A stretch of 53,852 bases of DNA from Crocinitomicaceae bacterium (lineage in GTDB: Bacteria > Bacteroidota > Bacteroidia > Flavobacteriales_D > Crocinitomicaceae). Under the pieces are notes generated by a model. The model was not told the origin of the DNA. It made no database searches and worked only from the letters and a program-made list of their open reading frames with translations. Positions 1-53,852 of the stretch are shown piece by piece. The stretch lies in assembly GCA_030833845.1 (NCBI GenBank), contig JAURGK010000016.1, forward strand, positions 1-53,852, given 5' to 3'. Positions within the stretch are counted from its first letter, which is position 1. Every line of letters starts with the position of its first letter. The position numbers and the translations under genes were made by a program.

Positions 1-195
1 AGCGTTGACTTCTTTTCCATTTGTCAAACGTACACGCGCTACTTTTCGCATTGCCGAATTCGGCTTTTTTGGAGTAGTCGTGTACACACGAACGCAAACA
101 CCTTTGCGTTGTGGACATGAATCAAGCGCAGCAGACTTACTTTTCTTCACTACCGCAGTTCTTCCTTTGCGAACTAATTGTTGAATAGTTGGCAT
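1..195 (-). CDS. rpsL: 30S ribosomal protein S12, 5' part of gene (cut by window edge)
   Basis: Small-subunit ribosomal protein of the decoding centre. The complement of 195-1 gives 65 codons beginning [12 protein letters not shown] and containing the family hallmarks [20 protein letters not shown] and [12 protein letters not shown]. The C-terminal part lies outside the window, to the left. The ATG at 195-193 is the standard S12 start. A good promoter and a 5' hairpin precede it. In most bacteria rpsG and fusA follow rpsL; that cannot be checked here. Identity is essentially certain from sequence similarity. Confidence 0.97.
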
Positions 196-227
196 AAAAT
201 ACTCTTGTTTTTTTATAATAAATAATA

Positions 228-251
228 ACCCCCAAACGCACTTTGAGGGGT
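228..251 (-). promoter_or_regulatory. Stem-loop at the extreme 5' end of the rpsL mRNA
   Basis: On the minus strand, directly after the -7 box, the sequence ACCCCTCAAA-GTGCG-TTTGGGGGT can fold into a nine-pair stem with one bulged T and a five-base loop. It would start within a few bases of the predicted transcription start and lies about 33 bases before the rpsL ATG. It could stabilise the mRNA or act as a ribosomal-protein leader element. The fold is visible; any regulatory role is inference. Confidence 0.4.
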
Positions 252-252
252 G

Positions 253-282
253 CAAAGATAACTATATATTTTTATAAACCAA
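253..282 (-). promoter_or_regulatory. Promoter of rpsL (Bacteroidota type)
   Basis: Minus strand: TTG at 282-280, then TATCTTTG at 260-253, an exact match to the TAnnTTTG consensus with a 19-base spacer. The start of transcription should lie near 246-250, giving a leader of roughly 50 bases. The box is followed by CACCCC, the same extension seen at the tRNA-Leu promoter at 27921. Confidence 0.65.
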
Positions 283-405
283 TAGCGTTTGAAAAATATT
301 CAGTATTTCTTCGAAGTTTTCTTTGAGCAAATAGAATTTGCTAACTGAGAGGATCTTCTCGACGGAGCATTTGAATAAGTAAAAAATGAACCAGATTATA
401 ACAGA

Positions 406-2319
406 TTACTCTAAAATATAGTAGGAGTGAGGATTCAAATTGGTGTTGAATTCTATATCCAATTTTGGATAATACCCATTGGATTGTTCATTTACTTTTT
501 TGATTCTGTCTTCTATATACAAATCTCGACTTAAACCAATGAGTGCATTGTATATGTCGGATTGTAGGTGCCATTTTTCAATGGTATTGATGCAGCGCAT
601 CAACTGTAGTAATTGATTTTTGTGGAGATTAGAAATATCGTATTGCTTGACTAGGGCAATACAATCAATTACTTGGGCATCAAATTGGTTTTTTGTAACC
701 TTAACAGATTCGTTGATGGACACTACAGGATTTAAATAATCATAGCCCCTTCTCGAAGTTTTGAATACAAAATTGTTCCAAAAAGCAGTATCTGTAATCA
801 CTTCTTGGCCTTGATTATAGGTAGTAATATGAGATAAATGCCGGTCAATGCACGCGTTAAGCTCGTATCCAGATTTATATGGTAAATTTCTGTAGTAATG
901 CCAGTCATAGAGTGTGAATTCGCCGTTGTTGTTTTTAAGCAAAACAAAAAACTTGAAATCCTCGTTTGTGGAATAGTAATCACTTTCATCTTGTTGTTTG
1001 TGGTTCATGAGTACCGGATAGATAAAAGCAGTTTTTTCAGGGTTCGCTATTAGCATATCCGTGGAGACGTATTGCTCGTTTTCATCCATCCAATAATGAT
1101 AAGCCTCGTTTGTGCGCTGATAGTAATTGGAATACATAAAATTTTCTTGGTTAAATAAGGCATCTAGTTGAGGATGAATATATTTATGAATTAAATCACG
1201 GTTTTCTTCCGAAGAAATCACATGCTTGAATTCAATATATCCTTGATAATCATCTGCAAGACTGGTCCATTCCTTTTCATCGTAGGTCATTAGGTTTTGC
1301 TCTAGCACAAAGCCCATGCGATAAAATTGGACAAGTGTTTGTAAGCTATCTTCATTGGTTTGATTGAAGTAGGTGTTGCCGTCTTTGTATAGGCGCCAGG
1401 AGCCATCGGATTTGGAAAAGAGCCAATCGGTACCAGCGCTATATTTTGCTTGTGTCATTAATTCTTGACTTTCGTCATCAATATAGAAGAATTCTTCCTC
1501 GTAGGTTCTAAGGATGATTTTTGATTCGTCCTCGCTAATTAAAATCCCAAGGCTTTTGTCAAAAGGTATGGCATAGGGTAGGCCTTTAAGAATTCTTTGA
1601 GCCTGTTGCCTTGCCTCTGAAAGGTAGTTTGGCTGCATGAATCTAGACTCTCGAATAGGCGCCTCTAGTTTGGCAATAAATTCCCTTCTACTTAAAATAT
1701 TTGGATTCAACAAAGCAATGGTTGAAGTTGTCCATTCCTCCAAATTGGTTTTCCCGGCAAAACCAGACCAAAATGCATAATAAACCATTTGCGGCTGCCC
1801 CTCAACGAGGTCAAGAAGCACGCCTGTCGCAATATTAAAATGGGCACTTATTGGAGAACTTGAACTAGTAGGATTACTCACAGTTACATCCATGGAAGTT
1901 TCAGTTGGGCTAATTAATACATTACTTAATTCTATGGTAATAGAAACAGGTCCAAGCTCATTTATTTGGGCAGACTCCAAACTAAAAAACGGTTCGCTAT
2001 CTTGGATCATCCCATACTGCATCCCAAGTATATTTTTTAATATAAATGATGGCGCCAAGGTCCGTACATTTTGAGCGAATAGCTTGGCGGTTTCCAAATG
2101 CGCTTTTTGCCCCATCGTGAGTTCGATTTTTTCTTTTTTGATTTCCTTTTGGGCATCAGAAAGAAACTGCTCAAATGTAGCGGAGGTTTCTTTGATCATT
2201 TCTTCGCACAAAGGTTCTGTGATTTGAACCTCTCCTTTGCTAGCAATAAGAAAATGATAAGGTGTTTGAGCAAACAAAGTGCTACAAGTAAAAATAAGGA
2301 GGGTGAAGAGCTGTTTCAT
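406..2319 (-). CDS. Secreted protein of unknown function (637 aa)
   Basis: I do not recognise this protein. The start at 2319 gives MKQLFTLLIFTCSTLFAQ, a clear signal peptide ending in the Ala-Gln cut site common in Bacteroidota; an upstream in-frame ATG at 2382 would put 21 polar residues before it and lies beyond the pdhB terminator. The mature part is acidic, rich in Tyr and Asn, has no predicted membrane segment and no sorting tail that I can see. The first 200 residues contain a helix-rich stretch (about 40-110) and then beta-rich sequence; the rest has many Tyr/Glu/Asp-rich segments. It is transcribed toward rpsL and appears to be a single-gene unit. A secreted or periplasmic location is well supported; function is open. 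Confidence 0.85.
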   Translation of the reverse strand: MKQLFTLLIFTCSTLFAQTPYHFLIASKGEVQITEPLCEEMIKETSATFEQFLSDAQKEIKKEKIELTMGQKAHLETAKLFAQNVRTLAPSFILKNILGMQYGMIQDSEPFFSLESAQINELGPVSITIELSNVLISPTETSMDVTVSNPTSSSSPISAHFNIATGVLLDLVEGQPQMVYYAFWSGFAGKTNLEEWTTSTIALLNPNILSRREFIAKLEAPIRESRFMQPNYLSEARQQAQRILKGLPYAIPFDKSLGILISEDESKIILRTYEEEFFYIDDESQELMTQAKYSAGTDWLFSKSDGSWRLYKDGNTYFNQTNEDSLQTLVQFYRMGFVLEQNLMTYDEKEWTSLADDYQGYIEFKHVISSEENRDLIHKYIHPQLDALFNQENFMYSNYYQRTNEAYHYWMDENEQYVSTDMLIANPEKTAFIYPVLMNHKQQDESDYYSTNEDFKFFVLLKNNNGEFTLYDWHYYRNLPYKSGYELNACIDRHLSHITTYNQGQEVITDTAFWNNFVFKTSRRGYDYLNPVVSINESVKVTKNQFDAQVIDCIALVKQYDISNLHKNQLLQLMRCINTIEKWHLQSDIYNALIGLSRDLYIEDRIKKVNEQSNGYYPKLDIEFNTNLNPHSYYILE

Positions 2320-2343
2320 AGAGTAAATGTAAGTATTTAACAT

Positions 2344-2374
2344 AAAAAAAAGGAACCCTCTGTGAATTCCTTTT
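2344..2374 (-). terminator. Rho-independent terminator after pdhB
   Basis: On the minus strand AAAAGGAA (2374-2367), an 11-base loop, TTCCTTTT (2355-2348), then a T-run to 2344. It sits 30 bases after the pdhB stop and just upstream of the start of the secreted-protein gene at 2319, so it separates the two units. Confidence 0.6.
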
Positions 2375-2403
2375 CTATGCATTTGCTTGGTCTTGCACCA
2401 AAC

Positions 2404-3384
2404 TTATGATCTGTAAAGCGTAGCTTTAACTGCTTTAACAATGCGCTCCACATTTGGTAGTGCTTCGTCAATGAGTGTCGGGGAGAATGCAAATGGTGTA
2501 TCGGTTTGTGTAACGCGCTGCACCGGAGCATCAAGGTAATCAAATGCAAAACGCTGCAAATGATACGCAATCTCAGAGGAGATACTTGCCAATGGCCACG
2601 ATTCTTCAACAACAACACAACGGTTGGTTTTTTTGATCGATTCGACAATGCACCCGTAATCAATAGGACGGATGGTGCGTAAATCGATGATCTCAACGCT
2701 GATATTTTCCTTAGCCAAAACTTCTGCTGCCTCTTGGGCAACCTTAATGATCTTACCGAAGGTTACTAAGGTAATGTCTGTTCCTTTTCTTTTGACATCG
2801 GCAACACCAATTGGAATGATGTATTCTCCTTCTGGAACTTCGCCTTTGTCTCCGTACATTTTTTCTGACTCTAAGAATACCACAGGGTCATTGTCGCGGA
2901 TGGCAGCTTTTAATAGGCCTTTTGCATCAGCTGGGTTGGAAGGCGTAATGACTTTCAATCCGGGAACATGGGCGTAAAAAGCTTCAAAACTTTGAGAGTG
3001 GGTTGCTGCCAATTGGCCAGCTTGCCCATTGCCACCGCGAAAAACAATAGGACAACCATATTGCCCACCTGACATTTGGAGCATTTTTGCAGCCGAGTTG
3101 ATGATTTGGTCAGCTGCTAAAATGGCAAAATTCCAAGTCATGAACTCTACAATTGGGCGCAAACCATTCATTGCCGCCCCAACTGCAATACCTGAAAAAC
3201 CCAATTCGGCAATGGGTGTATCAATAATGCGCTTTGGCCCAAACTCATCAAGCATACCTTGAGATACTTTATAGGCACCATTGTATTCTGCTACTTCTTC
3301 TCCGAGTAAAAACACGTTTTCGTCACGACGCATTTCTTCGGACATGGCTTCTCTTAAGGCTTCTCTGAACTGTAGGGTTTTCAT
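2404..3384 (-). CDS. pdhB: Pyruvate dehydrogenase E1 component, beta subunit
   Basis: Beta subunit of the thiamine-diphosphate E1 enzyme that decarboxylates pyruvate and passes the acetyl group to the lipoyl E2. At 326 residues it has the usual length of a separate E1-beta. Visible signatures are LLGEEVAEYNGAYKVSQGM near residue 26, the pyrimidine-binding domain with RGGNGQAGQLAATHSQSFEAF near 116-136, and the C-terminal transketolase domain with VVEESWPLASISSEIA near 260. The alpha subunit and E2/E3 are not in the window. It lies downstream of clpX with a 53-base gap that holds its own likely promoter. A 2-oxoisovalerate E1-beta is a less likely alternative. Confidence 0.93.
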   Translation of the reverse strand: MKTLQFREALREAMSEEMRRDENVFLLGEEVAEYNGAYKVSQGMLDEFGPKRIIDTPIAELGFSGIAVGAAMNGLRPIVEFMTWNFAILAADQIINSAAKMLQMSGGQYGCPIVFRGGNGQAGQLAATHSQSFEAFYAHVPGLKVITPSNPADAKGLLKAAIRDNDPVVFLESEKMYGDKGEVPEGEYIIPIGVADVKRKGTDITLVTFGKIIKVAQEAAEVLAKENISVEIIDLRTIRPIDYGCIVESIKKTNRCVVVEESWPLASISSEIAYHLQRFAFDYLDAPVQRVTQTDTPFAFSPTLIDEALPNVERIVKAVKATLYRS

Positions 3385-3404
3385 AGTGTCATTTTTACAA
3401 TTTG

Positions 3405-3412
3405 CAAAATTA
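3405..3412 (-). promoter_or_regulatory. Probable -7 box of pdhB
   Basis: TAATTTTG on the minus strand matches TAnnTTTG and lies 20 bases before the pdhB ATG, in the clpX-pdhB gap. No convincing -33 TTG is seen at the right distance, so the call is moderate. Confidence 0.4.
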
Positions 3413-3437
3413 CAAATAAGTCAGAATATAAAAATGC

Positions 3438-4667
3438 TTAGGCCACTTTAAGTGTGGCAATTTTTGATTTTCCGAATTGTTGTGTTGCATAACTGAGATC
3501 AATATGCAGCATTTTGACTTTGCCACTTGGTAATTCATACATTGCATCGGTCAGTATTGCTTCACAAATTGATCTTAATCCGCGAGCACCCAATCCAAAT
3601 TCCATCGCTTTGTTGACGATAAAATCTAAGACATCTTGATCAATTTCAAGCTTTACACTATCCATTTCAAATAATTTGGTGTATTGCTTAATCAATGCGT
3701 TTTTAGGCTCTGTTAAAATACGTTTAAGATCAGCTTCTTTGAGAGGTTCAAGGTAGGTGAGCACTGGAAAACGACCGATGAGCTCTGGAATGAGCCCAAA
3801 GGATTTGATATCCGAAGGGGAAATATATTTTAATAGGGCATCTTGCTCAATGGTCTGTTCATCTTCGGTTGAAAAACCAATTGTCTGGCGATTGACGCGA
3901 TTGGCAATCAATTTTTCTATCCCATCAAATGCCCCGCCACAAATGAAAAGTATGTTTTTTGTGTCGATGGAAATCATTTTTTGCTCGGGGTGTTTGCGTC
4001 CTCCTTGGGGTGGAACATTCACCGTTGCTCCTTCTAGCAATTTGAGTAAGGCTTGCTGCACTCCCTCGCCTGATACGTCTCTTGTAATGCTGGGGTTGTC
4101 ATTTTTACGAGCAATTTTATCTACCTCGTCAATGAAGACAATTCCCATTTGGGCATTTTCCACATTGTAATCTGCAGCTTGTAGCAATCGCGAGAGAATA
4201 CTCTCGACGTCTTCACCCACATAGCCTGCTTCTGTCAAAACAGTAGCATCGGCAATGCAAAAAGGTACATTTAGCAACTTGGCAATAGATTTGGCCAATA
4301 AGGTTTTCCCTGTACCTGTTCGCCCAACAAGTATGACATTAGATTTTTCAATCTCAACTTCATTAGTAGTATCTTGTTTCAGGCGTTTAAAGTGGTTATA
4401 AACTGCTACTGATAGTACCTTCTTGGCGTCTTGTTGCCCAATCACATACTGATCAAGGTGTGCTTTGATTTCTTGTGGTTTCAGTAAATTCAGCCCACTG
4501 ATACCGCTTGGTGATGTGGTGCTCGTAGAAGAAAGTTCTTCTTGCACAATCTTGCTTGCTTGGCTTGCACAAGAATCACAAATATGACCATTGATTCCGG
4601 CAATTAGCATATTTACTCCAGAGCGTGGAGAGCCACAAAATGAACAAGTAGTTTCTTTTTTTGCCAT
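3438..4667 (-). CDS. clpX: ATP-dependent Clp protease, ATP-binding subunit ClpX
   Basis: AAA+ unfoldase that feeds substrates into ClpP. The 409-residue protein has the N-terminal C4 zinc-binding domain (Cys8, Cys11, Cys30, Cys33), Walker A GRTGTGKT at 115-122, the pore loop GYVGED, Walker [11 protein letters not shown], the RKH pore loop in [12 protein letters not shown], and the C-terminal sensor-2 region [10 protein letters not shown]. All key residues are intact. It starts 3 bases after clpP, so the two are almost certainly co-transcribed, the usual clpP-clpX order. Confidence 0.97.
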
Positions 4668-4670
4668 TTT

Positions 4671-5336
4671 TTATTTTGGATTTCGCAGTAAGACTTCATC
4701 GACCATTCCATAGGATTTGGCTTCTTCGGAGGTCATCCAATAGTCGCGGTCAGAATCGGCCCATACTTTTTCGTAATCTTGTTTGCTATGAGTGGCAATG
4801 ATATCATAAAGCTCCTTTTTAAGCTTTTGAATTTCTCTTGCTGTAATTTCAATATCTGAAGCTTGCCCTTGTGCGCCCCCTAGCGGTTGATGAATCATTA
4901 CACGTGAATGCTTAAGTGCGCTGCGTTTGCCGTCGGCACCTGCACAAAGTAATACGGCACCCATCGAAGCTGCCATGCCCGTACATATCGTAGCAACATC
5001 TGGGCGAATGTATTGCATGGTGTCATAAATTCCCAAGCCAGCATACACAGACCCACCTGGCGAATTGAGGTAAATTTGAATGTCTTTTTTGGCATCAACA
5101 GATTCCAAAAACAGTAATTGTGCATTGATGATATTGGCAACTTGATCATTGATTCCTGTGCCTAAAAAAATAATTCTATCCATCATGAGGCGAGAAAACA
5201 CATCCATTTGGGTCATGTTCAGGGGCCTTTCTTCAATGATATATGGGGTCAGTGATGATTCAATGTAATGATCTACAAACATGCTGCTGATGCCCATGTG
5301 TTTAGTTGCGTATTTACGAAATTCGTTGCTATCCAT
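4671..5336 (-). CDS. clpP: ATP-dependent Clp protease, proteolytic subunit ClpP
   Basis: Serine peptidase that forms the double-heptamer chamber used with ClpX. Of 221 residues, the catalytic triad is Ser124 (GMAASMGA), His149 (RVMIHQP) and Asp198 (SDRDYW). The region 60-110 has the conserved FLGTGINDQVAN and YLNSPGGSVYAGLGIYDTMQYI. The first 30 residues form a slightly longer N-terminus than in E. coli ClpP and would include the processed propeptide. It is first in the clpP-clpX unit. Confidence 0.96.
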   Translation of the reverse strand: MDSNEFRKYATKHMGISSMFVDHYIESSLTPYIIEERPLNMTQMDVFSRLMMDRIIFLGTGINDQVANIINAQLLFLESVDAKKDIQIYLNSPGGSVYAGLGIYDTMQYIRPDVATICTGMAASMGAVLLCAGADGKRSALKHSRVMIHQPLGGAQGQASDIEITAREIQKLKKELYDIIATHSKQDYEKVWADSDRDYWMTSEEAKSYGMVDEVLLRNPK

Positions 5337-5355
5337 TTTAATTGTGTTTGAGTCT

Positions 5356-5363
5356 CAAAATTA
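5356..5363 (-). promoter_or_regulatory. Probable -7 box of clpP
   Basis: TAATTTTG on the minus strand, 19 bases before the clpP ATG. It fits TAnnTTTG; a clear -33 element is not visible. Confidence 0.4.
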
Positions 5364-5400
5364 ACGATAAAGGTTGGGTTTAGTGCCTTAAGTAAAGCAA

Positions 5401-5430
5401 AAAAAAATCCTGGTAAGCCAGGATTTTTTT
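5401..5430 (-). terminator. Symmetric terminator after the OmpA/TPR lipoprotein gene
   Basis: AAAAAAATCCTGG (5401-5413), loop TAAG, CCAGGATTTTTTT (5418-5430). The arms pair over 13 bases and give a T-run on either strand, so it can stop transcription in both directions. Only the minus-strand gene at 5448 needs it here. Confidence 0.8.
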
Positions 5431-5447
5431 AAATAATTATTGAATGT

Positions 5448-7142
5448 TTATTTCACTAAGTCGATAAACGAAGTTTCGTTCATGATTTTGATGAATTCAC
5501 GGTCCATACTTGCTTTTTGTTTGAGAGCAGGGTTTTTGGCAATAGCTGTTTTAAGCTTGGCTACAACCGCATCTGCATTCGAACCCATGCGCGCTTCAAT
5601 GATCGCCTTCAAATAGGCCAATTCTGCTGTTTCAGTAAGGGTTGCACTTGCCTTTTTGGCAGCATCGAGTTTGTTGCTTAATATAAGTGCTAACACTTTG
5701 TTGTAGCTGTCTTGGTTGATATTTTTTTCTGCAGCGCTATAGTTCCCTTCCATGATATCAATGATGCCTTGGTTGTAGTTGTAAGCACTTGTCTTGGCTG
5801 AAGAAAGTAATTTTTTAGCGCCTTGGCGATTACCCTCCAAAATAAGGCTCGCAGCTAAATTATTGTTCGTAACTGGAATAGCTTTAATTTCGTTTGCTTT
5901 TTTGAAAGAAGCTGCGGCATCTTTGGTGTTTCCTAGTTCAAACAAAGTAGCACCTAGATTGGTATGTGTGCGGTGGTCTGTGGCAAAGTTTTTAGCTGCA
6001 ATTTGGTAGATACGAGCCTTTTCATTGGCATCGGTGGTTAATTTAGCAGCGGTGAACAACAATTCTTCAACGTTTAAAGAATTAGGATTTTTGACAGATG
6101 CTGCTCTTAGCTCTTCATCCGTAAGACCAAATTCAGTGTAGCTCACAACAATCACAGCACGACGAATCATTGGAAATACATCACGCTCTAGTTCCGTGTA
6201 TGCTTTTCCGAGATTGATCATGTCTTTTTCACGTTGCTCAGGATCTTTGGTCATTTCTAAGATGCGGATAAAGAGGTTTTTATCTGCCTCAGGAATTGAA
6301 TTGGTTGCAGCTAGTTGGCTTTTGAATCCATCAAAGTCTTCTCCAAACTTTGCCAATTTGTAGGCGCTAGTATCGGCATAGGCAGTCAGCTTGGCTTTTT
6401 TCATCAAATCTGTAATGGCTTTGCGTGCAGCAACGGTACGATCAGATGATAGATCATCGTTTTTGGCTACTTCTCCATCAGGCGACGCATAGCCATTGAT
6501 TTGAATGCCATTGATTTTTATTTTTGGATTACTTTGAGCGGCTTCGATCCATGCAATAAGTGCGGTAACGTCAGCGTCTTTGGTTTCATTGGAACGTACC
6601 TCCGATTTGCCTTTTTCAAAATTGATGGTAGCTGTTGTCGTTTTCTCAAATTGGCGTACCAAGGCATCTTGTTCGGTTAAAACTTTAAATGTTTTATCCA
6701 CAAGGTATGGGGTAATGACGGTTGCATCTGCAATTTTTGTTTCAGGAAGTGCTCCTTTTTCTTTGGTTTGCTTGTAGAGTTTGCCTGTGATGGTCAAATC
6801 TGCAGCCTCCATAGAAGATTGATAAGCTAAGGTTTGCTCAAATGTAGCTGTGCCTCCGGTCTTGAAATCTATTGAAGTTCCGTTTCCGGTAACTTTAGAT
6901 CCATTCACATACCAAGTACCTACTGGAGTTGTACCCAACATAGGCGTTATCTCGGCTTTGGCTTTTTTCTGAATACCTTTTTCGGGTACATTTACTGTAA
7001 TGCTTACTTTCACTGAATCACCATGCATTTCCAATGGATTGGGATTAACAGTATAGGTGATGTCCTTAACTAGATCACATGAGGCAGCTAAAAAAGCGGC
7101 TGTTCCTATGGTTAATAATTTATTGAAGCGATTCAATTTCAT
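5448..7142 (-). CDS. Outer-membrane lipoprotein with OmpA-like domain and TPR repeats
   Basis: The start at 7142 gives MKLNRFNKLLTIGTAAFLAASC, a lipoprotein signal with lipobox AAS|C at Cys22; an ATG 12 codons upstream would overlap the promoter. Residues about 35-150 look like a beta-rich domain. Residues about 175-270 resemble an OmpA/MotB peptidoglycan-binding fold (INFEKGKSEVR, then INGYASPDGE, then LSSDRTVAARKAI). Residues about 365-520 contain degenerate tetratricopeptide repeats (NLGATLFELGNTKDAAASF, NYNQGIIDIMEGNYSAAEK). It likely tethers the outer membrane to the wall or acts as a scaffold. Length 564 residues. It stands alone with its own promoter and terminator. Domain calls are by eye. 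Confidence 0.85.
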   Translation of the reverse strand: MKLNRFNKLLTIGTAAFLAASCDLVKDITYTVNPNPLEMHGDSVKVSITVNVPEKGIQKKAKAEITPMLGTTPVGTWYVNGSKVTGNGTSIDFKTGGTATFEQTLAYQSSMEAADLTITGKLYKQTKEKGALPETKIADATVITPYLVDKTFKVLTEQDALVRQFEKTTTATINFEKGKSEVRSNETKDADVTALIAWIEAAQSNPKIKINGIQINGYASPDGEVAKNDDLSSDRTVAARKAITDLMKKAKLTAYADTSAYKLAKFGEDFDGFKSQLAATNSIPEADKNLFIRILEMTKDPEQREKDMINLGKAYTELERDVFPMIRRAVIVVSYTEFGLTDEELRAASVKNPNSLNVEELLFTAAKLTTDANEKARIYQIAAKNFATDHRTHTNLGATLFELGNTKDAAASFKKANEIKAIPVTNNNLAASLILEGNRQGAKKLLSSAKTSAYNYNQGIIDIMEGNYSAAEKNINQDSYNKVLALILSNKLDAAKKASATLTETAELAYLKAIIEARMGSNADAVVAKLKTAIAKNPALKQKASMDREFIKIMNETSFIDLVK

Positions 7143-7165
7143 GGTATACAATTTATTATTCCTTG

Positions 7166-7173
7166 CAAAACTA
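7166..7173 (-). promoter_or_regulatory. Probable -7 box of the OmpA/TPR lipoprotein gene
   Basis: TAGTTTTG on the minus strand, followed by CAAGG and then 23 bases to the ATG at 7142. It fits TAnnTTTG. No -33 TTG at 17-23 bases is seen. Confidence 0.4.
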
Positions 7174-7222
7174 AGCAATTAATTTAACATCTTAAAGTTT
7201 CAAGAAAGTAAGTGTTTATTCC

Positions 7223-7654
7223 TTAAAAGTTGAAAGAGTCTAGGTGTAATGTTTTGAGTGGTTCAAGTACAAATGGTCTCTCTTGATAGCGTGGGTGAGG
7301 AATTTGAAGTTCTGGTAAGTTGATACAAAGAGACTCATAAAAGATGATGTCAAGATCTATAGTCCTATCTTGGTAGTGATCCTTGTTTTTAATCCTACCT
7401 AGTTCTTTTTCAATTTGCTGGAGTTTACCTAATAGCACCAAAGGCGGGAGGTCGGTTTGAAGCAACAAGCACCCATTTATAAAATCATTTTCAGAGTCAA
7501 AACCCATGGCCTTACTCTTGTAATAAGGAGAAATTTGTGTTACTGAACCGCAATTTATATTGATAAGTTCTATGGCAAGTTCAATATTCTTCTCTTTGTC
7601 TCCAAGATTTGACCCAAAGGCAAGTACCACTCGATTACGATTCTTTAGTTCCAT
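7223..7654 (-). CDS. folK: 6-hydroxymethyl-7,8-dihydropterin pyrophosphokinase
   Basis: Transfers pyrophosphate from ATP to hydroxymethyldihydropterin in folate synthesis. The 143-residue protein has LAFGSNLGDKEKNI near 12-25, the metal-binding DRTIDLDIIFY near 96-106, and PHPRYQERPFVLEPL near 119-133. It is about 15 residues shorter at the C-terminus than E. coli FolK but keeps all active-site motifs. Its start overlaps the end of gldD by 10 bases, so it is the last gene of the topA-ssb-gldE-gldD-folK run. The next folate enzyme, folB, is at 36079, far away. Confidence 0.94.
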   Translation of the reverse strand: MELKNRNRVVLAFGSNLGDKEKNIELAIELININCGSVTQISPYYKSKAMGFDSENDFINGCLLLQTDLPPLVLLGKLQQIEKELGRIKNKDHYQDRTIDLDIIFYESLCINLPELQIPHPRYQERPFVLEPLKTLHLDSFNF

Positions 7655-8220
7655 TTAAAGCTATTTACTAGCACTTTTAAATCTTTTTTGAGGTACTGCA
7701 ATGCTGGGCGAAGAGAATCGTAATTGGGCCTACAGTTCAAAAGAACCTCACCGCGCATGAAATGTGTTAGGGAGTCTGTGAGGTAAAACTGATAATTAGT
7801 TGCTACATTTCCCTTTAATTCGAAGAAAGTGCCAAATACTCTTTTTTGCGGCCGGATAATTTGTTCAAAATCGATTTTATCAGCCATAATTTTATGTTCG
7901 TCTACCTTGTCATTTGCAAAGTTGATGATTTGTGGAAGCGAGTCGGCGGCTGGTATACGAATGTAATAAAGAAACAAGGTGCCATTCAAAGGACCAAGGT
8001 CAATTTCTTGAACGCTGTAGTTGTTCTTGGCTTGTTCAAAATTTTTAGGTGTGAATAAATCAGGCAACTCAAAAGAAAAATCTTGCGGACTGCGATACAT
8101 GTGATAAGTATGTTCTGGAAATTCAGTCCGGAGGTAAGTACTTGGTTTAGGAACTGCATTACCTTCAGAGCAAGACCAAAGCAAGGCGATGCTGGTAAAA
8201 ATGAAGAGTGCCTTAATCAT
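7645..8220 (-). CDS. gldD: Gliding motility lipoprotein GldD
   Basis: GldD is a lipoprotein needed for gliding motility in Flavobacterium. This 191-residue protein has a lipoprotein signal with lipobox LWS|C at Cys17, then the family's opening PKPSTYLRTEFPEHTY, and a conserved core. Identity is supported by gene order: the family sits directly after gldE. It overlaps gldE by 8 bases and folK by 10, which suggests coupled translation. GldD is also present in non-gliding Bacteroidota, so its presence does not prove motility. Confidence 0.88.
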   Translation of the reverse strand: MIKALFIFTSIALLWSCSEGNAVPKPSTYLRTEFPEHTYHMYRSPQDFSFELPDLFTPKNFEQAKNNYSVQEIDLGPLNGTLFLYYIRIPAADSLPQIINFANDKVDEHKIMADKIDFEQIIRPQKRVFGTFFELKGNVATNYQFYLTDSLTHFMRGEVLLNCRPNYDSLRPALQYLKKDLKVLVNSFKWN

Positions 8221-9547
8221 TGATTACGATTTTTACAGATTTAACTCTTTTTTTATCCGATGATACAACAATGAGTTTGAGTGCTCCGATAAGGACATAC
8301 TCATTGTTTTTTAAAATGCGGCCCGATGTTTCTATGATGAGACCGCCTAAGGTCTCAGCCTCACCACGTGCAAGCTCAATATCTTGTTGGTATTTTTCAC
8401 CAATGATTTTTAGAAAATCATTGAGTGAGGTTCGGCCCTCAAAAATATAGGTGTTTTCAGATTGTTTGGCATACTGAATTTCTGTATCGTCAAATTCATC
8501 GGTTATGTCTCCGACAATTTCTTCTAGGATATCTTCAAGGGTAACGATGCCGCTTGCTCCACCATATTCATCCACAACTACGGCTAGGTGCATTTTCATG
8601 CTTCGGAATTCTTGCAGTAGGTCGTTTATTTTTTTATTCTGCGGAACAAAATAGGGTTTACGCAAAACTTGTTTCCAATTGAAAGCCGCGTCGTGTTCCA
8701 AATGATGCAATAAGTCTTTGATGTATAAAATTCCTATGATATTATCTGGGTTATTTTCAAACACCGGTATGCGAGAATACCCTATTTCAATAATTTGTGC
8801 TAGCACTTCTGTAAAATCTAAGCCCGCCTCAATATCTTCGACCTCTACGCGGGGTGTCATGATTTGGGAAGCTTCTGTTTTACCAAATTTGACAATTCCC
8901 TCCAAAATGCGCTGTTCTTCTTCAGAGCCCGCTTCTGATGCAGTGAGCGCAACGGCTTGCTCTAGTTCATTTTGATCAATTGCAGTGCTTTTTCTCCCCA
9001 ATTGCTGAATAGAATTTGTTCCCCTTACAAGAATCAATTTTAGCCATGAAATCGGAGGAATTTTACTGATTAATCGGAGTGGATTTGCAGCAAATTTACT
9101 GACAGCTAATGGGTTGCGATTTGCAAATATTTTTGGTATGACCTCCCCGAACAGCAATAAAATTAGCGTTATGCCCATTACTTCAATGATAAATCTAATT
9201 GGAGCAAAGGCTTCATTTGGTGGAAAAATATCATTGAGCACAAAAGAACTTAAAATAACAATCCCAACATTTATGAAGTTGTTAAAAATCAGAATAGTAG
9301 CTAATAATTCTTGAGGTTTTGCTAAAAGTTTCAATATGTTTTTAGCGCGTTGACTCGTATCCTTTTTAAGTGCGGCGTTGTCTTTGGGTTTCAAAGAAAA
9401 AAATGCGCTTTCTGATCCCGAGGCAAATGCAGAAAAAAGTAACAACAATACAATGATGAAAAGGTAAAGTAAACTTGCATCACTTATTTGGAGAGTAAAT
9501 CCAAATAAGGATGCATCGAGACTCGGAGGTTCTGTTGCGTTAATCAT
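8213..9547 (-). CDS. gldE: Gliding motility-associated membrane protein GldE (CNNM/CorC-type)
   Basis: A 444-residue inner-membrane protein. Residues about 20-190 form the DUF21/CNNM region with several hydrophobic segments (YLFIIVLLLLFSAFASG; IRFIIEVMGITLILLLFGEVIPK). Two CBS domains follow at about 215-345 (IMTPRVEVEDIEAG; VVVDEYGGASGIVTLEDILEE), then a CorC/HlyC-type C-terminal domain to the end. The architecture equals that of magnesium/cobalt transporters of the CorC family; position between ssb and gldD makes it GldE. Start is 3 bases after ssb. Confidence 0.9.
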   Translation of the reverse strand: MINATEPPSLDASLFGFTLQISDASLLYLFIIVLLLLFSAFASGSESAFFSLKPKDNAALKKDTSQRAKNILKLLAKPQELLATILIFNNFINVGIVILSSFVLNDIFPPNEAFAPIRFIIEVMGITLILLLFGEVIPKIFANRNPLAVSKFAANPLRLISKIPPISWLKLILVRGTNSIQQLGRKSTAIDQNELEQAVALTASEAGSEEEQRILEGIVKFGKTEASQIMTPRVEVEDIEAGLDFTEVLAQIIEIGYSRIPVFENNPDNIIGILYIKDLLHHLEHDAAFNWKQVLRKPYFVPQNKKINDLLQEFRSMKMHLAVVVDEYGGASGIVTLEDILEEIVGDITDEFDDTEIQYAKQSENTYIFEGRTSLNDFLKIIGEKYQQDIELARGEAETLGGLIIETSGRILKNNEYVLIGALKLIVVSSDKKRVKSVKIVIND

Positions 9548-9550
9548 GAA

Positions 9551-9991
9551 TTAAAATGGAAGGTCGTCTGAAGAGTCCGAAGAAATGCCCGTGAGTGGTG
9601 AGGGTGGGTTGGGTTTGCCTTCATTGCCGTAATTGCTTTGTCGGTCTTGATTTTCTGGCCGTGAGAGAATCGTTAGATCTTCGCCAACCACTTCTGTAGC
9701 ATAACGTTGATGTCCCTCTTTATCTGTCCAGGACCTTTTCTTCAATTTCCCTTCAACATAAATTTTAGTCCCTTTACGAAGGTACTTTTCAGCTACTTCT
9801 GCAAGGCCGCGCCACAAAACGATATCGTGCCAATCTGTTGTTTCTTTTTTTTCACCACTCTGTTTGTCGGTATATATTTCAGAGGTGGCTAATGGAAATG
9901 AGGCAACGACCGCACCATTTTCTAGGCGTCTGACATCGGGGTCTTTGCCAAGATTACCAATTAGAATAACTTTATTTATACTGCCGTTCAT
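9551..9991 (-). CDS. ssb: Single-stranded DNA-binding protein
   Basis: Binds single-stranded DNA in replication and repair. The 146 residues begin MNGSINKVILIGNLGKDPDVRRL, the classical OB-fold start, with TDWHDIVLWRGLAEVAEKYLRKG near 52-74. A disordered Pro/Ser linker leads to the acidic tip SDDLPF, the partner-binding tail (usual form DDDIPF). It follows topA by 23 bases and precedes gldE by 3. The ssb-gldE-gldD order is known from flavobacteria; there mutY commonly precedes ssb, whereas here it is topA. Confidence 0.96.
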   Translation of the reverse strand: MNGSINKVILIGNLGKDPDVRRLENGAVVASFPLATSEIYTDKQSGEKKETTDWHDIVLWRGLAEVAEKYLRKGTKIYVEGKLKKRSWTDKEGHQRYATEVVGEDLTILSRPENQDRQSNYGNEGKPNPPSPLTGISSDSSDDLPF

Positions 9992-10014
9992 TTCAATTTT
10001 TCAATCAATAATAG

Positions 10015-12336
10015 TTATTTTTTTCGAATTGTACGTTTTTTCGCAGTTTTGGTTGGTTGATTGGCAGCAATCTGCAAGCATTCCTCGAGGGAAAGCAATT
10101 CTGGCTGGCAATCTTTAGGAAGTTTAAAGTTGTCTTTGCCAATCTTTAGATAGGCGCCGTAGCGACCATTTAATAATTGTACTTCTTTATTTTCATCAAA
10201 GCTTTTAATGACGGCTTTGGCAGCTTCTTCTTGCTTGAGAATATCTAATTCAATGGCACGTTCTAAGCTTATTGACATCGGATCTTCATCTTTCGGTATG
10301 GAGCAAAATCTTTTACCAACCTGAACATATGGACCAAAGCGACCAATATTCACTTTTACTGTTTCATTGAGATACTCACCCAAAATTTTTGGTAGTTCAA
10401 ATAGCTTCAGGGCCTCCTCAAGAGTGATTTGGTGAAGCGATTGATTGGCCTGCAGTGATGCAAATTGTGGTTTTAAGCCATCTGATTTCTCATCTCCAAT
10501 TTGAATCATTGGTCCAAACCTTCCGATGCGTGCAATTACCCTACGGCCACTTTTAGGATCGGTTCCTAATTCACGTTCTCCGGTTGCTCGTTCAGAATGA
10601 GTCAGGGTTTCTTCTACTCGATGGTGAAACGGACCGTAAAATGAATGTAGCATGGCCGTCCAGTCTAGCTGACCATTTGCAATTTCATCAAAAGAAGCCT
10701 CTACTTTTGCCGTGAATTGATAATCGAGAATTTGCTCGAAATGGTCGACCAAAAAATCCGTAACTACCATTCCAATGTCAGTAGGTGACAATTTATTCTT
10801 TTCTTTTCCGGTAGTTTCTGATTTCTCTATGGTTTTTATACCGGTTTGATCGAGCACTAATTGCGTATATTTCCGCAAGGCACCTTCTCTTTCTTTTTTC
10901 TCGACGTAGTTGCGTTTTTGAATGGTTGAAATAGTTGGGGCATAGGTAGATGGCCTACCAATACCTAATTCTTCCAATTTTTTTACAAGTGAAGCTTCTA
11001 CATAACGAGATGGTGGTCGGCTAAACCGTTCAGTGGCCGTGCTTTCTTTGAGTTCCAAAGTTTCCCCATGAGTCACTTTTGGAAGTAGACCTTCGGTCGC
11101 TGCATCTTCAGATTCATCTTCGAGATTCGATTCTAAATAAACCTTCAAAAAACCATCGAATATGATCACCTCTCCTTTTGCTTGGAAGTAGTAGGGCCCT
11201 TGAAGTCCGGAAATTTTTACGGTAGTTCTTTCTAATTGGGCAGGAGCCATTTGACTTGCAATGCCACGTTTCCAAATCAATTCATAGAGGCGTTGTTCAT
11301 CGCGTTCAGCGGTGATTGTTGGACGTGTAAAATCAGTAGGCCGAATGGCTTCATGTGCTTCTTGTGCTCCAGCACTTTTTGTATTGTATTTTGTTGGTTG
11401 TGCATATGCTGAACCATACATGCTTGATATTGCATTTTGAGCTGCATCAAGAGCGGTTTGAGAGAGATTGACAGAATCTGTTCTCATGTAGGTAATGTGA
11501 CCAGCTTCGTATAGTCGTTGGGCTACGCTCATGGTTTTACTTACCGAAAAGCCAAGTTTCAAACTTGCCTCTTGTTGCAGCGTCGAAGTAGTAAATGGAG
11601 CTGCTGGTTTTTTGCTAGCAGGTTTTTGTTGTACCTCCTGTACTGAGAATGTTGCTTTTTGAGCTTCTTCTAACAGTGCCTGTGCTTGCGATAAGTTTGT
11701 TAATTGAGTATTGAGCTCTGCATTCAGGATACCACTTTGGGCCTTAAATTGTCCTTGAACGCGATAAAATCCTTCGCTTTGAAATTTCTCTATTTCTCGT
11801 TCGCGCTCCACAATCAATCGAACCGCTACTGATTGAACCCTTCCTGCTGACAAGCTTGGCCTCACTTTTTTCCACAGCACTGGAGATAGTTCAAAGCCAA
11901 CTATGCGGTCAAGTACCCTTCTGGCCTGTTGGGCATCTACTAGTTCTCTATTAATTTGGCGTGGATTGGCAATCGCCTTGGTTACGGCAGTCTTTGTGAT
12001 CTCATTAAACGTAATGCGCTTGGTGTCCTTTTTTTCCAATTCGAGGGTTTCGTAAAGGTGCCAAGAAATGGCCTCTCCTTCGCGGTCTTCATCGGTGGCA
12101 AGCCATACGGTTTGGGCAGATTTGGCAAGTTTCTTTAGTTCTGATACCACTTGTTTTTTGTCGGGGCTCACTTCATATTGTGGTTTGAAATCAGCTTCTA
12201 AATCGATGGCCAAGCCTTTTTTAGCAAGATCTCGGACATGTCCAAAGCTTGATTTTACAACGAATTCAGATCCGAGATAACCTTCAATGGTTTTGGCTTT
12301 AGCCGGTGACTCAACGATAACAAGATTTTTTGCCAT
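10015..12336 (-). CDS. topA: DNA topoisomerase I
   Basis: Type IA topoisomerase that relaxes negative supercoils. The TOPRIM domain is at the N-terminus (NLVIVESPAKAKTIEGYL, metal site TDEDREGEA at 81-89). The catalytic tyrosine is Tyr283 in HITYMRTDS. The sequence AQEAHEAIRPTDF and the central SLSAGRVQSVAVRL are also typical. The C-terminus has three glycine-rich repeats of the form GRFGPxxQxG (GRFGPMIQIGD, GRFGPYVQVGK, GRYGAYLKIGK) and a basic tail, with no Cys4 zinc ribbons. It heads the topA-ssb-gldE-gldD-folK run. Length 773 residues. Confidence 0.97.
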   Translation of the reverse strand: MAKNLVIVESPAKAKTIEGYLGSEFVVKSSFGHVRDLAKKGLAIDLEADFKPQYEVSPDKKQVVSELKKLAKSAQTVWLATDEDREGEAISWHLYETLELEKKDTKRITFNEITKTAVTKAIANPRQINRELVDAQQARRVLDRIVGFELSPVLWKKVRPSLSAGRVQSVAVRLIVEREREIEKFQSEGFYRVQGQFKAQSGILNAELNTQLTNLSQAQALLEEAQKATFSVQEVQQKPASKKPAAPFTTSTLQQEASLKLGFSVSKTMSVAQRLYEAGHITYMRTDSVNLSQTALDAAQNAISSMYGSAYAQPTKYNTKSAGAQEAHEAIRPTDFTRPTITAERDEQRLYELIWKRGIASQMAPAQLERTTVKISGLQGPYYFQAKGEVIIFDGFLKVYLESNLEDESEDAATEGLLPKVTHGETLELKESTATERFSRPPSRYVEASLVKKLEELGIGRPSTYAPTISTIQKRNYVEKKEREGALRKYTQLVLDQTGIKTIEKSETTGKEKNKLSPTDIGMVVTDFLVDHFEQILDYQFTAKVEASFDEIANGQLDWTAMLHSFYGPFHHRVEETLTHSERATGERELGTDPKSGRRVIARIGRFGPMIQIGDEKSDGLKPQFASLQANQSLHQITLEEALKLFELPKILGEYLNETVKVNIGRFGPYVQVGKRFCSIPKDEDPMSISLERAIELDILKQEEAAKAVIKSFDENKEVQLLNGRYGAYLKIGKDNFKLPKDCQPELLSLEECLQIAANQPTKTAKKRTIRKK

Positions 12337-12352
12337 AAGGAAAATTTGGGGA

Positions 12353-12360
12353 CAAATGTA
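12353..12360 (-). promoter_or_regulatory. -7 box of topA
   Basis: TACATTTG on the minus strand, an exact TAnnTTTG match, 16 bases before the topA ATG. A TTG lies 21 bases further upstream (AAGTTGAATTTTG). It faces the miaB promoter in the 178-base divergent gap. Confidence 0.55.
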
Positions 12361-12466
12361 AAGTTAAAACACTTCAAAATTCAACTTGTTTGATTCAAAA
12401 TTTTCAGTTGTATTACTTAACCTATGGTTATTTTTTAGAATTTGTTTCAATTAAGCTAGCTGACAA

Positions 12467-12498
12467 TTTGTCAGTAGTATGAATTTGCCCTATTTTTG
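12467..12498 (+). promoter_or_regulatory. Promoter of miaB
   Basis: TTTG at 12467-12470, 20-base spacer, TATTTTTG at 12491-12498, followed by CAG. This places the transcription start near 12503 and rules out the ATG at 12479 as translation start, because that codon lies inside the promoter. Confidence 0.65.
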
Positions 12499-12514
12499 CA
12501 GTTCAAGAATTCAA

Positions 12515-13939
12515 ATGGACTCTCAAAACAAAATTATAGACGAATCTATTCAAGGAACTGCCCTTGAAATGACGCAAATAAACAATCCTGAAGCCAAAAA
12601 ACTTTATTTGGAAAGTTACGGTTGTCAGATGAATTTTTCAGACAGTGAGGTGGTGGCCTCTATATTGTCAGATGAAGGTTATCAGACCACACGAAATATA
12701 GATGATGCCGATGTAATTCTGCTCAATACCTGTTCTATTCGTGACAATGCAGAGCAGCGGGTTAGAAACCGATTAACTGAGTTTAAAATTAAAAAAGAAC
12801 GCAATCCGGACTTAGTGGTTGGTATACTTGGTTGTATGGCTGAGCGTCTTAAAAAAAATCTGCTTGAAGAAGAAAAATTAGTCGATTTGGTTGCCGGCCC
12901 CGATGCCTACAGAGATCTTCCGAATTTAATTGTAGAAGTGGGTACGGGCCAAAAAGCAGTCAATGTGCTGCTTTCCCGAGACGAAACTTATGCAGACATT
13001 TCTCCCGTAAGATTAGATCAAGGAGGCATTTCTGCATTTGTCACCATCATGCGTGGTTGTGACAACATGTGTTCTTTTTGTGTGGTGCCATTCACTCGCG
13101 GACGTGAACGCTCCAGAGATCCACAAACGATTGTTTCTGAGTGCCGAGACCTATTTGAACGCGGCTATCGAGAAGTTACCTTACTGGGTCAAAATGTGGA
13201 TTCTTACCGCTGGAATATCAGTGCCAAAGGAGAAATCAAAAACCCTGATCAGCCCACTACCAATTTTGCACAACTCATGGAAATGGTCGCGCTTGTTTCG
13301 CCTTTGTTGCGCGTGCGCTTCAGTACCTCTCACCCCAAAGACATGACAGACGAGGTATTGGAAATCATGGCAAAATATGAAAATATCTGCCCGTACATTC
13401 ACCTACCTGTGCAGTCCGGTAATACAGATGTACTGTATCGCATGAATCGTGGCTATAGCAGAGAGTGGTACCTTGAAAGAATTGAGGCCATCAAACGCAT
13501 AATCCCGGATTGTGCCATATCTACAGATATCATTACAGGCTTTTGCGGTGAAACCGAAGAAGAGCATCAAGATACCTTGAGCCTGATGGATTTGGTCCAA
13601 TATGATTTTGCGTATATGTTCAAATACTCTGAACGCCCCAAAACGTTGGCCGAACGACGCTACGAAGACGACGTTTTGGAGGAAGTTAAAGGGCGACGCC
13701 TCAATGAAATTATTGAAAAACAACTTGCACATTCTTTGGCTTCAAATCAACGATTGGTTGGTTCGGTCCAAAAAGTACTCATTGAAGGACCTTCCAAGCG
13801 ATCTGATGAACATCTGTGCGGAAGAACTGCAAGTAATGTCATGGTTGTCTTTGCCAAGGGCTCAGCCCAAAAAGGACAGTATGTCAATGTGCAAATATCA
13901 GATTGTACCTCTGCTACCTTGATTGGTGAAATAGTATAA
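12515..13939 (+). CDS. miaB: tRNA-2-methylthio-N6-dimethylallyladenosine synthase
   Basis: Radical-SAM methylthiotransferase that adds a methylthio group to i6A37 of tRNAs. The start at 12515 is chosen because it is the first ATG downstream of the -7 box; the product is 474 residues. The N-terminal domain binds an iron-sulfur cluster by Cys37, Cys73 and Cys107. The radical-SAM cluster uses Cys182, Cys186 and Cys189 (GCDNMCSFC). A TRAM domain lies at about 405-474. All six cysteines are present. A 17-base gap separates it from the sigma-54 activator, which may be in the same transcript. Confidence 0.95.
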
Positions 13940-13956
13940 AGTTAAATCGTCATTCA

Positions 13957-15204
13957 ATGAACGTCCAACAAATCAAACAGCGATTTGGGATCATAGGATC
14001 TGCGCCACTGCTCAATCGAGCACTAGAAATAGCCATGCAGGTTGCACCTACGGATATTTCTGTCTTGGTAACAGGTGAGAGTGGTACGGGTAAAGAGATT
14101 ATTCCACAAGTCATTCATCAATTGAGTGCAAGAAAGCATGGTGAATACATTGCAGTAAACTGCGGAGCCATTCCTGAAGGAACCATCGATTCAGAATTAT
14201 TCGGCCATGAAAAAGGTTCTTTTACAGGAGCACAAGGGAGTCGTCAAGGATATTTTGAGGTAGCCAATGGCGGTACTATCTTTTTAGATGAAGTTGCTGA
14301 ATTACCTATGCAAACCCAAGTAAGACTCTTGCGCGTATTGGAAACGGGCGAGTACATCAGGGTGGGATCTTCAAAGCCACTTAAAACTAATGTTAGAGTA
14401 GTAGCCGCTACCAACGAGAATATGACCAAAGCCATAGCCTCGGGCAAATTTCGTGAAGACTTATACTACCGCTTGAGTACCGTGCCTATCTCTCTGCCAG
14501 CGCTCAGGCAACGATCGGAGGATATCCATTTATTGTTTAGAAAGTTCGCAAATGATTTTGCTGATAAATACAGGATGCCCGCTGTTAAATTAACTGCCCC
14601 GGCAGTAGAATTATTACAGTCTTATCCTTGGCCTGGAAATATCCGACAACTTAAAAATCTTGTCGAACAACTTTCTGTTATAGAAACGGCTCGTGAAATT
14701 GATCCTTTTACCTTGAGTGCTTATTTGACACCTATTGCCGAAAAGTCAAATAGCCTTCAAATCAATGAGCAAGGCCAAGATTCAATCTCTGAAAGGGAAC
14801 TCATGTATAAGTTCCTATTTGACATGAAAAAAGACTTAACCGAGCTTAAAAAACTTGTATTGGACTTGGCAAGTGGTGCTGGGAGTATAGAACTTAATTC
14901 AGATCAAAGTGCAGCGGTTTCTAGATTGTATCAAGAAGTTTATGAACAAGCTCCTGCACGCATGTTACCTCCTACGGTAGCGCACACCGATATGCCATCT
15001 ATTCCCAATGGCAATTTGGTTCATGATGAATATGAAGAACACGAAGAGCTTGAAGAATCTTTAAGTCTTGAAGATCGCGAGCGCGAATTAATTCAAAAAG
15101 CACTTGAAAAGCACCGTGGAAAGCGTAAATATGCCGCACAGGAACTCGGTATTTCCGAGCGCACACTTTATCGCAAAATCAAAGAATTTCAATTAGGGGA
15201 ATGA
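13957..15204 (+). CDS. Sigma-54-dependent transcriptional activator without receiver domain
   Basis: AAA+ activator that opens complexes of RNA polymerase with sigma-54. Walker A is GESGTGKE at 40-47, the sigma-54 contact loop is GSFTGA at 87-92 (usual form GAFTGA), Walker B is GGTIFLDE at 105-112, and the arginine-rich REDLYYRLS follows. The C-terminal 40 residues form a Fis-type helix-turn-helix ([17 protein letters not shown]). A low-complexity Glu-rich linker lies at about 345-375. There is no phosphoacceptor, GAF or PAS domain, so it should act as a constitutive or protein-controlled activator. It overlaps lptE by 4 bases (ATGA), an arrangement I recall as common in Bacteroidota. 415 residues. 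Confidence 0.92.
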
Positions 15205-15713
15205 TGCGTATAATTCCATTGTTTGTGCTTTTGTTCCTACTTGGTGCCTGCTGGCCCGAGAGTATTTCATTCAGAGATTCGGGAGGAATGCCCGTGGAGT
15301 GGAAAACATTTACAATAGAAAATTTGGAAAATACGGCACCCAATTGCCCACTTTCTTTTGCGCCCCTTCTTACCGAACAACTCAAAGATGGCGTCCAAAA
15401 CAATACCCGACTTTTGTTGAATACAAAGAAAGGTGCGGGAGAAGTGAATATCAGTGGTGTAATAAGTAATTACCAGGTTCAACCTATTGCCATTCAGGGT
15501 GCCGACAATGCCACCAATAATCGCCTTACAATGACCCTTCAGCTCAAAGTAAAAATTACAGCACCTACCGAGGAAGAATGGCAAGTGGTGAGTACTCGTT
15601 TTGCAGATTTCTCTGCAAGTGCAAATTTAGCAGATGTCGAGCAAAAACTATTCGCAGAAATAGCCGCACAAATGGTCCAGGATCTGATCAATAAATTATA
15701 TAGTAATTGGTAA
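15201..15713 (+). CDS. lptE: LPS assembly lipoprotein LptE-like
   Basis: LptE plugs the LptD barrel that inserts lipopolysaccharide in the outer membrane. The 170-residue protein has a lipobox LLGA|C at Cys17, then a short beta-rich domain and a C-terminal helix ([19 protein letters not shown]) typical of LptE. The pattern [21 protein letters not shown] near 20-40 is the family's entry strand in Bacteroidota. The start overlaps the stop of the sigma-54 activator. ATG at 15201 and 15204 are both possible. Sequence conservation is weak, so the call rests on size, lipobox and gene order (before secG). Confidence 0.78.
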
Positions 15714-15722
15714 ATTAGTGCT

Positions 15723-16505
15723 GTGTTAAGTAAAGAACAACTTCATTTTCAAATACAGGATGCTAGCCGTTGCAGCGGCGCATATCTAACAGATCTCGAA
15801 GACCTACGTTCGGTATATCCCTATGCGTCAACGTTTTCAATTCTGTATCTTAAAACCTTGGCAAATGAAGAAGATGTACGCTTTGCAAAAGCCTTAGAAC
15901 AAAGTGCTTTTGGAATTCAGAACCGAGAAGTACTTTATGACTTATTGAATTCAAAGGTTACCTTGACAAGCCCCCAAGATAGATCTTTAGAGCAAACCTC
16001 AATTGATGCCCAAGAAGTTTTGGTAGAAAAAATCGAACACGATGAACTCGATCAATTGATGCGTGCAGATATGATCAGCAGTGCATATGTTGATCTTACC
16101 TTCACCGAGGAGCTCAAGGCGATTGAAAATGAAATTCCGACAGTGGCCCACCAGGAGCTTGTGGAGGAAGTTCCTGAAGCGAAGGAGCCTCAAATTGACG
16201 AAAAGCTTTCGTTCACGGAGTGGTTGAAATTTCAAGATGCCATCCATGACCAAACTCCTGAGAGTTATCTAAAAGTTGAAAAGCCCAAACAAGAGTTCTA
16301 TTCTCCTGCTAAAAAAGCCAAAGAAAGTTTGAGCAATGAAAATATTCCTGTTTCCGAAACCTTGGCGAAAATATACGTAATGCAAGGCGCTGTATCCAAA
16401 GCAATCAGTGTTTATGAGCAATTAATTTTGCTTAATCCGGAAAAAAAGAGTTTCTTTGCAAACCAAATTAAAGTACTTAAGAAAAACCTCAATATCACGT
16501 CATGA
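15723..16505 (+). CDS. Protein of unknown function with C-terminal TPR-like motif
   Basis: I do not know a named family with confidence. The 260-residue product has no signal peptide. Residues 1-75 look helical and globular (YLTDLEDLRSVYPYASTFSILYL). Residues about 80-200 are acidic and of low complexity. The last 45 residues form a tetratricopeptide-like pair of helices (SETLAKIYVMQGAVSKAISVYEQLILLNP). The reading frame opens with GTG at 15723, 9 bases after the lptE stop; no upstream ATG is in frame. It overlaps secG by 4 bases. Position between lptE and secG suggests an envelope-related cytoplasmic role, which is inference. Confidence 0.85.
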   Translation: MLSKEQLHFQIQDASRCSGAYLTDLEDLRSVYPYASTFSILYLKTLANEEDVRFAKALEQSAFGIQNREVLYDLLNSKVTLTSPQDRSLEQTSIDAQEVLVEKIEHDELDQLMRADMISSAYVDLTFTEELKAIENEIPTVAHQELVEEVPEAKEPQIDEKLSFTEWLKFQDAIHDQTPESYLKVEKPKQEFYSPAKKAKESLSNENIPVSETLAKIYVMQGAVSKAISVYEQLILLNPEKKSFFANQIKVLKKNLNITS

Positions 16506-16801
16506 CCGGTATACTTTCTTTTTTAATCATTGTAGCGAGTGCGTTACTCATTCTAGTAGTTTATGTTCAAAATCCAAAAGGTGGAGGCTTGAGCGCTGAT
16601 TTCGGCGGGGCATCCCAATTGGGCGGTGTGCAAAGAACCAACGAGCTCATCGATAAACTTACATGGGGTTTGGCTGCCGCAATTATGGTTTTTAGCCTTG
16701 GAATTTCTATCAGTCAACCAAAGCCACCAAAGCAAGTGGCTCCACAAACTCAGCAACAAGCGCCTCAGGGTCAGAATCCAGCTCAAAATCCTGCCCAGTA
16801 G
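16502..16801 (+). CDS. secG: Preprotein translocase subunit SecG
   Basis: Small subunit of the SecYEG channel. The 99-residue protein has two hydrophobic segments, at about 3-21 and 52-70, separated by the conserved loop VQNPKGGGLSADFGGASQLGGVQRTNELIDKLTW in pieces. The C-terminal tail is Gln/Pro/Ala-rich and disordered (QQAPQGQNPAQNPAQ). It overlaps the upstream gene by ATGA. A strong terminator follows, so it ends the miaB or sigma-54-activator transcript. Confidence 0.94.
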   Translation: MTGILSFLIIVASALLILVVYVQNPKGGGLSADFGGASQLGGVQRTNELIDKLTWGLAAAIMVFSLGISISQPKPPKQVAPQTQQQAPQGQNPAQNPAQ

Positions 16802-16821
16802 GTTGATTATATCCATTTTGA

Positions 16822-16856
16822 AATGTCAGTATGTCACCCATACTGACATTTTTTTT
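16822..16856 (+). terminator. Terminator after secG
   Basis: AATGTCAGTATG (16822-16833), loop TCACC, CATACTGACATT (16839-16850), then T-run to 16856. A perfect 12-base stem with a long T-run. Confidence 0.9.
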
Positions 16857-16934
16857 GCCCATCTATGAAATTTTGACGCTTTTCAACACTTGGCATGTTT
16901 TTCGAAGTGTCTCATCACAAATAAAAATAATTTT

Positions 16935-17210
16935 ATGTCTATTCAATTCAAACCCTTGGCAGACAGAGTTCTGGTAGAACCTGCGCCAGCAGAGCAAAAA
17001 ACAGCGAGTGGAATCATCATTCCTGACACAGCAAAAGAAAAACCCTTGCGCGGTACTGTTGTAGCGGCTGGGTCTGGAAAAACAGATGAGCCGATGTCCG
17101 TAAAAGTAGGCGATTCAATCCTTTATGGTCAATACGCCGGAACAGAAATTAAAATCGACGGACAGACCTATCTCATCATGAGAGAATCAGATATTTACGG
17201 AATTTTTTAA
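16935..17210 (+). CDS. groS: Co-chaperonin GroES
   Basis: Forms the heptameric lid of GroEL. The start at 16935 gives [20 protein letters not shown], the canonical N-terminus; an ATG 15 codons upstream adds unrelated residues. The mobile loop ([19 protein letters not shown]) and the roof region are present; 91 residues is normal. It is 18 bases from groL. No CIRCE (HrcA) inverted repeat is seen upstream; the AT-rich sequence before the ATG contains TAATTTTA, but a promoter cannot be fixed. Confidence 0.96.
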
Positions 17211-17216
17211 TCTTAA

Positions 17217-18869
<1,653 letters not shown>

Positions 18870-18876
18870 GGTATAC

Positions 18877-18897
18877 AAGAGCCTTCGGGCTCTTTTT
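18877..18897 (+). terminator. First terminator after groEL
   Basis: AAGAGCC (18877-18883), UUCG-type tetraloop TTCG, GGCTCTT (18888-18894), then T's to 18897. It lies 7 bases after the groEL stop. The T-run is short (five bases). Confidence 0.75.
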
Positions 18898-18945
18898 CAT
18901 TTCTTTTTTCCCGCTCTTGCGGATAAAGAGAAATGTCTATATAAG

Positions 18946-18973
18946 AGCCACCTTCGGGTGGCTTTCTTTTTTT
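18946..18973 (+). terminator. Second terminator after groEL, overlapping the SRAP promoter
   Basis: AGCCACC (18946-18952), TTCG loop, GGTGGCT (18957-18963), then TTCTTTTTTT. The hairpin has the same core (CCACC-TTCG-GGTGG) as the terminator before prfA at 31702. The -7 box of the next gene begins 2 bases after the T-run. Confidence 0.8.
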
Positions 18974-18982
18974 GTAAATTTG
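18953..18982 (+). promoter_or_regulatory. Promoter of the SRAP gene
   Basis: TAAATTTG at 18975-18982 is an exact TAnnTTTG match. At the right distance upstream (18-base spacer) the only TTG-like word is TTCG at 18953-18956, the loop of the terminator hairpin. The ATG follows after only 5 bases, so the transcript should be leaderless or nearly so. Confidence 0.5.
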
Positions 18983-18987
18983 GAACC

Positions 18988-19698
18988 ATGTGTTACAGTA
19001 ATTCCTCGACCTCCACTACCCAACAATTGGCCGAGCGTTATCAAAAATTAATTCCGCATTTGCCCATCGAGTTGCGTTATTATGTTGCATCAGGATTTCA
19101 TTTCCCAAATTGGCATATCATCACCAACGATGCAACCCTACAACAAATGCAATGGGGATTATTGCCTCAATGGTTCAGGGGTTCGAATAGGACAGAATTT
19201 GCCTCTAAAACTCTAAATGCCAGACAAGAGTCTTGTCATCAAAAAGCATCTTTTAAACACCTCCTAGACTCTAAAAGATGCCTTGTTCCCTCCACCGGAT
19301 TTTTTGAATGGCAATCTTTAGGACAAGTAAAAATCCCTCATTTTATCAAAGACATGAATCAAGCTATTTTTTCAATGGCTGGTTTGTATGATTTATGGCT
19401 CAATCCTCAAACAGGTATTCAAGAATCAACCTTCACCATTCTCACGACCGAGGCCAATGAACTCATGGCTACTATACATAATACCAAAAAACGAATGCCC
19501 TTGATTTTGCATCCTTCAGAAGAAGCAGATTGGTTAAGTGCCAAAGTAGGGCTCGATGCTTTTGAAGACAGATCCGGTATAAGCTTGCAAGCCTGGCCTG
19601 TTGATAAAAGAATTTTGCTTAGTCCAGATGCAAATCAAGCCTCGGTCCAACAACGTTATATTCATTCAATTGGTGAACAAAAAGGCTTATTTGATTAA
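18988..19698 (+). CDS. SRAP domain protein (YedK/HMCES type) that crosslinks abasic sites
   Basis: The family forms a thiazolidine crosslink with abasic sites in single-stranded DNA through the residue-2 cysteine. Start at 18988 gives MCYS, so Cys2 becomes N-terminal after Met removal; a start 10 codons earlier would destroy this and overlaps the terminator. Other active-site residues are in place: Asn77 (SKTLNARQE), Glu107 (GFFEW) and His164 (TIHNTKKRMPLIL). 236 residues is normal. It stands alone between the groEL terminators and the lipoprotein gene. Confidence 0.93.
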   Translation: MCYSNSSTSTTQQLAERYQKLIPHLPIELRYYVASGFHFPNWHIITNDATLQQMQWGLLPQWFRGSNRTEFASKTLNARQESCHQKASFKHLLDSKRCLVPSTGFFEWQSLGQVKIPHFIKDMNQAIFSMAGLYDLWLNPQTGIQESTFTILTTEANELMATIHNTKKRMPLILHPSEEADWLSAKVGLDAFEDRSGISLQAWPVDKRILLSPDANQASVQQRYIHSIGEQKGLFD

Positions 19699-19728
19699 TT
19701 TTGGCATTACTATTGTATTCCATCTGTA

Positions 19729-20394
19729 ATGAAAGTGTTTCTATGTATTGTCATCTTGTTTTCTTTATACTCGTGTATAGAGATATCTGATGATATTACC
19801 ATTCATAATGATGGCTCAGGTACTTTTCGTTACAAAATAAACTTGAGTGAAAGTAAAATCAAGGTCAATTCCATTCTTGCTTTAGATAGTATAGATGGCA
19901 AACCGGTTCCAAGTATTGCCCAAATTAGTTCGAAAGTCAATGAATTTGTTCGATTGTTAGATGCTCAAGCAGGAATTTCCAATGTCCTAGTTGAGGAGAA
20001 TTACACAGACTTTATTTTTAAATTCTCATGTGATTTTACAAGTATCAAACAACTCCAGGACGCAATAAGGCTGAGTATAGCCCAAATAAGTAAAGACAAA
20101 CTCACCTCTCCAGCTGATCAGTATTGGCTTTCATGGGATGGCAATACGCTCACTCGGAATATTCCTTCATATCTTACTCAGCAAATAAAGAGTTATAAAA
20201 TTCAAGAGGTGGAGCTACTTAAAGAAGGTGTTTATACGTCTATTGCAAGGTTTGACCGCCCGGTAGTGAGTTTTCAAAATAAAACGGCTACCTTGAGTAA
20301 AAATCAAATGGCCGTAATGGTACGTGCCAATACCTTTGCCCTCAAAGAAAATCAACATCTTCTAGACAATACTATTACACTCGCTCCTAAGTGA
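19729..20394 (+). CDS. Lipoprotein of unknown function
   Basis: The 221-residue product begins MKVFLCIVILFSLYSC with lipobox LYS|C at Cys16. Residues 20-40 (DDITIHNDGSGTFRYKINLSES) resemble the beta-hairpin that opens LppM-like or DUF3153-like lipoproteins, where it precedes alternating helices and strands. No membrane segment follows the signal. It lies 44 bases before the tandem DUF4836-like pair, on the same strand, and probably belongs with it: all three are predicted to be exported. I give no function. Confidence 0.85.
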   Translation: MKVFLCIVILFSLYSCIEISDDITIHNDGSGTFRYKINLSESKIKVNSILALDSIDGKPVPSIAQISSKVNEFVRLLDAQAGISNVLVEENYTDFIFKFSCDFTSIKQLQDAIRLSIAQISKDKLTSPADQYWLSWDGNTLTRNIPSYLTQQIKSYKIQEVELLKEGVYTSIARFDRPVVSFQNKTATLSKNQMAVMVRANTFALKENQHLLDNTITLAPK

Positions 20395-20438
20395 TACTCC
20401 GTAATTATGTTTAACTTCGCTCTATCTATCATTCGCTT

Positions 20439-22313
20439 GTGACACATTCAACATTTAGACTTAGTTGCCTTATTGCGTTTTCGTTTTTTTCAGCGATTAT
20501 TTGGGCCCAACTTAAAGCCATTCGATCAGAACAGCTCATCCCCAAAGATGCAGTAACTGTTTTTAGCATTAATAATATCAGTTTATTGCAGAAAATAGCC
20601 ATGGATGACCTCGTAACTTATGAGTTCATGGCAGAGGTTCATCAAGAACTTTTTGATGGCTCTACATCCAATAAGACACTCAAAGATGCCGGTCTTGACT
20701 TTGATCAGCGTCTAAATTTGTTTTACGGAAAGACCAATCATTTTGAATTGACTGGCTTTACTTTTGGTGTGGCTAATAAAAGTCAATTATTTGAAGTATT
20801 TGATGATTTTCAAACCTTTAAGACGGATATCTCAGGTTTGGAAGTATATGGTACTTTCTTCAATAACCTACTCATTAAAGACCAACAAGCCTTATTGATT
20901 CGCATCGAGCCTACCATGCAATATATTGATGAGGTGACCGATTCGATATGGTATGCCCGTGGAAATGAAATGCCATTTGATTTTTTTGAGCAAGCATCGG
21001 ATGCTCAAGAAGGAACGATTTTAGAAGAAGAGCCATACGAAGACAACCCCAATGCCAACCTATTTCCAGAAGCCACTGAAGACCCGCTCGTTAAGAATTA
21101 TTACGAATTGCGCGACAGTGTACAAGTGATGTTGCAATCGGCTGAACTCAATCGCGTCTTGCAAGAAATATTTGTTGAAGGCCAAAATTTGTTCGATACA
21201 GATGCGCGTTTATCAGCACAAATTGCACATGGGGCTGAAGGAGCTTTTTATTTGGACAACGCTCGAAATATTGACAGGGCGCAAGGATTATGGTACTTTC
21301 AAACCGTTTTGCCTTCCTTATACCATGACCTCCAAGAGCTCTATGCTGGAAATGTGATTCTTGGCGATTTATTTTTACGTGAAAATCACATCGATTTTGA
21401 AGTAGAGGCCCAATATGGTCCGGCACTTGGCAGTATATATTCGGAACTCAATGACGCCAAATTTGATGCAAGCGTCCTAGACTATATACCGTCGACAAGT
21501 CCAGCGTATTTTACATATAATATCAATTTGCAGAAAGCTTATGAACAAGCCTATGAAGTGCTTTTGCCATTGCTTAGCGACGAAAAAAACGCCCAAATAG
21601 CAATGAATGTCTTGACGCTTGAATTGCTCAATGAATTCATTAATAAAGACGCCATTTTTGATACCTATAAGGGCAGTATGTTTGGGACCTTCAATGGGGT
21701 AAAAAAGGTCAACACTAAAAAAATCATTTTTACCTACGACGAAGAAACCTTCGAATATCAAGAAACCGAAACCGAAACCATGACCGATATGCCCATATTT
21801 ACGCTTGGGTTTTCGACCTCTCGGCCTGATATTGCCCAATTGGTTCTCAAACACATGAGCCGCTTGACTTCGAGGGTACAACATTTTGACAATTATTGGC
21901 GCATTGACAATGCTATTTTGGATGCGGCGCCGTTATACATCATCCAAACCGACAAACTCTTGATCTTGAGTAATGACGAAGACTTAGCTCGTTTTCATAG
22001 CAATGGCTACGGCAAAGCATCACTCAATAAAAAACAGAGAAAGGCTGCAAAAAATAGTGGATTTATGTTTGGTAAAGTTGATATCACTCAAACCTTAGAT
22101 CGTTTTCCGACCGAGGTGCTTACGCCCCGAAATGCAGAGATTGTCACTTCATTAAAAGGCAAATCTGGGCAGCTTGAACTTACCTCCACAGCGACCAATC
22201 AGAGCCATACTCAATTCAAGTTGAGCTATCAGTTCGAGGGTGAAGAAACACCCGGCGAACACCTTCTTGATTTGATCAATTCTTTATACGTGGTTTATAC
22301 AATGAACCCATAG
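20439..22313 (+). CDS. Exported protein resembling DUF4836 family, first of a tandem pair
   Basis: The 624-residue protein starts at a GTG (20439) and has a signal peptide ending in WAQ at about residue 24. The N-terminal IPKDAVTVFSINNISLLQKI resembles the opening of the Bacteroidota DUF4836 family, whose function is unknown. A repeated block, SQLFEVFDDF and DIAQLVLKHM, looks like duplicated half-domains. Residues about 180-215 are acidic and of low complexity (EGTILEEEPYEDNPNAN). It is followed 5 bases later by a shorter relative. Neighbourhood suggests an envelope role only. Confidence 0.8.
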   Translation: MTHSTFRLSCLIAFSFFSAIIWAQLKAIRSEQLIPKDAVTVFSINNISLLQKIAMDDLVTYEFMAEVHQELFDGSTSNKTLKDAGLDFDQRLNLFYGKTNHFELTGFTFGVANKSQLFEVFDDFQTFKTDISGLEVYGTFFNNLLIKDQQALLIRIEPTMQYIDEVTDSIWYARGNEMPFDFFEQASDAQEGTILEEEPYEDNPNANLFPEATEDPLVKNYYELRDSVQVMLQSAELNRVLQEIFVEGQNLFDTDARLSAQIAHGAEGAFYLDNARNIDRAQGLWYFQTVLPSLYHDLQELYAGNVILGDLFLRENHIDFEVEAQYGPALGSIYSELNDAKFDASVLDYIPSTSPAYFTYNINLQKAYEQAYEVLLPLLSDEKNAQIAMNVLTLELLNEFINKDAIFDTYKGSMFGTFNGVKKVNTKKIIFTYDEETFEYQETETETMTDMPIFTLGFSTSRPDIAQLVLKHMSRLTSRVQHFDNYWRIDNAILDAAPLYIIQTDKLLILSNDEDLARFHSNGYGKASLNKKQRKAAKNSGFMFGKVDITQTLDRFPTEVLTPRNAEIVTSLKGKSGQLELTSTATNQSHTQFKLSYQFEGEETPGEHLLDLINSLYVVYTMNP

Positions 22314-22318
22314 GCGCG

Positions 22319-23647
22319 ATGTATCGTAAATTTTTAACGCTTGTACTCATTGCTGGCAGCCTTGGCTTGATTTTGTTTGTCAAGACTTACTTTATTGAGC
22401 AACCAAAATCTGCGCGAATTATTGATCGCTTACCTGTCGCAGATTTTCTCGGCAAAGTCAATATTTTGGAATTGGCCAAAGAAACTAGTTCGCTTTTACA
22501 ATACAACAAGCTTTCTATGCGGGATTTCACCACCTATGAATTTTTATTGGGTCAGGGAAAGCAGTATGGAATTAACCTAGATACAGACTGCTATTTATTT
22601 CTTAACGAAAATGGAAATTGGGGTGCGCTGATCAGTTTGTCTGATTCTTCGAAAATTAATTTAGGTATTCAACGCCTGGCTAAGTACTCAGAACTAGAAG
22701 ATACTACCGTTGGTGGTGCGACTTATTATCATATGACCCAGGAGAATTCTTATTTGCATTATGGTAAGGATTATGCACTTATTTACCAAGGAAGTAATTT
22801 TTTAAAAGTCTTGAATCGAGTAGTGTCTGCAGAGTATGGTGCTATGCGTCCTGTCTGGAAGCGTTTTCTTCGTCAAAAACAGTTCAAAAAAGAACACCTT
22901 GTGCTGTTTGCCAATTGGCCTAAGTTACGGCAATTTGATATTGAAACTGCCATGTTTGCCCATGATAGCGATTCAACGGGTCTTCAATTGAAATCGTATA
23001 TTAAAAAACGTACACCACTTTATTTCTCGATAAAAAAAGATGGGCTTGGTTATAAAAACAATCTGAAAGCTGATCGCTTCATAGATATTCACTTGGATGT
23101 AGAACAATTTAAAAGGCACCCCAAAGATTCTGTTTATGTGCAACTCAATAAATTGAGTCGCAAGATTGGCTTTCCATTTGAGCGTTTTATGAATGCATGG
23201 AGTGGCGACTTGGTGTATCAAGAAGGTGGTAAGCAAGTGCAGCGAGAGCGTTACATTGAAACAGTCCTTGATGAGGATTTTAATGAAACTGAAGTTGAAC
23301 GCGTGCGTTTAGATACCGTTCTTGGTTTTTCAGTACTGACTTCGCTCAATGAAAAAGGGCCTCTTTTGATAGCAAAATTATTTCAAAAAGGATTGCTCCG
23401 AAAAGATACCGATGGTTTTCGATTTTTATTTTCTCCGCGTTTGCACTTCACGAAATCAGGTCCTTATTACCAGTATTTTTCTAGTGATATATCCCCAAGA
23501 ATGCTGAAAAGCAAGCAAAATCAAGTGATTTGGAAATACAAAGGAACGCGTTACTTCTTTAAATTAGAGAAGTTGACACGTCATGAGATTTATGGTACCT
23601 TACAGATACCGGTCAAATCTATTTTGCGTCGCAATAAAATTGTTTAG
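22319..23647 (+). CDS. Membrane-anchored or exported paralogue of the preceding protein
   Basis: 442 residues with an N-terminal hydrophobic segment (FLTLVLIAGSLGLILFV) and no clear cleavage site, so it may stay anchored in the inner membrane. It shares positions with the preceding gene: TTYEFLLGQG against VTYEFMAEVH; GINLDTDCYLFLNENG against GLDFDQRLNLFYGKTN; DEDFNETEVERVRLDTVLGFSV against DEETFEYQETETETMTDMPIFTLGFS (in pieces). This indicates an old tandem duplication with loss of about 180 residues in one copy. It converges on dusB with a 3-base gap. Confidence 0.8.
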   Translation: MYRKFLTLVLIAGSLGLILFVKTYFIEQPKSARIIDRLPVADFLGKVNILELAKETSSLLQYNKLSMRDFTTYEFLLGQGKQYGINLDTDCYLFLNENGNWGALISLSDSSKINLGIQRLAKYSELEDTTVGGATYYHMTQENSYLHYGKDYALIYQGSNFLKVLNRVVSAEYGAMRPVWKRFLRQKQFKKEHLVLFANWPKLRQFDIETAMFAHDSDSTGLQLKSYIKKRTPLYFSIKKDGLGYKNNLKADRFIDIHLDVEQFKRHPKDSVYVQLNKLSRKIGFPFERFMNAWSGDLVYQEGGKQVQRERYIETVLDEDFNETEVERVRLDTVLGFSVLTSLNEKGPLLIAKLFQKGLLRKDTDGFRFLFSPRLHFTKSGPYYQYFSSDISPRMLKSKQNQVIWKYKGTRYFFKLEKLTRHEIYGTLQIPVKSILRRNKIV

Positions 23648-23650
23648 CCT

Positions 23651-24646
23651 TTAATCAACAAACACAAAGGTTTCTTGATGCGTTTCAATATAGCTGAGGA
23701 TGTCGAGAATTTCGTCGAGCTCATTGCTTGTGACTAGTTTTGTTCTATATTCTTTAAAGTGTGCCAATCCTTTGAAATAGTTGGTGTAATGCCTTTTCAT
23801 TTCTGAAATGCCCAATTTGGCACCTTTCCATTGAATACTCATCATTAAATGTTCTCTACAAGCTACCACACGTTCACACAATGTGGGCCCGGCAAGGTGC
23901 TCACCAGTCTGTATATAATGTTTGATTTCACGAAAAATCCATGGATATCCAATAGACGCTCGCCCAATCATGACACCGTCCACACCATATTTGTTTTTGT
24001 AGGCCAAGGCTTTCTGAGGCGAATCAATATCTCCATTGCCAAATACCGGAATGTGCATGCGTGGGTTGTTTTTCACTTCCGCGATCAATGACCAATCAGC
24101 TTCTCCCTTATACATTTGTTTGCGGGTTCTTCCGTGAATTGAAATGGCTTCAATCCCAATATCTTGCAGTCTTTCAGCTGCCTCTACTACATTTTTGGTG
24201 TCATCATCCCATCCAAGCCTTGTTTTTACTGTGACGGGAAGGCTTGTAGCTTTCACGATCTCTTTGGTAAGGCGCACCATTTTGGGGATGTCTTGCAAAA
24301 GGCCGGCACCGGCCCCCTTGCAGGTTACTTTCTTTACAGGGCAACCATAATTGATATCGATTAAATCGGGTTGAACTGCTTCAATGATTTGTGCCGATTG
24401 TACCATGCTTTGGGTTTCGGAGCCAAAAATCTGAATGCCAATCGGCCGTTCATATTCGAAGATATCAAGTTTTTGTTTGCTCTTCGCAGCATCTCTAATC
24501 AATCCTTCGGAGGATATAAATTCTGTATACATTAAATCGGCACCATATTTTTTGCAAAGTGCACGAAATGGCGGATCGCTGACATCCTCCATTGGAGCCA
24601 GTAGGAGGGGGAAATCTCCAAGAGCTATGTTTCTAATCTTGACCAT
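23651..24646 (-). CDS. dusB: tRNA-dihydrouridine synthase (DusB-like)
   Basis: Flavoenzyme that reduces uridines in the tRNA D-loop. The 331-residue TIM-barrel protein begins LLLAPMEDVSDPPFRALCKKYGADLMYTEF in pieces, has the catalytic motif DINYGCP with Cys102, then KGAGAGLL, SIHGRTRKQMYKG (FMN/tRNA site) and GNGDI and GVMIGRASIGYPW. The C-terminal helical domain is complete. It is the last gene of the sprT-manC-dusB run, 3 bases after manC. Confidence 0.94.
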   Translation of the reverse strand: MVKIRNIALGDFPLLLAPMEDVSDPPFRALCKKYGADLMYTEFISSEGLIRDAAKSKQKLDIFEYERPIGIQIFGSETQSMVQSAQIIEAVQPDLIDINYGCPVKKVTCKGAGAGLLQDIPKMVRLTKEIVKATSLPVTVKTRLGWDDDTKNVVEAAERLQDIGIEAISIHGRTRKQMYKGEADWSLIAEVKNNPRMHIPVFGNGDIDSPQKALAYKNKYGVDGVMIGRASIGYPWIFREIKHYIQTGEHLAGPTLCERVVACREHLMMSIQWKGAKLGISEMKRHYTNYFKGLAHFKEYRTKLVTSNELDEILDILSYIETHQETFVFVD

Positions 24647-24649
24647 TGC

Positions 24650-25723
24650 CTATGCGCTGAGCCCCATTTTTTTGAGGTAAGCCTTTAATTCTTGTTCATT
24701 GCTGAGTTTGAGCACCATGAGTTTATCAGAAGTATCAACAACAATATAATCTTGAAGGCCATCGAGCATGACTGTTTTATCTGTTGGAACGTTGATCAAG
24801 CAATTGGAACAATCAAACGTATATACGTTTTTACCGATGATTGAATTCTTCTGCTCATCTTTTGGCAAGTGTGAAGTGAGGCTTCCCCACGTGCCTAAGT
24901 CACTCCAATCGAAGTCTGCAAGCACAACGCTCACATTTTTTGCTTTTTCCATGATAGCAAAATCAATTGAAATATCTGGGCAGGCATCGAAAGCTTCTTT
25001 TAAAAATGATTGTTCTGCCGGAGTGCCGTACACATTTGGGTTGGCAGAAAATATATCATACACATCTTTTTGGTGTTGTGCTAAAGCATTTAAAACCGTA
25101 GCTGCTTTCCAAACAAAAATTCCCGCGTTCCAATAAAAATTCCCTGAAGAAAGAAAAGCTTCTGCCGTTTCTAAATTTGGTTTCTCTCTGAATTGTTGAA
25201 CTTCACAAACACTTCCCTTGGTGCTGCGCTCTGATTTTTCGAATTCAATGTAGCCGTATCCTGTATCGGGGCGGGTAGGTTCAATTCCAAGAGTCACAAG
25301 TTGGTTTTTTTGTGCTGCTTGCCAAGCTATTTCTATGATTTGTTCAAACCGAGTTTCATTGATAATCAGGTGGTCAGAGGGTGAAACCAAGAGGGTGGCC
25401 TCTGGGTCAATGGCAGCAATTTTGGCTGCGGCATAGGCAATGCAAGGCGCTGTATTTTTTCTTTGAGGCTCGCAAAGTACTTGCTCAGGGCTGAGCTCTG
25501 AAAGTTGCTCCAAAACTAAACTTTGGTAGCTTGAATTGGTCAGAATGTAAATATTTTCAGTGGGAATAAACTTTTGGAGTCTTTCAAAAGTGAGTCGAAG
25601 CAATGATTTTCCAATTCCTAATACATCTAAAAATTGTTTTGGATTTTCAGCTGTCGATAAAGGCCAAAATCTGCTTCCTACTCCGCCAGCCATGATGAGG
25701 CCGTATGTGCTATTGTTGGTCAT
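24650..25723 (-). CDS. manC: Mannose-1-phosphate guanylyltransferase
   Basis: Makes GDP-mannose from mannose-1-phosphate and GTP for surface sugars. The 357 residues contain the nucleotidyltransferase signature GGVGSRFWPLSTAENPKQFL near 14-33, SPSDHLI near 114, FREKP near 172 and WNAGIFVW near 190. There is no C-terminal phosphomannose isomerase domain, so it is the short form. It overlaps the SprT-like gene by 14 bases. Confidence 0.94.
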   Translation of the reverse strand: MTNNSTYGLIMAGGVGSRFWPLSTAENPKQFLDVLGIGKSLLRLTFERLQKFIPTENIYILTNSSYQSLVLEQLSELSPEQVLCEPQRKNTAPCIAYAAAKIAAIDPEATLLVSPSDHLIINETRFEQIIEIAWQAAQKNQLVTLGIEPTRPDTGYGYIEFEKSERSTKGSVCEVQQFREKPNLETAEAFLSSGNFYWNAGIFVWKAATVLNALAQHQKDVYDIFSANPNVYGTPAEQSFLKEAFDACPDISIDFAIMEKAKNVSVVLADFDWSDLGTWGSLTSHLPKDEQKNSIIGKNVYTFDCSNCLINVPTDKTVMLDGLQDYIVVDTSDKLMVLKLSNEQELKAYLKKMGLSA

Positions 25724-26336
25724 TTGTAAGAGGTGTTATGGCTGCAAGTGCGTGTATAAGGTAAATGCGCTTACTGCTTTTTTCAGTGCAAAGATAACGA
25801 GTTCTTCTCAGTTCACCCTTTATAAACACCTTGTTTTGAAGCATAAATAATGCCTTAAAAGGCAGTTGCTCAAGGTGAAGGGCCTGTTGTGTGTCATAGG
25901 ATTTGAGTATACGACTTAAGCGAAGGTCCGATCCACTAGTGGCTTTGAGCCTGTGAAGACTCTCGTAAACAGCTTGATGAAGGTCTTCAGGTAAGAGCTT
26001 GGCATCAAGTAAGGGCAAAAGGCGTTTGGCAAAGGCCGTTTTCCATTCTTTGCCATGTGGTGCAACTAAATTCCCATGCAATCGATAAGTATCAAGATGA
26101 GCCAACTCGTGTAAAGAGGTGATTAAAAAACTATACTCATTGAGGTTGCCATTGACGGTAATGACAGGTTTTTCTTTGTTGGATTGGGCTCGAAAGTCGC
26201 CAAGTTTGGTTTTTCTACCCCGAACAATTTTAAACTGAACGCGCGCTTCAATAATACAATCAGCTAAATACTCAACACATCGAACCGGGGCAAATTTACC
26301 GAGTGTGGCAATAAATTGGTCTCGTTTGTGCTGCAT
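25710..26336 (-). CDS. SprT-like zinc metallopeptidase domain protein
   Basis: 208 residues with the zinc motif HELAH (His76, Glu77, His80) and a third ligand His94 in APHGKEWKTAF, as in SprT/Spartan proteins that cut DNA-protein crosslinks. No C-terminal zinc-finger is clear, as in other bacterial members. The ATG at 26336 is 5 bases after a perfect -7 box, so the message is predicted to be leaderless. It heads the sprT-manC-dusB run. Peptidase activity is inferred; the family's bacterial role is poorly known. Confidence 0.88.
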   Translation of the reverse strand: MQHKRDQFIATLGKFAPVRCVEYLADCIIEARVQFKIVRGRKTKLGDFRAQSNKEKPVITVNGNLNEYSFLITSLHELAHLDTYRLHGNLVAPHGKEWKTAFAKRLLPLLDAKLLPEDLHQAVYESLHRLKATSGSDLRLSRILKSYDTQQALHLEQLPFKALFMLQNKVFIKGELRRTRYLCTEKSSKRIYLIHALAAITPLTNDQQ

Positions 26337-26341
26337 AGATG

Positions 26342-26362
26342 CAAATATAATGTTTAACTTAG
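26342..26362. promoter_or_regulatory. Divergent, overlapping promoter boxes of sprT-like gene (minus) and mlaE (plus)
   Basis: Minus strand: TATATTTG at 26349-26342, exact TAnnTTTG, 5 bases before the ATG at 26336. Plus strand: TAACTTAG at 26355-26362, one mismatch, 4 bases before the GTG at 26367. The gap between the two starts is only 30 bases, so both transcripts should be leaderless and the two polymerases would compete. The plus-strand call is weaker. Confidence 0.5.
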
Positions 26363-26366
26363 CCTA

Positions 26367-27110
26367 GTGAATCTGCTCAAACAATTTGGTCGTTATATCC
26401 TAATGCTTGGTGTGGTCTTTTCCCGACCAAATCGTTTTAAGTTTTTTTGGAATCAGTCTTTACTTGAAATCGAACACATAGGCATCAACTCATTGCCTAT
26501 TGTTGCACTGATGTCTACTTTCATGGGCGCCGTGATCGCATTGCAAACGGCCTCTAGTATGGAAAGTCCTTTATTGCCTGATTATACCGTAGGTTTCATT
26601 ACCCAATCTAGTACCATACTAGAATTTTCCCCAACGATAATTTCTCTCATTTTAGCAGGCAAAGTAGGCTCCAATGTGGCCTCTGAAATCGGTACTATGC
26701 GCATCACAGAGCAAATTGATGCCTTGGAAATTATGGGTGTAAATTCATTGAATTTCTTGGTATTGCCCAAAGTTGTAGCGGCCCTTGTTTTTTTTCCTGT
26801 GTTGGTCGTGTTTTCAATGTCGCTTTCCATGTTGGGTGGTTGGCTGGCTTTGTTGGTCTCTGACCTAACCACAACTGAGATATACATTCTGGGTATTCGC
26901 TCTTTCTTTAATCCCTTTCACATTACCTATGCCTTGACCAAAACGCTCGTTTTTGGTTTCTTAATTGTTAGCATCGCTTCTTTTTATGGCTACTATGTCA
27001 AGGGTGGTTCACTAGATGTAGGACGTGCGTCTACTCAAGCGGTTGTGAGTAGCAGTATTGCTATATTAATCGCAAACTTTATACTTACTCAAATCATGTT
27101 GCTCTCATGA
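26367..27110 (+). CDS. mlaE: ABC transporter permease, MlaE/YrbE family
   Basis: Inner-membrane permease of the phospholipid transport system. The 247 residues show the family core: STFMGAVIALQTA, YTVGFITQSSTILEFSPTIISLILAGKVGSNVASEIGTMRITEQIDALEIMG in pieces, and five or so hydrophobic segments. It opens with GTG (26367); the next in-frame ATG would delete the first helix. It overlaps mlaF by 4 bases. The substrate-binding MCE protein (MlaD) is not encoded in the 11 kb either side. Confidence 0.93.
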   Translation: MNLLKQFGRYILMLGVVFSRPNRFKFFWNQSLLEIEHIGINSLPIVALMSTFMGAVIALQTASSMESPLLPDYTVGFITQSSTILEFSPTIISLILAGKVGSNVASEIGTMRITEQIDALEIMGVNSLNFLVLPKVVAALVFFPVLVVFSMSLSMLGGWLALLVSDLTTTEIYILGIRSFFNPFHITYALTKTLVFGFLIVSIASFYGYYVKGGSLDVGRASTQAVVSSSIAILIANFILTQIMLLS

Positions 27111-27868
27111 TAGAAGTCCGTCAACTTTCCAAAAGTTTTAATGGTCAACAGATATTGTTTGATATTGATCACCAATTCGAGAAAGGTAAGGTCAACCTCA
27201 TTATTGGGCAATCCGGTCAGGGCAAATCTGTTCTTGCCAAATGCATGGTGGGTTTGTATGAGCCAGACGGGGGTCAAATTTATTTTGACGATAGAAATTT
27301 CACCAATATGGATCGACATGAGCGCAGTTTGATTCGACAAGAAATTGGCATGTTATTTCAAGGTGCAGCTTTATTTGATTCTATGACCGTTGAGCAAAAT
27401 GTGATGTTTCCACTGCAAATGTTCACCCAAATGACCAAGGCCGAAATCCAGAAGCGCACCGATTACTGTCTAGAACGCGTCAATCTTGAGGGAAGCAACC
27501 TTTTGATGCCTTCACAGTGCAGTGGTGGAATGCAAAAACGTGTCGGTATTGCTCGAGCAATTGCGATGCGCCCGCGTTATTTATTCTGTGACGAACCGAA
27601 TTCGGGGCTTGATCCTAAAACATCAATTGTCATAGATAATCTTATTCAAGATATCACACGTGAATTTGAAATCACTACCGTAGTCATTACCCACGACATG
27701 AACAGCGTGATGGAAATTGGTGATCAAATTGTTTTCATTCACGAAGGAAAAAAGTGCTGGTCTGGTGATCGTCATTCCATCATTGATTCGGGCAACGAGG
27801 AAATTGAAAATTTTGTTTATGCTTCTTCGTTTATGAAAGAAATTCGAAGTAAGCTTCAGAAAAAATAA
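27107..27868 (+). CDS. mlaF: ABC transporter ATP-binding protein, MlaF family
   Basis: ATPase partner of MlaE. 253 residues: Walker A GQSGQGKS at 34-41, Q-loop LFQGAALFD, signature CSGGMQKRVGIARAIA, Walker B YLFCDEPNSGLDP, and switch His in VITHDM. The start overlaps mlaE (ATGA). It is followed by a tRNA gene after 108 bases. With mlaE it moves lipids between the membranes, direction not inferable. Confidence 0.94.
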   Translation: MIEVRQLSKSFNGQQILFDIDHQFEKGKVNLIIGQSGQGKSVLAKCMVGLYEPDGGQIYFDDRNFTNMDRHERSLIRQEIGMLFQGAALFDSMTVEQNVMFPLQMFTQMTKAEIQKRTDYCLERVNLEGSNLLMPSQCSGGMQKRVGIARAIAMRPRYLFCDEPNSGLDPKTSIVIDNLIQDITREFEITTVVITHDMNSVMEIGDQIVFIHEGKKCWSGDRHSIIDSGNEEIENFVYASSFMKEIRSKLQKK

Positions 27869-27899
27869 GCAAATTGCATTGCTTTTTTTCAATCCACTA

Positions 27900-27928
27900 T
27901 TGAAATTCTAAATTCTTTATTATCTTTG
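27900..27928 (+). promoter_or_regulatory. Promoter of tRNA-Leu
   Basis: TTG at 27900-27902, 18-base spacer, TATCTTTG at 27921-27928, then CACCCCC. This is the strongest-looking promoter in the window together with that of rpsL. It predicts a 5' precursor of about 40 bases before the mature tRNA. Confidence 0.75.
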
Positions 27929-27976
27929 CACCCCCTAAAGGGCATTATGCAAACGGCATTTTGAAAACATAAATTT

Positions 27977-28058
27977 GCGGATGTGGTGAAATTGGTAGAC
28001 ACGCCAGACTTAGGATCTGGTGCCGAGAGGTGTGCGGGTTCGAGTCCCTCCATCCGCA
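27977..28058 (+). tRNA. tRNA-Leu, anticodon UAG
   Basis: 82-base class II tRNA with a long variable arm. The acceptor stem GCGGATG pairs with CATCCGC (28051-28057), discriminator A at 28058. The anticodon stem is CCAGA/TCTGG, loop CTTAGGA, anticodon TAG at 28011-28013, reading CUA and other CUN leucine codons. The T-arm has GGTTCGAGTCC. The 3' CCA is not encoded. Confidence 0.97.
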
Positions 28059-28060
28059 CT

Positions 28061-28094
28061 AAGGCCTCGTTGGTTCAACGAGGCCTTTTTTTTT
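28061..28094 (+). terminator. Terminator after tRNA-Leu
   Basis: AAGGCCTCGTTG (28061-28072), loop GTT, CAACGAGGCCTT (28076-28087), T-run to 28094. It begins 2 bases after the mature tRNA end. Confidence 0.92.
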
Positions 28095-28120
28095 AATAGT
28101 TGGTTTAATTTAACGATCAA

Positions 28121-29464
28121 ATGAAAATTACACGTCAAGAAATCGATGCCCAAAATGGCGTTTTAAAAGTTGAAGTTGCTGCTGAAGATTACCAAGGTAA
28201 GGTAAAGTCGGCGCTAGATAAGTACAGAAAAACTGCAAAAATCCCTGGTTTTCGCCCTGGTCATGTGCCAGCTGCACTCATTCAAAAACAATACGGAAAG
28301 TCAGTACTTTTAGATGAGCTCAATAAAATTACCAATGATGCGATCTATCAGTACATCACCGAAGAAAAATTGGACATTCTTGGCAACCCCTTACCGATTG
28401 AAAATGGGGTAGAGGGTAGTTTTGATACACCTGCAGATTTTACATTTAGTTATGAAATAGGTTACAGTCCGGTATTTGAACTGCCTATCTCAAATAAAAC
28501 GAAAATCACCTACAATACGGTAAAGATTGACAAGCAACTCATTGAAAAACAAACCGAAGATTTACGTCGCCGTTACGGTAAATTGATTTCCTCTGAGACT
28601 GTTTCCCAAAAAGATATGGTGATGGGTAAGTTTGAAGAGCTCGAAGCTGGGCAAGTGAAAGAAGGCGGGATAAGTCATTCCACGACGATTTCCATGGAGT
28701 TCTTAGACAACAAAGCCGCCCAAAAACTTTTGCTAGGAAAAAAAGTAAACGACACATTTGCATTAGAGGTAGCGAAGGTTTCTAAAAGCCCTGAAGATGC
28801 CGCAGCAATGTTAGGTATTTCTGCCGAAGCATATGCGAACTTAGAGGCTTCTTTCCAATTTACGATCACTGATGTAAAGCGTATGGAAATGGCTGAATTG
28901 AATGAAGAGTTATTTGCCAAACTGTTTGGCGATGAGGTAAAGTCTGAAGCCGAAATGACCAAACGCATTGAAGCGGATTTGAGTCGCATGTTTGAAGAGG
29001 ATGCCGATCGTTTATTTACTAAAAACGTATTTGATAAATTGCTGGCTGAAACTCAAATGACCTTCCCAGAAGCGTTTTTGAGAAGATGGATCAAGGCATC
29101 ATCTGACAAACCAATTTCGGATGAAGATCTTAACAATGAATTTGCAGCCTATTTGAATTCTTTGAAATGGCAGTTGATACAAACCAAAATCTTCAAAGAC
29201 AATAATATTCAATTGACCAATGAAGAAGTGATCAACTTTACCAAATCTTTGATTGTTGGTAATTATGCCCAATATGGTATGCCTGCTCCCGACGATGCAG
29301 AGTTGAATGAAACGGCAATGCGTTTGTTGCAAAACAAAGAACAAGCTAATGGCATCTATGATCGTTTGGCTGAGGCCAAATTAACAAACTACTTTAAGCA
29401 AACAGTTAGCTTGAGTAAAAAGGAATTGCCTTACGATGATTTTGTAGCCTTGGCAAAAGCCTAG
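28121..29464 (+). CDS. tig: Trigger factor
   Basis: Ribosome-bound chaperone. The 447 residues start with MKITRQEIDAQNGVLKVEV and carry the ribosome-binding loop GFRPGHVPAALIQKQYG near 43-59. The middle domain is a divergent FKBP-like region (about 150-250) and the long helical C-terminal arms follow. The PPIase active site is poorly conserved, as in many Bacteroidota members. It is preceded by the tRNA terminator and ended by a terminator inside the oxyR coding end. Confidence 0.9.
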   Translation: MKITRQEIDAQNGVLKVEVAAEDYQGKVKSALDKYRKTAKIPGFRPGHVPAALIQKQYGKSVLLDELNKITNDAIYQYITEEKLDILGNPLPIENGVEGSFDTPADFTFSYEIGYSPVFELPISNKTKITYNTVKIDKQLIEKQTEDLRRRYGKLISSETVSQKDMVMGKFEELEAGQVKEGGISHSTTISMEFLDNKAAQKLLLGKKVNDTFALEVAKVSKSPEDAAAMLGISAEAYANLEASFQFTITDVKRMEMAELNEELFAKLFGDEVKSEAEMTKRIEADLSRMFEEDADRLFTKNVFDKLLAETQMTFPEAFLRRWIKASSDKPISDEDLNNEFAAYLNSLKWQLIQTKIFKDNNIQLTNEEVINFTKSLIVGNYAQYGMPAPDDAELNETAMRLLQNKEQANGIYDRLAEAKLTNYFKQTVSLSKKELPYDDFVALAKA

Positions 29465-29474
29465 TTGCACTTTT

Positions 29475-30407
29475 TTAAGTAATATCCCAATCCAAGACCA
29501 ACAAATTTTTGTTGGTCTTTTTTTGTGCGTAATGGTGTTTTATCTTTAAAATGAGTGCTTCCAAATGCACCATTTTCATGCTTCTATTCGGCACCAAAGC
29601 AATTACCTCTCGACCAGGTGACGCTTGAATATCGGCAATTTTTTTTATTCCTTGCTTTTGTGTCGGATTCAAATTAAAATGTGCGGGTATGAGCGTATAA
29701 CCTCCATTTTGTTCTACCATTTCAATCAGTAAAGGCAGGTTGCCGCCTTCGTAATCCCAATGTGCCTTTTCATCTTTGCTTTCGGTTAACTTACAGAAAT
29801 GTAGCATTTGTGTCCTTAGGCAATTGCCCTTGTTGAGTAACCATGGGTGTAATTGTTGGATTTGCTCAAAATAAATTTGTTTGGCTTTAATTTGCGGGCA
29901 ATAAACTTGAATTTCTTCTTGGTAAAGTGTCGTGCAGCGGAGTCTTGGGTCTTGATAAGGCCCTGCGATAATAGCCATGTCGAGCTCTTTTTTTTCAAGA
30001 GCTTCAATCGCATCAGGAGTTTTGAGTTCTGTGATTTTAAACTTAATATTTTCAAATGTTTCAATCCAATCTTTGAACAAGTCCGGGAGCATGTAGGCGG
30101 CTACGGTAGGGATGATACCAATTCTAATCTCTTGCTTCACATTGCCGTTAAATTGTTCAGAAAGCAGCTTTATTTTATCGGTTTCTGCCAAGATTTCACG
30201 AAGAATGGGTATGAGTTGTTGACCAAATGGGGTGAGCTGCAGTGGATTGCTGTCCCGATCAAAAATGGCATGACCAAGGGTTTCCTCGGCTTTTTTAATC
30301 TGCATTGATAGCGTAGGCTGTGTTACAAAACAACGTTCGCTTGCTCGTTGGAAATAGCGCTCTTCACTGAGTGCGATGACATAAGAAATTTGTTGGAGTG
30401 AAATCAT
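29475..30407 (-). CDS. oxyR: LysR-type hydrogen peroxide sensor OxyR
   Basis: The start at 30407 gives MISLQQISYVIALSEERYFQRASERC, the classic LysR N-terminus; an upstream ATG at 30512 adds 35 residues that overlap the promoter. Helix-turn-helix at 1-60, LysR substrate domain after 90. The redox pair is Cys196 and Cys205 in GNCLRTQMLHFCK, the same nine-residue spacing as E. coli Cys199 and Cys208. 310 residues. It is divergent from ahpC, its expected target. The last codons overlap the tig terminator. Confidence 0.93.
   Translation of the reverse strand: MISLQQISYVIALSEERYFQRASERCFVTQPTLSMQIKKAEETLGHAIFDRDSNPLQLTPFGQQLIPILREILAETDKIKLLSEQFNGNVKQEIRIGIIPTVAAYMLPDLFKDWIETFENIKFKITELKTPDAIEALEKKELDMAIIAGPYQDPRLRCTTLYQEEIQVYCPQIKAKQIYFEQIQQLHPWLLNKGNCLRTQMLHFCKLTESKDEKAHWDYEGGNLPLLIEMVEQNGGYTLIPAHFNLNPTQKQGIKKIADIQASPGREVIALVPNRSMKMVHLEALILKIKHHYAQKKTNKNLLVLDWDIT
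29494..29524 (+). terminator. Terminator of tig, located within the oxyR coding end
   Basis: AAGACCAACAAA (29494-29505), loop TT, TTTGTTGGTCTT (29508-29519), T-run to 29524. The stem encodes part of the OxyR C-terminus (about KKTNKNLLVLD), so the convergent genes share this segment. A perfect 12-base stem. Confidence 0.85.
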
Positions 30408-30422
30408 ATAGAAAATATCTAT
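30408..30422. promoter_or_regulatory. OxyR-like dyad, probable operator
   Basis: ATAG-AAAATAT-CTAT at 30408-30422 equals one half of the E. coli OxyR consensus (ATAG-N7-CTAT, repeated once with N7). Only one half-site is perfect; the next N7 leads to TAAA. It abuts the oxyR ATG and lies just downstream of the oxyR -7 box, hence over the predicted oxyR start site, and about 55 bases upstream of the ahpC -7 box. It could repress oxyR and activate ahpC. The match is visible; binding is inference. Confidence 0.45.
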
Positions 30423-30423
30423 G

Positions 30424-30431
30424 CAAATATA
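30424..30431 (-). promoter_or_regulatory. -7 box of oxyR
   Basis: TATATTTG on the minus strand, exact TAnnTTTG, 16 bases before the ATG at 30407. A TTG occurs 23 bases upstream on the same strand. Confidence 0.55.
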
Positions 30432-30476
30432 AATTAAATCGAAATAAATTATAGCAAGCCTCCAACCAAAGCATTG

Positions 30477-30484
30477 TATCTTTG
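30477..30484 (+). promoter_or_regulatory. -7 box of ahpC
   Basis: TATCTTTG on the plus strand, exact consensus, 34 bases before the ahpC ATG. There is no TTG at -33, as would be expected of a promoter that needs an activator such as OxyR. Confidence 0.6.
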
Positions 30485-30518
30485 TTATGTAATTAGTAAA
30501 CTTTAAAATCAAAAAGAT

Positions 30519-31142
30519 ATGTCAACTTTAGTTGGAAAAAAATTCCCAGACATTAGTGTGAAAGCCATCGACGAAATGGGCGATGCATTTCAAATCAATG
30601 TGCTCAAACAAGCAACAGACAATAACAAAAAAGTGGTATTGTTTTGGTACCCCAAAGACTTCACTTTTGTTTGCCCTACAGAAATTCATGCTTTTCAAGA
30701 GGCTGCTGCTGAATTCGAAAAACGCAATACCATTGTAATTGGTGCTTCTTGCGACACTGCCGAGGTACATTTCGCATGGTTAAATACTTCTAAAGACAAT
30801 GGCGGTATTGAGGGCGTTCGTTTTCCACTCATCGCAGACTCAACAAGATTGTTGGCGCAAGAATTAGGAATTCTTGATTACGACATGTTTGATGAAGACA
30901 ACATGGCCGGAGACAATGTGCCTTATCGTGCAACTTATCTTTTAGATGAAAATGGTATGGTTTTCCACGAGTCCGTCAATCATTTCCCTGTCGGACGCAA
31001 TGTACAAGAATACATCCGTTTGATAGATGCCTTTACACATGTTCAAAAACATGGCGAAGTTTGTCCTGCAAATTGGGAAGAAGGAAAAGATGCAATGAAT
31101 GCTACACGCACAGGTGTTGCAGATTATTTGAGCAAACACTAA
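30519..31142 (+). CDS. ahpC: Typical 2-Cys peroxiredoxin (AhpC family)
   Basis: Reduces hydrogen peroxide and organic peroxides. 207 residues: peroxidatic Cys52 in FTFVCPTE, resolving Cys182 in HGEVCPANWEEG. The GG(I/L)G-like loop has the form DNGGIEG at about 94-100. It is divergent from oxyR and followed by a thioredoxin-like gene after 6 bases, which is probably its reductant; no AhpF is nearby. Cytoplasmic. Confidence 0.95.
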   Translation: MSTLVGKKFPDISVKAIDEMGDAFQINVLKQATDNNKKVVLFWYPKDFTFVCPTEIHAFQEAAAEFEKRNTIVIGASCDTAEVHFAWLNTSKDNGGIEGVRFPLIADSTRLLAQELGILDYDMFDEDNMAGDNVPYRATYLLDENGMVFHESVNHFPVGRNVQEYIRLIDAFTHVQKHGEVCPANWEEGKDAMNATRTGVADYLSKH

Positions 31143-31148
31143 AGAGCT

Positions 31149-31463
31149 ATGTTCAGTGACCTCACTTCAGATAATCTAGATCAAATTCTATCGGACAACG
31201 CCAAAGTAATGGTTCAATATGGAGCTGGTTGGTGTGGCAATTGTAAAATCACTAAGCCCAAATTTAAGAGGTTAGCGGAGAGCCATCCGGACATTGCATT
31301 CGTTTATGTCGATGCCGAGCACTTTGTTAATTCGAGAAAGTTTGCTAACGTAAGTAATTTACCCACTTTTGCCTCATTTGAATTAGGTCAATTACGTGCA
31401 GAAGCGCAGGGAAATAAAATAGAAACCATTCAAGAAGTTCTCGATGCGATTACCAGTCATTAA
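31149..31463 (+). CDS. Thioredoxin family protein
   Basis: 104 residues with the active site WCGNC (Cys29 and Cys32) and the cis-Pro in NLPTF. The active site WCGNC differs from the canonical WCGPC, which should alter redox potential. No signal peptide. It is 6 bases from ahpC and overlaps the next gene by 20 bases, so it is the likely electron donor to AhpC. I would not name it trxA. Confidence 0.92.
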   Translation: MFSDLTSDNLDQILSDNAKVMVQYGAGWCGNCKITKPKFKRLAESHPDIAFVYVDAEHFVNSRKFANVSNLPTFASFELGQLRAEAQGNKIETIQEVLDAITSH

Positions 31464-31698
31464 ACATATCGTAGAGTTCATTGAACAAAACGATGAAGAC
31501 TACATCAATGAAACGATGGAAACTCTCGAAAATTTGATTGATGCACCTGGCATCAAAGATGAAGAGCTCGACGTAATAGGAGAATTATTGTCTAATTTTT
31601 CTGGTGCCTTGGAGGTGCATAAAGAAATCCAAAATGGAGTTCCCAAACGCGATGCACTCAATAACTTTATGAAACGCGTCACAGGATCAATTAACTAA
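31444..31698 (+). CDS. Small acidic protein, DUF6952-like
   Basis: 84 residues: begins MRLPVIKHIVEFIEQNDEDYI, followed by helices rich in Glu/Asp and the motif DEELDVIGELLSNFSGALEVHKEIQNG. The opening and the LDVIGEL segment are as I remember the DUF6952 family, which in flavobacteria follows ahpC and a thioredoxin. Function is not known. It overlaps the thioredoxin gene by 20 bases and ends just before the terminator. No cysteine is present, so it is not itself a thiol enzyme. Confidence 0.85.
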   Translation: MRLPVIKHIVEFIEQNDEDYINETMETLENLIDAPGIKDEELDVIGELLSNFSGALEVHKEIQNGVPKRDALNNFMKRVTGSIN

Positions 31699-31701
31699 AT
31701 G

Positions 31702-31726
31702 AAAACCACCTTCGGGTGGTTTTTTT
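31702..31726 (+). terminator. Terminator after the ahpC operon, overlapping the prfA promoter
   Basis: AAAACCACC (31702-31710), TTCG loop, GGTGGTTTT (31715-31723), T-run to 31726. It starts 4 bases after the stop of the 84-residue gene. Same core as the hairpin at 18946. Confidence 0.88.
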
Positions 31727-31739
31727 ATGCCTATCTTTG
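31711..31739 (+). promoter_or_regulatory. Promoter of prfA
   Basis: TATCTTTG at 31732-31739, exact consensus. The TTG-like word 17 bases upstream is TTCG at 31711-31714, the loop of the terminator. The ATG of prfA follows after 4 bases, so the mRNA is predicted to be leaderless. Confidence 0.55.
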
Positions 31740-31743
31740 CGGC

Positions 31744-32823
31744 ATGTCAGATTTACTTAGTAAGCTAGAAGCCATACATTTTAGATTTGTCGAGGTTGGC
31801 AAAATGATCACCGATCCAGATATCATTTCGGATATGACTCGTTTTGTAAAATTGAATAAAGAATACCGAGATCTAGAAACCTTAGACCAGACCTATTTGA
31901 AGTATAAATTACTCTTGGGTAATTTACAAAGTGCCAAAGCCTTGCTTGCCGATGAACAAGATGCTGAAATGCGAGAAATGGCAAAGACCGAGATAGATGA
32001 GCTCGAACAAGCTAGGCCACTACTCGAAGAAGAAATTAAACTCCAACTCATCCCCAAAGACCCTGAAGATGATAAAAATGCCATCGTAGAGCTTCGTGCG
32101 GGTACAGGTGGTGATGAGGCCTGTATCTTCGTCGAAGACGTATATCGCATGTATACCATGTACTTTAAATCAATGGGTTGGAATGTGGAAGTATTGAATT
32201 CCTCAGAAGGAACTGTCAAGGGATACAAAGAAATTTCCATGGAAATCACTGGTGCGGGCATATACGGCGCTTTAAAATTTGAATCCGGAGTGCACCGTGT
32301 GCAGCGCGTACCCGAAACTGAATCACAAGGAAGGGTACACACCTCTGCAATCACAGTAGCAGTGCTCCCCGAGGCAGAGGAGGTAGACTTTGAGCTAGAT
32401 ATGAATGATGTGCGAAAAGATACTTTTCGTGCCTCAGGTGCTGGGGGGCAGCATATCAATAAAACTGAATCTGCCATTCGGCTTACTCACATTCCTACCG
32501 GATTGGTAGTAGAGTGTCAGGATGGACGTTCTCAGCATAAAAACTTGGAAAAAGCTATTTCTGTGATGCGTTCAAGGCTTTACCAACAAGAACTCGACCG
32601 CATCCATAACGAACGTGCAGCGCAACGCAAAACGCTGGTATCTACCGGAGACCGCTCAGCAAAGATACGCACCTATAATTATCCTCAGGGTCGAATTACC
32701 GATCACCGAATTAACAAAACGATGTATAACCTGAGTGTGTTTATGAACGGCGATATGCAAGAAATGCTCGATGCCCTCAAAATGGCAGAAAATGCCGAAA
32801 AACTCAAAGGAGAAACAGCATGA
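31744..32823 (+). CDS. prfA: Peptide chain release factor 1
   Basis: Releases peptides at UAA and UAG. The start at 31744 gives MSDLLSKLEAIHFRFVEVGK; an ATG at 31699 lies before the terminator and promoter and would add 15 unrelated residues. 359 residues. The stop-codon recognition tripeptide is PET at 190-192 (PxT class, so RF1, not RF2). GGQ is at 234-236 in GAGGQHINKTES. It overlaps pyrF by 4 bases. Confidence 0.96.
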   Translation: MSDLLSKLEAIHFRFVEVGKMITDPDIISDMTRFVKLNKEYRDLETLDQTYLKYKLLLGNLQSAKALLADEQDAEMREMAKTEIDELEQARPLLEEEIKLQLIPKDPEDDKNAIVELRAGTGGDEACIFVEDVYRMYTMYFKSMGWNVEVLNSSEGTVKGYKEISMEITGAGIYGALKFESGVHRVQRVPETESQGRVHTSAITVAVLPEAEEVDFELDMNDVRKDTFRASGAGGQHINKTESAIRLTHIPTGLVVECQDGRSQHKNLEKAISVMRSRLYQQELDRIHNERAAQRKTLVSTGDRSAKIRTYNYPQGRITDHRINKTMYNLSVFMNGDMQEMLDALKMAENAEKLKGETA

Positions 32824-33635
32824 CAAAGGCAGAATTGATTACTCAAATAAGAAAAAAGGAGAGTTTCTTATGTGTTGGTTTAGATCCAGACTTAAGTAAA
32901 ATGCCCGCGCATTTATTGCAATGCGAGGATCCATTATTTGAATTTTGTAAGGCAATCATTGACGCAACGCATCCTTATGCAGTTGCTTTTAAACCAAACA
33001 CCGCTTTTTTTGAATGTCACGGTGCAGCAGGTTGGGAAGCACTTAGAAAAACAATCGCCTATATTCCTAAAGATTGTCTTATAATCGCTGACGCCAAGCG
33101 AGGTGATATCGGTAATACAGCTGGCTATTATGCCAAAACTTTTTTTGAACATATGCAGGCCGATGCCCTCACTGTTGCCCCTTACATGGGTTCAGATTCA
33201 GTTTTACCTTTCCTTGACTTCAAAAATAAATGGGTTGTCCTATTGGCCCTGACTTCAAATGTTGGAGCTAAGGATTTTCAATTTCTAGAAAATAAAGGTA
33301 GGGCCTTATTTGAGGAGGTAGTTTTCAAATCGACGCAATGGGCCACACCAGAGCAATTGATGTTTGTGGTAGGGGCCACTCGAGCCGATGACATAGCACG
33401 AGTCCGCAAAATGGCTCCCGACTATTTCTTTTTGGTGCCCGGTGTTGGCGCTCAAGGTGGAGATTTAGATACAGTGGTGAAGTTTGGAGCGAATGCCAGT
33501 TGCGGATTGCTCGTTAATTCTTCAAGGGCAATTTTGTATGCAAGTTCGGGAACTGATTTTGCCGATGCGGCAAAAAAAGAAGCGCTGAAAATGCAAGTGC
33601 AAATGGCACAACATGTTCAGCGCTTTAGTTGGTAA
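32820..33635 (+). CDS. pyrF: Orotidine 5'-phosphate decarboxylase
   Basis: Last step of UMP synthesis. 271 residues, the longer type-2 form. The active-site pattern DAKRGDIGNTAGYYA near 91-105 has the catalytic Lys93 and Asp residues. LCVGLDPDLSKMP at 17-29 and the phosphate loop (FFLVPGVGAQGGDL) near 203-216 complete it. Coupled to prfA by ATGA overlap. It converges on a 45-residue gene with a 7-base gap. Confidence 0.95.
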   Translation: MTKAELITQIRKKESFLCVGLDPDLSKMPAHLLQCEDPLFEFCKAIIDATHPYAVAFKPNTAFFECHGAAGWEALRKTIAYIPKDCLIIADAKRGDIGNTAGYYAKTFFEHMQADALTVAPYMGSDSVLPFLDFKNKWVVLLALTSNVGAKDFQFLENKGRALFEEVVFKSTQWATPEQLMFVVGATRADDIARVRKMAPDYFFLVPGVGAQGGDLDTVVKFGANASCGLLVNSSRAILYASSGTDFADAAKKEALKMQVQMAQHVQRFSW

Positions 33636-33642
33636 ATGGGAT

Positions 33643-33780
33643 TTAGCGAGCCGCTAATTCAGTATTATTTTGTTCTAGTTTACCGTAGGCATCACAACCC
33701 GCTTTACGACCTGCTCCACAAGAAGCTAAAACGAGAAGAGTTGCAAATGCTGCTAAAATAAATGTTGATTTTGTTTTCAT
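33643..33780 (-). CDS. Small lipoprotein (45 aa) of unknown function
   Basis: The complement of 33780-33643 encodes 45 residues: signal MKTKSTFILAAFATLLVLAS, lipobox LAS|C at Cys21, then CGAGRKAGCDAYGKLEQ and a stop after LAAR. A mature lipoprotein of 25 residues would remain, with a second Cys at 29. It is short enough to be missed by length cut-offs, but has an ordinary start, a -7 box (CAAAGTTA on the plus strand at 33827-33834) and codon use like its neighbours. I have a memory of similar small lipoproteins in flavobacteria with a GRKAGCDAYG segment, which I cannot verify. Confidence 0.75.
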   Translation of the reverse strand: MKTKSTFILAAFATLLVLASCGAGRKAGCDAYGKLEQNNTELAAR

Positions 33781-33826
33781 GGTGTTTGTTTTGTTGTTGT
33801 TATGCTCTTTAACGGCATTTCTTTCA

Positions 33827-33874
33827 CAAAGTTACAATTTTTGCCAAGTTGGCACGTTTTGAAAGGTATATTTA
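33827..33874. promoter_or_regulatory. Divergent promoter region with a palindrome
   Basis: Minus: TAACTTTG at 33834-33827, exact consensus, for the small lipoprotein. Plus: TATATTTA at 33867-33874, one mismatch, with TTTG at 33840-33843 (23-base spacer), for the Omp85-type gene; its ATG is 3 bases on. Between them lies TGCCAA-G-TTGGCA (33842-33854), a perfect 6+6 palindrome that could be an operator for both. Binding is inferred. Confidence 0.45.
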
Positions 33875-33877
33875 CGG

Positions 33878-35500
33878 ATGATTCGCATAGTTAAATGCAT
33901 ACTAATTCTATGGTTGATGGGGCAGTCTTTGTATGCCCAAATGCGCTATGCGCTTGATCCAAACCAAGCTGAAGTTCTACAAAGTTTCAAATTAAATAGC
34001 CTAAATTCAGCAACTTTCTACACCGAAGATAATTGGCACAAACAATTCATCATATGGCAGCAAGAGGCAGTCAAGTCGGGTTATTTTTTGTTTGATCTTA
34101 CTGTCTCAGAGAAGAAAGATAGCGTCATTTTTCATCGCATTGAGCTTGGTCCTCATTTTGAGGGTATTTATTTACAATCTAATGGCAGCTCAATAGGTCC
34201 ATTCAATGCGGATGAAATTCAAGCAATAATGCATGACACTTTGGATACTTATGTCAATAGTGGCTTCCCCTTTGCCTCAGTACATTTGAAATATCTTTCT
34301 GGAGAAATACCCATGGCACAAATGGACGTCAGGACCGGGCCAAGTGTGAGGTGGGGACAAGTCAAGGTCAAACCGGATGGTATAATTCAACCTGTGGTAC
34401 TACAAAAAATGCTAGCGATTTATCCCAATGAGGCTTTCTCAAAGAGAACACTGGATGCCATTCAATTAAGAGTTCAATCTGATTTTCCCTTCAAATTGAT
34501 CCGGGCACCCGAATGGTCTTTATCTGATGGGAAGGCAGATGTGTTTCTTTATTTAGAGCGCTTAAAGGTAAGTTCGGCGACAGGGATTTTAGGCCTTCAG
34601 CCCAACCCTGCTACACAACAAGCCTCGTTGGTCGGCGAATTAAATGTATTGCTTCAAAACTATTGGCAAAAAAATGAAAAACTACAGGTGCAATGGCGTA
34701 GTATTGCTCCACAGACCCAGCAGCTACAGGGCAAATTATTTTGGCCTTATATAGCAGGAAGTGCATATGGGGTGAATTGCTCTTTTGCACTCTATAAACG
34801 CGATACCACTTTTCTAGAAGTAAAATCTAATTTAGGAATCAACTACCTGTTTAATCATCATTGGCAATTGAGTGCAGCACTCGATTATTGGCAATCAAAT
34901 ACTTTAGCACAAAGTAATTTGAGCTCCCTCAAATCATTTCGAACCTTGACCTACGGCATTGGAGTAAAAAGAGAGGTATTGGATTATATTCAGAATCCTA
35001 GAAAGGGCATGACCTTAGAAGTAAATTATCTGGTTGGAAATAGACGCAGCGATAATACCATACTTACCTGGCGGTTTAATCTTACGCAACGCTATTTCAT
35101 TCCACTTCTTAAAAGACACGTGATTTGTTGGTCTCAACAGTTAAATCATATTCAGGCACCAGTATTGTTTCAAAATGAATTGTACCGTTATGGAGGTCTG
35201 GATCGAATGCGCGGTTTTGATGAAGAAGCATTTTTTGCATCCACTGTCGCCTATACTGGTTTAGAATACCGCTATTTACTAGACATCAACTCCTATGCCT
35301 TGATTTTTACAGATGTGGCATGGTCTGAAAATTTGGTGAATCTTCAACAAAATCAAAAGTTGTATGCTGTAGGCTTAGGCCTTGTTCTTGGTACAGCAAA
35401 TGGTCAGTTCAAGCTCAACTATGCCCTCGGCACTACTTTTAGTCAGGGTCTAAAATTCAATGCTGGTAAACTACACTTGGGCTATATTTCCTATTTTTAG
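33878..35500 (+). CDS. Omp85-family outer-membrane protein (POTRA plus barrel)
   Basis: 540 residues with a signal peptide (cut after YAQ, about 21). Residues 30-230 look like two or three POTRA-like repeats (GYFLFDLTVSEKKDSVIFHR; DTYVNSGFPFASVHLKYLSG; RWGQVKVKPDGIIQP). The rest is beta-strand-rich, alternating polar and aromatic, ending in aromatic YISYF. The barrel signature RMRGFDEEAF near 440 resembles the VRGY/F loop-6 motif. Its length is shorter than BamA and close to TamA or small surface antigens. Predicted as leaderless. Exact class is unsure. Confidence 0.78.
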   Translation: MIRIVKCILILWLMGQSLYAQMRYALDPNQAEVLQSFKLNSLNSATFYTEDNWHKQFIIWQQEAVKSGYFLFDLTVSEKKDSVIFHRIELGPHFEGIYLQSNGSSIGPFNADEIQAIMHDTLDTYVNSGFPFASVHLKYLSGEIPMAQMDVRTGPSVRWGQVKVKPDGIIQPVVLQKMLAIYPNEAFSKRTLDAIQLRVQSDFPFKLIRAPEWSLSDGKADVFLYLERLKVSSATGILGLQPNPATQQASLVGELNVLLQNYWQKNEKLQVQWRSIAPQTQQLQGKLFWPYIAGSAYGVNCSFALYKRDTTFLEVKSNLGINYLFNHHWQLSAALDYWQSNTLAQSNLSSLKSFRTLTYGIGVKREVLDYIQNPRKGMTLEVNYLVGNRRSDNTILTWRFNLTQRYFIPLLKRHVICWSQQLNHIQAPVLFQNELYRYGGLDRMRGFDEEAFFASTVAYTGLEYRYLLDINSYALIFTDVAWSENLVNLQQNQKLYAVGLGLVLGTANGQFKLNYALGTTFSQGLKFNAGKLHLGYISYF

Positions 35501-35503
35501 TCA

Positions 35504-36082
35504 ATGAGAATCATATTTGCCAGCCATAATGAAAAAAAAGCAAGTGAAATTCGTTCAATTTTACCCCAAGGAATTACTTTACTCACACTAGCTGATTTAA
35601 ATTACCACCAAGAAATTCCCGAAGACGAACCCACTATCGAAGGTAACTCAGCATTCAAGGCACAATGGGTTTTCAAAGAATTCGGCCTACCTTGTTTTGC
35701 AGATGATACTGGTTTGGAAGTGGATGCCTTAGGCGGTGCCCCGGGCGTGCATTCTGCCCGATATGCCTCAGAGCAGCGCTCTGATGAGGCGAATATGGAT
35801 AAGTTATTGTTAGAATTGGGTCCTGGTTTGGCTAGAGATGCCCAATTTAAAACTGTAATTACTTATTGCCAAGCGCAAAAGCAAGTTCAATTTACAGGAA
35901 TTGTAAGGGGGAAAATCAGTGAAGTCAAAAGAGGTGATCAGGGCTTTGGCTATGATCCTGTTTTTATGGCCGAAGATACCAACCTAACTTTTGCCCAAAT
36001 GCCACTTGAGCAAAAAAATAATTACAGCCATCGAGCTAGGGCAATGAAGCAGTTTTTGAGCTTCTTAACAGATCAAATTTAG
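35504..36082 (+). CDS. rdgB: Non-canonical purine NTP pyrophosphatase (RdgB/HAM1)
   Basis: Hydrolyses ITP, XTP and dITP. 192 residues with the opening ASHNEKKASEI, the metal-binding FADDTGLEVDALGGAPGVHSARYA near 65-88, the FGYDPVF signature near 145, and the C-terminal MPLEQKNNYSHRARA. It starts 3 bases after the Omp85-type gene and overlaps folB by 4 bases tail to tail. Confidence 0.95.
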   Translation: MRIIFASHNEKKASEIRSILPQGITLLTLADLNYHQEIPEDEPTIEGNSAFKAQWVFKEFGLPCFADDTGLEVDALGGAPGVHSARYASEQRSDEANMDKLLLELGPGLARDAQFKTVITYCQAQKQVQFTGIVRGKISEVKRGDQGFGYDPVFMAEDTNLTFAQMPLEQKNNYSHRARAMKQFLSFLTDQI

Positions 36083-36432
36083 ATTTCGATTGAAATAGCC
36101 ACGGAATCTACATCGCCGTTGATGGGTGGGCAAATTTTAGTGATTTTAACCTTTAAGGCTAAAATTCCGTTCAATTCCTCTTGGAGTCTGTTGACAATGC
36201 GTTGCCCCACTTGTTCAATGAGTTTGGATCGTATGGCCATCTCGGCAACAACAATTTCATTGACTTGAACATAATCTATCGTATCGGCAAGCGTGTCATG
36301 AAGGGCAGCTTGACTAAAGTCAGTATGCAATTCAACATCAACTATATAATTACCGCCAATGCGCGCTTCTTCATCCAAGCAGCCATGAAAGGCATAGCAC
36401 TTGATGCCTTCTACAAATATTTTATGCTTCAT
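36079..36432 (-). CDS. folB: Dihydroneopterin aldolase
   Basis: Cleaves dihydroneopterin in folate synthesis. 117 residues: starts MKHKIFVEGIKCYAFHGCLDEEARIGGNY, with the family Gly-Cys/His region, DYVQVNEIV near 70, the catalytic Lys-region ALKVKITKICPPI near 95-107. The start overlaps gltX by 11 bases. folK is elsewhere in the window. Confidence 0.92.
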   Translation of the reverse strand: MKHKIFVEGIKCYAFHGCLDEEARIGGNYIVDVELHTDFSQAALHDTLADTIDYVQVNEIVVAEMAIRSKLIEQVGQRIVNRLQEELNGILALKVKITKICPPINGDVDSVAISIEI

Positions 36433-37951
36433 TGATAATTTGCTCCACTTTATTCAGCCCTACCTCTATGCGCGCCAAGACCTCATCTTTACCTAAAAAG
36501 GTAGAAATATCAAACATTCCAGGTCCGGCACCTACTCCGGTCAATACCAAGCGATAAGGCAATAGTACAGCTCCGATTCCTAGGCCTTTAGCTTCTAAGT
36601 ATGCTTTAAAAGCATGCTCTACTGTTTGGGCCGAAAAGTCAGATAAAGAGGCAAGTACTGATTTCCATTCAATCAAATAACTGCTTGTTTCTGCTTTCCA
36701 CTTTTTTCGAATGGTTTCTGAATCATAGTTTGAAGGACGATCAAAAAGGTAAGCTCCTTCTACAAGTATGTCTTTTGCGAAGGTGGCGCGTTCTTTCATT
36801 AGTTGACAAACAGTTTGTAGCTCTTGGTCAGAGAGTGCAATATGTTCAATTTGACGTAGTTGGTTGGCGATTTCTTCGTTGGACTGTGCCCGCAAGTAAG
36901 TTTGTTGAAACCATTTGGTTTTATTGGGGTCAAATTTAGCTCCGGCCTTGCTTACACGGTCTAGTGAAAAGGCATCAACAAGCTGTTCAAGTGAAAATAT
37001 TTCTTGTTCAGTTCCAGGATTCCAACCTAAAAAAGCCAACATATTGATAAATGCACCAGGCAAGTATCCGTTTTCTCGATAACCTGAATAAAGTTCGCCT
37101 TCAGCGGTGGTCCAATTGGTTGGGAAAACAGGGAAACCAAGGCGGTCACCATCTCGTTTGGATAGTTTGCCATTGCCATCGGGCCTCAATAAGAGGGGAA
37201 GGTGTGCAAATTCTGGACAAGGCCATCCGAAGGCTTCGTAAAGCATGATGTGCAAAGGGGCAGATGGCAACCATTCTTCGCCGCGTATCACATGGCTTAT
37301 TTGCATGGTATGATCATCAACAATATTTGCCAAGTGATAGGTTGGCATGCCGTCGCTTTTAAAAAGTACCTTGTCATCGAGGTTATTGGTATTGACAACC
37401 ACCCAACCACGAATCATGTCTTGGAATCGTATATCCTGATTTCGTGGCATTTTCATGCGAATAACATATGGCGCACCTGATTCAAGTAATTGAGCTACTT
37501 CGGATTGCGGTAGAGTCAAGGAGTTACGCATGCTATTGCGCGTTACGCTGTTGTATTGCCAATTGGGCATGCCCATGGTTTTGGCTTGTTCGCGCATGCG
37601 GTCTAAATCTTCGGCTGTATCAAATGCGTAGTAGGCTTTATCTTCAGCAATGAGTTTTTCTGCATAAGGTTTGTACATTTCCTTGCGCTCAGATTGCACG
37701 TAAGGTCCAAAATCTCCTCCTAAGCCCGGGCCTTCAGTGGGCATGATGCCACACCATTGCAAGGCATCCATGATATACTGTTGTGCACCTGGAACAAATC
37801 GAGTTTGATCTGTATCTTCAATACGGATTAGAAAGGTACCGTTATGTTTTTTGGCAAACAAATAATTGTAAAGAGCTGTTCTCACACCACCCATATGCAA
37901 TGGGCCGGTAGGTGAGGGCGCAAAACGAACGCGAACTGGTGCTACTGACAT
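36422..37951 (-). CDS. gltX: Glutamyl-tRNA synthetase
   Basis: Charges tRNA-Glu. Start at 37951 (MSVAPVRVRFAPSPTGPLHMGG) because the -7 box lies at 37970-37977, over the earlier in-frame ATG at 37972. 509 residues. The HIGH motif is HMGG at 19-22 and the KMSKS loop is KLSKR near 250. The long C-terminal anticodon domain (to about 509) makes it a full-length bacterial enzyme. gltX-folB are in one unit. Confidence 0.95.
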   Translation of the reverse strand: MSVAPVRVRFAPSPTGPLHMGGVRTALYNYLFAKKHNGTFLIRIEDTDQTRFVPGAQQYIMDALQWCGIMPTEGPGLGGDFGPYVQSERKEMYKPYAEKLIAEDKAYYAFDTAEDLDRMREQAKTMGMPNWQYNSVTRNSMRNSLTLPQSEVAQLLESGAPYVIRMKMPRNQDIRFQDMIRGWVVVNTNNLDDKVLFKSDGMPTYHLANIVDDHTMQISHVIRGEEWLPSAPLHIMLYEAFGWPCPEFAHLPLLLRPDGNGKLSKRDGDRLGFPVFPTNWTTAEGELYSGYRENGYLPGAFINMLAFLGWNPGTEQEIFSLEQLVDAFSLDRVSKAGAKFDPNKTKWFQQTYLRAQSNEEIANQLRQIEHIALSDQELQTVCQLMKERATFAKDILVEGAYLFDRPSNYDSETIRKKWKAETSSYLIEWKSVLASLSDFSAQTVEHAFKAYLEAKGLGIGAVLLPYRLVLTGVGAGPGMFDISTFLGKDEVLARIEVGLNKVEQIINEA

Positions 37952-37969
37952 ATCAAAATTAATAGAGTG

Positions 37970-37977
37970 CAAAGATA
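37970..37977 (-). promoter_or_regulatory. -7 box of gltX
   Basis: TATCTTTG on the minus strand, exact consensus with a GC after it, 18 bases before the ATG at 37951. It decides the start. Confidence 0.6.
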
Positions 37978-37997
37978 GTAAATTGAATAGAATCTAT

Positions 37998-38918
37998 TTA
38001 GCTATTGACTTTTGAGACAATCTTCTTTTGACAAAAATTAATTCTATGACCTTCTATTTCTATGACACCCAGGCGCACACCAGCCCATCCTACCTGATGA
38101 ATCCAAACCGTAGAGCCCGATGGATTTTGTATGGCGGTTGGGGCATCCATAAAAGTGTGGGTATGGCCACCAATAATAAGGTCTATGCCGGAAACTTGCT
38201 GAGCAAGTTTGATATCGCTAGGGGTGGTGTCATCTGGGTATTTGTATCCTAAATGAGACAAACAAATGATGTAATCACATTTTTCCTGTTGTAGTGCTTC
38301 CACGGTAGTTTGAGCACTTTTAATAGGGTCCTTGATTTGTATACCCTGGTAATTGGCGGCAGGAACAAGGCCATTCAACTCAACACCTAAACCGAAAATC
38401 CCTATTTTAAAAATCCCTTTTTGAATGATGTGATAGGGCTCAATTTGTCCTGCAAGGGCAGTATTTGTGAAATCATAATTGGCATTGGTGAATTTGAAAT
38501 TTGCATATTTTTTGGCATTGAGTAAGCCGTCAATGCCAATATCAAAATCATGGTTGCCTAAGGTAACCACATCATACCCAAGTGCGCTCATGAGTTTCAT
38601 TTCCAAAACACCATGGTAGCGATTGAAATATGGGGTACCTTGAAAAAAATCTCCGGCGTCTAGTAAGAGCACATGTTCATTTTTTTGGCGATAGGATTCA
38701 ATGAGCGCTGCTCTTGCTAAAATACCCCCTTGATTTGGGTATAGATTATGATTTTCTGGATGCGGATCGATGTGTGAATGTGTATCGTTGGTATGAAGTA
38801 TGACCAAGCGCTGAACATTCTTTTTTGAAGTACTGGTGGCACTGAGCCATTTTGGTAAAAATAGCCCCACAGATGCCCAGCTTAATCTTTTGAAAAAATG
38901 TCTGCGCGTTGTACTCAT
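37998..38918 (-). CDS. 5'-nucleotidase N-terminal domain protein (metallophosphatase, Tat signal)
   Basis: Phosphatase half of a UshA-type 5'-nucleotidase that removes phosphate from nucleotides. The 306 residues begin MSTTRRHFFKRLSWASVGLF, which matches a Tat signal (TRRHFFK). Metal ligands are all present: HTNDTHSH, LLDAGDFFQG, LGNHDFD, LSHLG and GGHTHTF. The C-terminal substrate-recognition domain is missing; it is encoded separately by the preceding gene, overlapped by ATGA. The two halves should assemble in the periplasm. Last gene of the operon. Confidence 0.93.
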   Translation of the reverse strand: MSTTRRHFFKRLSWASVGLFLPKWLSATSTSKKNVQRLVILHTNDTHSHIDPHPENHNLYPNQGGILARAALIESYRQKNEHVLLLDAGDFFQGTPYFNRYHGVLEMKLMSALGYDVVTLGNHDFDIGIDGLLNAKKYANFKFTNANYDFTNTALAGQIEPYHIIQKGIFKIGIFGLGVELNGLVPAANYQGIQIKDPIKSAQTTVEALQQEKCDYIICLSHLGYKYPDDTTPSDIKLAQQVSGIDLIIGGHTHTFMDAPTAIQNPSGSTVWIHQVGWAGVRLGVIEIEGHRINFCQKKIVSKVNS

Positions 38919-39613
38919 TTGAGGTATCTTGGTTTTTGGTCTAAAATCAATTCGCCTTGATGCTTCGCTTGTTCAATAAAAATGTCGCGTAGAAGTATGT
39001 TGGTTGGAATTTGTTCGGTATTGATAAAAAAGGTCATTTGATCACCACCGGTTGCCAAAAAATCAGAAGTGAGTACCCAAATATATTCCATTTCTGGAGT
39101 TAAACCCTTGATCTGTAGATGAGTACTTGTAAATGTGCAGTTAGACATGGGCTCGCCGCCACTTTTCAATAAATAGGCCTCTATCTCTGGTATTTTCCAA
39201 ACGGGAAACTTTACCCATACCAGGCGGTTATCAAAAGGCATAAGTTTGTAAAAGTCAGATAAACTGAGGCTTCCTGCTCCAAAAGATGCACGGATCCCAC
39301 CTTTGTTTAGTAGGCAAATGACTGGTTCAGTGCGCTCGGTAGAATGTATTTGTGATTCATATACGGCATCAGCACACCAATTCATTAGGTTAGAACTTGG
39401 CCTTTGAACTATCAAATCTTGTGGTGTCTCGGCGATGACTTGATCAAACTCACGGTGCAAAGAATCTTGATAAGGGGCCAGTACGCTAGCTAGCGCTGAA
39501 GCTGCAGTATCTTGGCTTACAACTATTGACTGAACGCTCAGGGTAGGCTCTAAATAAGTAGAGCAAGCCATTAGGCTTGCTCCAATAAAAAAATACACAA
39601 TATTAAGCTTCAT
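38915..39613 (-). CDS. 5'-nucleotidase C-terminal domain lipoprotein
   Basis: Nucleotide-binding half of a UshA-type enzyme. The 232 residues have a lipobox LMA|C at Cys17. The domain spans about 60-220: NLMNWCADAVYESQI, LLNKGGIRASFGAGSLSLSDFYKLMPFDN in pieces, and TSDFLATGGDQ, all hallmarks of the family's C-terminal domain. The phosphatase half is the next gene. As a lipoprotein it is anchored by the Sec/LspA route while its partner carries a Tat signal. It overlaps the nuclease stop by 1 base. Confidence 0.9.
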   Translation of the reverse strand: MKLNIVYFFIGASLMACSTYLEPTLSVQSIVVSQDTAASALASVLAPYQDSLHREFDQVIAETPQDLIVQRPSSNLMNWCADAVYESQIHSTERTEPVICLLNKGGIRASFGAGSLSLSDFYKLMPFDNRLVWVKFPVWKIPEIEAYLLKSGGEPMSNCTFTSTHLQIKGLTPEMEYIWVLTSDFLATGGDQMTFFINTEQIPTNILLRDIFIEQAKHQGELILDQKPRYLK

Positions 39614-41886
39614 TATTCAATAACGAACTCTCGTTGTACTTGCCCGTAGGCGGTATTGACCTTTAAATAGTATACACCGGGCTTGATGTCATTAATTGGT
39701 AGAGTGAGTACAGGTAGGTTCAAATCTTGAGCTGCCCCAATTTGTCGGCCTTGGAGGTCGATGATTTGATAGGCTGTAATTTCTAGACCATTTACTTGTG
39801 CATACAAGGTTTGTGAGGCAGGTACCGGAAATACTGAGAAATTATTACTGAGTTTATCCTCCAGACCCATATCGCAATTGAGGTAAGTCATGTTCGCAAA
39901 ATTGATGTGGCAGGCAAAATAGGCTGAATCAATAAACGGATTGCGGTTTCCTTGAAGCGTATACACGTATTCATGGCGTGCAATTTCATAATTGTCAGGA
40001 GCATCATTGAAATGCCATGTCTTCAAAGACTCTTGGCTTTGATTGGCAGGTAACTCCCAGGTTAAACCAGATTGCCCATTGTAGCATGTTGCCATATAGA
40101 AAATGGATCTGGCTGCGTTGCCTTTTTGTTCAGGGCGTGGTTCATAAACCAACTGATTTCCGCTGTAACCAACGCTGCCACCCAAATAGTTGAAAACAAC
40201 ATTGCCGTCAATATCCATCAATGGTAAGTTAGAACGAGGCGTGTTGGCTTGCTGCAGGTTGGTTGGCCAAAGGTTGTGTTGATCGTTATATTCTGGTTTT
40301 TCAGGGTTATCGCATGGAAAAGTCGCCATCCAAGAATGAGAGTAGGTGTGTTCACGTGAATAGCCTAAGGCACTCCAGGCAAAAGGATCATTGAAAACTT
40401 TGCGCTCTCCTGAATACACACATTCTACATAAGACTGCCCATTGGTGGTGTCGCGCACTTCGTATTGGTGCATCATTGTGGTGAGGTAGTTGTAGTAGGA
40501 AATCGAAGTATGTGGATTGATCAGTGCACTCAAGTCTCCAAGAAAACTTGCAGATCCTGAGTTGATACCATCGTAGTAATTTCCTACTTGACTGCCAAGG
40601 GTGATAATATAAGCACTTCCAGGTATGGTCTGGTCATAATTTTGGTATCCATCTGGCCCGTTGAATGCGAAAATAGCAAATACGTATCCAGTATTGGCCA
40701 ATACATGGCGTGGCGAAAAAGAAGTGCCCGGCCCAACATAAGCCACTTTGGCATTGCCAATCACATCACCTCTTTTGTAGGTGTTTCCATCAAGTGGATA
40801 GCCTTGAATTGGCGATGTGCCATCGCCCTCTTTCCATAAAACCAAGTATTGTTCTGCACCCGATGGTGTGAATTCACCCACTAATTTATAAGGGGTAACA
40901 ACAGGCCAAGTTACGAAATTTGATTCCGGATTTATTGGTTCTGTTGCCAGATTATTGGTCCCTATGCCGTATAAATGAATGATGTATGGGTTTTCATCGT
41001 TGTCATTGTTGGCAATAGAAAGTGTTGCCAATCTAGAGCCAATACCTGTAGGTGTAAATTGTAAGGATACTACTTGGCTGCTTGTTGGCCCAACAGTAAC
41101 ATTTGCACTACAGGCATATTCAGCAGCAGATGGGCCAGAGAAACTTGCGCCACTCACAGTTAAATTTTGCACCCCATAGTTTTCAATGGTAATATCAGTT
41201 GAAGCTGCAGTTCCTACGACGTAGGTATCACCAGAAAGTACGTCCACACCGTTGATTTTCACATTGATTTCTACGGAAGGGGCCACATATGGAAAAATAT
41301 CGAGCACGCTTCTTGGAATCAATTGATAGTTGGCGTTGTATTGCCCCATTAGACCTATCACAGTTACTGGGCCTGAAGGTATAGCAGAACCATCAATATT
41401 GGTGCTGCCGTTGATGCGCACATCCAAAGTATTGGAACCGTCATTGACCTGAACAGTACTGTTTCCGGTTGCAAAATTCCCAGATTGAACAAAGGTAACA
41501 TTATCTAGGCGCACCAATTGCCCCTCTAAACTTTCACCAGCGCTTGCAATCGGGATCTGAAGTGGGGTAGGTTGAACAACTGCTGGTCCGTGATTTATAA
41601 AAGAATTTGTTGGTGATAATTCCAAAAGCCCACTGAATTCAAATAAAACACCTGTTGCTGTGATGGAATCTCCTTTTTGAACGCTCGCTAAATTCGTGCC
41701 GTAGCATGCGATTCCTGCTGTACCGTCTTGCATATAACGAATAGGGCCTAGTTCCGCTCCATTGGTAACGACACCTGTAACGGTAACTGTTTGTCCAATG
41801 CCTAAATTGCGGACTTGTTCGATGGTTTGAGCCATCAGCATCTGACTAAAAGTCAAGATACTTAGAAAAGATAAAAGTTTTCTCAT
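39613..41886 (-). CDS. Secreted modular nuclease (endonuclease I type) with T9SS sorting tail
   Basis: 757 residues. Signal peptide cut after MAQ (about 20). Residues about 21-200: OB-fold-like region found in extracellular nucleases (YMQDGTAGIACYG, LEGQLVRLDNVTF). About 210-320: choice-of-anchor D/ASPM-like beta domain (DITIENYGVQNLTV, IVSLQFTPTGIG-like). About 325-430: a beta-rich linker. About 430-640: endonuclease I (NucM/EndA) domain with SREHTYSHSWM, NDQHNLWPTNLQQANTPRSNLP, and EQKGNAARSIFYM. The last 75 residues are a Por/T9SS sorting domain (FSVFPVPASQTLY, then PGVYYLKV). Cleaves DNA and possibly RNA outside the cell. Confidence 0.92.
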   Translation of the reverse strand: MRKLLSFLSILTFSQMLMAQTIEQVRNLGIGQTVTVTGVVTNGAELGPIRYMQDGTAGIACYGTNLASVQKGDSITATGVLFEFSGLLELSPTNSFINHGPAVVQPTPLQIPIASAGESLEGQLVRLDNVTFVQSGNFATGNSTVQVNDGSNTLDVRINGSTNIDGSAIPSGPVTVIGLMGQYNANYQLIPRSVLDIFPYVAPSVEINVKINGVDVLSGDTYVVGTAASTDITIENYGVQNLTVSGASFSGPSAAEYACSANVTVGPTSSQVVSLQFTPTGIGSRLATLSIANNDNDENPYIIHLYGIGTNNLATEPINPESNFVTWPVVTPYKLVGEFTPSGAEQYLVLWKEGDGTSPIQGYPLDGNTYKRGDVIGNAKVAYVGPGTSFSPRHVLANTGYVFAIFAFNGPDGYQNYDQTIPGSAYIITLGSQVGNYYDGINSGSASFLGDLSALINPHTSISYYNYLTTMMHQYEVRDTTNGQSYVECVYSGERKVFNDPFAWSALGYSREHTYSHSWMATFPCDNPEKPEYNDQHNLWPTNLQQANTPRSNLPLMDIDGNVVFNYLGGSVGYSGNQLVYEPRPEQKGNAARSIFYMATCYNGQSGLTWELPANQSQESLKTWHFNDAPDNYEIARHEYVYTLQGNRNPFIDSAYFACHINFANMTYLNCDMGLEDKLSNNFSVFPVPASQTLYAQVNGLEITAYQIIDLQGRQIGAAQDLNLPVLTLPINDIKPGVYYLKVNTAYGQVQREFVIE

Positions 41887-41888
41887 GA

Positions 41889-44627
41889 TTAAAATTGTAT
41901 GCCTAAATTAATACTAAAGCGCAATCCCTGACCAAACATCACTGTGGCTGAACGCGCATCGAACTGATCGTAGATGCCATTGGCGTTATTGATGGCATCC
42001 GATATAAAAGAATTATTTAATAAGTTGGTAATTGCAAAACCAGCGCTAAACTGCTTGTATCGATAACCTCCAAATAGATTTAAAAGTGAGTACGACGGTA
42101 TCATCCAAGAGTCGCGGCCGCCATTGGCCCCTTGTAAAGAGAAAGGGTCGAAATTGGCAAAATAGCGATCAAAAGCTTGCCCTTGAATTTTTAAATAGCT
42201 GCGCTTGAATGGTTCGTAACGCAAAGAGGCCGACATTGCCGTCTGGGCTGCATCACCTACATGTACCCCTTTGGCATCAAATGAAAATTCGAGCGAATCA
42301 TATTGAGGGATGAAAACCGTTTTGCTTGAATTCCAAATCCAATTACCTACCGATAGCATGAACTCAAATGATAATTTTGGGCTGATTTCCCAGGCGATAT
42401 CTAATTCATTTCCTAGGTGAATGGCATCCATACCATTGATATTGACACGAATGTATTCAGTAGGGTCGTTAGGGTCTGGTACTGCAACACCGTAGGGGAA
42501 GGGTTTATTTTTCCAATTGGTGAAATAGGCGTTGTAATTGATACCGAAATTTTTATTGGTATAGTGATATCCACCCTCTGCGGCATAAATGATTTCATTT
42601 ACAATTTCGCCAAAAAAGCTATTGGTATTGTTGTCAATTACATTTGAGAATTGAGGCGTTCGGTTCAAATAGCCCAAATTGAAGTAGATATCTTGAAATT
42701 TGTTGAGCTTGTAACTGAGTCCGCCTTTGATGGTTATTCCTGGAATATACTTCCATGGTGTTTGGTAGTAAGTCAGACCTGCAGCATTGGAATTATAAGT
42801 TTGACCGTTGTATTGAATGGTATCAAGTGCTCCTATGCGCAAGATCGTGTCTCCCAAATCCAAAACTCTTCTTTGAAAGTAATCTATTCCTTTGTATCCA
42901 TTGAGTATGCTTGACATATTGATAAACCAATTCACGCGTTCACCGCTATGTTCTACCTGGCCAAATAAACCAGCATATGTTACCACTCCGTCTCGGTCAG
43001 CATTGAAGGTGTTTTTAGCTATCTTATCTCCGACACGTTTCATGGGGTCAGGGTCATTGAAATTTGCTGCACTCACAAAATAATCACCGCCTAATAAGTT
43101 GGTAATCACTTGGTAATGCCTTCCTTGGTAATAGCGAAAATCAATACCACCTGAAATAGACGTGGCCTTGTTGTATTGCAAATTGAACTGACCCAAGTAG
43201 CCCACCCAAAAGTGATTATTCATGCTTGCTAACAAAATTTGGCTTGCCTTAATTTCAGTTGTAGAATACAGTGGATCGATATTTGGGGTACCAAAAAGAG
43301 AATTCACTTGATTTTCTTGAATCATTTGGTCCCAATCGATGTTGGAATTACTGTCGCGAAGAATTGCAGACGAATTAAAAATGCTTGTACCTCCGCCTCG
43401 CCCAATAGAAACGTAGGCCAAATTAGAAATGTCTAGCTTGTCATTGACAGCCCAAAAATCTTTGAGTGTGATTTGAGGTTTGTTGTAAAAATTACGTCGT
43501 TCATTGAGGATTTCTTTTTGCCCATCAGCGTTGGTCACATAACCCCAATGTTGATTATAGCGAATTCCCATGTCGTTGAGGATAAGTGTTGAATCAAAAG
43601 ATATGCCTAGTGATTGAGAACGGCTGGCATCCCAGTATTGAATGCCTTGGTTATAGGAGCGTTGCCCGTGTTGTTGAGGCGCTGCAAATGCAGAAAGCGT
43701 GAGTAAATGCTTGTCAAGGCGTTTGGAAATTTTTGTGTATCCAAAAAAGCCTTGGGTAGGTGTGCCATCAACCCATCCTTGACCCTGCTTATAAGAGGCA
43801 GAGAAGGTAAGGCCCCAACCAGATTTAGTCATACCGGTGTTGTAGGAAAGCGAACTTCTTAAAAAGTTACCTGTGGCATATTCTTGTTTAAAGCTGCCGC
43901 CTTTTTTTGTACCCACCCCTTGAGTGATGATATTAATTGTTCCGCCAATTGAGGGCATGGCAATTTTTGTGGCACCCAAACCACGCTGAACTTGCATTTG
44001 TGAGGTAATGGCATCCAATCCAAACCAATTAGACCAATATACCGCACCATTTTCCATGTCGTTTACCGGAACGCCATCAATCATCACCCCAACATTACGT
44101 TGATCAAAGCCTCGTACATTGATACGCGCATCGCCGTCACCACCTCCTTGATTGGTGGCATATACACCGGCAGTACCGTTCAAAAGCATAGGTAGGTCTC
44201 GAGAGGCTAGTTCTTCGGTGATTTTTTTAGTATCAATTTTGGTAACGGCAACGGGCACATTCTGACCGCGCACAAGATTGCCAATAACACGGATTTCCCT
44301 CACCTCTTGGGTGGGTCTTATTTGGATATTTTGAGTGTAGAGTGCTTGTTGTAAATCAATGTTGTGCTTTACTGTGTCGGTGAGTGGCAAGGTAAACATC
44401 AATTGATATTTTCCATAGACGACATTTTCAAATGTGTATTGACCCTCATCATTGGTGGCCGTAAATTTGTAAACCTGCCCTGCAGACAATAGAGTAATCT
44501 TAGCCCCTGCTACCGGAATCTCTCCAGGAGTCATGAGTGCGACTCCTGTAATTTTGCCGCTATTTTGGCTCAATACAGTGCATGTCAGACTAATAAAGAC
44601 AAGCACATAATAAACGTCACGAAACAT
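41889..44627 (-). CDS. TonB-dependent outer-membrane receptor
   Basis: 912 residues. Signal peptide ends LSQ (about 21). Residues about 25-100: carboxypeptidase-like/CNA-B regulatory domain (GVALMTPGEIPVAGAKITL). Residues about 110-235: plug (INVRGFDQRNVGVMIDGVPVNDMENG, then GGTINIITQG). From about 240 a 22-strand barrel ends in FSINLGIQF, the terminal aromatic consensus. It abuts the LTD gene without a gap (TAAATG) and the nuclease by 2 bases. There is no SusD partner and no N-terminal SusC signature. The substrate is unknown; the neighbours suggest nucleic acid breakdown products. Confidence 0.92.
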   Translation of the reverse strand: MFRDVYYVLVFISLTCTVLSQNSGKITGVALMTPGEIPVAGAKITLLSAGQVYKFTATNDEGQYTFENVVYGKYQLMFTLPLTDTVKHNIDLQQALYTQNIQIRPTQEVREIRVIGNLVRGQNVPVAVTKIDTKKITEELASRDLPMLLNGTAGVYATNQGGGDGDARINVRGFDQRNVGVMIDGVPVNDMENGAVYWSNWFGLDAITSQMQVQRGLGATKIAMPSIGGTINIITQGVGTKKGGSFKQEYATGNFLRSSLSYNTGMTKSGWGLTFSASYKQGQGWVDGTPTQGFFGYTKISKRLDKHLLTLSAFAAPQQHGQRSYNQGIQYWDASRSQSLGISFDSTLILNDMGIRYNQHWGYVTNADGQKEILNERRNFYNKPQITLKDFWAVNDKLDISNLAYVSIGRGGGTSIFNSSAILRDSNSNIDWDQMIQENQVNSLFGTPNIDPLYSTTEIKASQILLASMNNHFWVGYLGQFNLQYNKATSISGGIDFRYYQGRHYQVITNLLGGDYFVSAANFNDPDPMKRVGDKIAKNTFNADRDGVVTYAGLFGQVEHSGERVNWFINMSSILNGYKGIDYFQRRVLDLGDTILRIGALDTIQYNGQTYNSNAAGLTYYQTPWKYIPGITIKGGLSYKLNKFQDIYFNLGYLNRTPQFSNVIDNNTNSFFGEIVNEIIYAAEGGYHYTNKNFGINYNAYFTNWKNKPFPYGVAVPDPNDPTEYIRVNINGMDAIHLGNELDIAWEISPKLSFEFMLSVGNWIWNSSKTVFIPQYDSLEFSFDAKGVHVGDAAQTAMSASLRYEPFKRSYLKIQGQAFDRYFANFDPFSLQGANGGRDSWMIPSYSLLNLFGGYRYKQFSAGFAITNLLNNSFISDAINNANGIYDQFDARSATVMFGQGLRFSINLGIQF

Positions 44628-45689
44628 TTAGCGAACGATGATTTTATGTAATGTCTGCTCACCATTCAATGAGGTGATTCGCAAGAAATAGACACCATTC
44701 AGGTTGTTTAAATCTAGTTCAGCGATGGCCTGTGCTGTAGCTACGTTCATTTCCTTGATAGGTTGACCTAAGGCAGAAATTACTTGAATTTTACGCACGT
44801 CGTTTTGTGTTTTTACATAAACGATGCCATTGCTCGGGTTCGGATAGATACTTGGTGCCATTTTAATGGCAGGCAATAAACCTATCGAATTGCAATCGCA
44901 CTCATGCACACCCAATGAAGACCAGTTGCCATCGAGTATTGGATTTCCACTTTGACCAAAAAGTGTATCGCCATTGGCATTGAGGCGCACAACCACTGGT
45001 GGAATACTGTCCCATTCTAAAAGAGGGTCAAAAAATGAAGGGTTGGTCGTTTGTCCTTTCAAGACATTAGATTTACGGATCATGCTATGGTCTTTGGTAA
45101 CGAGGACTCCCAAACCAGTACTGTAAGGAAACTGAGTAGACCATGCACCGTCATTGCCAGAAGAAGTGCCTGTTTCGTTGGCAGGATTTTCGCCGATCTT
45201 ACCAAATACATCAACAATTGCAAATCCAGTTACATTGTTGGCATTAATTACAGAAGTTGCGCTTGAAGGCAGTGTTCCTTTACCAAGTAATATGGCGTCA
45301 TTACCATTCCAATACCAGGCATTCGATACATTATAGTCAGCACAATAAAATCCGTCAGCACGCACTTGAAGAGAATCCCAAACTGGTGCTTCTTGGCCAG
45401 TACCCATGGAGTCTAATTTTTCAATTACACCAACATATACACCTTTTGGTGGAACCACGCCTGAAAGTTGAACAGAATTGGCAACGGTAGCCGTAGTGGC
45501 GCCATTGGAATAGCGGCTCACAAAATAACCCGATAAATCAATTGGATTATCGGTAGGGTTGTATATTTCAAGTGCTTTGTTGTTTGACCAACCTTCCACA
45601 TATTCAGAAATGAATAGTTCACTACAAGTGCTTTGGGCAAATGTGACAGATGTTAGAAATATAGCGATGAGAAGTAAAGATTGTTTCAT
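44628..45689 (-). CDS. Secreted lamin-tail-domain protein with T9SS sorting tail
   Basis: 353 residues. Signal peptide cut after TFAQ (about 19). Residues 20-155 form a lamin tail domain (CSELFISEYVEGWSNNKALEIYNP, then IDLSGYFVSRYSNG). The last 75 residues are a sorting domain (APSIYPNPSNGIVYVKTQ, then NGVYFLRITSLNGEQ). The LTD fold is often fused to extracellular nucleases in bacteria, here it is a stand-alone gene. First of five genes; a strong promoter precedes it. It might bind DNA or anchor the nuclease; that is inference. Confidence 0.9.
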   Translation of the reverse strand: MKQSLLLIAIFLTSVTFAQSTCSELFISEYVEGWSNNKALEIYNPTDNPIDLSGYFVSRYSNGATTATVANSVQLSGVVPPKGVYVGVIEKLDSMGTGQEAPVWDSLQVRADGFYCADYNVSNAWYWNGNDAILLGKGTLPSSATSVINANNVTGFAIVDVFGKIGENPANETGTSSGNDGAWSTQFPYSTGLGVLVTKDHSMIRKSNVLKGQTTNPSFFDPLLEWDSIPPVVVRLNANGDTLFGQSGNPILDGNWSSLGVHECDCNSIGLLPAIKMAPSIYPNPSNGIVYVKTQNDVRKIQVISALGQPIKEMNVATAQAIAELDLNNLNGVYFLRITSLNGEQTLHKIIVR

Positions 45690-45771
45690 AATGATATTAT
45701 ATTGTTGACAATCAAATTTTTAAAAAAAAATCTTGCAATTGTGTGGTTTCGGTAAATATGATGTACCTCTA

Positions 45772-45827
45772 GGTGATCACCAATTACTGATACAAATTTA
45801 AAGTATTTTGTTTGGTTTCAAAACAAA
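45772..45827 (-). promoter_or_regulatory. Promoter and operator-like repeats of the nuclease/receptor operon
   Basis: Minus strand: TTTG at 45822-45819, 18-base spacer, TAAATTTG at 45800-45793, which predicts a leader of about 100 bases before the ATG at 45689. An inverted repeat TTTGTTT-N7-AAACAAA (45807-45827) overlaps the -33 element. A perfect 10-base palindrome GGTGATCACC (45772-45781) lies about 10 bases after the predicted start. Both could be operators. A run of nine A's on the plus strand (T's in the transcript) lies in the leader. Confidence 0.55.
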
Positions 45828-45873
45828 TCAGTAGAATCCCTGATTAATTCTTTTTGAATTAATAATTAACCAA

Positions 45874-45901
45874 TTGTTATGGGTGAAAATATGTAATTTT
45901 A
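45874..45901 (+). promoter_or_regulatory. Probable promoter of the dipeptidyl peptidase gene
   Basis: TTG at 45874-45876, 17-base spacer, TAATTTTA at 45894-45901, one mismatch to TAnnTTTG. The ATG is 19 bases on. It is divergent from the nuclease operon. Confidence 0.4.
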
Positions 45902-45920
45902 AGGCATCAATTACATTACA

Positions 45921-48083
45921 ATGATCCGATTTTCTTTCCTTCTCATCGCTATATTTTTTGCTTCAATCACAGGCGCTCAACAATTGACAGTGGAGCGCAT
46001 ATGGCGCAACTATGAATTTTCAGCCAAAGGGGCTGGAGCCTATGTGTTGCTCAATGATGGCCAGCATTATGTAGAATGGTCGGAGGAAGGTCACCTCGTT
46101 AAAGGTGATCTTACCAATCCTCAAGCTCCCATCGAAATGCTCATAGATAAAGCAAAATTGATATACAATGACAAAGCTATCAATGTTACGGGGTTTCAAT
46201 TCAATGCATCTGAACAAAAAATCCTTTTGATTACTGCTCCTCAATCGATTTATCGCAGAAGCTTTGAGGCATTTTATTTCCTATTTGATTTGCAAACCAA
46301 TCAATTGGAAGCTCTTGATGCGGATCACGCACCACAAACACTAGCAGAGTATTCTCCCGACGGCAAACAGGTTTCCTTTATTCACGGCAATGATCTTTTT
46401 GTTAAAGACCTCACAACAGGAAAAGTAACTAAACTCACAACCGATGGAAAACGAAATAAAATAATTAACGGAACCACAGACTGGGTTTACGAAGAGGAGT
46501 TTGCAATAACCAAGGCCTATTGTTGGTCTCCGGATAGCAAATATATTGCCTATTTAAAATTTGATGAGCGCGAGGTCCCGGAATTTCAAATGGCCATGTA
46601 TGGCCAGCTGTATCCAGAGCAATATAAATATAAGTATCCAAAAGCTGGCGAGGTGAATTCTAAAGTAAGCTTACACCTCGTAGAGCCAAGAAAAAATAAA
46701 TCGATTCAAATTTCTCTTGATCATTACGAGTATATTCCTCGCTTGAATTGGTCTGCTAAGGCAAACCATTTGGTGGTTCAGACCATGAATCGTCATCAAA
46801 ACGAGCTCAATTATTGGTTGGTTGATGCCAACCAAAAACAAATTCAAACCAAAAAGTTTTTTACGGAAAAGTCCTCGACCTACATAGAGGTTGACAACAA
46901 TCTATTGATCCTACAAGACGGCAAATCGATTTTGAGGACCAGTGAATTAAGTGGTGCAAACCATATTTATAAACTTGGTTTTGATGGTTCCTCTATTGCA
47001 ATTACCAGTGGAGCATGGGATGTTATTGAATTCCTCGGCATAGACGAGTCAAGCCAAACCATTTTTTATTCAAGTGCAGAACCTGGGGCCATTTACAAAT
47101 CTGTATACAGCATTCAACTCGATGGTACACAAAAGAAAAACTTGACCCCAACACTCGGATATAACAATGCCGAATTTTTAAACGGCATGAAATATTTCTT
47201 GCACACTTATTCAAATGCCAATACACCTCCTCTTATTAAATTATGTAAAGCCAATGGAGAGGTAGTAGAGGTCTTAGAAGATAATGATAAACTCCGCGCT
47301 AAAATGCAGCTAGAAAAACTGAGCCAAAAACAGTTTTTTAATATTAAAACTTCACAAACAGACCTCAACGCCTCACTTATCTTACCTCAAAATTACGATC
47401 CAAGTAAAAAATATCCTGTTTTCGTGCATGTATACGGAGGCCCTGGGCACAATGAGGTGCTAGATTCTTGGGATGGCAATGACTACTTTTTCCATAATCT
47501 CCTTGCACAAGACGGTTACATGGTGTTGAGTATTGACCCGCGTGGCACTCAATTTCGTGGCGAAGCTTTTAAAAAATCAACTTATCTCCAACTTGGAAAA
47601 CTTGAAATTCAAGATATCCTTGAAGCGACTCGGGTTTTTGCCGAGCGTCCAGATGTTGATAAAGCCAGGTTGGGTATTATGGGCTGGAGTTATGGTGGTT
47701 TTATGTCCTCATTAGCCATGACCAAGGGTGAAGGATTATTTAAAATGGGTATTGCAGTGGCGCCTGTTACCAACTGGCGCTATTACGACAATATCTACAC
47801 AGAAAGGTTTATGCAAACACCTGCTGAAAATCCTAAAGGATATGACGATAATTCACCAATTAACTTTGTACAAGGACTACAAGGTAAATTCTTTTTAATT
47901 CATGGTGCCGCTGACGATAATGTTCATTACCAAAACTCCATGGAGATGATCAGTGCTTTGGTCAAGGCCAATAAGCAATTCGATTTATTTATCTATCCAA
48001 ATAAAAATCATGGCATTTATGGGGGAAATACCCGTAATCACCTTTTCAACATGATTCATAATTACATTCTAGAAGAACTTTAA
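45921..48083 (+). CDS. Dipeptidyl peptidase IV (S9 family)
   Basis: Removes Xaa-Pro dipeptides in the periplasm or outer surface. 720 residues with a signal peptide cut after GAQ (about 20). The N-terminal propeller carries the double-Glu motif DWVYEEEF (Glu191-Glu192) that binds the substrate N-terminus. The alpha/beta-hydrolase domain has nucleophile Ser590 (GWSYGGFM), Asp665 (HGAADDNVH) and His697 (NKNHGIYG). All elements complete. Single-gene unit. Confidence 0.95.
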   Translation: MIRFSFLLIAIFFASITGAQQLTVERIWRNYEFSAKGAGAYVLLNDGQHYVEWSEEGHLVKGDLTNPQAPIEMLIDKAKLIYNDKAINVTGFQFNASEQKILLITAPQSIYRRSFEAFYFLFDLQTNQLEALDADHAPQTLAEYSPDGKQVSFIHGNDLFVKDLTTGKVTKLTTDGKRNKIINGTTDWVYEEEFAITKAYCWSPDSKYIAYLKFDEREVPEFQMAMYGQLYPEQYKYKYPKAGEVNSKVSLHLVEPRKNKSIQISLDHYEYIPRLNWSAKANHLVVQTMNRHQNELNYWLVDANQKQIQTKKFFTEKSSTYIEVDNNLLILQDGKSILRTSELSGANHIYKLGFDGSSIAITSGAWDVIEFLGIDESSQTIFYSSAEPGAIYKSVYSIQLDGTQKKNLTPTLGYNNAEFLNGMKYFLHTYSNANTPPLIKLCKANGEVVEVLEDNDKLRAKMQLEKLSQKQFFNIKTSQTDLNASLILPQNYDPSKKYPVFVHVYGGPGHNEVLDSWDGNDYFFHNLLAQDGYMVLSIDPRGTQFRGEAFKKSTYLQLGKLEIQDILEATRVFAERPDVDKARLGIMGWSYGGFMSSLAMTKGEGLFKMGIAVAPVTNWRYYDNIYTERFMQTPAENPKGYDDNSPINFVQGLQGKFFLIHGAADDNVHYQNSMEMISALVKANKQFDLFIYPNKNHGIYGGNTRNHLFNMIHNYILEEL

Positions 48084-48182
48084 ACTTTATGTTATATAAA
48101 TTGTTTTAAATTTAGATGCATAACATTTAGTCATTCTTTTGTAATTTAGACACACATTTATCAAACGACATATTTCAATCAC

Positions 48183-49469
48183 ATGAGTGAAACAGCTAGA
48201 ATCGAACTCGACGGTAAAATATACGAACTTCCCGTTGTAGTCGGAACTGAAAATGAAAAAGCAATAGACATCTCCAAATTGCGCGATCTTACCGGTTATG
48301 TTACCTTGGACACCGGCTATAAAAACACAGGTGCCACAAAAAGTGCCATTACGTTTCTAGATGGAGAAGAGGGTATCTTACACTACAGAGGTTATTCAAT
48401 AGAGCAGCTAGCTGAAAAGGCAACATTTCTTGAGGTTGCTTATTTACTCATCTACGGTAACCTGCCAAATAAGTCTGAGCTAGATGCATTTCAGATGAGT
48501 ATCAGTAAGCATACCTTAGTTCATGAAGACATGAAGCAATTCTTTGAGGCTTATCCGTCGAAAGCTCATCCGATGGGCGTACTTTCATCTATGGTTGCTT
48601 CATTGGCTACCTTTTATCCAGAATCTCTGGATCCCAACCGAAGTGCTGAGGCCAAGGACCTTACTATTCACCGCTTACTTGCCAAATTACCTACGCTTGC
48701 TGCCTGGTCATACAAAAACATGATTCGTCATCCTTTTATGTATCCTCGCAACGAAAACGATTACTGCAAGAATTTCTTGTACATGATGTTCTCAATGCCG
48801 ACAGAAGATTTTCACATTGATCCGGTGGTTGTAGATGCACTCAATAAATTACTGATTTTACATGCGGACCATGAACAAAATTGTTCTACTTCAACGGTAA
48901 GAATAGTAGGTTCGTCACAAGCCAATTTATATTCTTCGGTATCGGCTGGCATATCTGCCCTTTGGGGTCCGTTGCATGGGGGTGCAAACCAAGAAGTTAT
49001 TGAAATGTTAGAACGTATCCATGCCGATGGTGGAAACGTAGACAAATGGGTAGCTAAAGCCAAAGACAAAGAAGATCCTTTCAGGTTGATGGGTTTTGGT
49101 CACCGTGTTTATAAAAACTTTGATCCTCGTGCTAAAATAATCAAGAAAGCTTGTGATGATGTCTTAGAAAAACTTGGTGTCAACGATCCTTTGCTTGATA
49201 TTGCTAAGAAATTAGAACAAGTGGCTCTTGAAGACGAATACTTCAAAGCACGTAATTTATATCCTAACGTAGACTTTTATTCAGGAATTATCTATAAAGC
49301 ACTAGGTATCCCAACAGAAATGTTTACAGTCATGTTTGCCATTGGTCGTTTACCTGGTTGGATAGCACAATGGAAAGAAATGACAGAAAATAAAGAACCT
49401 ATTGGTCGCCCAAGACAGATTTATACCGGAGCTGTGAACCGCCAATATGTTGCTATCGATCAACGATAA
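48183..49469 (+). CDS. gltA: Citrate synthase
   Basis: First step of the TCA cycle. 428 residues, type I hexamer-type: N-terminal beta-strand domain (ARIELDGKIYELPVVVG), then GEEGILHYRGYSIEQLAE, then active-site His/Asp in WGPLHGGANQEV, MGFGHRVYKNFDPRA, and PNVDFYSGIIY. A possible -7 box (TAATTTAG at 48142) is imperfect. A terminator follows that overlaps the end of rlmL. Confidence 0.97.
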   Translation: MSETARIELDGKIYELPVVVGTENEKAIDISKLRDLTGYVTLDTGYKNTGATKSAITFLDGEEGILHYRGYSIEQLAEKATFLEVAYLLIYGNLPNKSELDAFQMSISKHTLVHEDMKQFFEAYPSKAHPMGVLSSMVASLATFYPESLDPNRSAEAKDLTIHRLLAKLPTLAAWSYKNMIRHPFMYPRNENDYCKNFLYMMFSMPTEDFHIDPVVVDALNKLLILHADHEQNCSTSTVRIVGSSQANLYSSVSAGISALWGPLHGGANQEVIEMLERIHADGGNVDKWVAKAKDKEDPFRLMGFGHRVYKNFDPRAKIIKKACDDVLEKLGVNDPLLDIAKKLEQVALEDEYFKARNLYPNVDFYSGIIYKALGIPTEMFTVMFAIGRLPGWIAQWKEMTENKEPIGRPRQIYTGAVNRQYVAIDQR

Positions 49470-49497
49470 ACCCTTCAACAAAAAGTTATAATCAGTG

Positions 49498-49525
49498 AAA
49501 AGGCGCTCAATGGAGCGCCTTTTTT
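49498..49525 (+). terminator. Terminator of gltA, overlapping the rlmL coding end
   Basis: AGGCGCTC (49501-49508), loop AATG, GAGCGCCT (49513-49520), T's to 49525; flanking A's at 49498-49500 pair with the T-run. The stem encodes the last residues of the convergent methyltransferase (about KKALH and stop). Confidence 0.88.
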
Positions 49526-50670
49526 CCTTCAAATAGTTCGTATTTCCTGTATTCACAGTCAAGGTCGCCATTGAATACTTGTCGTTTGAGCGAAGCCTTG
49601 AGTCCGATAGCATTGAAACCTTCTTCGCTACTGCTAATGATACAAGCAGTGCTTGGAGCCATTTTATGTTTAAGCCACGAACCAATTTGACCGTAAAGTT
49701 CTTCTACATCGGCTGATAGTCTGTGGTCATAGGGTGGATTTGTGATGATGAAAACCGGAGGTTCCACCTTGAGTTGGTCAAAAGAAGTCGAAGAAATGTT
49801 TACAAATCGACCAAATGAAAAATTTCGTAGGTTTCGCCTGGCTTTAAGCACCATTTCGTCGGAGATGTCGCCACCTAAAATTTGGCAAGGTAATTGCCTT
49901 ACTACTCTTGGGGCATTTTCAAAAAGAGATTCCCAGCTAGATGCATCGTAATTTTTTAGATTTTTAAAAGCATAGTGCTGTCTTTCGATATTACTTGGAA
50001 TGCCAGACGCCAAAAGTGCCGCTTCAATGAGTAGTGTCCCTGAACCGCAAAACGGATCTATCAGGGTTTGTTTTTTATCCCAACCAGACATCCTAATTAA
50101 ACAGGCAGCAACGACTTCATTGAGTGGAGCGGGGCCAACAGCGCTACGGTATCCTCTTTGAAATAATGGCAAACCGCTTGTGTTCACAGAAATAGTAACT
50201 TCCTTTTCTTTTATATACAAATCGAACAGCACATTTGGTTTTTTCACGTCTATGTTTGGTCTGTCATTGAAATGTTTGTTAAATGTATCAACGATGGCAT
50301 CTTTGACCAGTAAATAAGGGTAGTGCGTATTTTTGAAAATATGAGAATAAACTGCTCCTTTGACTGCAAATGTTTTGTTCACATCAAAAATTTCATGCCA
50401 CTTTATTCTAAGTGCACGTTTGTACAGGTCTTCTTCGGATTGAATGAAAAAATGATCTATTTCTACCAATACTGCAATCGCACACCTACTGTAAAGATTA
50501 AGTTTATAAACATCTTGCCAAGTTCCATTGATTTGAACAGCACGATTTAAAAGTTTGACATCTGCATAGCCGAGTTCGTTTAATTCTTCTGCCAATATGG
50601 TTTCAAAGCCAAAAAAACATTTTAAAGTGATTTGTAATAAGGGGCTTTTTGATGAGGTTTCGGGATGCAT
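49507..50670 (-). CDS. rlmL: 23S rRNA guanine-N2 methyltransferase, RlmL type (THUMP plus methylase)
   Basis: Methylates guanine in 23S rRNA. The start at 50670 gives MHPETSSKSPLLQITLKCFFGFETILAEEL; the frame is open 51 codons further up, but that region carries the divergent gene's promoter. 387 residues: N-terminal ferredoxin-like and THUMP region (to about 165), then a Rossmann methylase with LIDPFCGSGTLLIEAAL near 200 and NPPYDHRL near 305. It lacks the RlmK C-terminal half found in E. coli. DNA-methylase annotation (N6-adenine) is the usual alternative name. Confidence 0.88.
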   Translation of the reverse strand: MHPETSSKSPLLQITLKCFFGFETILAEELNELGYADVKLLNRAVQINGTWQDVYKLNLYSRCAIAVLVEIDHFFIQSEEDLYKRALRIKWHEIFDVNKTFAVKGAVYSHIFKNTHYPYLLVKDAIVDTFNKHFNDRPNIDVKKPNVLFDLYIKEKEVTISVNTSGLPLFQRGYRSAVGPAPLNEVVAACLIRMSGWDKKQTLIDPFCGSGTLLIEAALLASGIPSNIERQHYAFKNLKNYDASSWESLFENAPRVVRQLPCQILGGDISDEMVLKARRNLRNFSFGRFVNISSTSFDQLKVEPPVFIITNPPYDHRLSADVEELYGQIGSWLKHKMAPSTACIISSSEEGFNAIGLKASLKRQVFNGDLDCEYRKYELFEGKKALH

Positions 50671-50685
50671 TCGATAGGGATTCGT

Positions 50686-50693
50686 TAACTTTG
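50686..50693 (+). promoter_or_regulatory. -7 box of the patatin gene
   Basis: TAACTTTG, exact consensus, which overlaps the palindrome TTTGTACAAA (50690-50699). It lies downstream of the ATG at 50652 and thus favours the TTG start at 50709, 15 bases after the box. No -33 TTG in range. Confidence 0.5.
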
Positions 50694-50708
50694 TACAAAA
50701 GAACAAAT

Positions 50709-53000
50709 TTGTCAAAGACCAATTACCTTTTATGCTTTCTTTTTTTAACATTTCAATGCTTTGGGCAAGAGCGTCAACGTATTGGGGTAGTTCTGAGTGG
50801 AGGAGGTGCTTCTGGTGTGGCACATGTTGGAGTGCTCAAGGCGCTTGAAGAAAACAAAATCCCGATTGATTACATTGTTGGCACTTCTGCTGGTGCATTG
50901 GTTGGGTCGATGTACGCTTGTGGTTATTCACCTGCTGAAATTGAAGCCTATGTGCTTTCTGATGCTTTTCAATTAATGGTAAAAGGCCAAAGAAATGAAC
51001 AACACAATTTCTTTTTTTATCAAGATGCAGACAATGCCTCGATGTTCGATTTCAGTATTGCGCAAGACAGTGTTTTGCAAAAATCATTACCTCTTGCCTT
51101 GATAGACCCCTCTTATTTTGATTTCGAAATGCTTAAAATTTTTGGCCGAACAGGTGCGAGCTGCCAAGAAGATTTTAACCAATTATTTGTGCCCTTTCGC
51201 TGCGTAGCCTCGGCAGTTGAAACAAAGGAAAGTGTAACTTTTGCATCTGGAAAATTGAACTTAGCCGTGCGTGCATCTATGACTTTTCCACTTTATCTAA
51301 ATCCGGTTCGCATTAACGGCGTGCTGTATTTTGACGGCGGGCTCTACAATAATTTCCCCATTGACGTACTCTACGAGTCTTTTGCTCCAGATTTTATAAT
51401 TGGCAGTAATGTTTCTAAAAATTTACCGCCCGTTTCAGAACATGATTTTTTTGGCTTGTTAGCAAGCATGATGACCACACCAACCAACTATGCTACACCG
51501 TGTAAGGAAGGTATTATCATTGAGCCGGACCGAACCATTGGCACCTTTGAATTTGAAGATGTACAAATAGCCATTGAAGGTGGCTACCAAGCTACACTAC
51601 TTTTGTTGGATTCAATCAAAAAGCAAATTTCTGTGCGGGCAGATACCACAGAATTAGCAAATAGGCGCGCTGCCTTTCGCAGTAAGCTCATCCCTTTAAC
51701 GATATCTGAGGTGAAAAGTAGCACCATTAGAAAACAAGATTTGCCTTTTTTGCGCAATGCCATTTTACCGAGGCACTCAAAGACGATGTTAGATAGTCTT
51801 CAATTTGAGGATCGATTTTTTAAATCCACCGCGGCTCCTTATTACGGCGCACTGACGCAGAGTTTTGAGAAAAACAATGCCAATCAGCTAACTTATCAAT
51901 TAAAGGTAGATAAAGCCAATGCCTTTAAGGTTGATTTTGGTGGCTTTATTTCTTCGCGAGCTGTCAATAATGGCTTTCTGAGTTTGGCTTATCGCAGGGT
52001 AGGTTACATCGGGCAAAAAATAGAGGCTTCTTCTTATTTTGGAAAGTTTTATGGTGCGGGTAAAATCAATTATGAATTGGTATCGCCCGGTAGAATTCCT
52101 TTGTCATTTAGCGCATATTTGGTTTTAAATCGCTGGGATTATTTCAAAAGTTTTGCAAGTTTCTATGAAGATGTCAAGCCTTCTTTTTTGATTCAAGAAG
52201 AAAGATACTTGGGTCTTCAATTAAAGTGCCCAACAGGGCCAAATAGCCTATTGGCCTTAAACACCAGGGTTTTTTGGCTCGATGATTTTTATTACCAAAC
52301 CGCCTCATTTACAAATAAAGATACTGCCGATTATACTGCATTTCACGGAGAGAGTGCAAGACTTTCATTTACTAGAAATACACTCAATCGCAAACAATTC
52401 GCGAGTTCTGGGTCGCTAATAGAAGTCAAAATGAGCTTTGTCCGAGGGAATGAAACTACCCTACCTGGGTCTACTTCAATTTCTAAAGATTCAGTCCGAA
52501 ATAAACATCAATGGCTCAGTATTCAGCTCGAGTTTTTAAGTTTTCCTTTTCAAAAAAAGCAACTCGTCAAATGGGGCATTCATTTTAAGTCAGTGCTCAA
52601 CAGTCAATCGCTATTTGCAAACTACACGGCAAGCATGCTTGCTTTGCCAGGCTTAAACGTGATGCCAGATTTAAATACCTATTTTATTGCCGCCTACCGC
52701 TCAACCCAATATGTTTGTTTAGGATCGCAACTTATTTTCAATCCAATTAAAAATATTGATTTTAGATTAGATACTTATTCGTTTTTACCTATCATTCAAT
52801 TGGTTCAGGATCCGGATGGTGGATTTAGTTATGCCAGACCACTCTATGGCCGTACCTTACTTGCTGCTGGGCATGTAATTTACCATACTCCAGTTGGGCC
52901 GATAAGAGCCAGTGTTAATTATTTACCGAAATACGAACAACCCTTCCAATTCCAACTCGGTTTTGGATACATTTTATTTAACGAAAGAGCAATCCGCTAA
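50709..53000 (+). CDS. Patatin-like phospholipase with C-terminal outer-membrane barrel
   Basis: About 763 residues. The start is a TTG at 50709, chosen since it yields a typical signal peptide (cut after CFGQ, about 20) and follows the -7 box; an ATG at 50652 would put 20 charged residues in front of it. Patatin domain at about 22-330: SGGGASGVAH oxyanion loop at 30-39, nucleophile Ser60 in GTSAG, Asp209 in FDGGLYNNFP. About 360-430 may be a POTRA-like linker. From about 430 to the end there is an Omp85/BamA-like barrel, ending YHTPVGPIRASV and LGFGYILF. The layout equals that of PlpD-like (type Vd) proteins, although here the esterase may be displayed or released. Confidence 0.88.
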   Translation: MSKTNYLLCFLFLTFQCFGQERQRIGVVLSGGGASGVAHVGVLKALEENKIPIDYIVGTSAGALVGSMYACGYSPAEIEAYVLSDAFQLMVKGQRNEQHNFFFYQDADNASMFDFSIAQDSVLQKSLPLALIDPSYFDFEMLKIFGRTGASCQEDFNQLFVPFRCVASAVETKESVTFASGKLNLAVRASMTFPLYLNPVRINGVLYFDGGLYNNFPIDVLYESFAPDFIIGSNVSKNLPPVSEHDFFGLLASMMTTPTNYATPCKEGIIIEPDRTIGTFEFEDVQIAIEGGYQATLLLLDSIKKQISVRADTTELANRRAAFRSKLIPLTISEVKSSTIRKQDLPFLRNAILPRHSKTMLDSLQFEDRFFKSTAAPYYGALTQSFEKNNANQLTYQLKVDKANAFKVDFGGFISSRAVNNGFLSLAYRRVGYIGQKIEASSYFGKFYGAGKINYELVSPGRIPLSFSAYLVLNRWDYFKSFASFYEDVKPSFLIQEERYLGLQLKCPTGPNSLLALNTRVFWLDDFYYQTASFTNKDTADYTAFHGESARLSFTRNTLNRKQFASSGSLIEVKMSFVRGNETTLPGSTSISKDSVRNKHQWLSIQLEFLSFPFQKKQLVKWGIHFKSVLNSQSLFANYTASMLALPGLNVMPDLNTYFIAAYRSTQYVCLGSQLIFNPIKNIDFRLDTYSFLPIIQLVQDPDGGFSYARPLYGRTLLAAGHVIYHTPVGPIRASVNYLPKYEQPFQFQLGFGYILFNERAIR

Positions 53001-53003
53001 CTT

Positions 53004-53852
53004 ATGAACAATCAATTTCATCTCAACGGAATTCAACAAATGGGTATTGGTGTACCTAATGTTCAAGAAATATGGTCTTGGTACCGAAAAGCATTTGGAT
53101 TAGATGTCCGAATTTTTGAAGAGGCTGCACCAGCCCCACTCATGACGCGCTACACCGGTGGTGTTGTGCACAACCGCACGGCAACCTTGGCACTGAATAT
53201 GGCAGGTGGCGGCGGATTTGAAATTTGGCAGTTTACATCGAGACCGACCCAAAAGGCTAGTTTTGATATTCAATTAGGAGATTTAGGTGTGTATATCTGC
53301 AAAATAAAATCTGAAGATCCGCGACATACTCAACAACATCTAAAAGCAATGGGAGCCAATGTTAGTGAGGCGCACCAAGACCCAGCAGGCCGTTGGACCT
53401 GCTATGTTGAGGATCCCAATGGCAATTATTTTCAGATTGTGGAGGGTAGATCATGGTTTGCCAAGTCTAAACATCCATCTAAATGTGGTGGGGTGGCTGG
53501 TGCCTTCATCGGTGTTTCAAACATGGAAAAGAGTCTTAGTTTTTATAGAGATCTTCTGGGTTATGAAAATCAAGTTTATGATGTGCAACAGGTTTTTGAA
53601 GACTTTAAAAGCATGCCTAGAGGAGCGCAAGCATTTCGTCGTGTTTTACTCTCTCATTCAAAAGTAAGAGAGGGGTATTTTGCACAATTGCTTGGCATTA
53701 CAGAAATTGAATTGCTTGAACTTGCTACGCCAAATGTAGCACGGCCAATTTTTGAAAATAGATTTTGGGGAGATTGGGGCTTCATTCATCTCTGTTTTGA
53801 TGTACAAGGGATGGATTCGCTTAAGCAGCGTTGTGAAGAGTTTCAAGCACCT
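53004..53852 (+). CDS. VOC/glyoxalase superfamily protein, 3' end outside window
   Basis: Starts 3 bases after the patatin gene with MNNQFHLNGIQQMGIGVPNVQEIWSWY and has 283 codons before the window ends without a stop. Two VOC half-modules can be seen: residues about 10-140 (GVPNVQEIWSWYRKAFGLD, then YVEDPNGNYFQIVEG) and about 165-280 (FIGVSNMEKSLSFYRDLLGYE, then HLCFDVQGMDSL). These proteins bind a metal and act as lyases or dioxygenases; the substrate cannot be told. No signal peptide. Likely co-transcribed with the patatin gene. Confidence 0.88.
   Translation, partial: MNNQFHLNGIQQMGIGVPNVQEIWSWYRKAFGLDVRIFEEAAPAPLMTRYTGGVVHNRTATLALNMAGGGGFEIWQFTSRPTQKASFDIQLGDLGVYICKIKSEDPRHTQQHLKAMGANVSEAHQDPAGRWTCYVEDPNGNYFQIVEGRSWFAKSKHPSKCGGVAGAFIGVSNMEKSLSFYRDLLGYENQVYDVQQVFEDFKSMPRGAQAFRRVLLSHSKVREGYFAQLLGITEIELLELATPNVARPIFENRFWGDWGFIHLCFDVQGMDSLKQRCEEFQAP

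Follow-up and report, generated by a model that had tools for sequence, protein, structure and literature searches.

A candidate nucleic-acid uptake cassette with a TonB-dependent receptor and alternating surface nucleases in Bacteroidota

Background

How do pieces of extracellular DNA cross the outer membrane of the bacteria that degrade it? In sediments, Bacteroidota probably have an important part in breaking down extracellular DNA, according to excerpts of PMC8289736, and the terms 'TonB' and 'outer membrane' do not occur in the main text of that paper, which therefore leaves the route of the DNA fragments open. The question is posed in concrete form by a compact gene cluster in the window, that is, the whole stretch of 53,852 nucleotides analyzed here, in which genes for a lamin-tail-domain (LTD) protein, a TonB-dependent receptor, a secreted endonuclease I (EndoI) and the two halves of a 5'-nucleotidase follow one another.

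Results and discussion

Layout of the cluster and its host genome

Five open reading frames on the minus strand span positions 45689-37998 and are spaced by 0, 2, -1 and -4 bases, in exact agreement with the abutting and overlapping genes reported in a preliminary description of this DNA. The domains named there (lamin-tail, TonB receptor, endonuclease I, split 5'-nucleotidase and T9SS tails) were also recovered by Pfam. The features of the locus are as follows:

45793..45822, minus strand: putative Bacteroidota-type promoter, TTTG-N18-TAAATTTG, 111 bases 5' of the LTD start codon
44628..45689, minus strand: LTD protein, 353 aa, with signal peptide, lamin-tail Ig-like domain and T9SS type A sorting tail (Pfam LTD and Por_Secre_tail)
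41889..44627, minus strand: TonB-dependent receptor, predicted nucleic-acid-fragment importer, 912 aa (Plug 1.9e-14; CarboxypepD_reg slightly under the cut-off)
39613..41886, minus strand: endonuclease I with T9SS tail, 757 aa, with DUF5689 region (two OB-like domains in the model), Ig-like, fn3-like, Endonuclease_1 and Por_Secre_tail
39560..39583, minus strand: conserved RNA hairpin of 10 pairs, located within the lipobox codons of the nucleotidase C-terminal half
38915..39613, minus strand: 5'-nucleotidase C-terminal (substrate-binding) half, predicted lipoprotein, 232 aa (5_nucleotid_C 7.6e-13; lipobox LMAC)
37998..38918, minus strand: 5'-nucleotidase metallophosphatase (catalytic) half, 306 aa (Metallophos 1.7e-17; twin-arginine-like signal)

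The consensus behind the putative promoter is one that we take to be typical of Bacteroidota. Either TAAATTTG or TAATTTTG is found at a roughly matching position in the four nearest relatives, and the complete two-box pattern occurs in the window and in one of these four. The same-strand run goes on 25 bases past the cluster with gltX (37972-36422), followed by a gene that resembles folB by eye; among the relatives listed, none has gltX beside the cluster.

The source genome comprises 2.14 Mb in 44 contigs and is 94.7% complete. The best named relative of the receptor, at 89% identity, belongs to a Crocinitomicaceae MAG, and for this reason the window and the family designated f1 are most likely Crocinitomicaceae. 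The T9SS gene for SprA is present in the genome (2343 bits), and the type A sorting domain TIGR04183 scores 43.9 bits in the LTD protein and 29.5 bits in the EndoI protein against a cut-off of 23; both proteins thus show the two features expected of T9SS cargo, a type A sorting domain and a genome that encodes the secretion system. Four genes of the genome match PF03372, three of them above the cut-off and all on other contigs.

Recurrence of the LTD-receptor-nuclease triad

The core of the cluster consists of genes 1-3, which encode the LTD protein, the TonB-dependent receptor and the secreted nuclease. For the receptor-based count, 97 genomes were chosen by eye from the 152 genomes of the order with a receptor match (the 55 omitted had mostly weak or cut best matches), and 100 loci were taken, 98 of which contain the receptor. 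The LTD gene lies immediately 5' of the receptor on the same strand in 96 of these 98 loci, the exceptions being one contig end and one interrupted receptor. As a finding that would speak against its interpretation, the preliminary description had named receptor homologues occurring mostly next to unrelated uptake genes; instead, 94 of the 98 receptors lead directly to a nuclease gene (EndoI in 64 loci, a PLD-type protein in 30), and the remaining four loci break off ahead of or inside the following gene. Since it recurs across the order, this gene order is non-random. The view of all five genes as one series holds in part: the triad recurs, but the five do not form a fixed unit, as EndoI, nucleotidase C-terminal half and metallophosphatase stand in succession in 46 of the 98 order loci, every one from family f1, and none of the 30 PLD genes is followed by the two nucleotidase halves.

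A later count starting from the LTD gene in 199 genomes of the order is independent of the by-eye choice of genomes and shows a receptor-sized gap rather than the receptor itself. Among the matches listed, it comprises 82 EndoI-type (at least 190 bits), 130 stand-alone LTD and 76 PLD-type matches, with three more PLD-type fragments omitted. The 130 stand-alone LTD loci lie in 129 genomes, and 119 of them, again among the matches listed, have a same-strand nuclease gene 2.5-3.9 kb downstream (EndoI 66, PLD 53), an interval with space for one receptor. The 11 nuclease-less loci among these matches include seven minus-strand loci less than 4 kb from contig base 1, one that stops with its contig (G119) and three others (G150, G128 and G004). 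Counted against the triad are 16 of the 82 EndoI-type and 23 of the 76 PLD-type matches, which do not lie downstream of a listed LTD gene and represent contig breaks or separate copies.

A similar picture was obtained for 80 loci from named genomes, which were picked by best score and are accordingly biased to close relatives. The LTD gene is upstream of the receptor in 73, fused to it in one, and replaced by a contig end in six; the receptor is followed by EndoI in 46 loci and by PLD in 22, with the following gene absent, cut short or unlabelled in the other 12. A different gene follows the receptor in the named locus L206. These records include Crocinitomicaceae (Fluviicola, Brumimicrobium), Saprospiraceae, Bacteroidales and Prolixibacteraceae. 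Because some genomes are represented both among the order loci (L032-L130) and among the named loci (L131-L210), the two sets of counts are kept separate.

Alternation of two unrelated nuclease folds

The 757-aa protein of the window matches Endonuclease_1 (PF04231) with 78.9 bits against a cut-off of 25, and is the single match to this family in the source genome. Its residues R-E-H and N548 are invariant and match what we take to be the catalytic His/Glu and the metal-binding Asn of Vvn, its modelled structure resembles DNA-bound Vvn, and its N-terminus resembles nucleic-acid-binding domains. The modelled catalytic fold and the invariant residues are shared with the endonuclease I family as a whole (Vvn, Dns, EndA), whereas the multi-domain organization, the T9SS tail and the extra OB-like N-terminus set the protein apart. 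The DUF5689 region is not universal, being missing from many EndoI members: more than one third of the EndoI proteins among the relatives listed align with the window protein only from about residue 130-200, and DUF5689 gave no match in two scanned proteins with such a late-starting alignment, which we count against the functional model proposed below.

In other lineages, the third protein of the triad has two PLD-like domains in the place of endonuclease I. All eight PLD proteins scanned carry a T9SS tail, most have an fn3-like region and five match DUF5689 (E 0.001); neither of the two HKD motifs varies among the 13 PLD-type proteins compared. Their nearest solved relatives by sequence are mostly entries titled mitochondrial cardiolipin hydrolase, presumably of the Zucchini/PLD6 type, together with endonuclease 1byr. 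PLD-type proteins can be phospholipases, acting on lipids, and this is, with the acidity of the LTD protein described below, among the strongest doubts about a nucleic-acid substrate.

On the receptor tree (FastTree, 177 rows, with long-branch warnings), the EndoI/PLD state switches at least eight times, and two sister pairs with a support of 100 (L184/L191 and L193/L207) differ in their nuclease. Both types stand in tandem in L203 and L208, and L202 has three nuclease genes, the last of which bears an extra Exo_endo_phos domain. Endonuclease I and the PLD-type (HKD) protein are unrelated folds that alternate beside one receptor family. Because one nuclease is replaced by another beside the same receptor, nucleic acid is the most economical common substrate, and this alternation of nuclease-type folds of different origin provides the strongest argument for it.

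Receptor family and possible substrates

On profile A1, full-length members of the receptor family in the order score at least 1088, and 60 less related receptors score at most 881. The latter were obtained from a search of the phylum with the receptor profile at 1e-60, in which 106 of 395 genomes matched; 60 loci were analyzed, three genomes (G000, G008 and G009) hold family members, and 43 were left out. None of the 60 less related receptors has the LTD gene of the cassette family directly upstream. EndoI lies two genes downstream in two cases, and in two cases a protein with LTD, plastocyanin and DUF5689 follows (one scanned, the other assigned by similarity); the commonest next gene, found after 25 of the 60, encodes a short protein without a Pfam match. 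The source genome has a second receptor (L271), next to which neither an LTD nor a nuclease gene lies.

The best NCBIfam matches of the cassette receptor are B12, haemoglobin/transferrin and siderophore receptors, yet they reach 28-40 bits against cut-offs of 324-925. They would fit an explanation that we regard as unlikely, in which the nucleases act in the remodelling of biofilm or matrix or in foreign-DNA removal, roles that extracellular nucleases have elsewhere (excerpts of PMC6085458), and the receptor imports another co-regulated solute such as a metal or siderophore. Such a bystander link would not explain why unrelated nuclease folds interchange while the receptor and the LTD protein are retained. 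It is also at odds with 10 of the 60 less related receptors, which directly precede a gene of the PF01663 type, encoding a type I phosphodiesterase/nucleotide pyrophosphatase (identified by a scan in one case and by similarity in the others).

The same ten neighbours are compatible with a general uptake of phosphate esters, in which endonuclease I and the PLD-type protein would be two kinds of phosphodiesterase feeding an organophosphate receptor, as are the phospholipases of the PLD superfamily and the cardiolipin hydrolase titles of the solved relatives. Endonuclease I, however, acts on nucleic acid, the nuclease model resembles nucleic-acid-binding domains, and the solved PLD relative 1byr is an endonuclease. 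Even with the precedent of phosphate utilization systems with TonB-dependent transporters in Flavobacterium johnsoniae, described in excerpts of PMC8115612, we consider this explanation distinctly improbable.

It is very hard to believe that the cassette assists DNA uptake in natural transformation, since a nuclease together with a nucleotidase is better suited to nutrition, TonB receptors are to our knowledge not part of transformation machines, and the pneumococcal nuclease EndA, which might suggest a parallel, presumably belongs to a different nuclease family. Pneumococcal transformation does require that nuclease (excerpts of PMC3729463) and a ComEC-type gene is present in the source genome, but it lies outside the cluster and is widespread, being found in 10 of 14 control genomes.

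The LTD protein as a likely partner of the receptor

The LTD protein is likely a surface-anchored partner of the receptor. Net charges are -13 for the LTD domain (median -15, n=166), -7 for the OB region and -10 for the EndoI domain; these parts are acidic and so do not suggest simple DNA binding, which counts against the nucleic-acid reading. The one-chain architecture of ExeM/Xds is not seen, as the LTD protein has no Pfam match to an EEP domain and the ExeM model aligns with its LTD part alone (54 bits, cut-off 1300). Also counted against a role of this domain is the report, in excerpts of PMC6085458, that cells do not need the LTD of ExeM to degrade DNA, although activity in vitro drops in its absence. 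SusD families are absent from the Pfam matches of the five proteins at E 0.001, which bears out the earlier statement that there is no SusD partner and separates the locus from SusCD loci.

A split 5'-nucleotidase in family f1

The domain pair of UshA-type enzymes, Metallophos and 5_nucleotid_C, is present on two adjacent genes. The metallophosphatase half aligns with 5'-nucleotidase 2z1a (6.2e-38), and the C-terminal half with the C-terminal parts of 2z1a (3.8e-6) and UshA (0.002-0.004). In place of the single chain of UshA there are two reading frames overlapping by 4 bases, as in the relatives listed with the pair, and the domain order is reversed, the gene for the C-terminal half preceding that for the N-terminal half. 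Their signals, as read from the sequence, also differ: a lipobox on the C-terminal half and a twin-arginine-like RRHFFK on the N-terminal half.

By genome, the metallophosphatase is found in 58 of 65 of the EndoI type and in 3 of 53 of the PLD type, and this difference goes along with family. The lack of a metallophosphatase match anywhere in 50 of the 53 PLD-type genomes and of the nucleotidase pair in the loci of other lineages are counted against the function proposed below. We regard the split nucleotidase as an addition to the cassette in family f1 only, the family that we infer to be Crocinitomicaceae.

The lipobox codons of the C-terminal half contain a potential hairpin with a stem of 10 pairs. 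Across 32 distinct stretches, 294 of 320 pairs are formed, compared with 204 +/- 7 after synonymous codons are drawn anew for each peptide (maximum 226 in 2000 draws). This control is important, since the codons of the peptide GAS/GAG-L-x-ACS come close to a palindrome on their own. In an alignment of 43 sequences, 93.5% of the cells are paired versus 89.4% after shuffling. Double-changed cells number 21, a count that is inflated by relatedness of the sequences and is matched by 0 of 500 shuffles; most are A-U to G-C at one pair, and all are confined to three pairs, which 104 of 500 shuffles also reach. The lipobox cysteine is encoded by TGC in 49 of 51 cases, compared with 33 of 84 cysteines elsewhere in the same genes (Fisher p 2.7e-12). 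Among the 80 copies that lie in receptor loci, counted over two overlapping sets, 70 form nine or ten pairs; outside such loci, this holds for 2 of 19 copies, both from genus g2 of family f1, and two of the other 17 are without a recognized lipobox. These patterns point to selection on the nucleic acid itself, and the hairpin may affect the expression ratio, pausing or stability.

Proposed function and comparison with known systems

In keeping with their tight spacing, we consider it fairly probable that the five genes are a co-transcribed cassette that cuts extracellular nucleic acid at the cell surface, imports the pieces via a dedicated TonB-dependent receptor and strips phosphate from them in the periplasm. 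Given the sorting tails and SprA, both the nuclease and the LTD protein would be carried by the T9SS to the cell surface, where, as suggested by domains, modelled folds and motifs, OB-like N-terminal domains may hold nucleic acid and endonuclease I, or elsewhere the PLD-type protein, may cut it. From its position in the gene order, the LTD protein could dock substrate or nuclease at the receptor, taking the place of SusD, and the receptor would import oligonucleotides or nucleotides using TonB energy. In family f1, the lipoprotein and metallophosphatase halves could assemble, by homology, as a UshA-like 5'-nucleotidase, freeing phosphate and nucleosides. Counted against such scavenging is that the concentrative nucleoside transporter PF07662 has no match in the 94.7% complete genome, and that we found no experiments on any cassette member.

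With less assurance, we are inclined to the broader view of a TonB-dependent receptor family dedicated to nucleic acid, as a DNA counterpart of the polysaccharide utilization locus in which LTD takes the role of SusD and different enzymes (endonuclease I, PLD-type or EEP) can serve in turn as the surface nuclease while the receptor is kept. The plan of surface enzyme, TonB receptor and periplasmic enzyme is shared with SusCD polysaccharide utilization loci, whereas the cassette is without a SusD domain, has the LTD protein upstream of the receptor, and has a nuclease in the place of the glycosidase.

The DNA foraging systems of Shewanella (EndA/ExeM/UshA) and Vibrio (Dns/Xds/UshA) likewise use endonuclease I, LTD and OB modules and a UshA-type nucleotidase to obtain phosphorus from DNA (excerpts of PMC6085458 and PMC8475336), and UshA is key to growth on DNA in several bacteria (excerpts of PMC8475336). 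In contrast to the cassette, these excerpts name no dedicated TonB receptor; LTD is fused to the nuclease in ExeM and has its own gene in the cassette, where the nucleotidase also consists of two chains instead of one and the nuclease has a T9SS tail.

Another parallel is offered by Flavobacterium johnsoniae, as described in excerpts of PMC8115612. In its phosphate utilization systems (PUS), a TonB transporter is likewise encoded with phosphodiesterases for organic phosphorus, although PUSI, unlike the cassette, has a SusCD-type pair and periplasmic phosphodiesterases. EndA1 and EndA2, which are LTD and Endonuclease_1 proteins, rise under phosphate depletion; for Fjoh_4721/4723 (fn3, LTD, Endonuclease_1), the first expression column, whose heading lies outside the excerpt, gives 4.66 and 4.13 in phosphate depletion. 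Counted against the parallel, both are listed there as orphan genes, are not encoded with a transporter, and no LTD-receptor-nuclease triad is described in these excerpts.

Conclusions

The analysis bears out the preliminary observation and supports its interpretation in part, giving it a more precise form: LTD protein, receptor and nuclease make up a cassette in which the nuclease is exchangeable, and a split nucleotidase has been added in family f1. The nuclease-linked receptor family is a direct and deletable candidate for the crossing of DNA fragments, and the cassette provides a set of marker genes with which DNA foraging could be traced in metagenomes. If the proposed function is true, nucleic acid would join the substrates of TonB-dependent transport.

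Region upstream of the cluster

The LTD gene, which forms with the receptor and nuclease genes the core triad of the cluster, is preceded by a conserved block and a divergently transcribed gene:
45690-45830, minus strand: conserved block that contains CTGATTGTCAG as well as the motif GAAACC
45921-48083, plus strand: DPPIV-type peptidase gene, divergent partner of the LTD gene

The block is kept in the four nearest relatives and is mostly present in the window. The divergent pair itself was found in most of the listed loci of family f1 (inferred Crocinitomicaceae), and therefore the peptidase and LTD genes may have a common regulatory region.

Neighbors of less related receptors

At 12 loci with less related TonB receptors (L251, L253, L255-L257, L259, L263, L265-L268, and L270), a type I phosphodiesterase/nucleotide pyrophosphatase gene follows the receptor directly or with a second receptor gene between them; in some of these loci the next genes are M16 peptidase-like.

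Split 5'-nucleotidase and possible loss of the triad

Two features were mapped at the nucleotidase end of the cluster:
37998-39613, minus strand: 5'-nucleotidase encoded as two genes, with its halves in reverse order
39560-39583, minus strand: conserved RNA hairpin within the lipoprotein-signal codons of the C-terminal half

The signals of the two halves differ, being lipoprotein on one and twin-arginine-like on the other, and thus the periplasm is where they would need to come together. Outside the receptor loci, the hairpin is present in two of 19 C-half homologs. Two family f1 genomes, G019 and G103, have no receptor or endonuclease I among the matches listed, yet retain the C-terminal half, hairpin included (loci L284 and L287), which suggests that the triad was lost from both.
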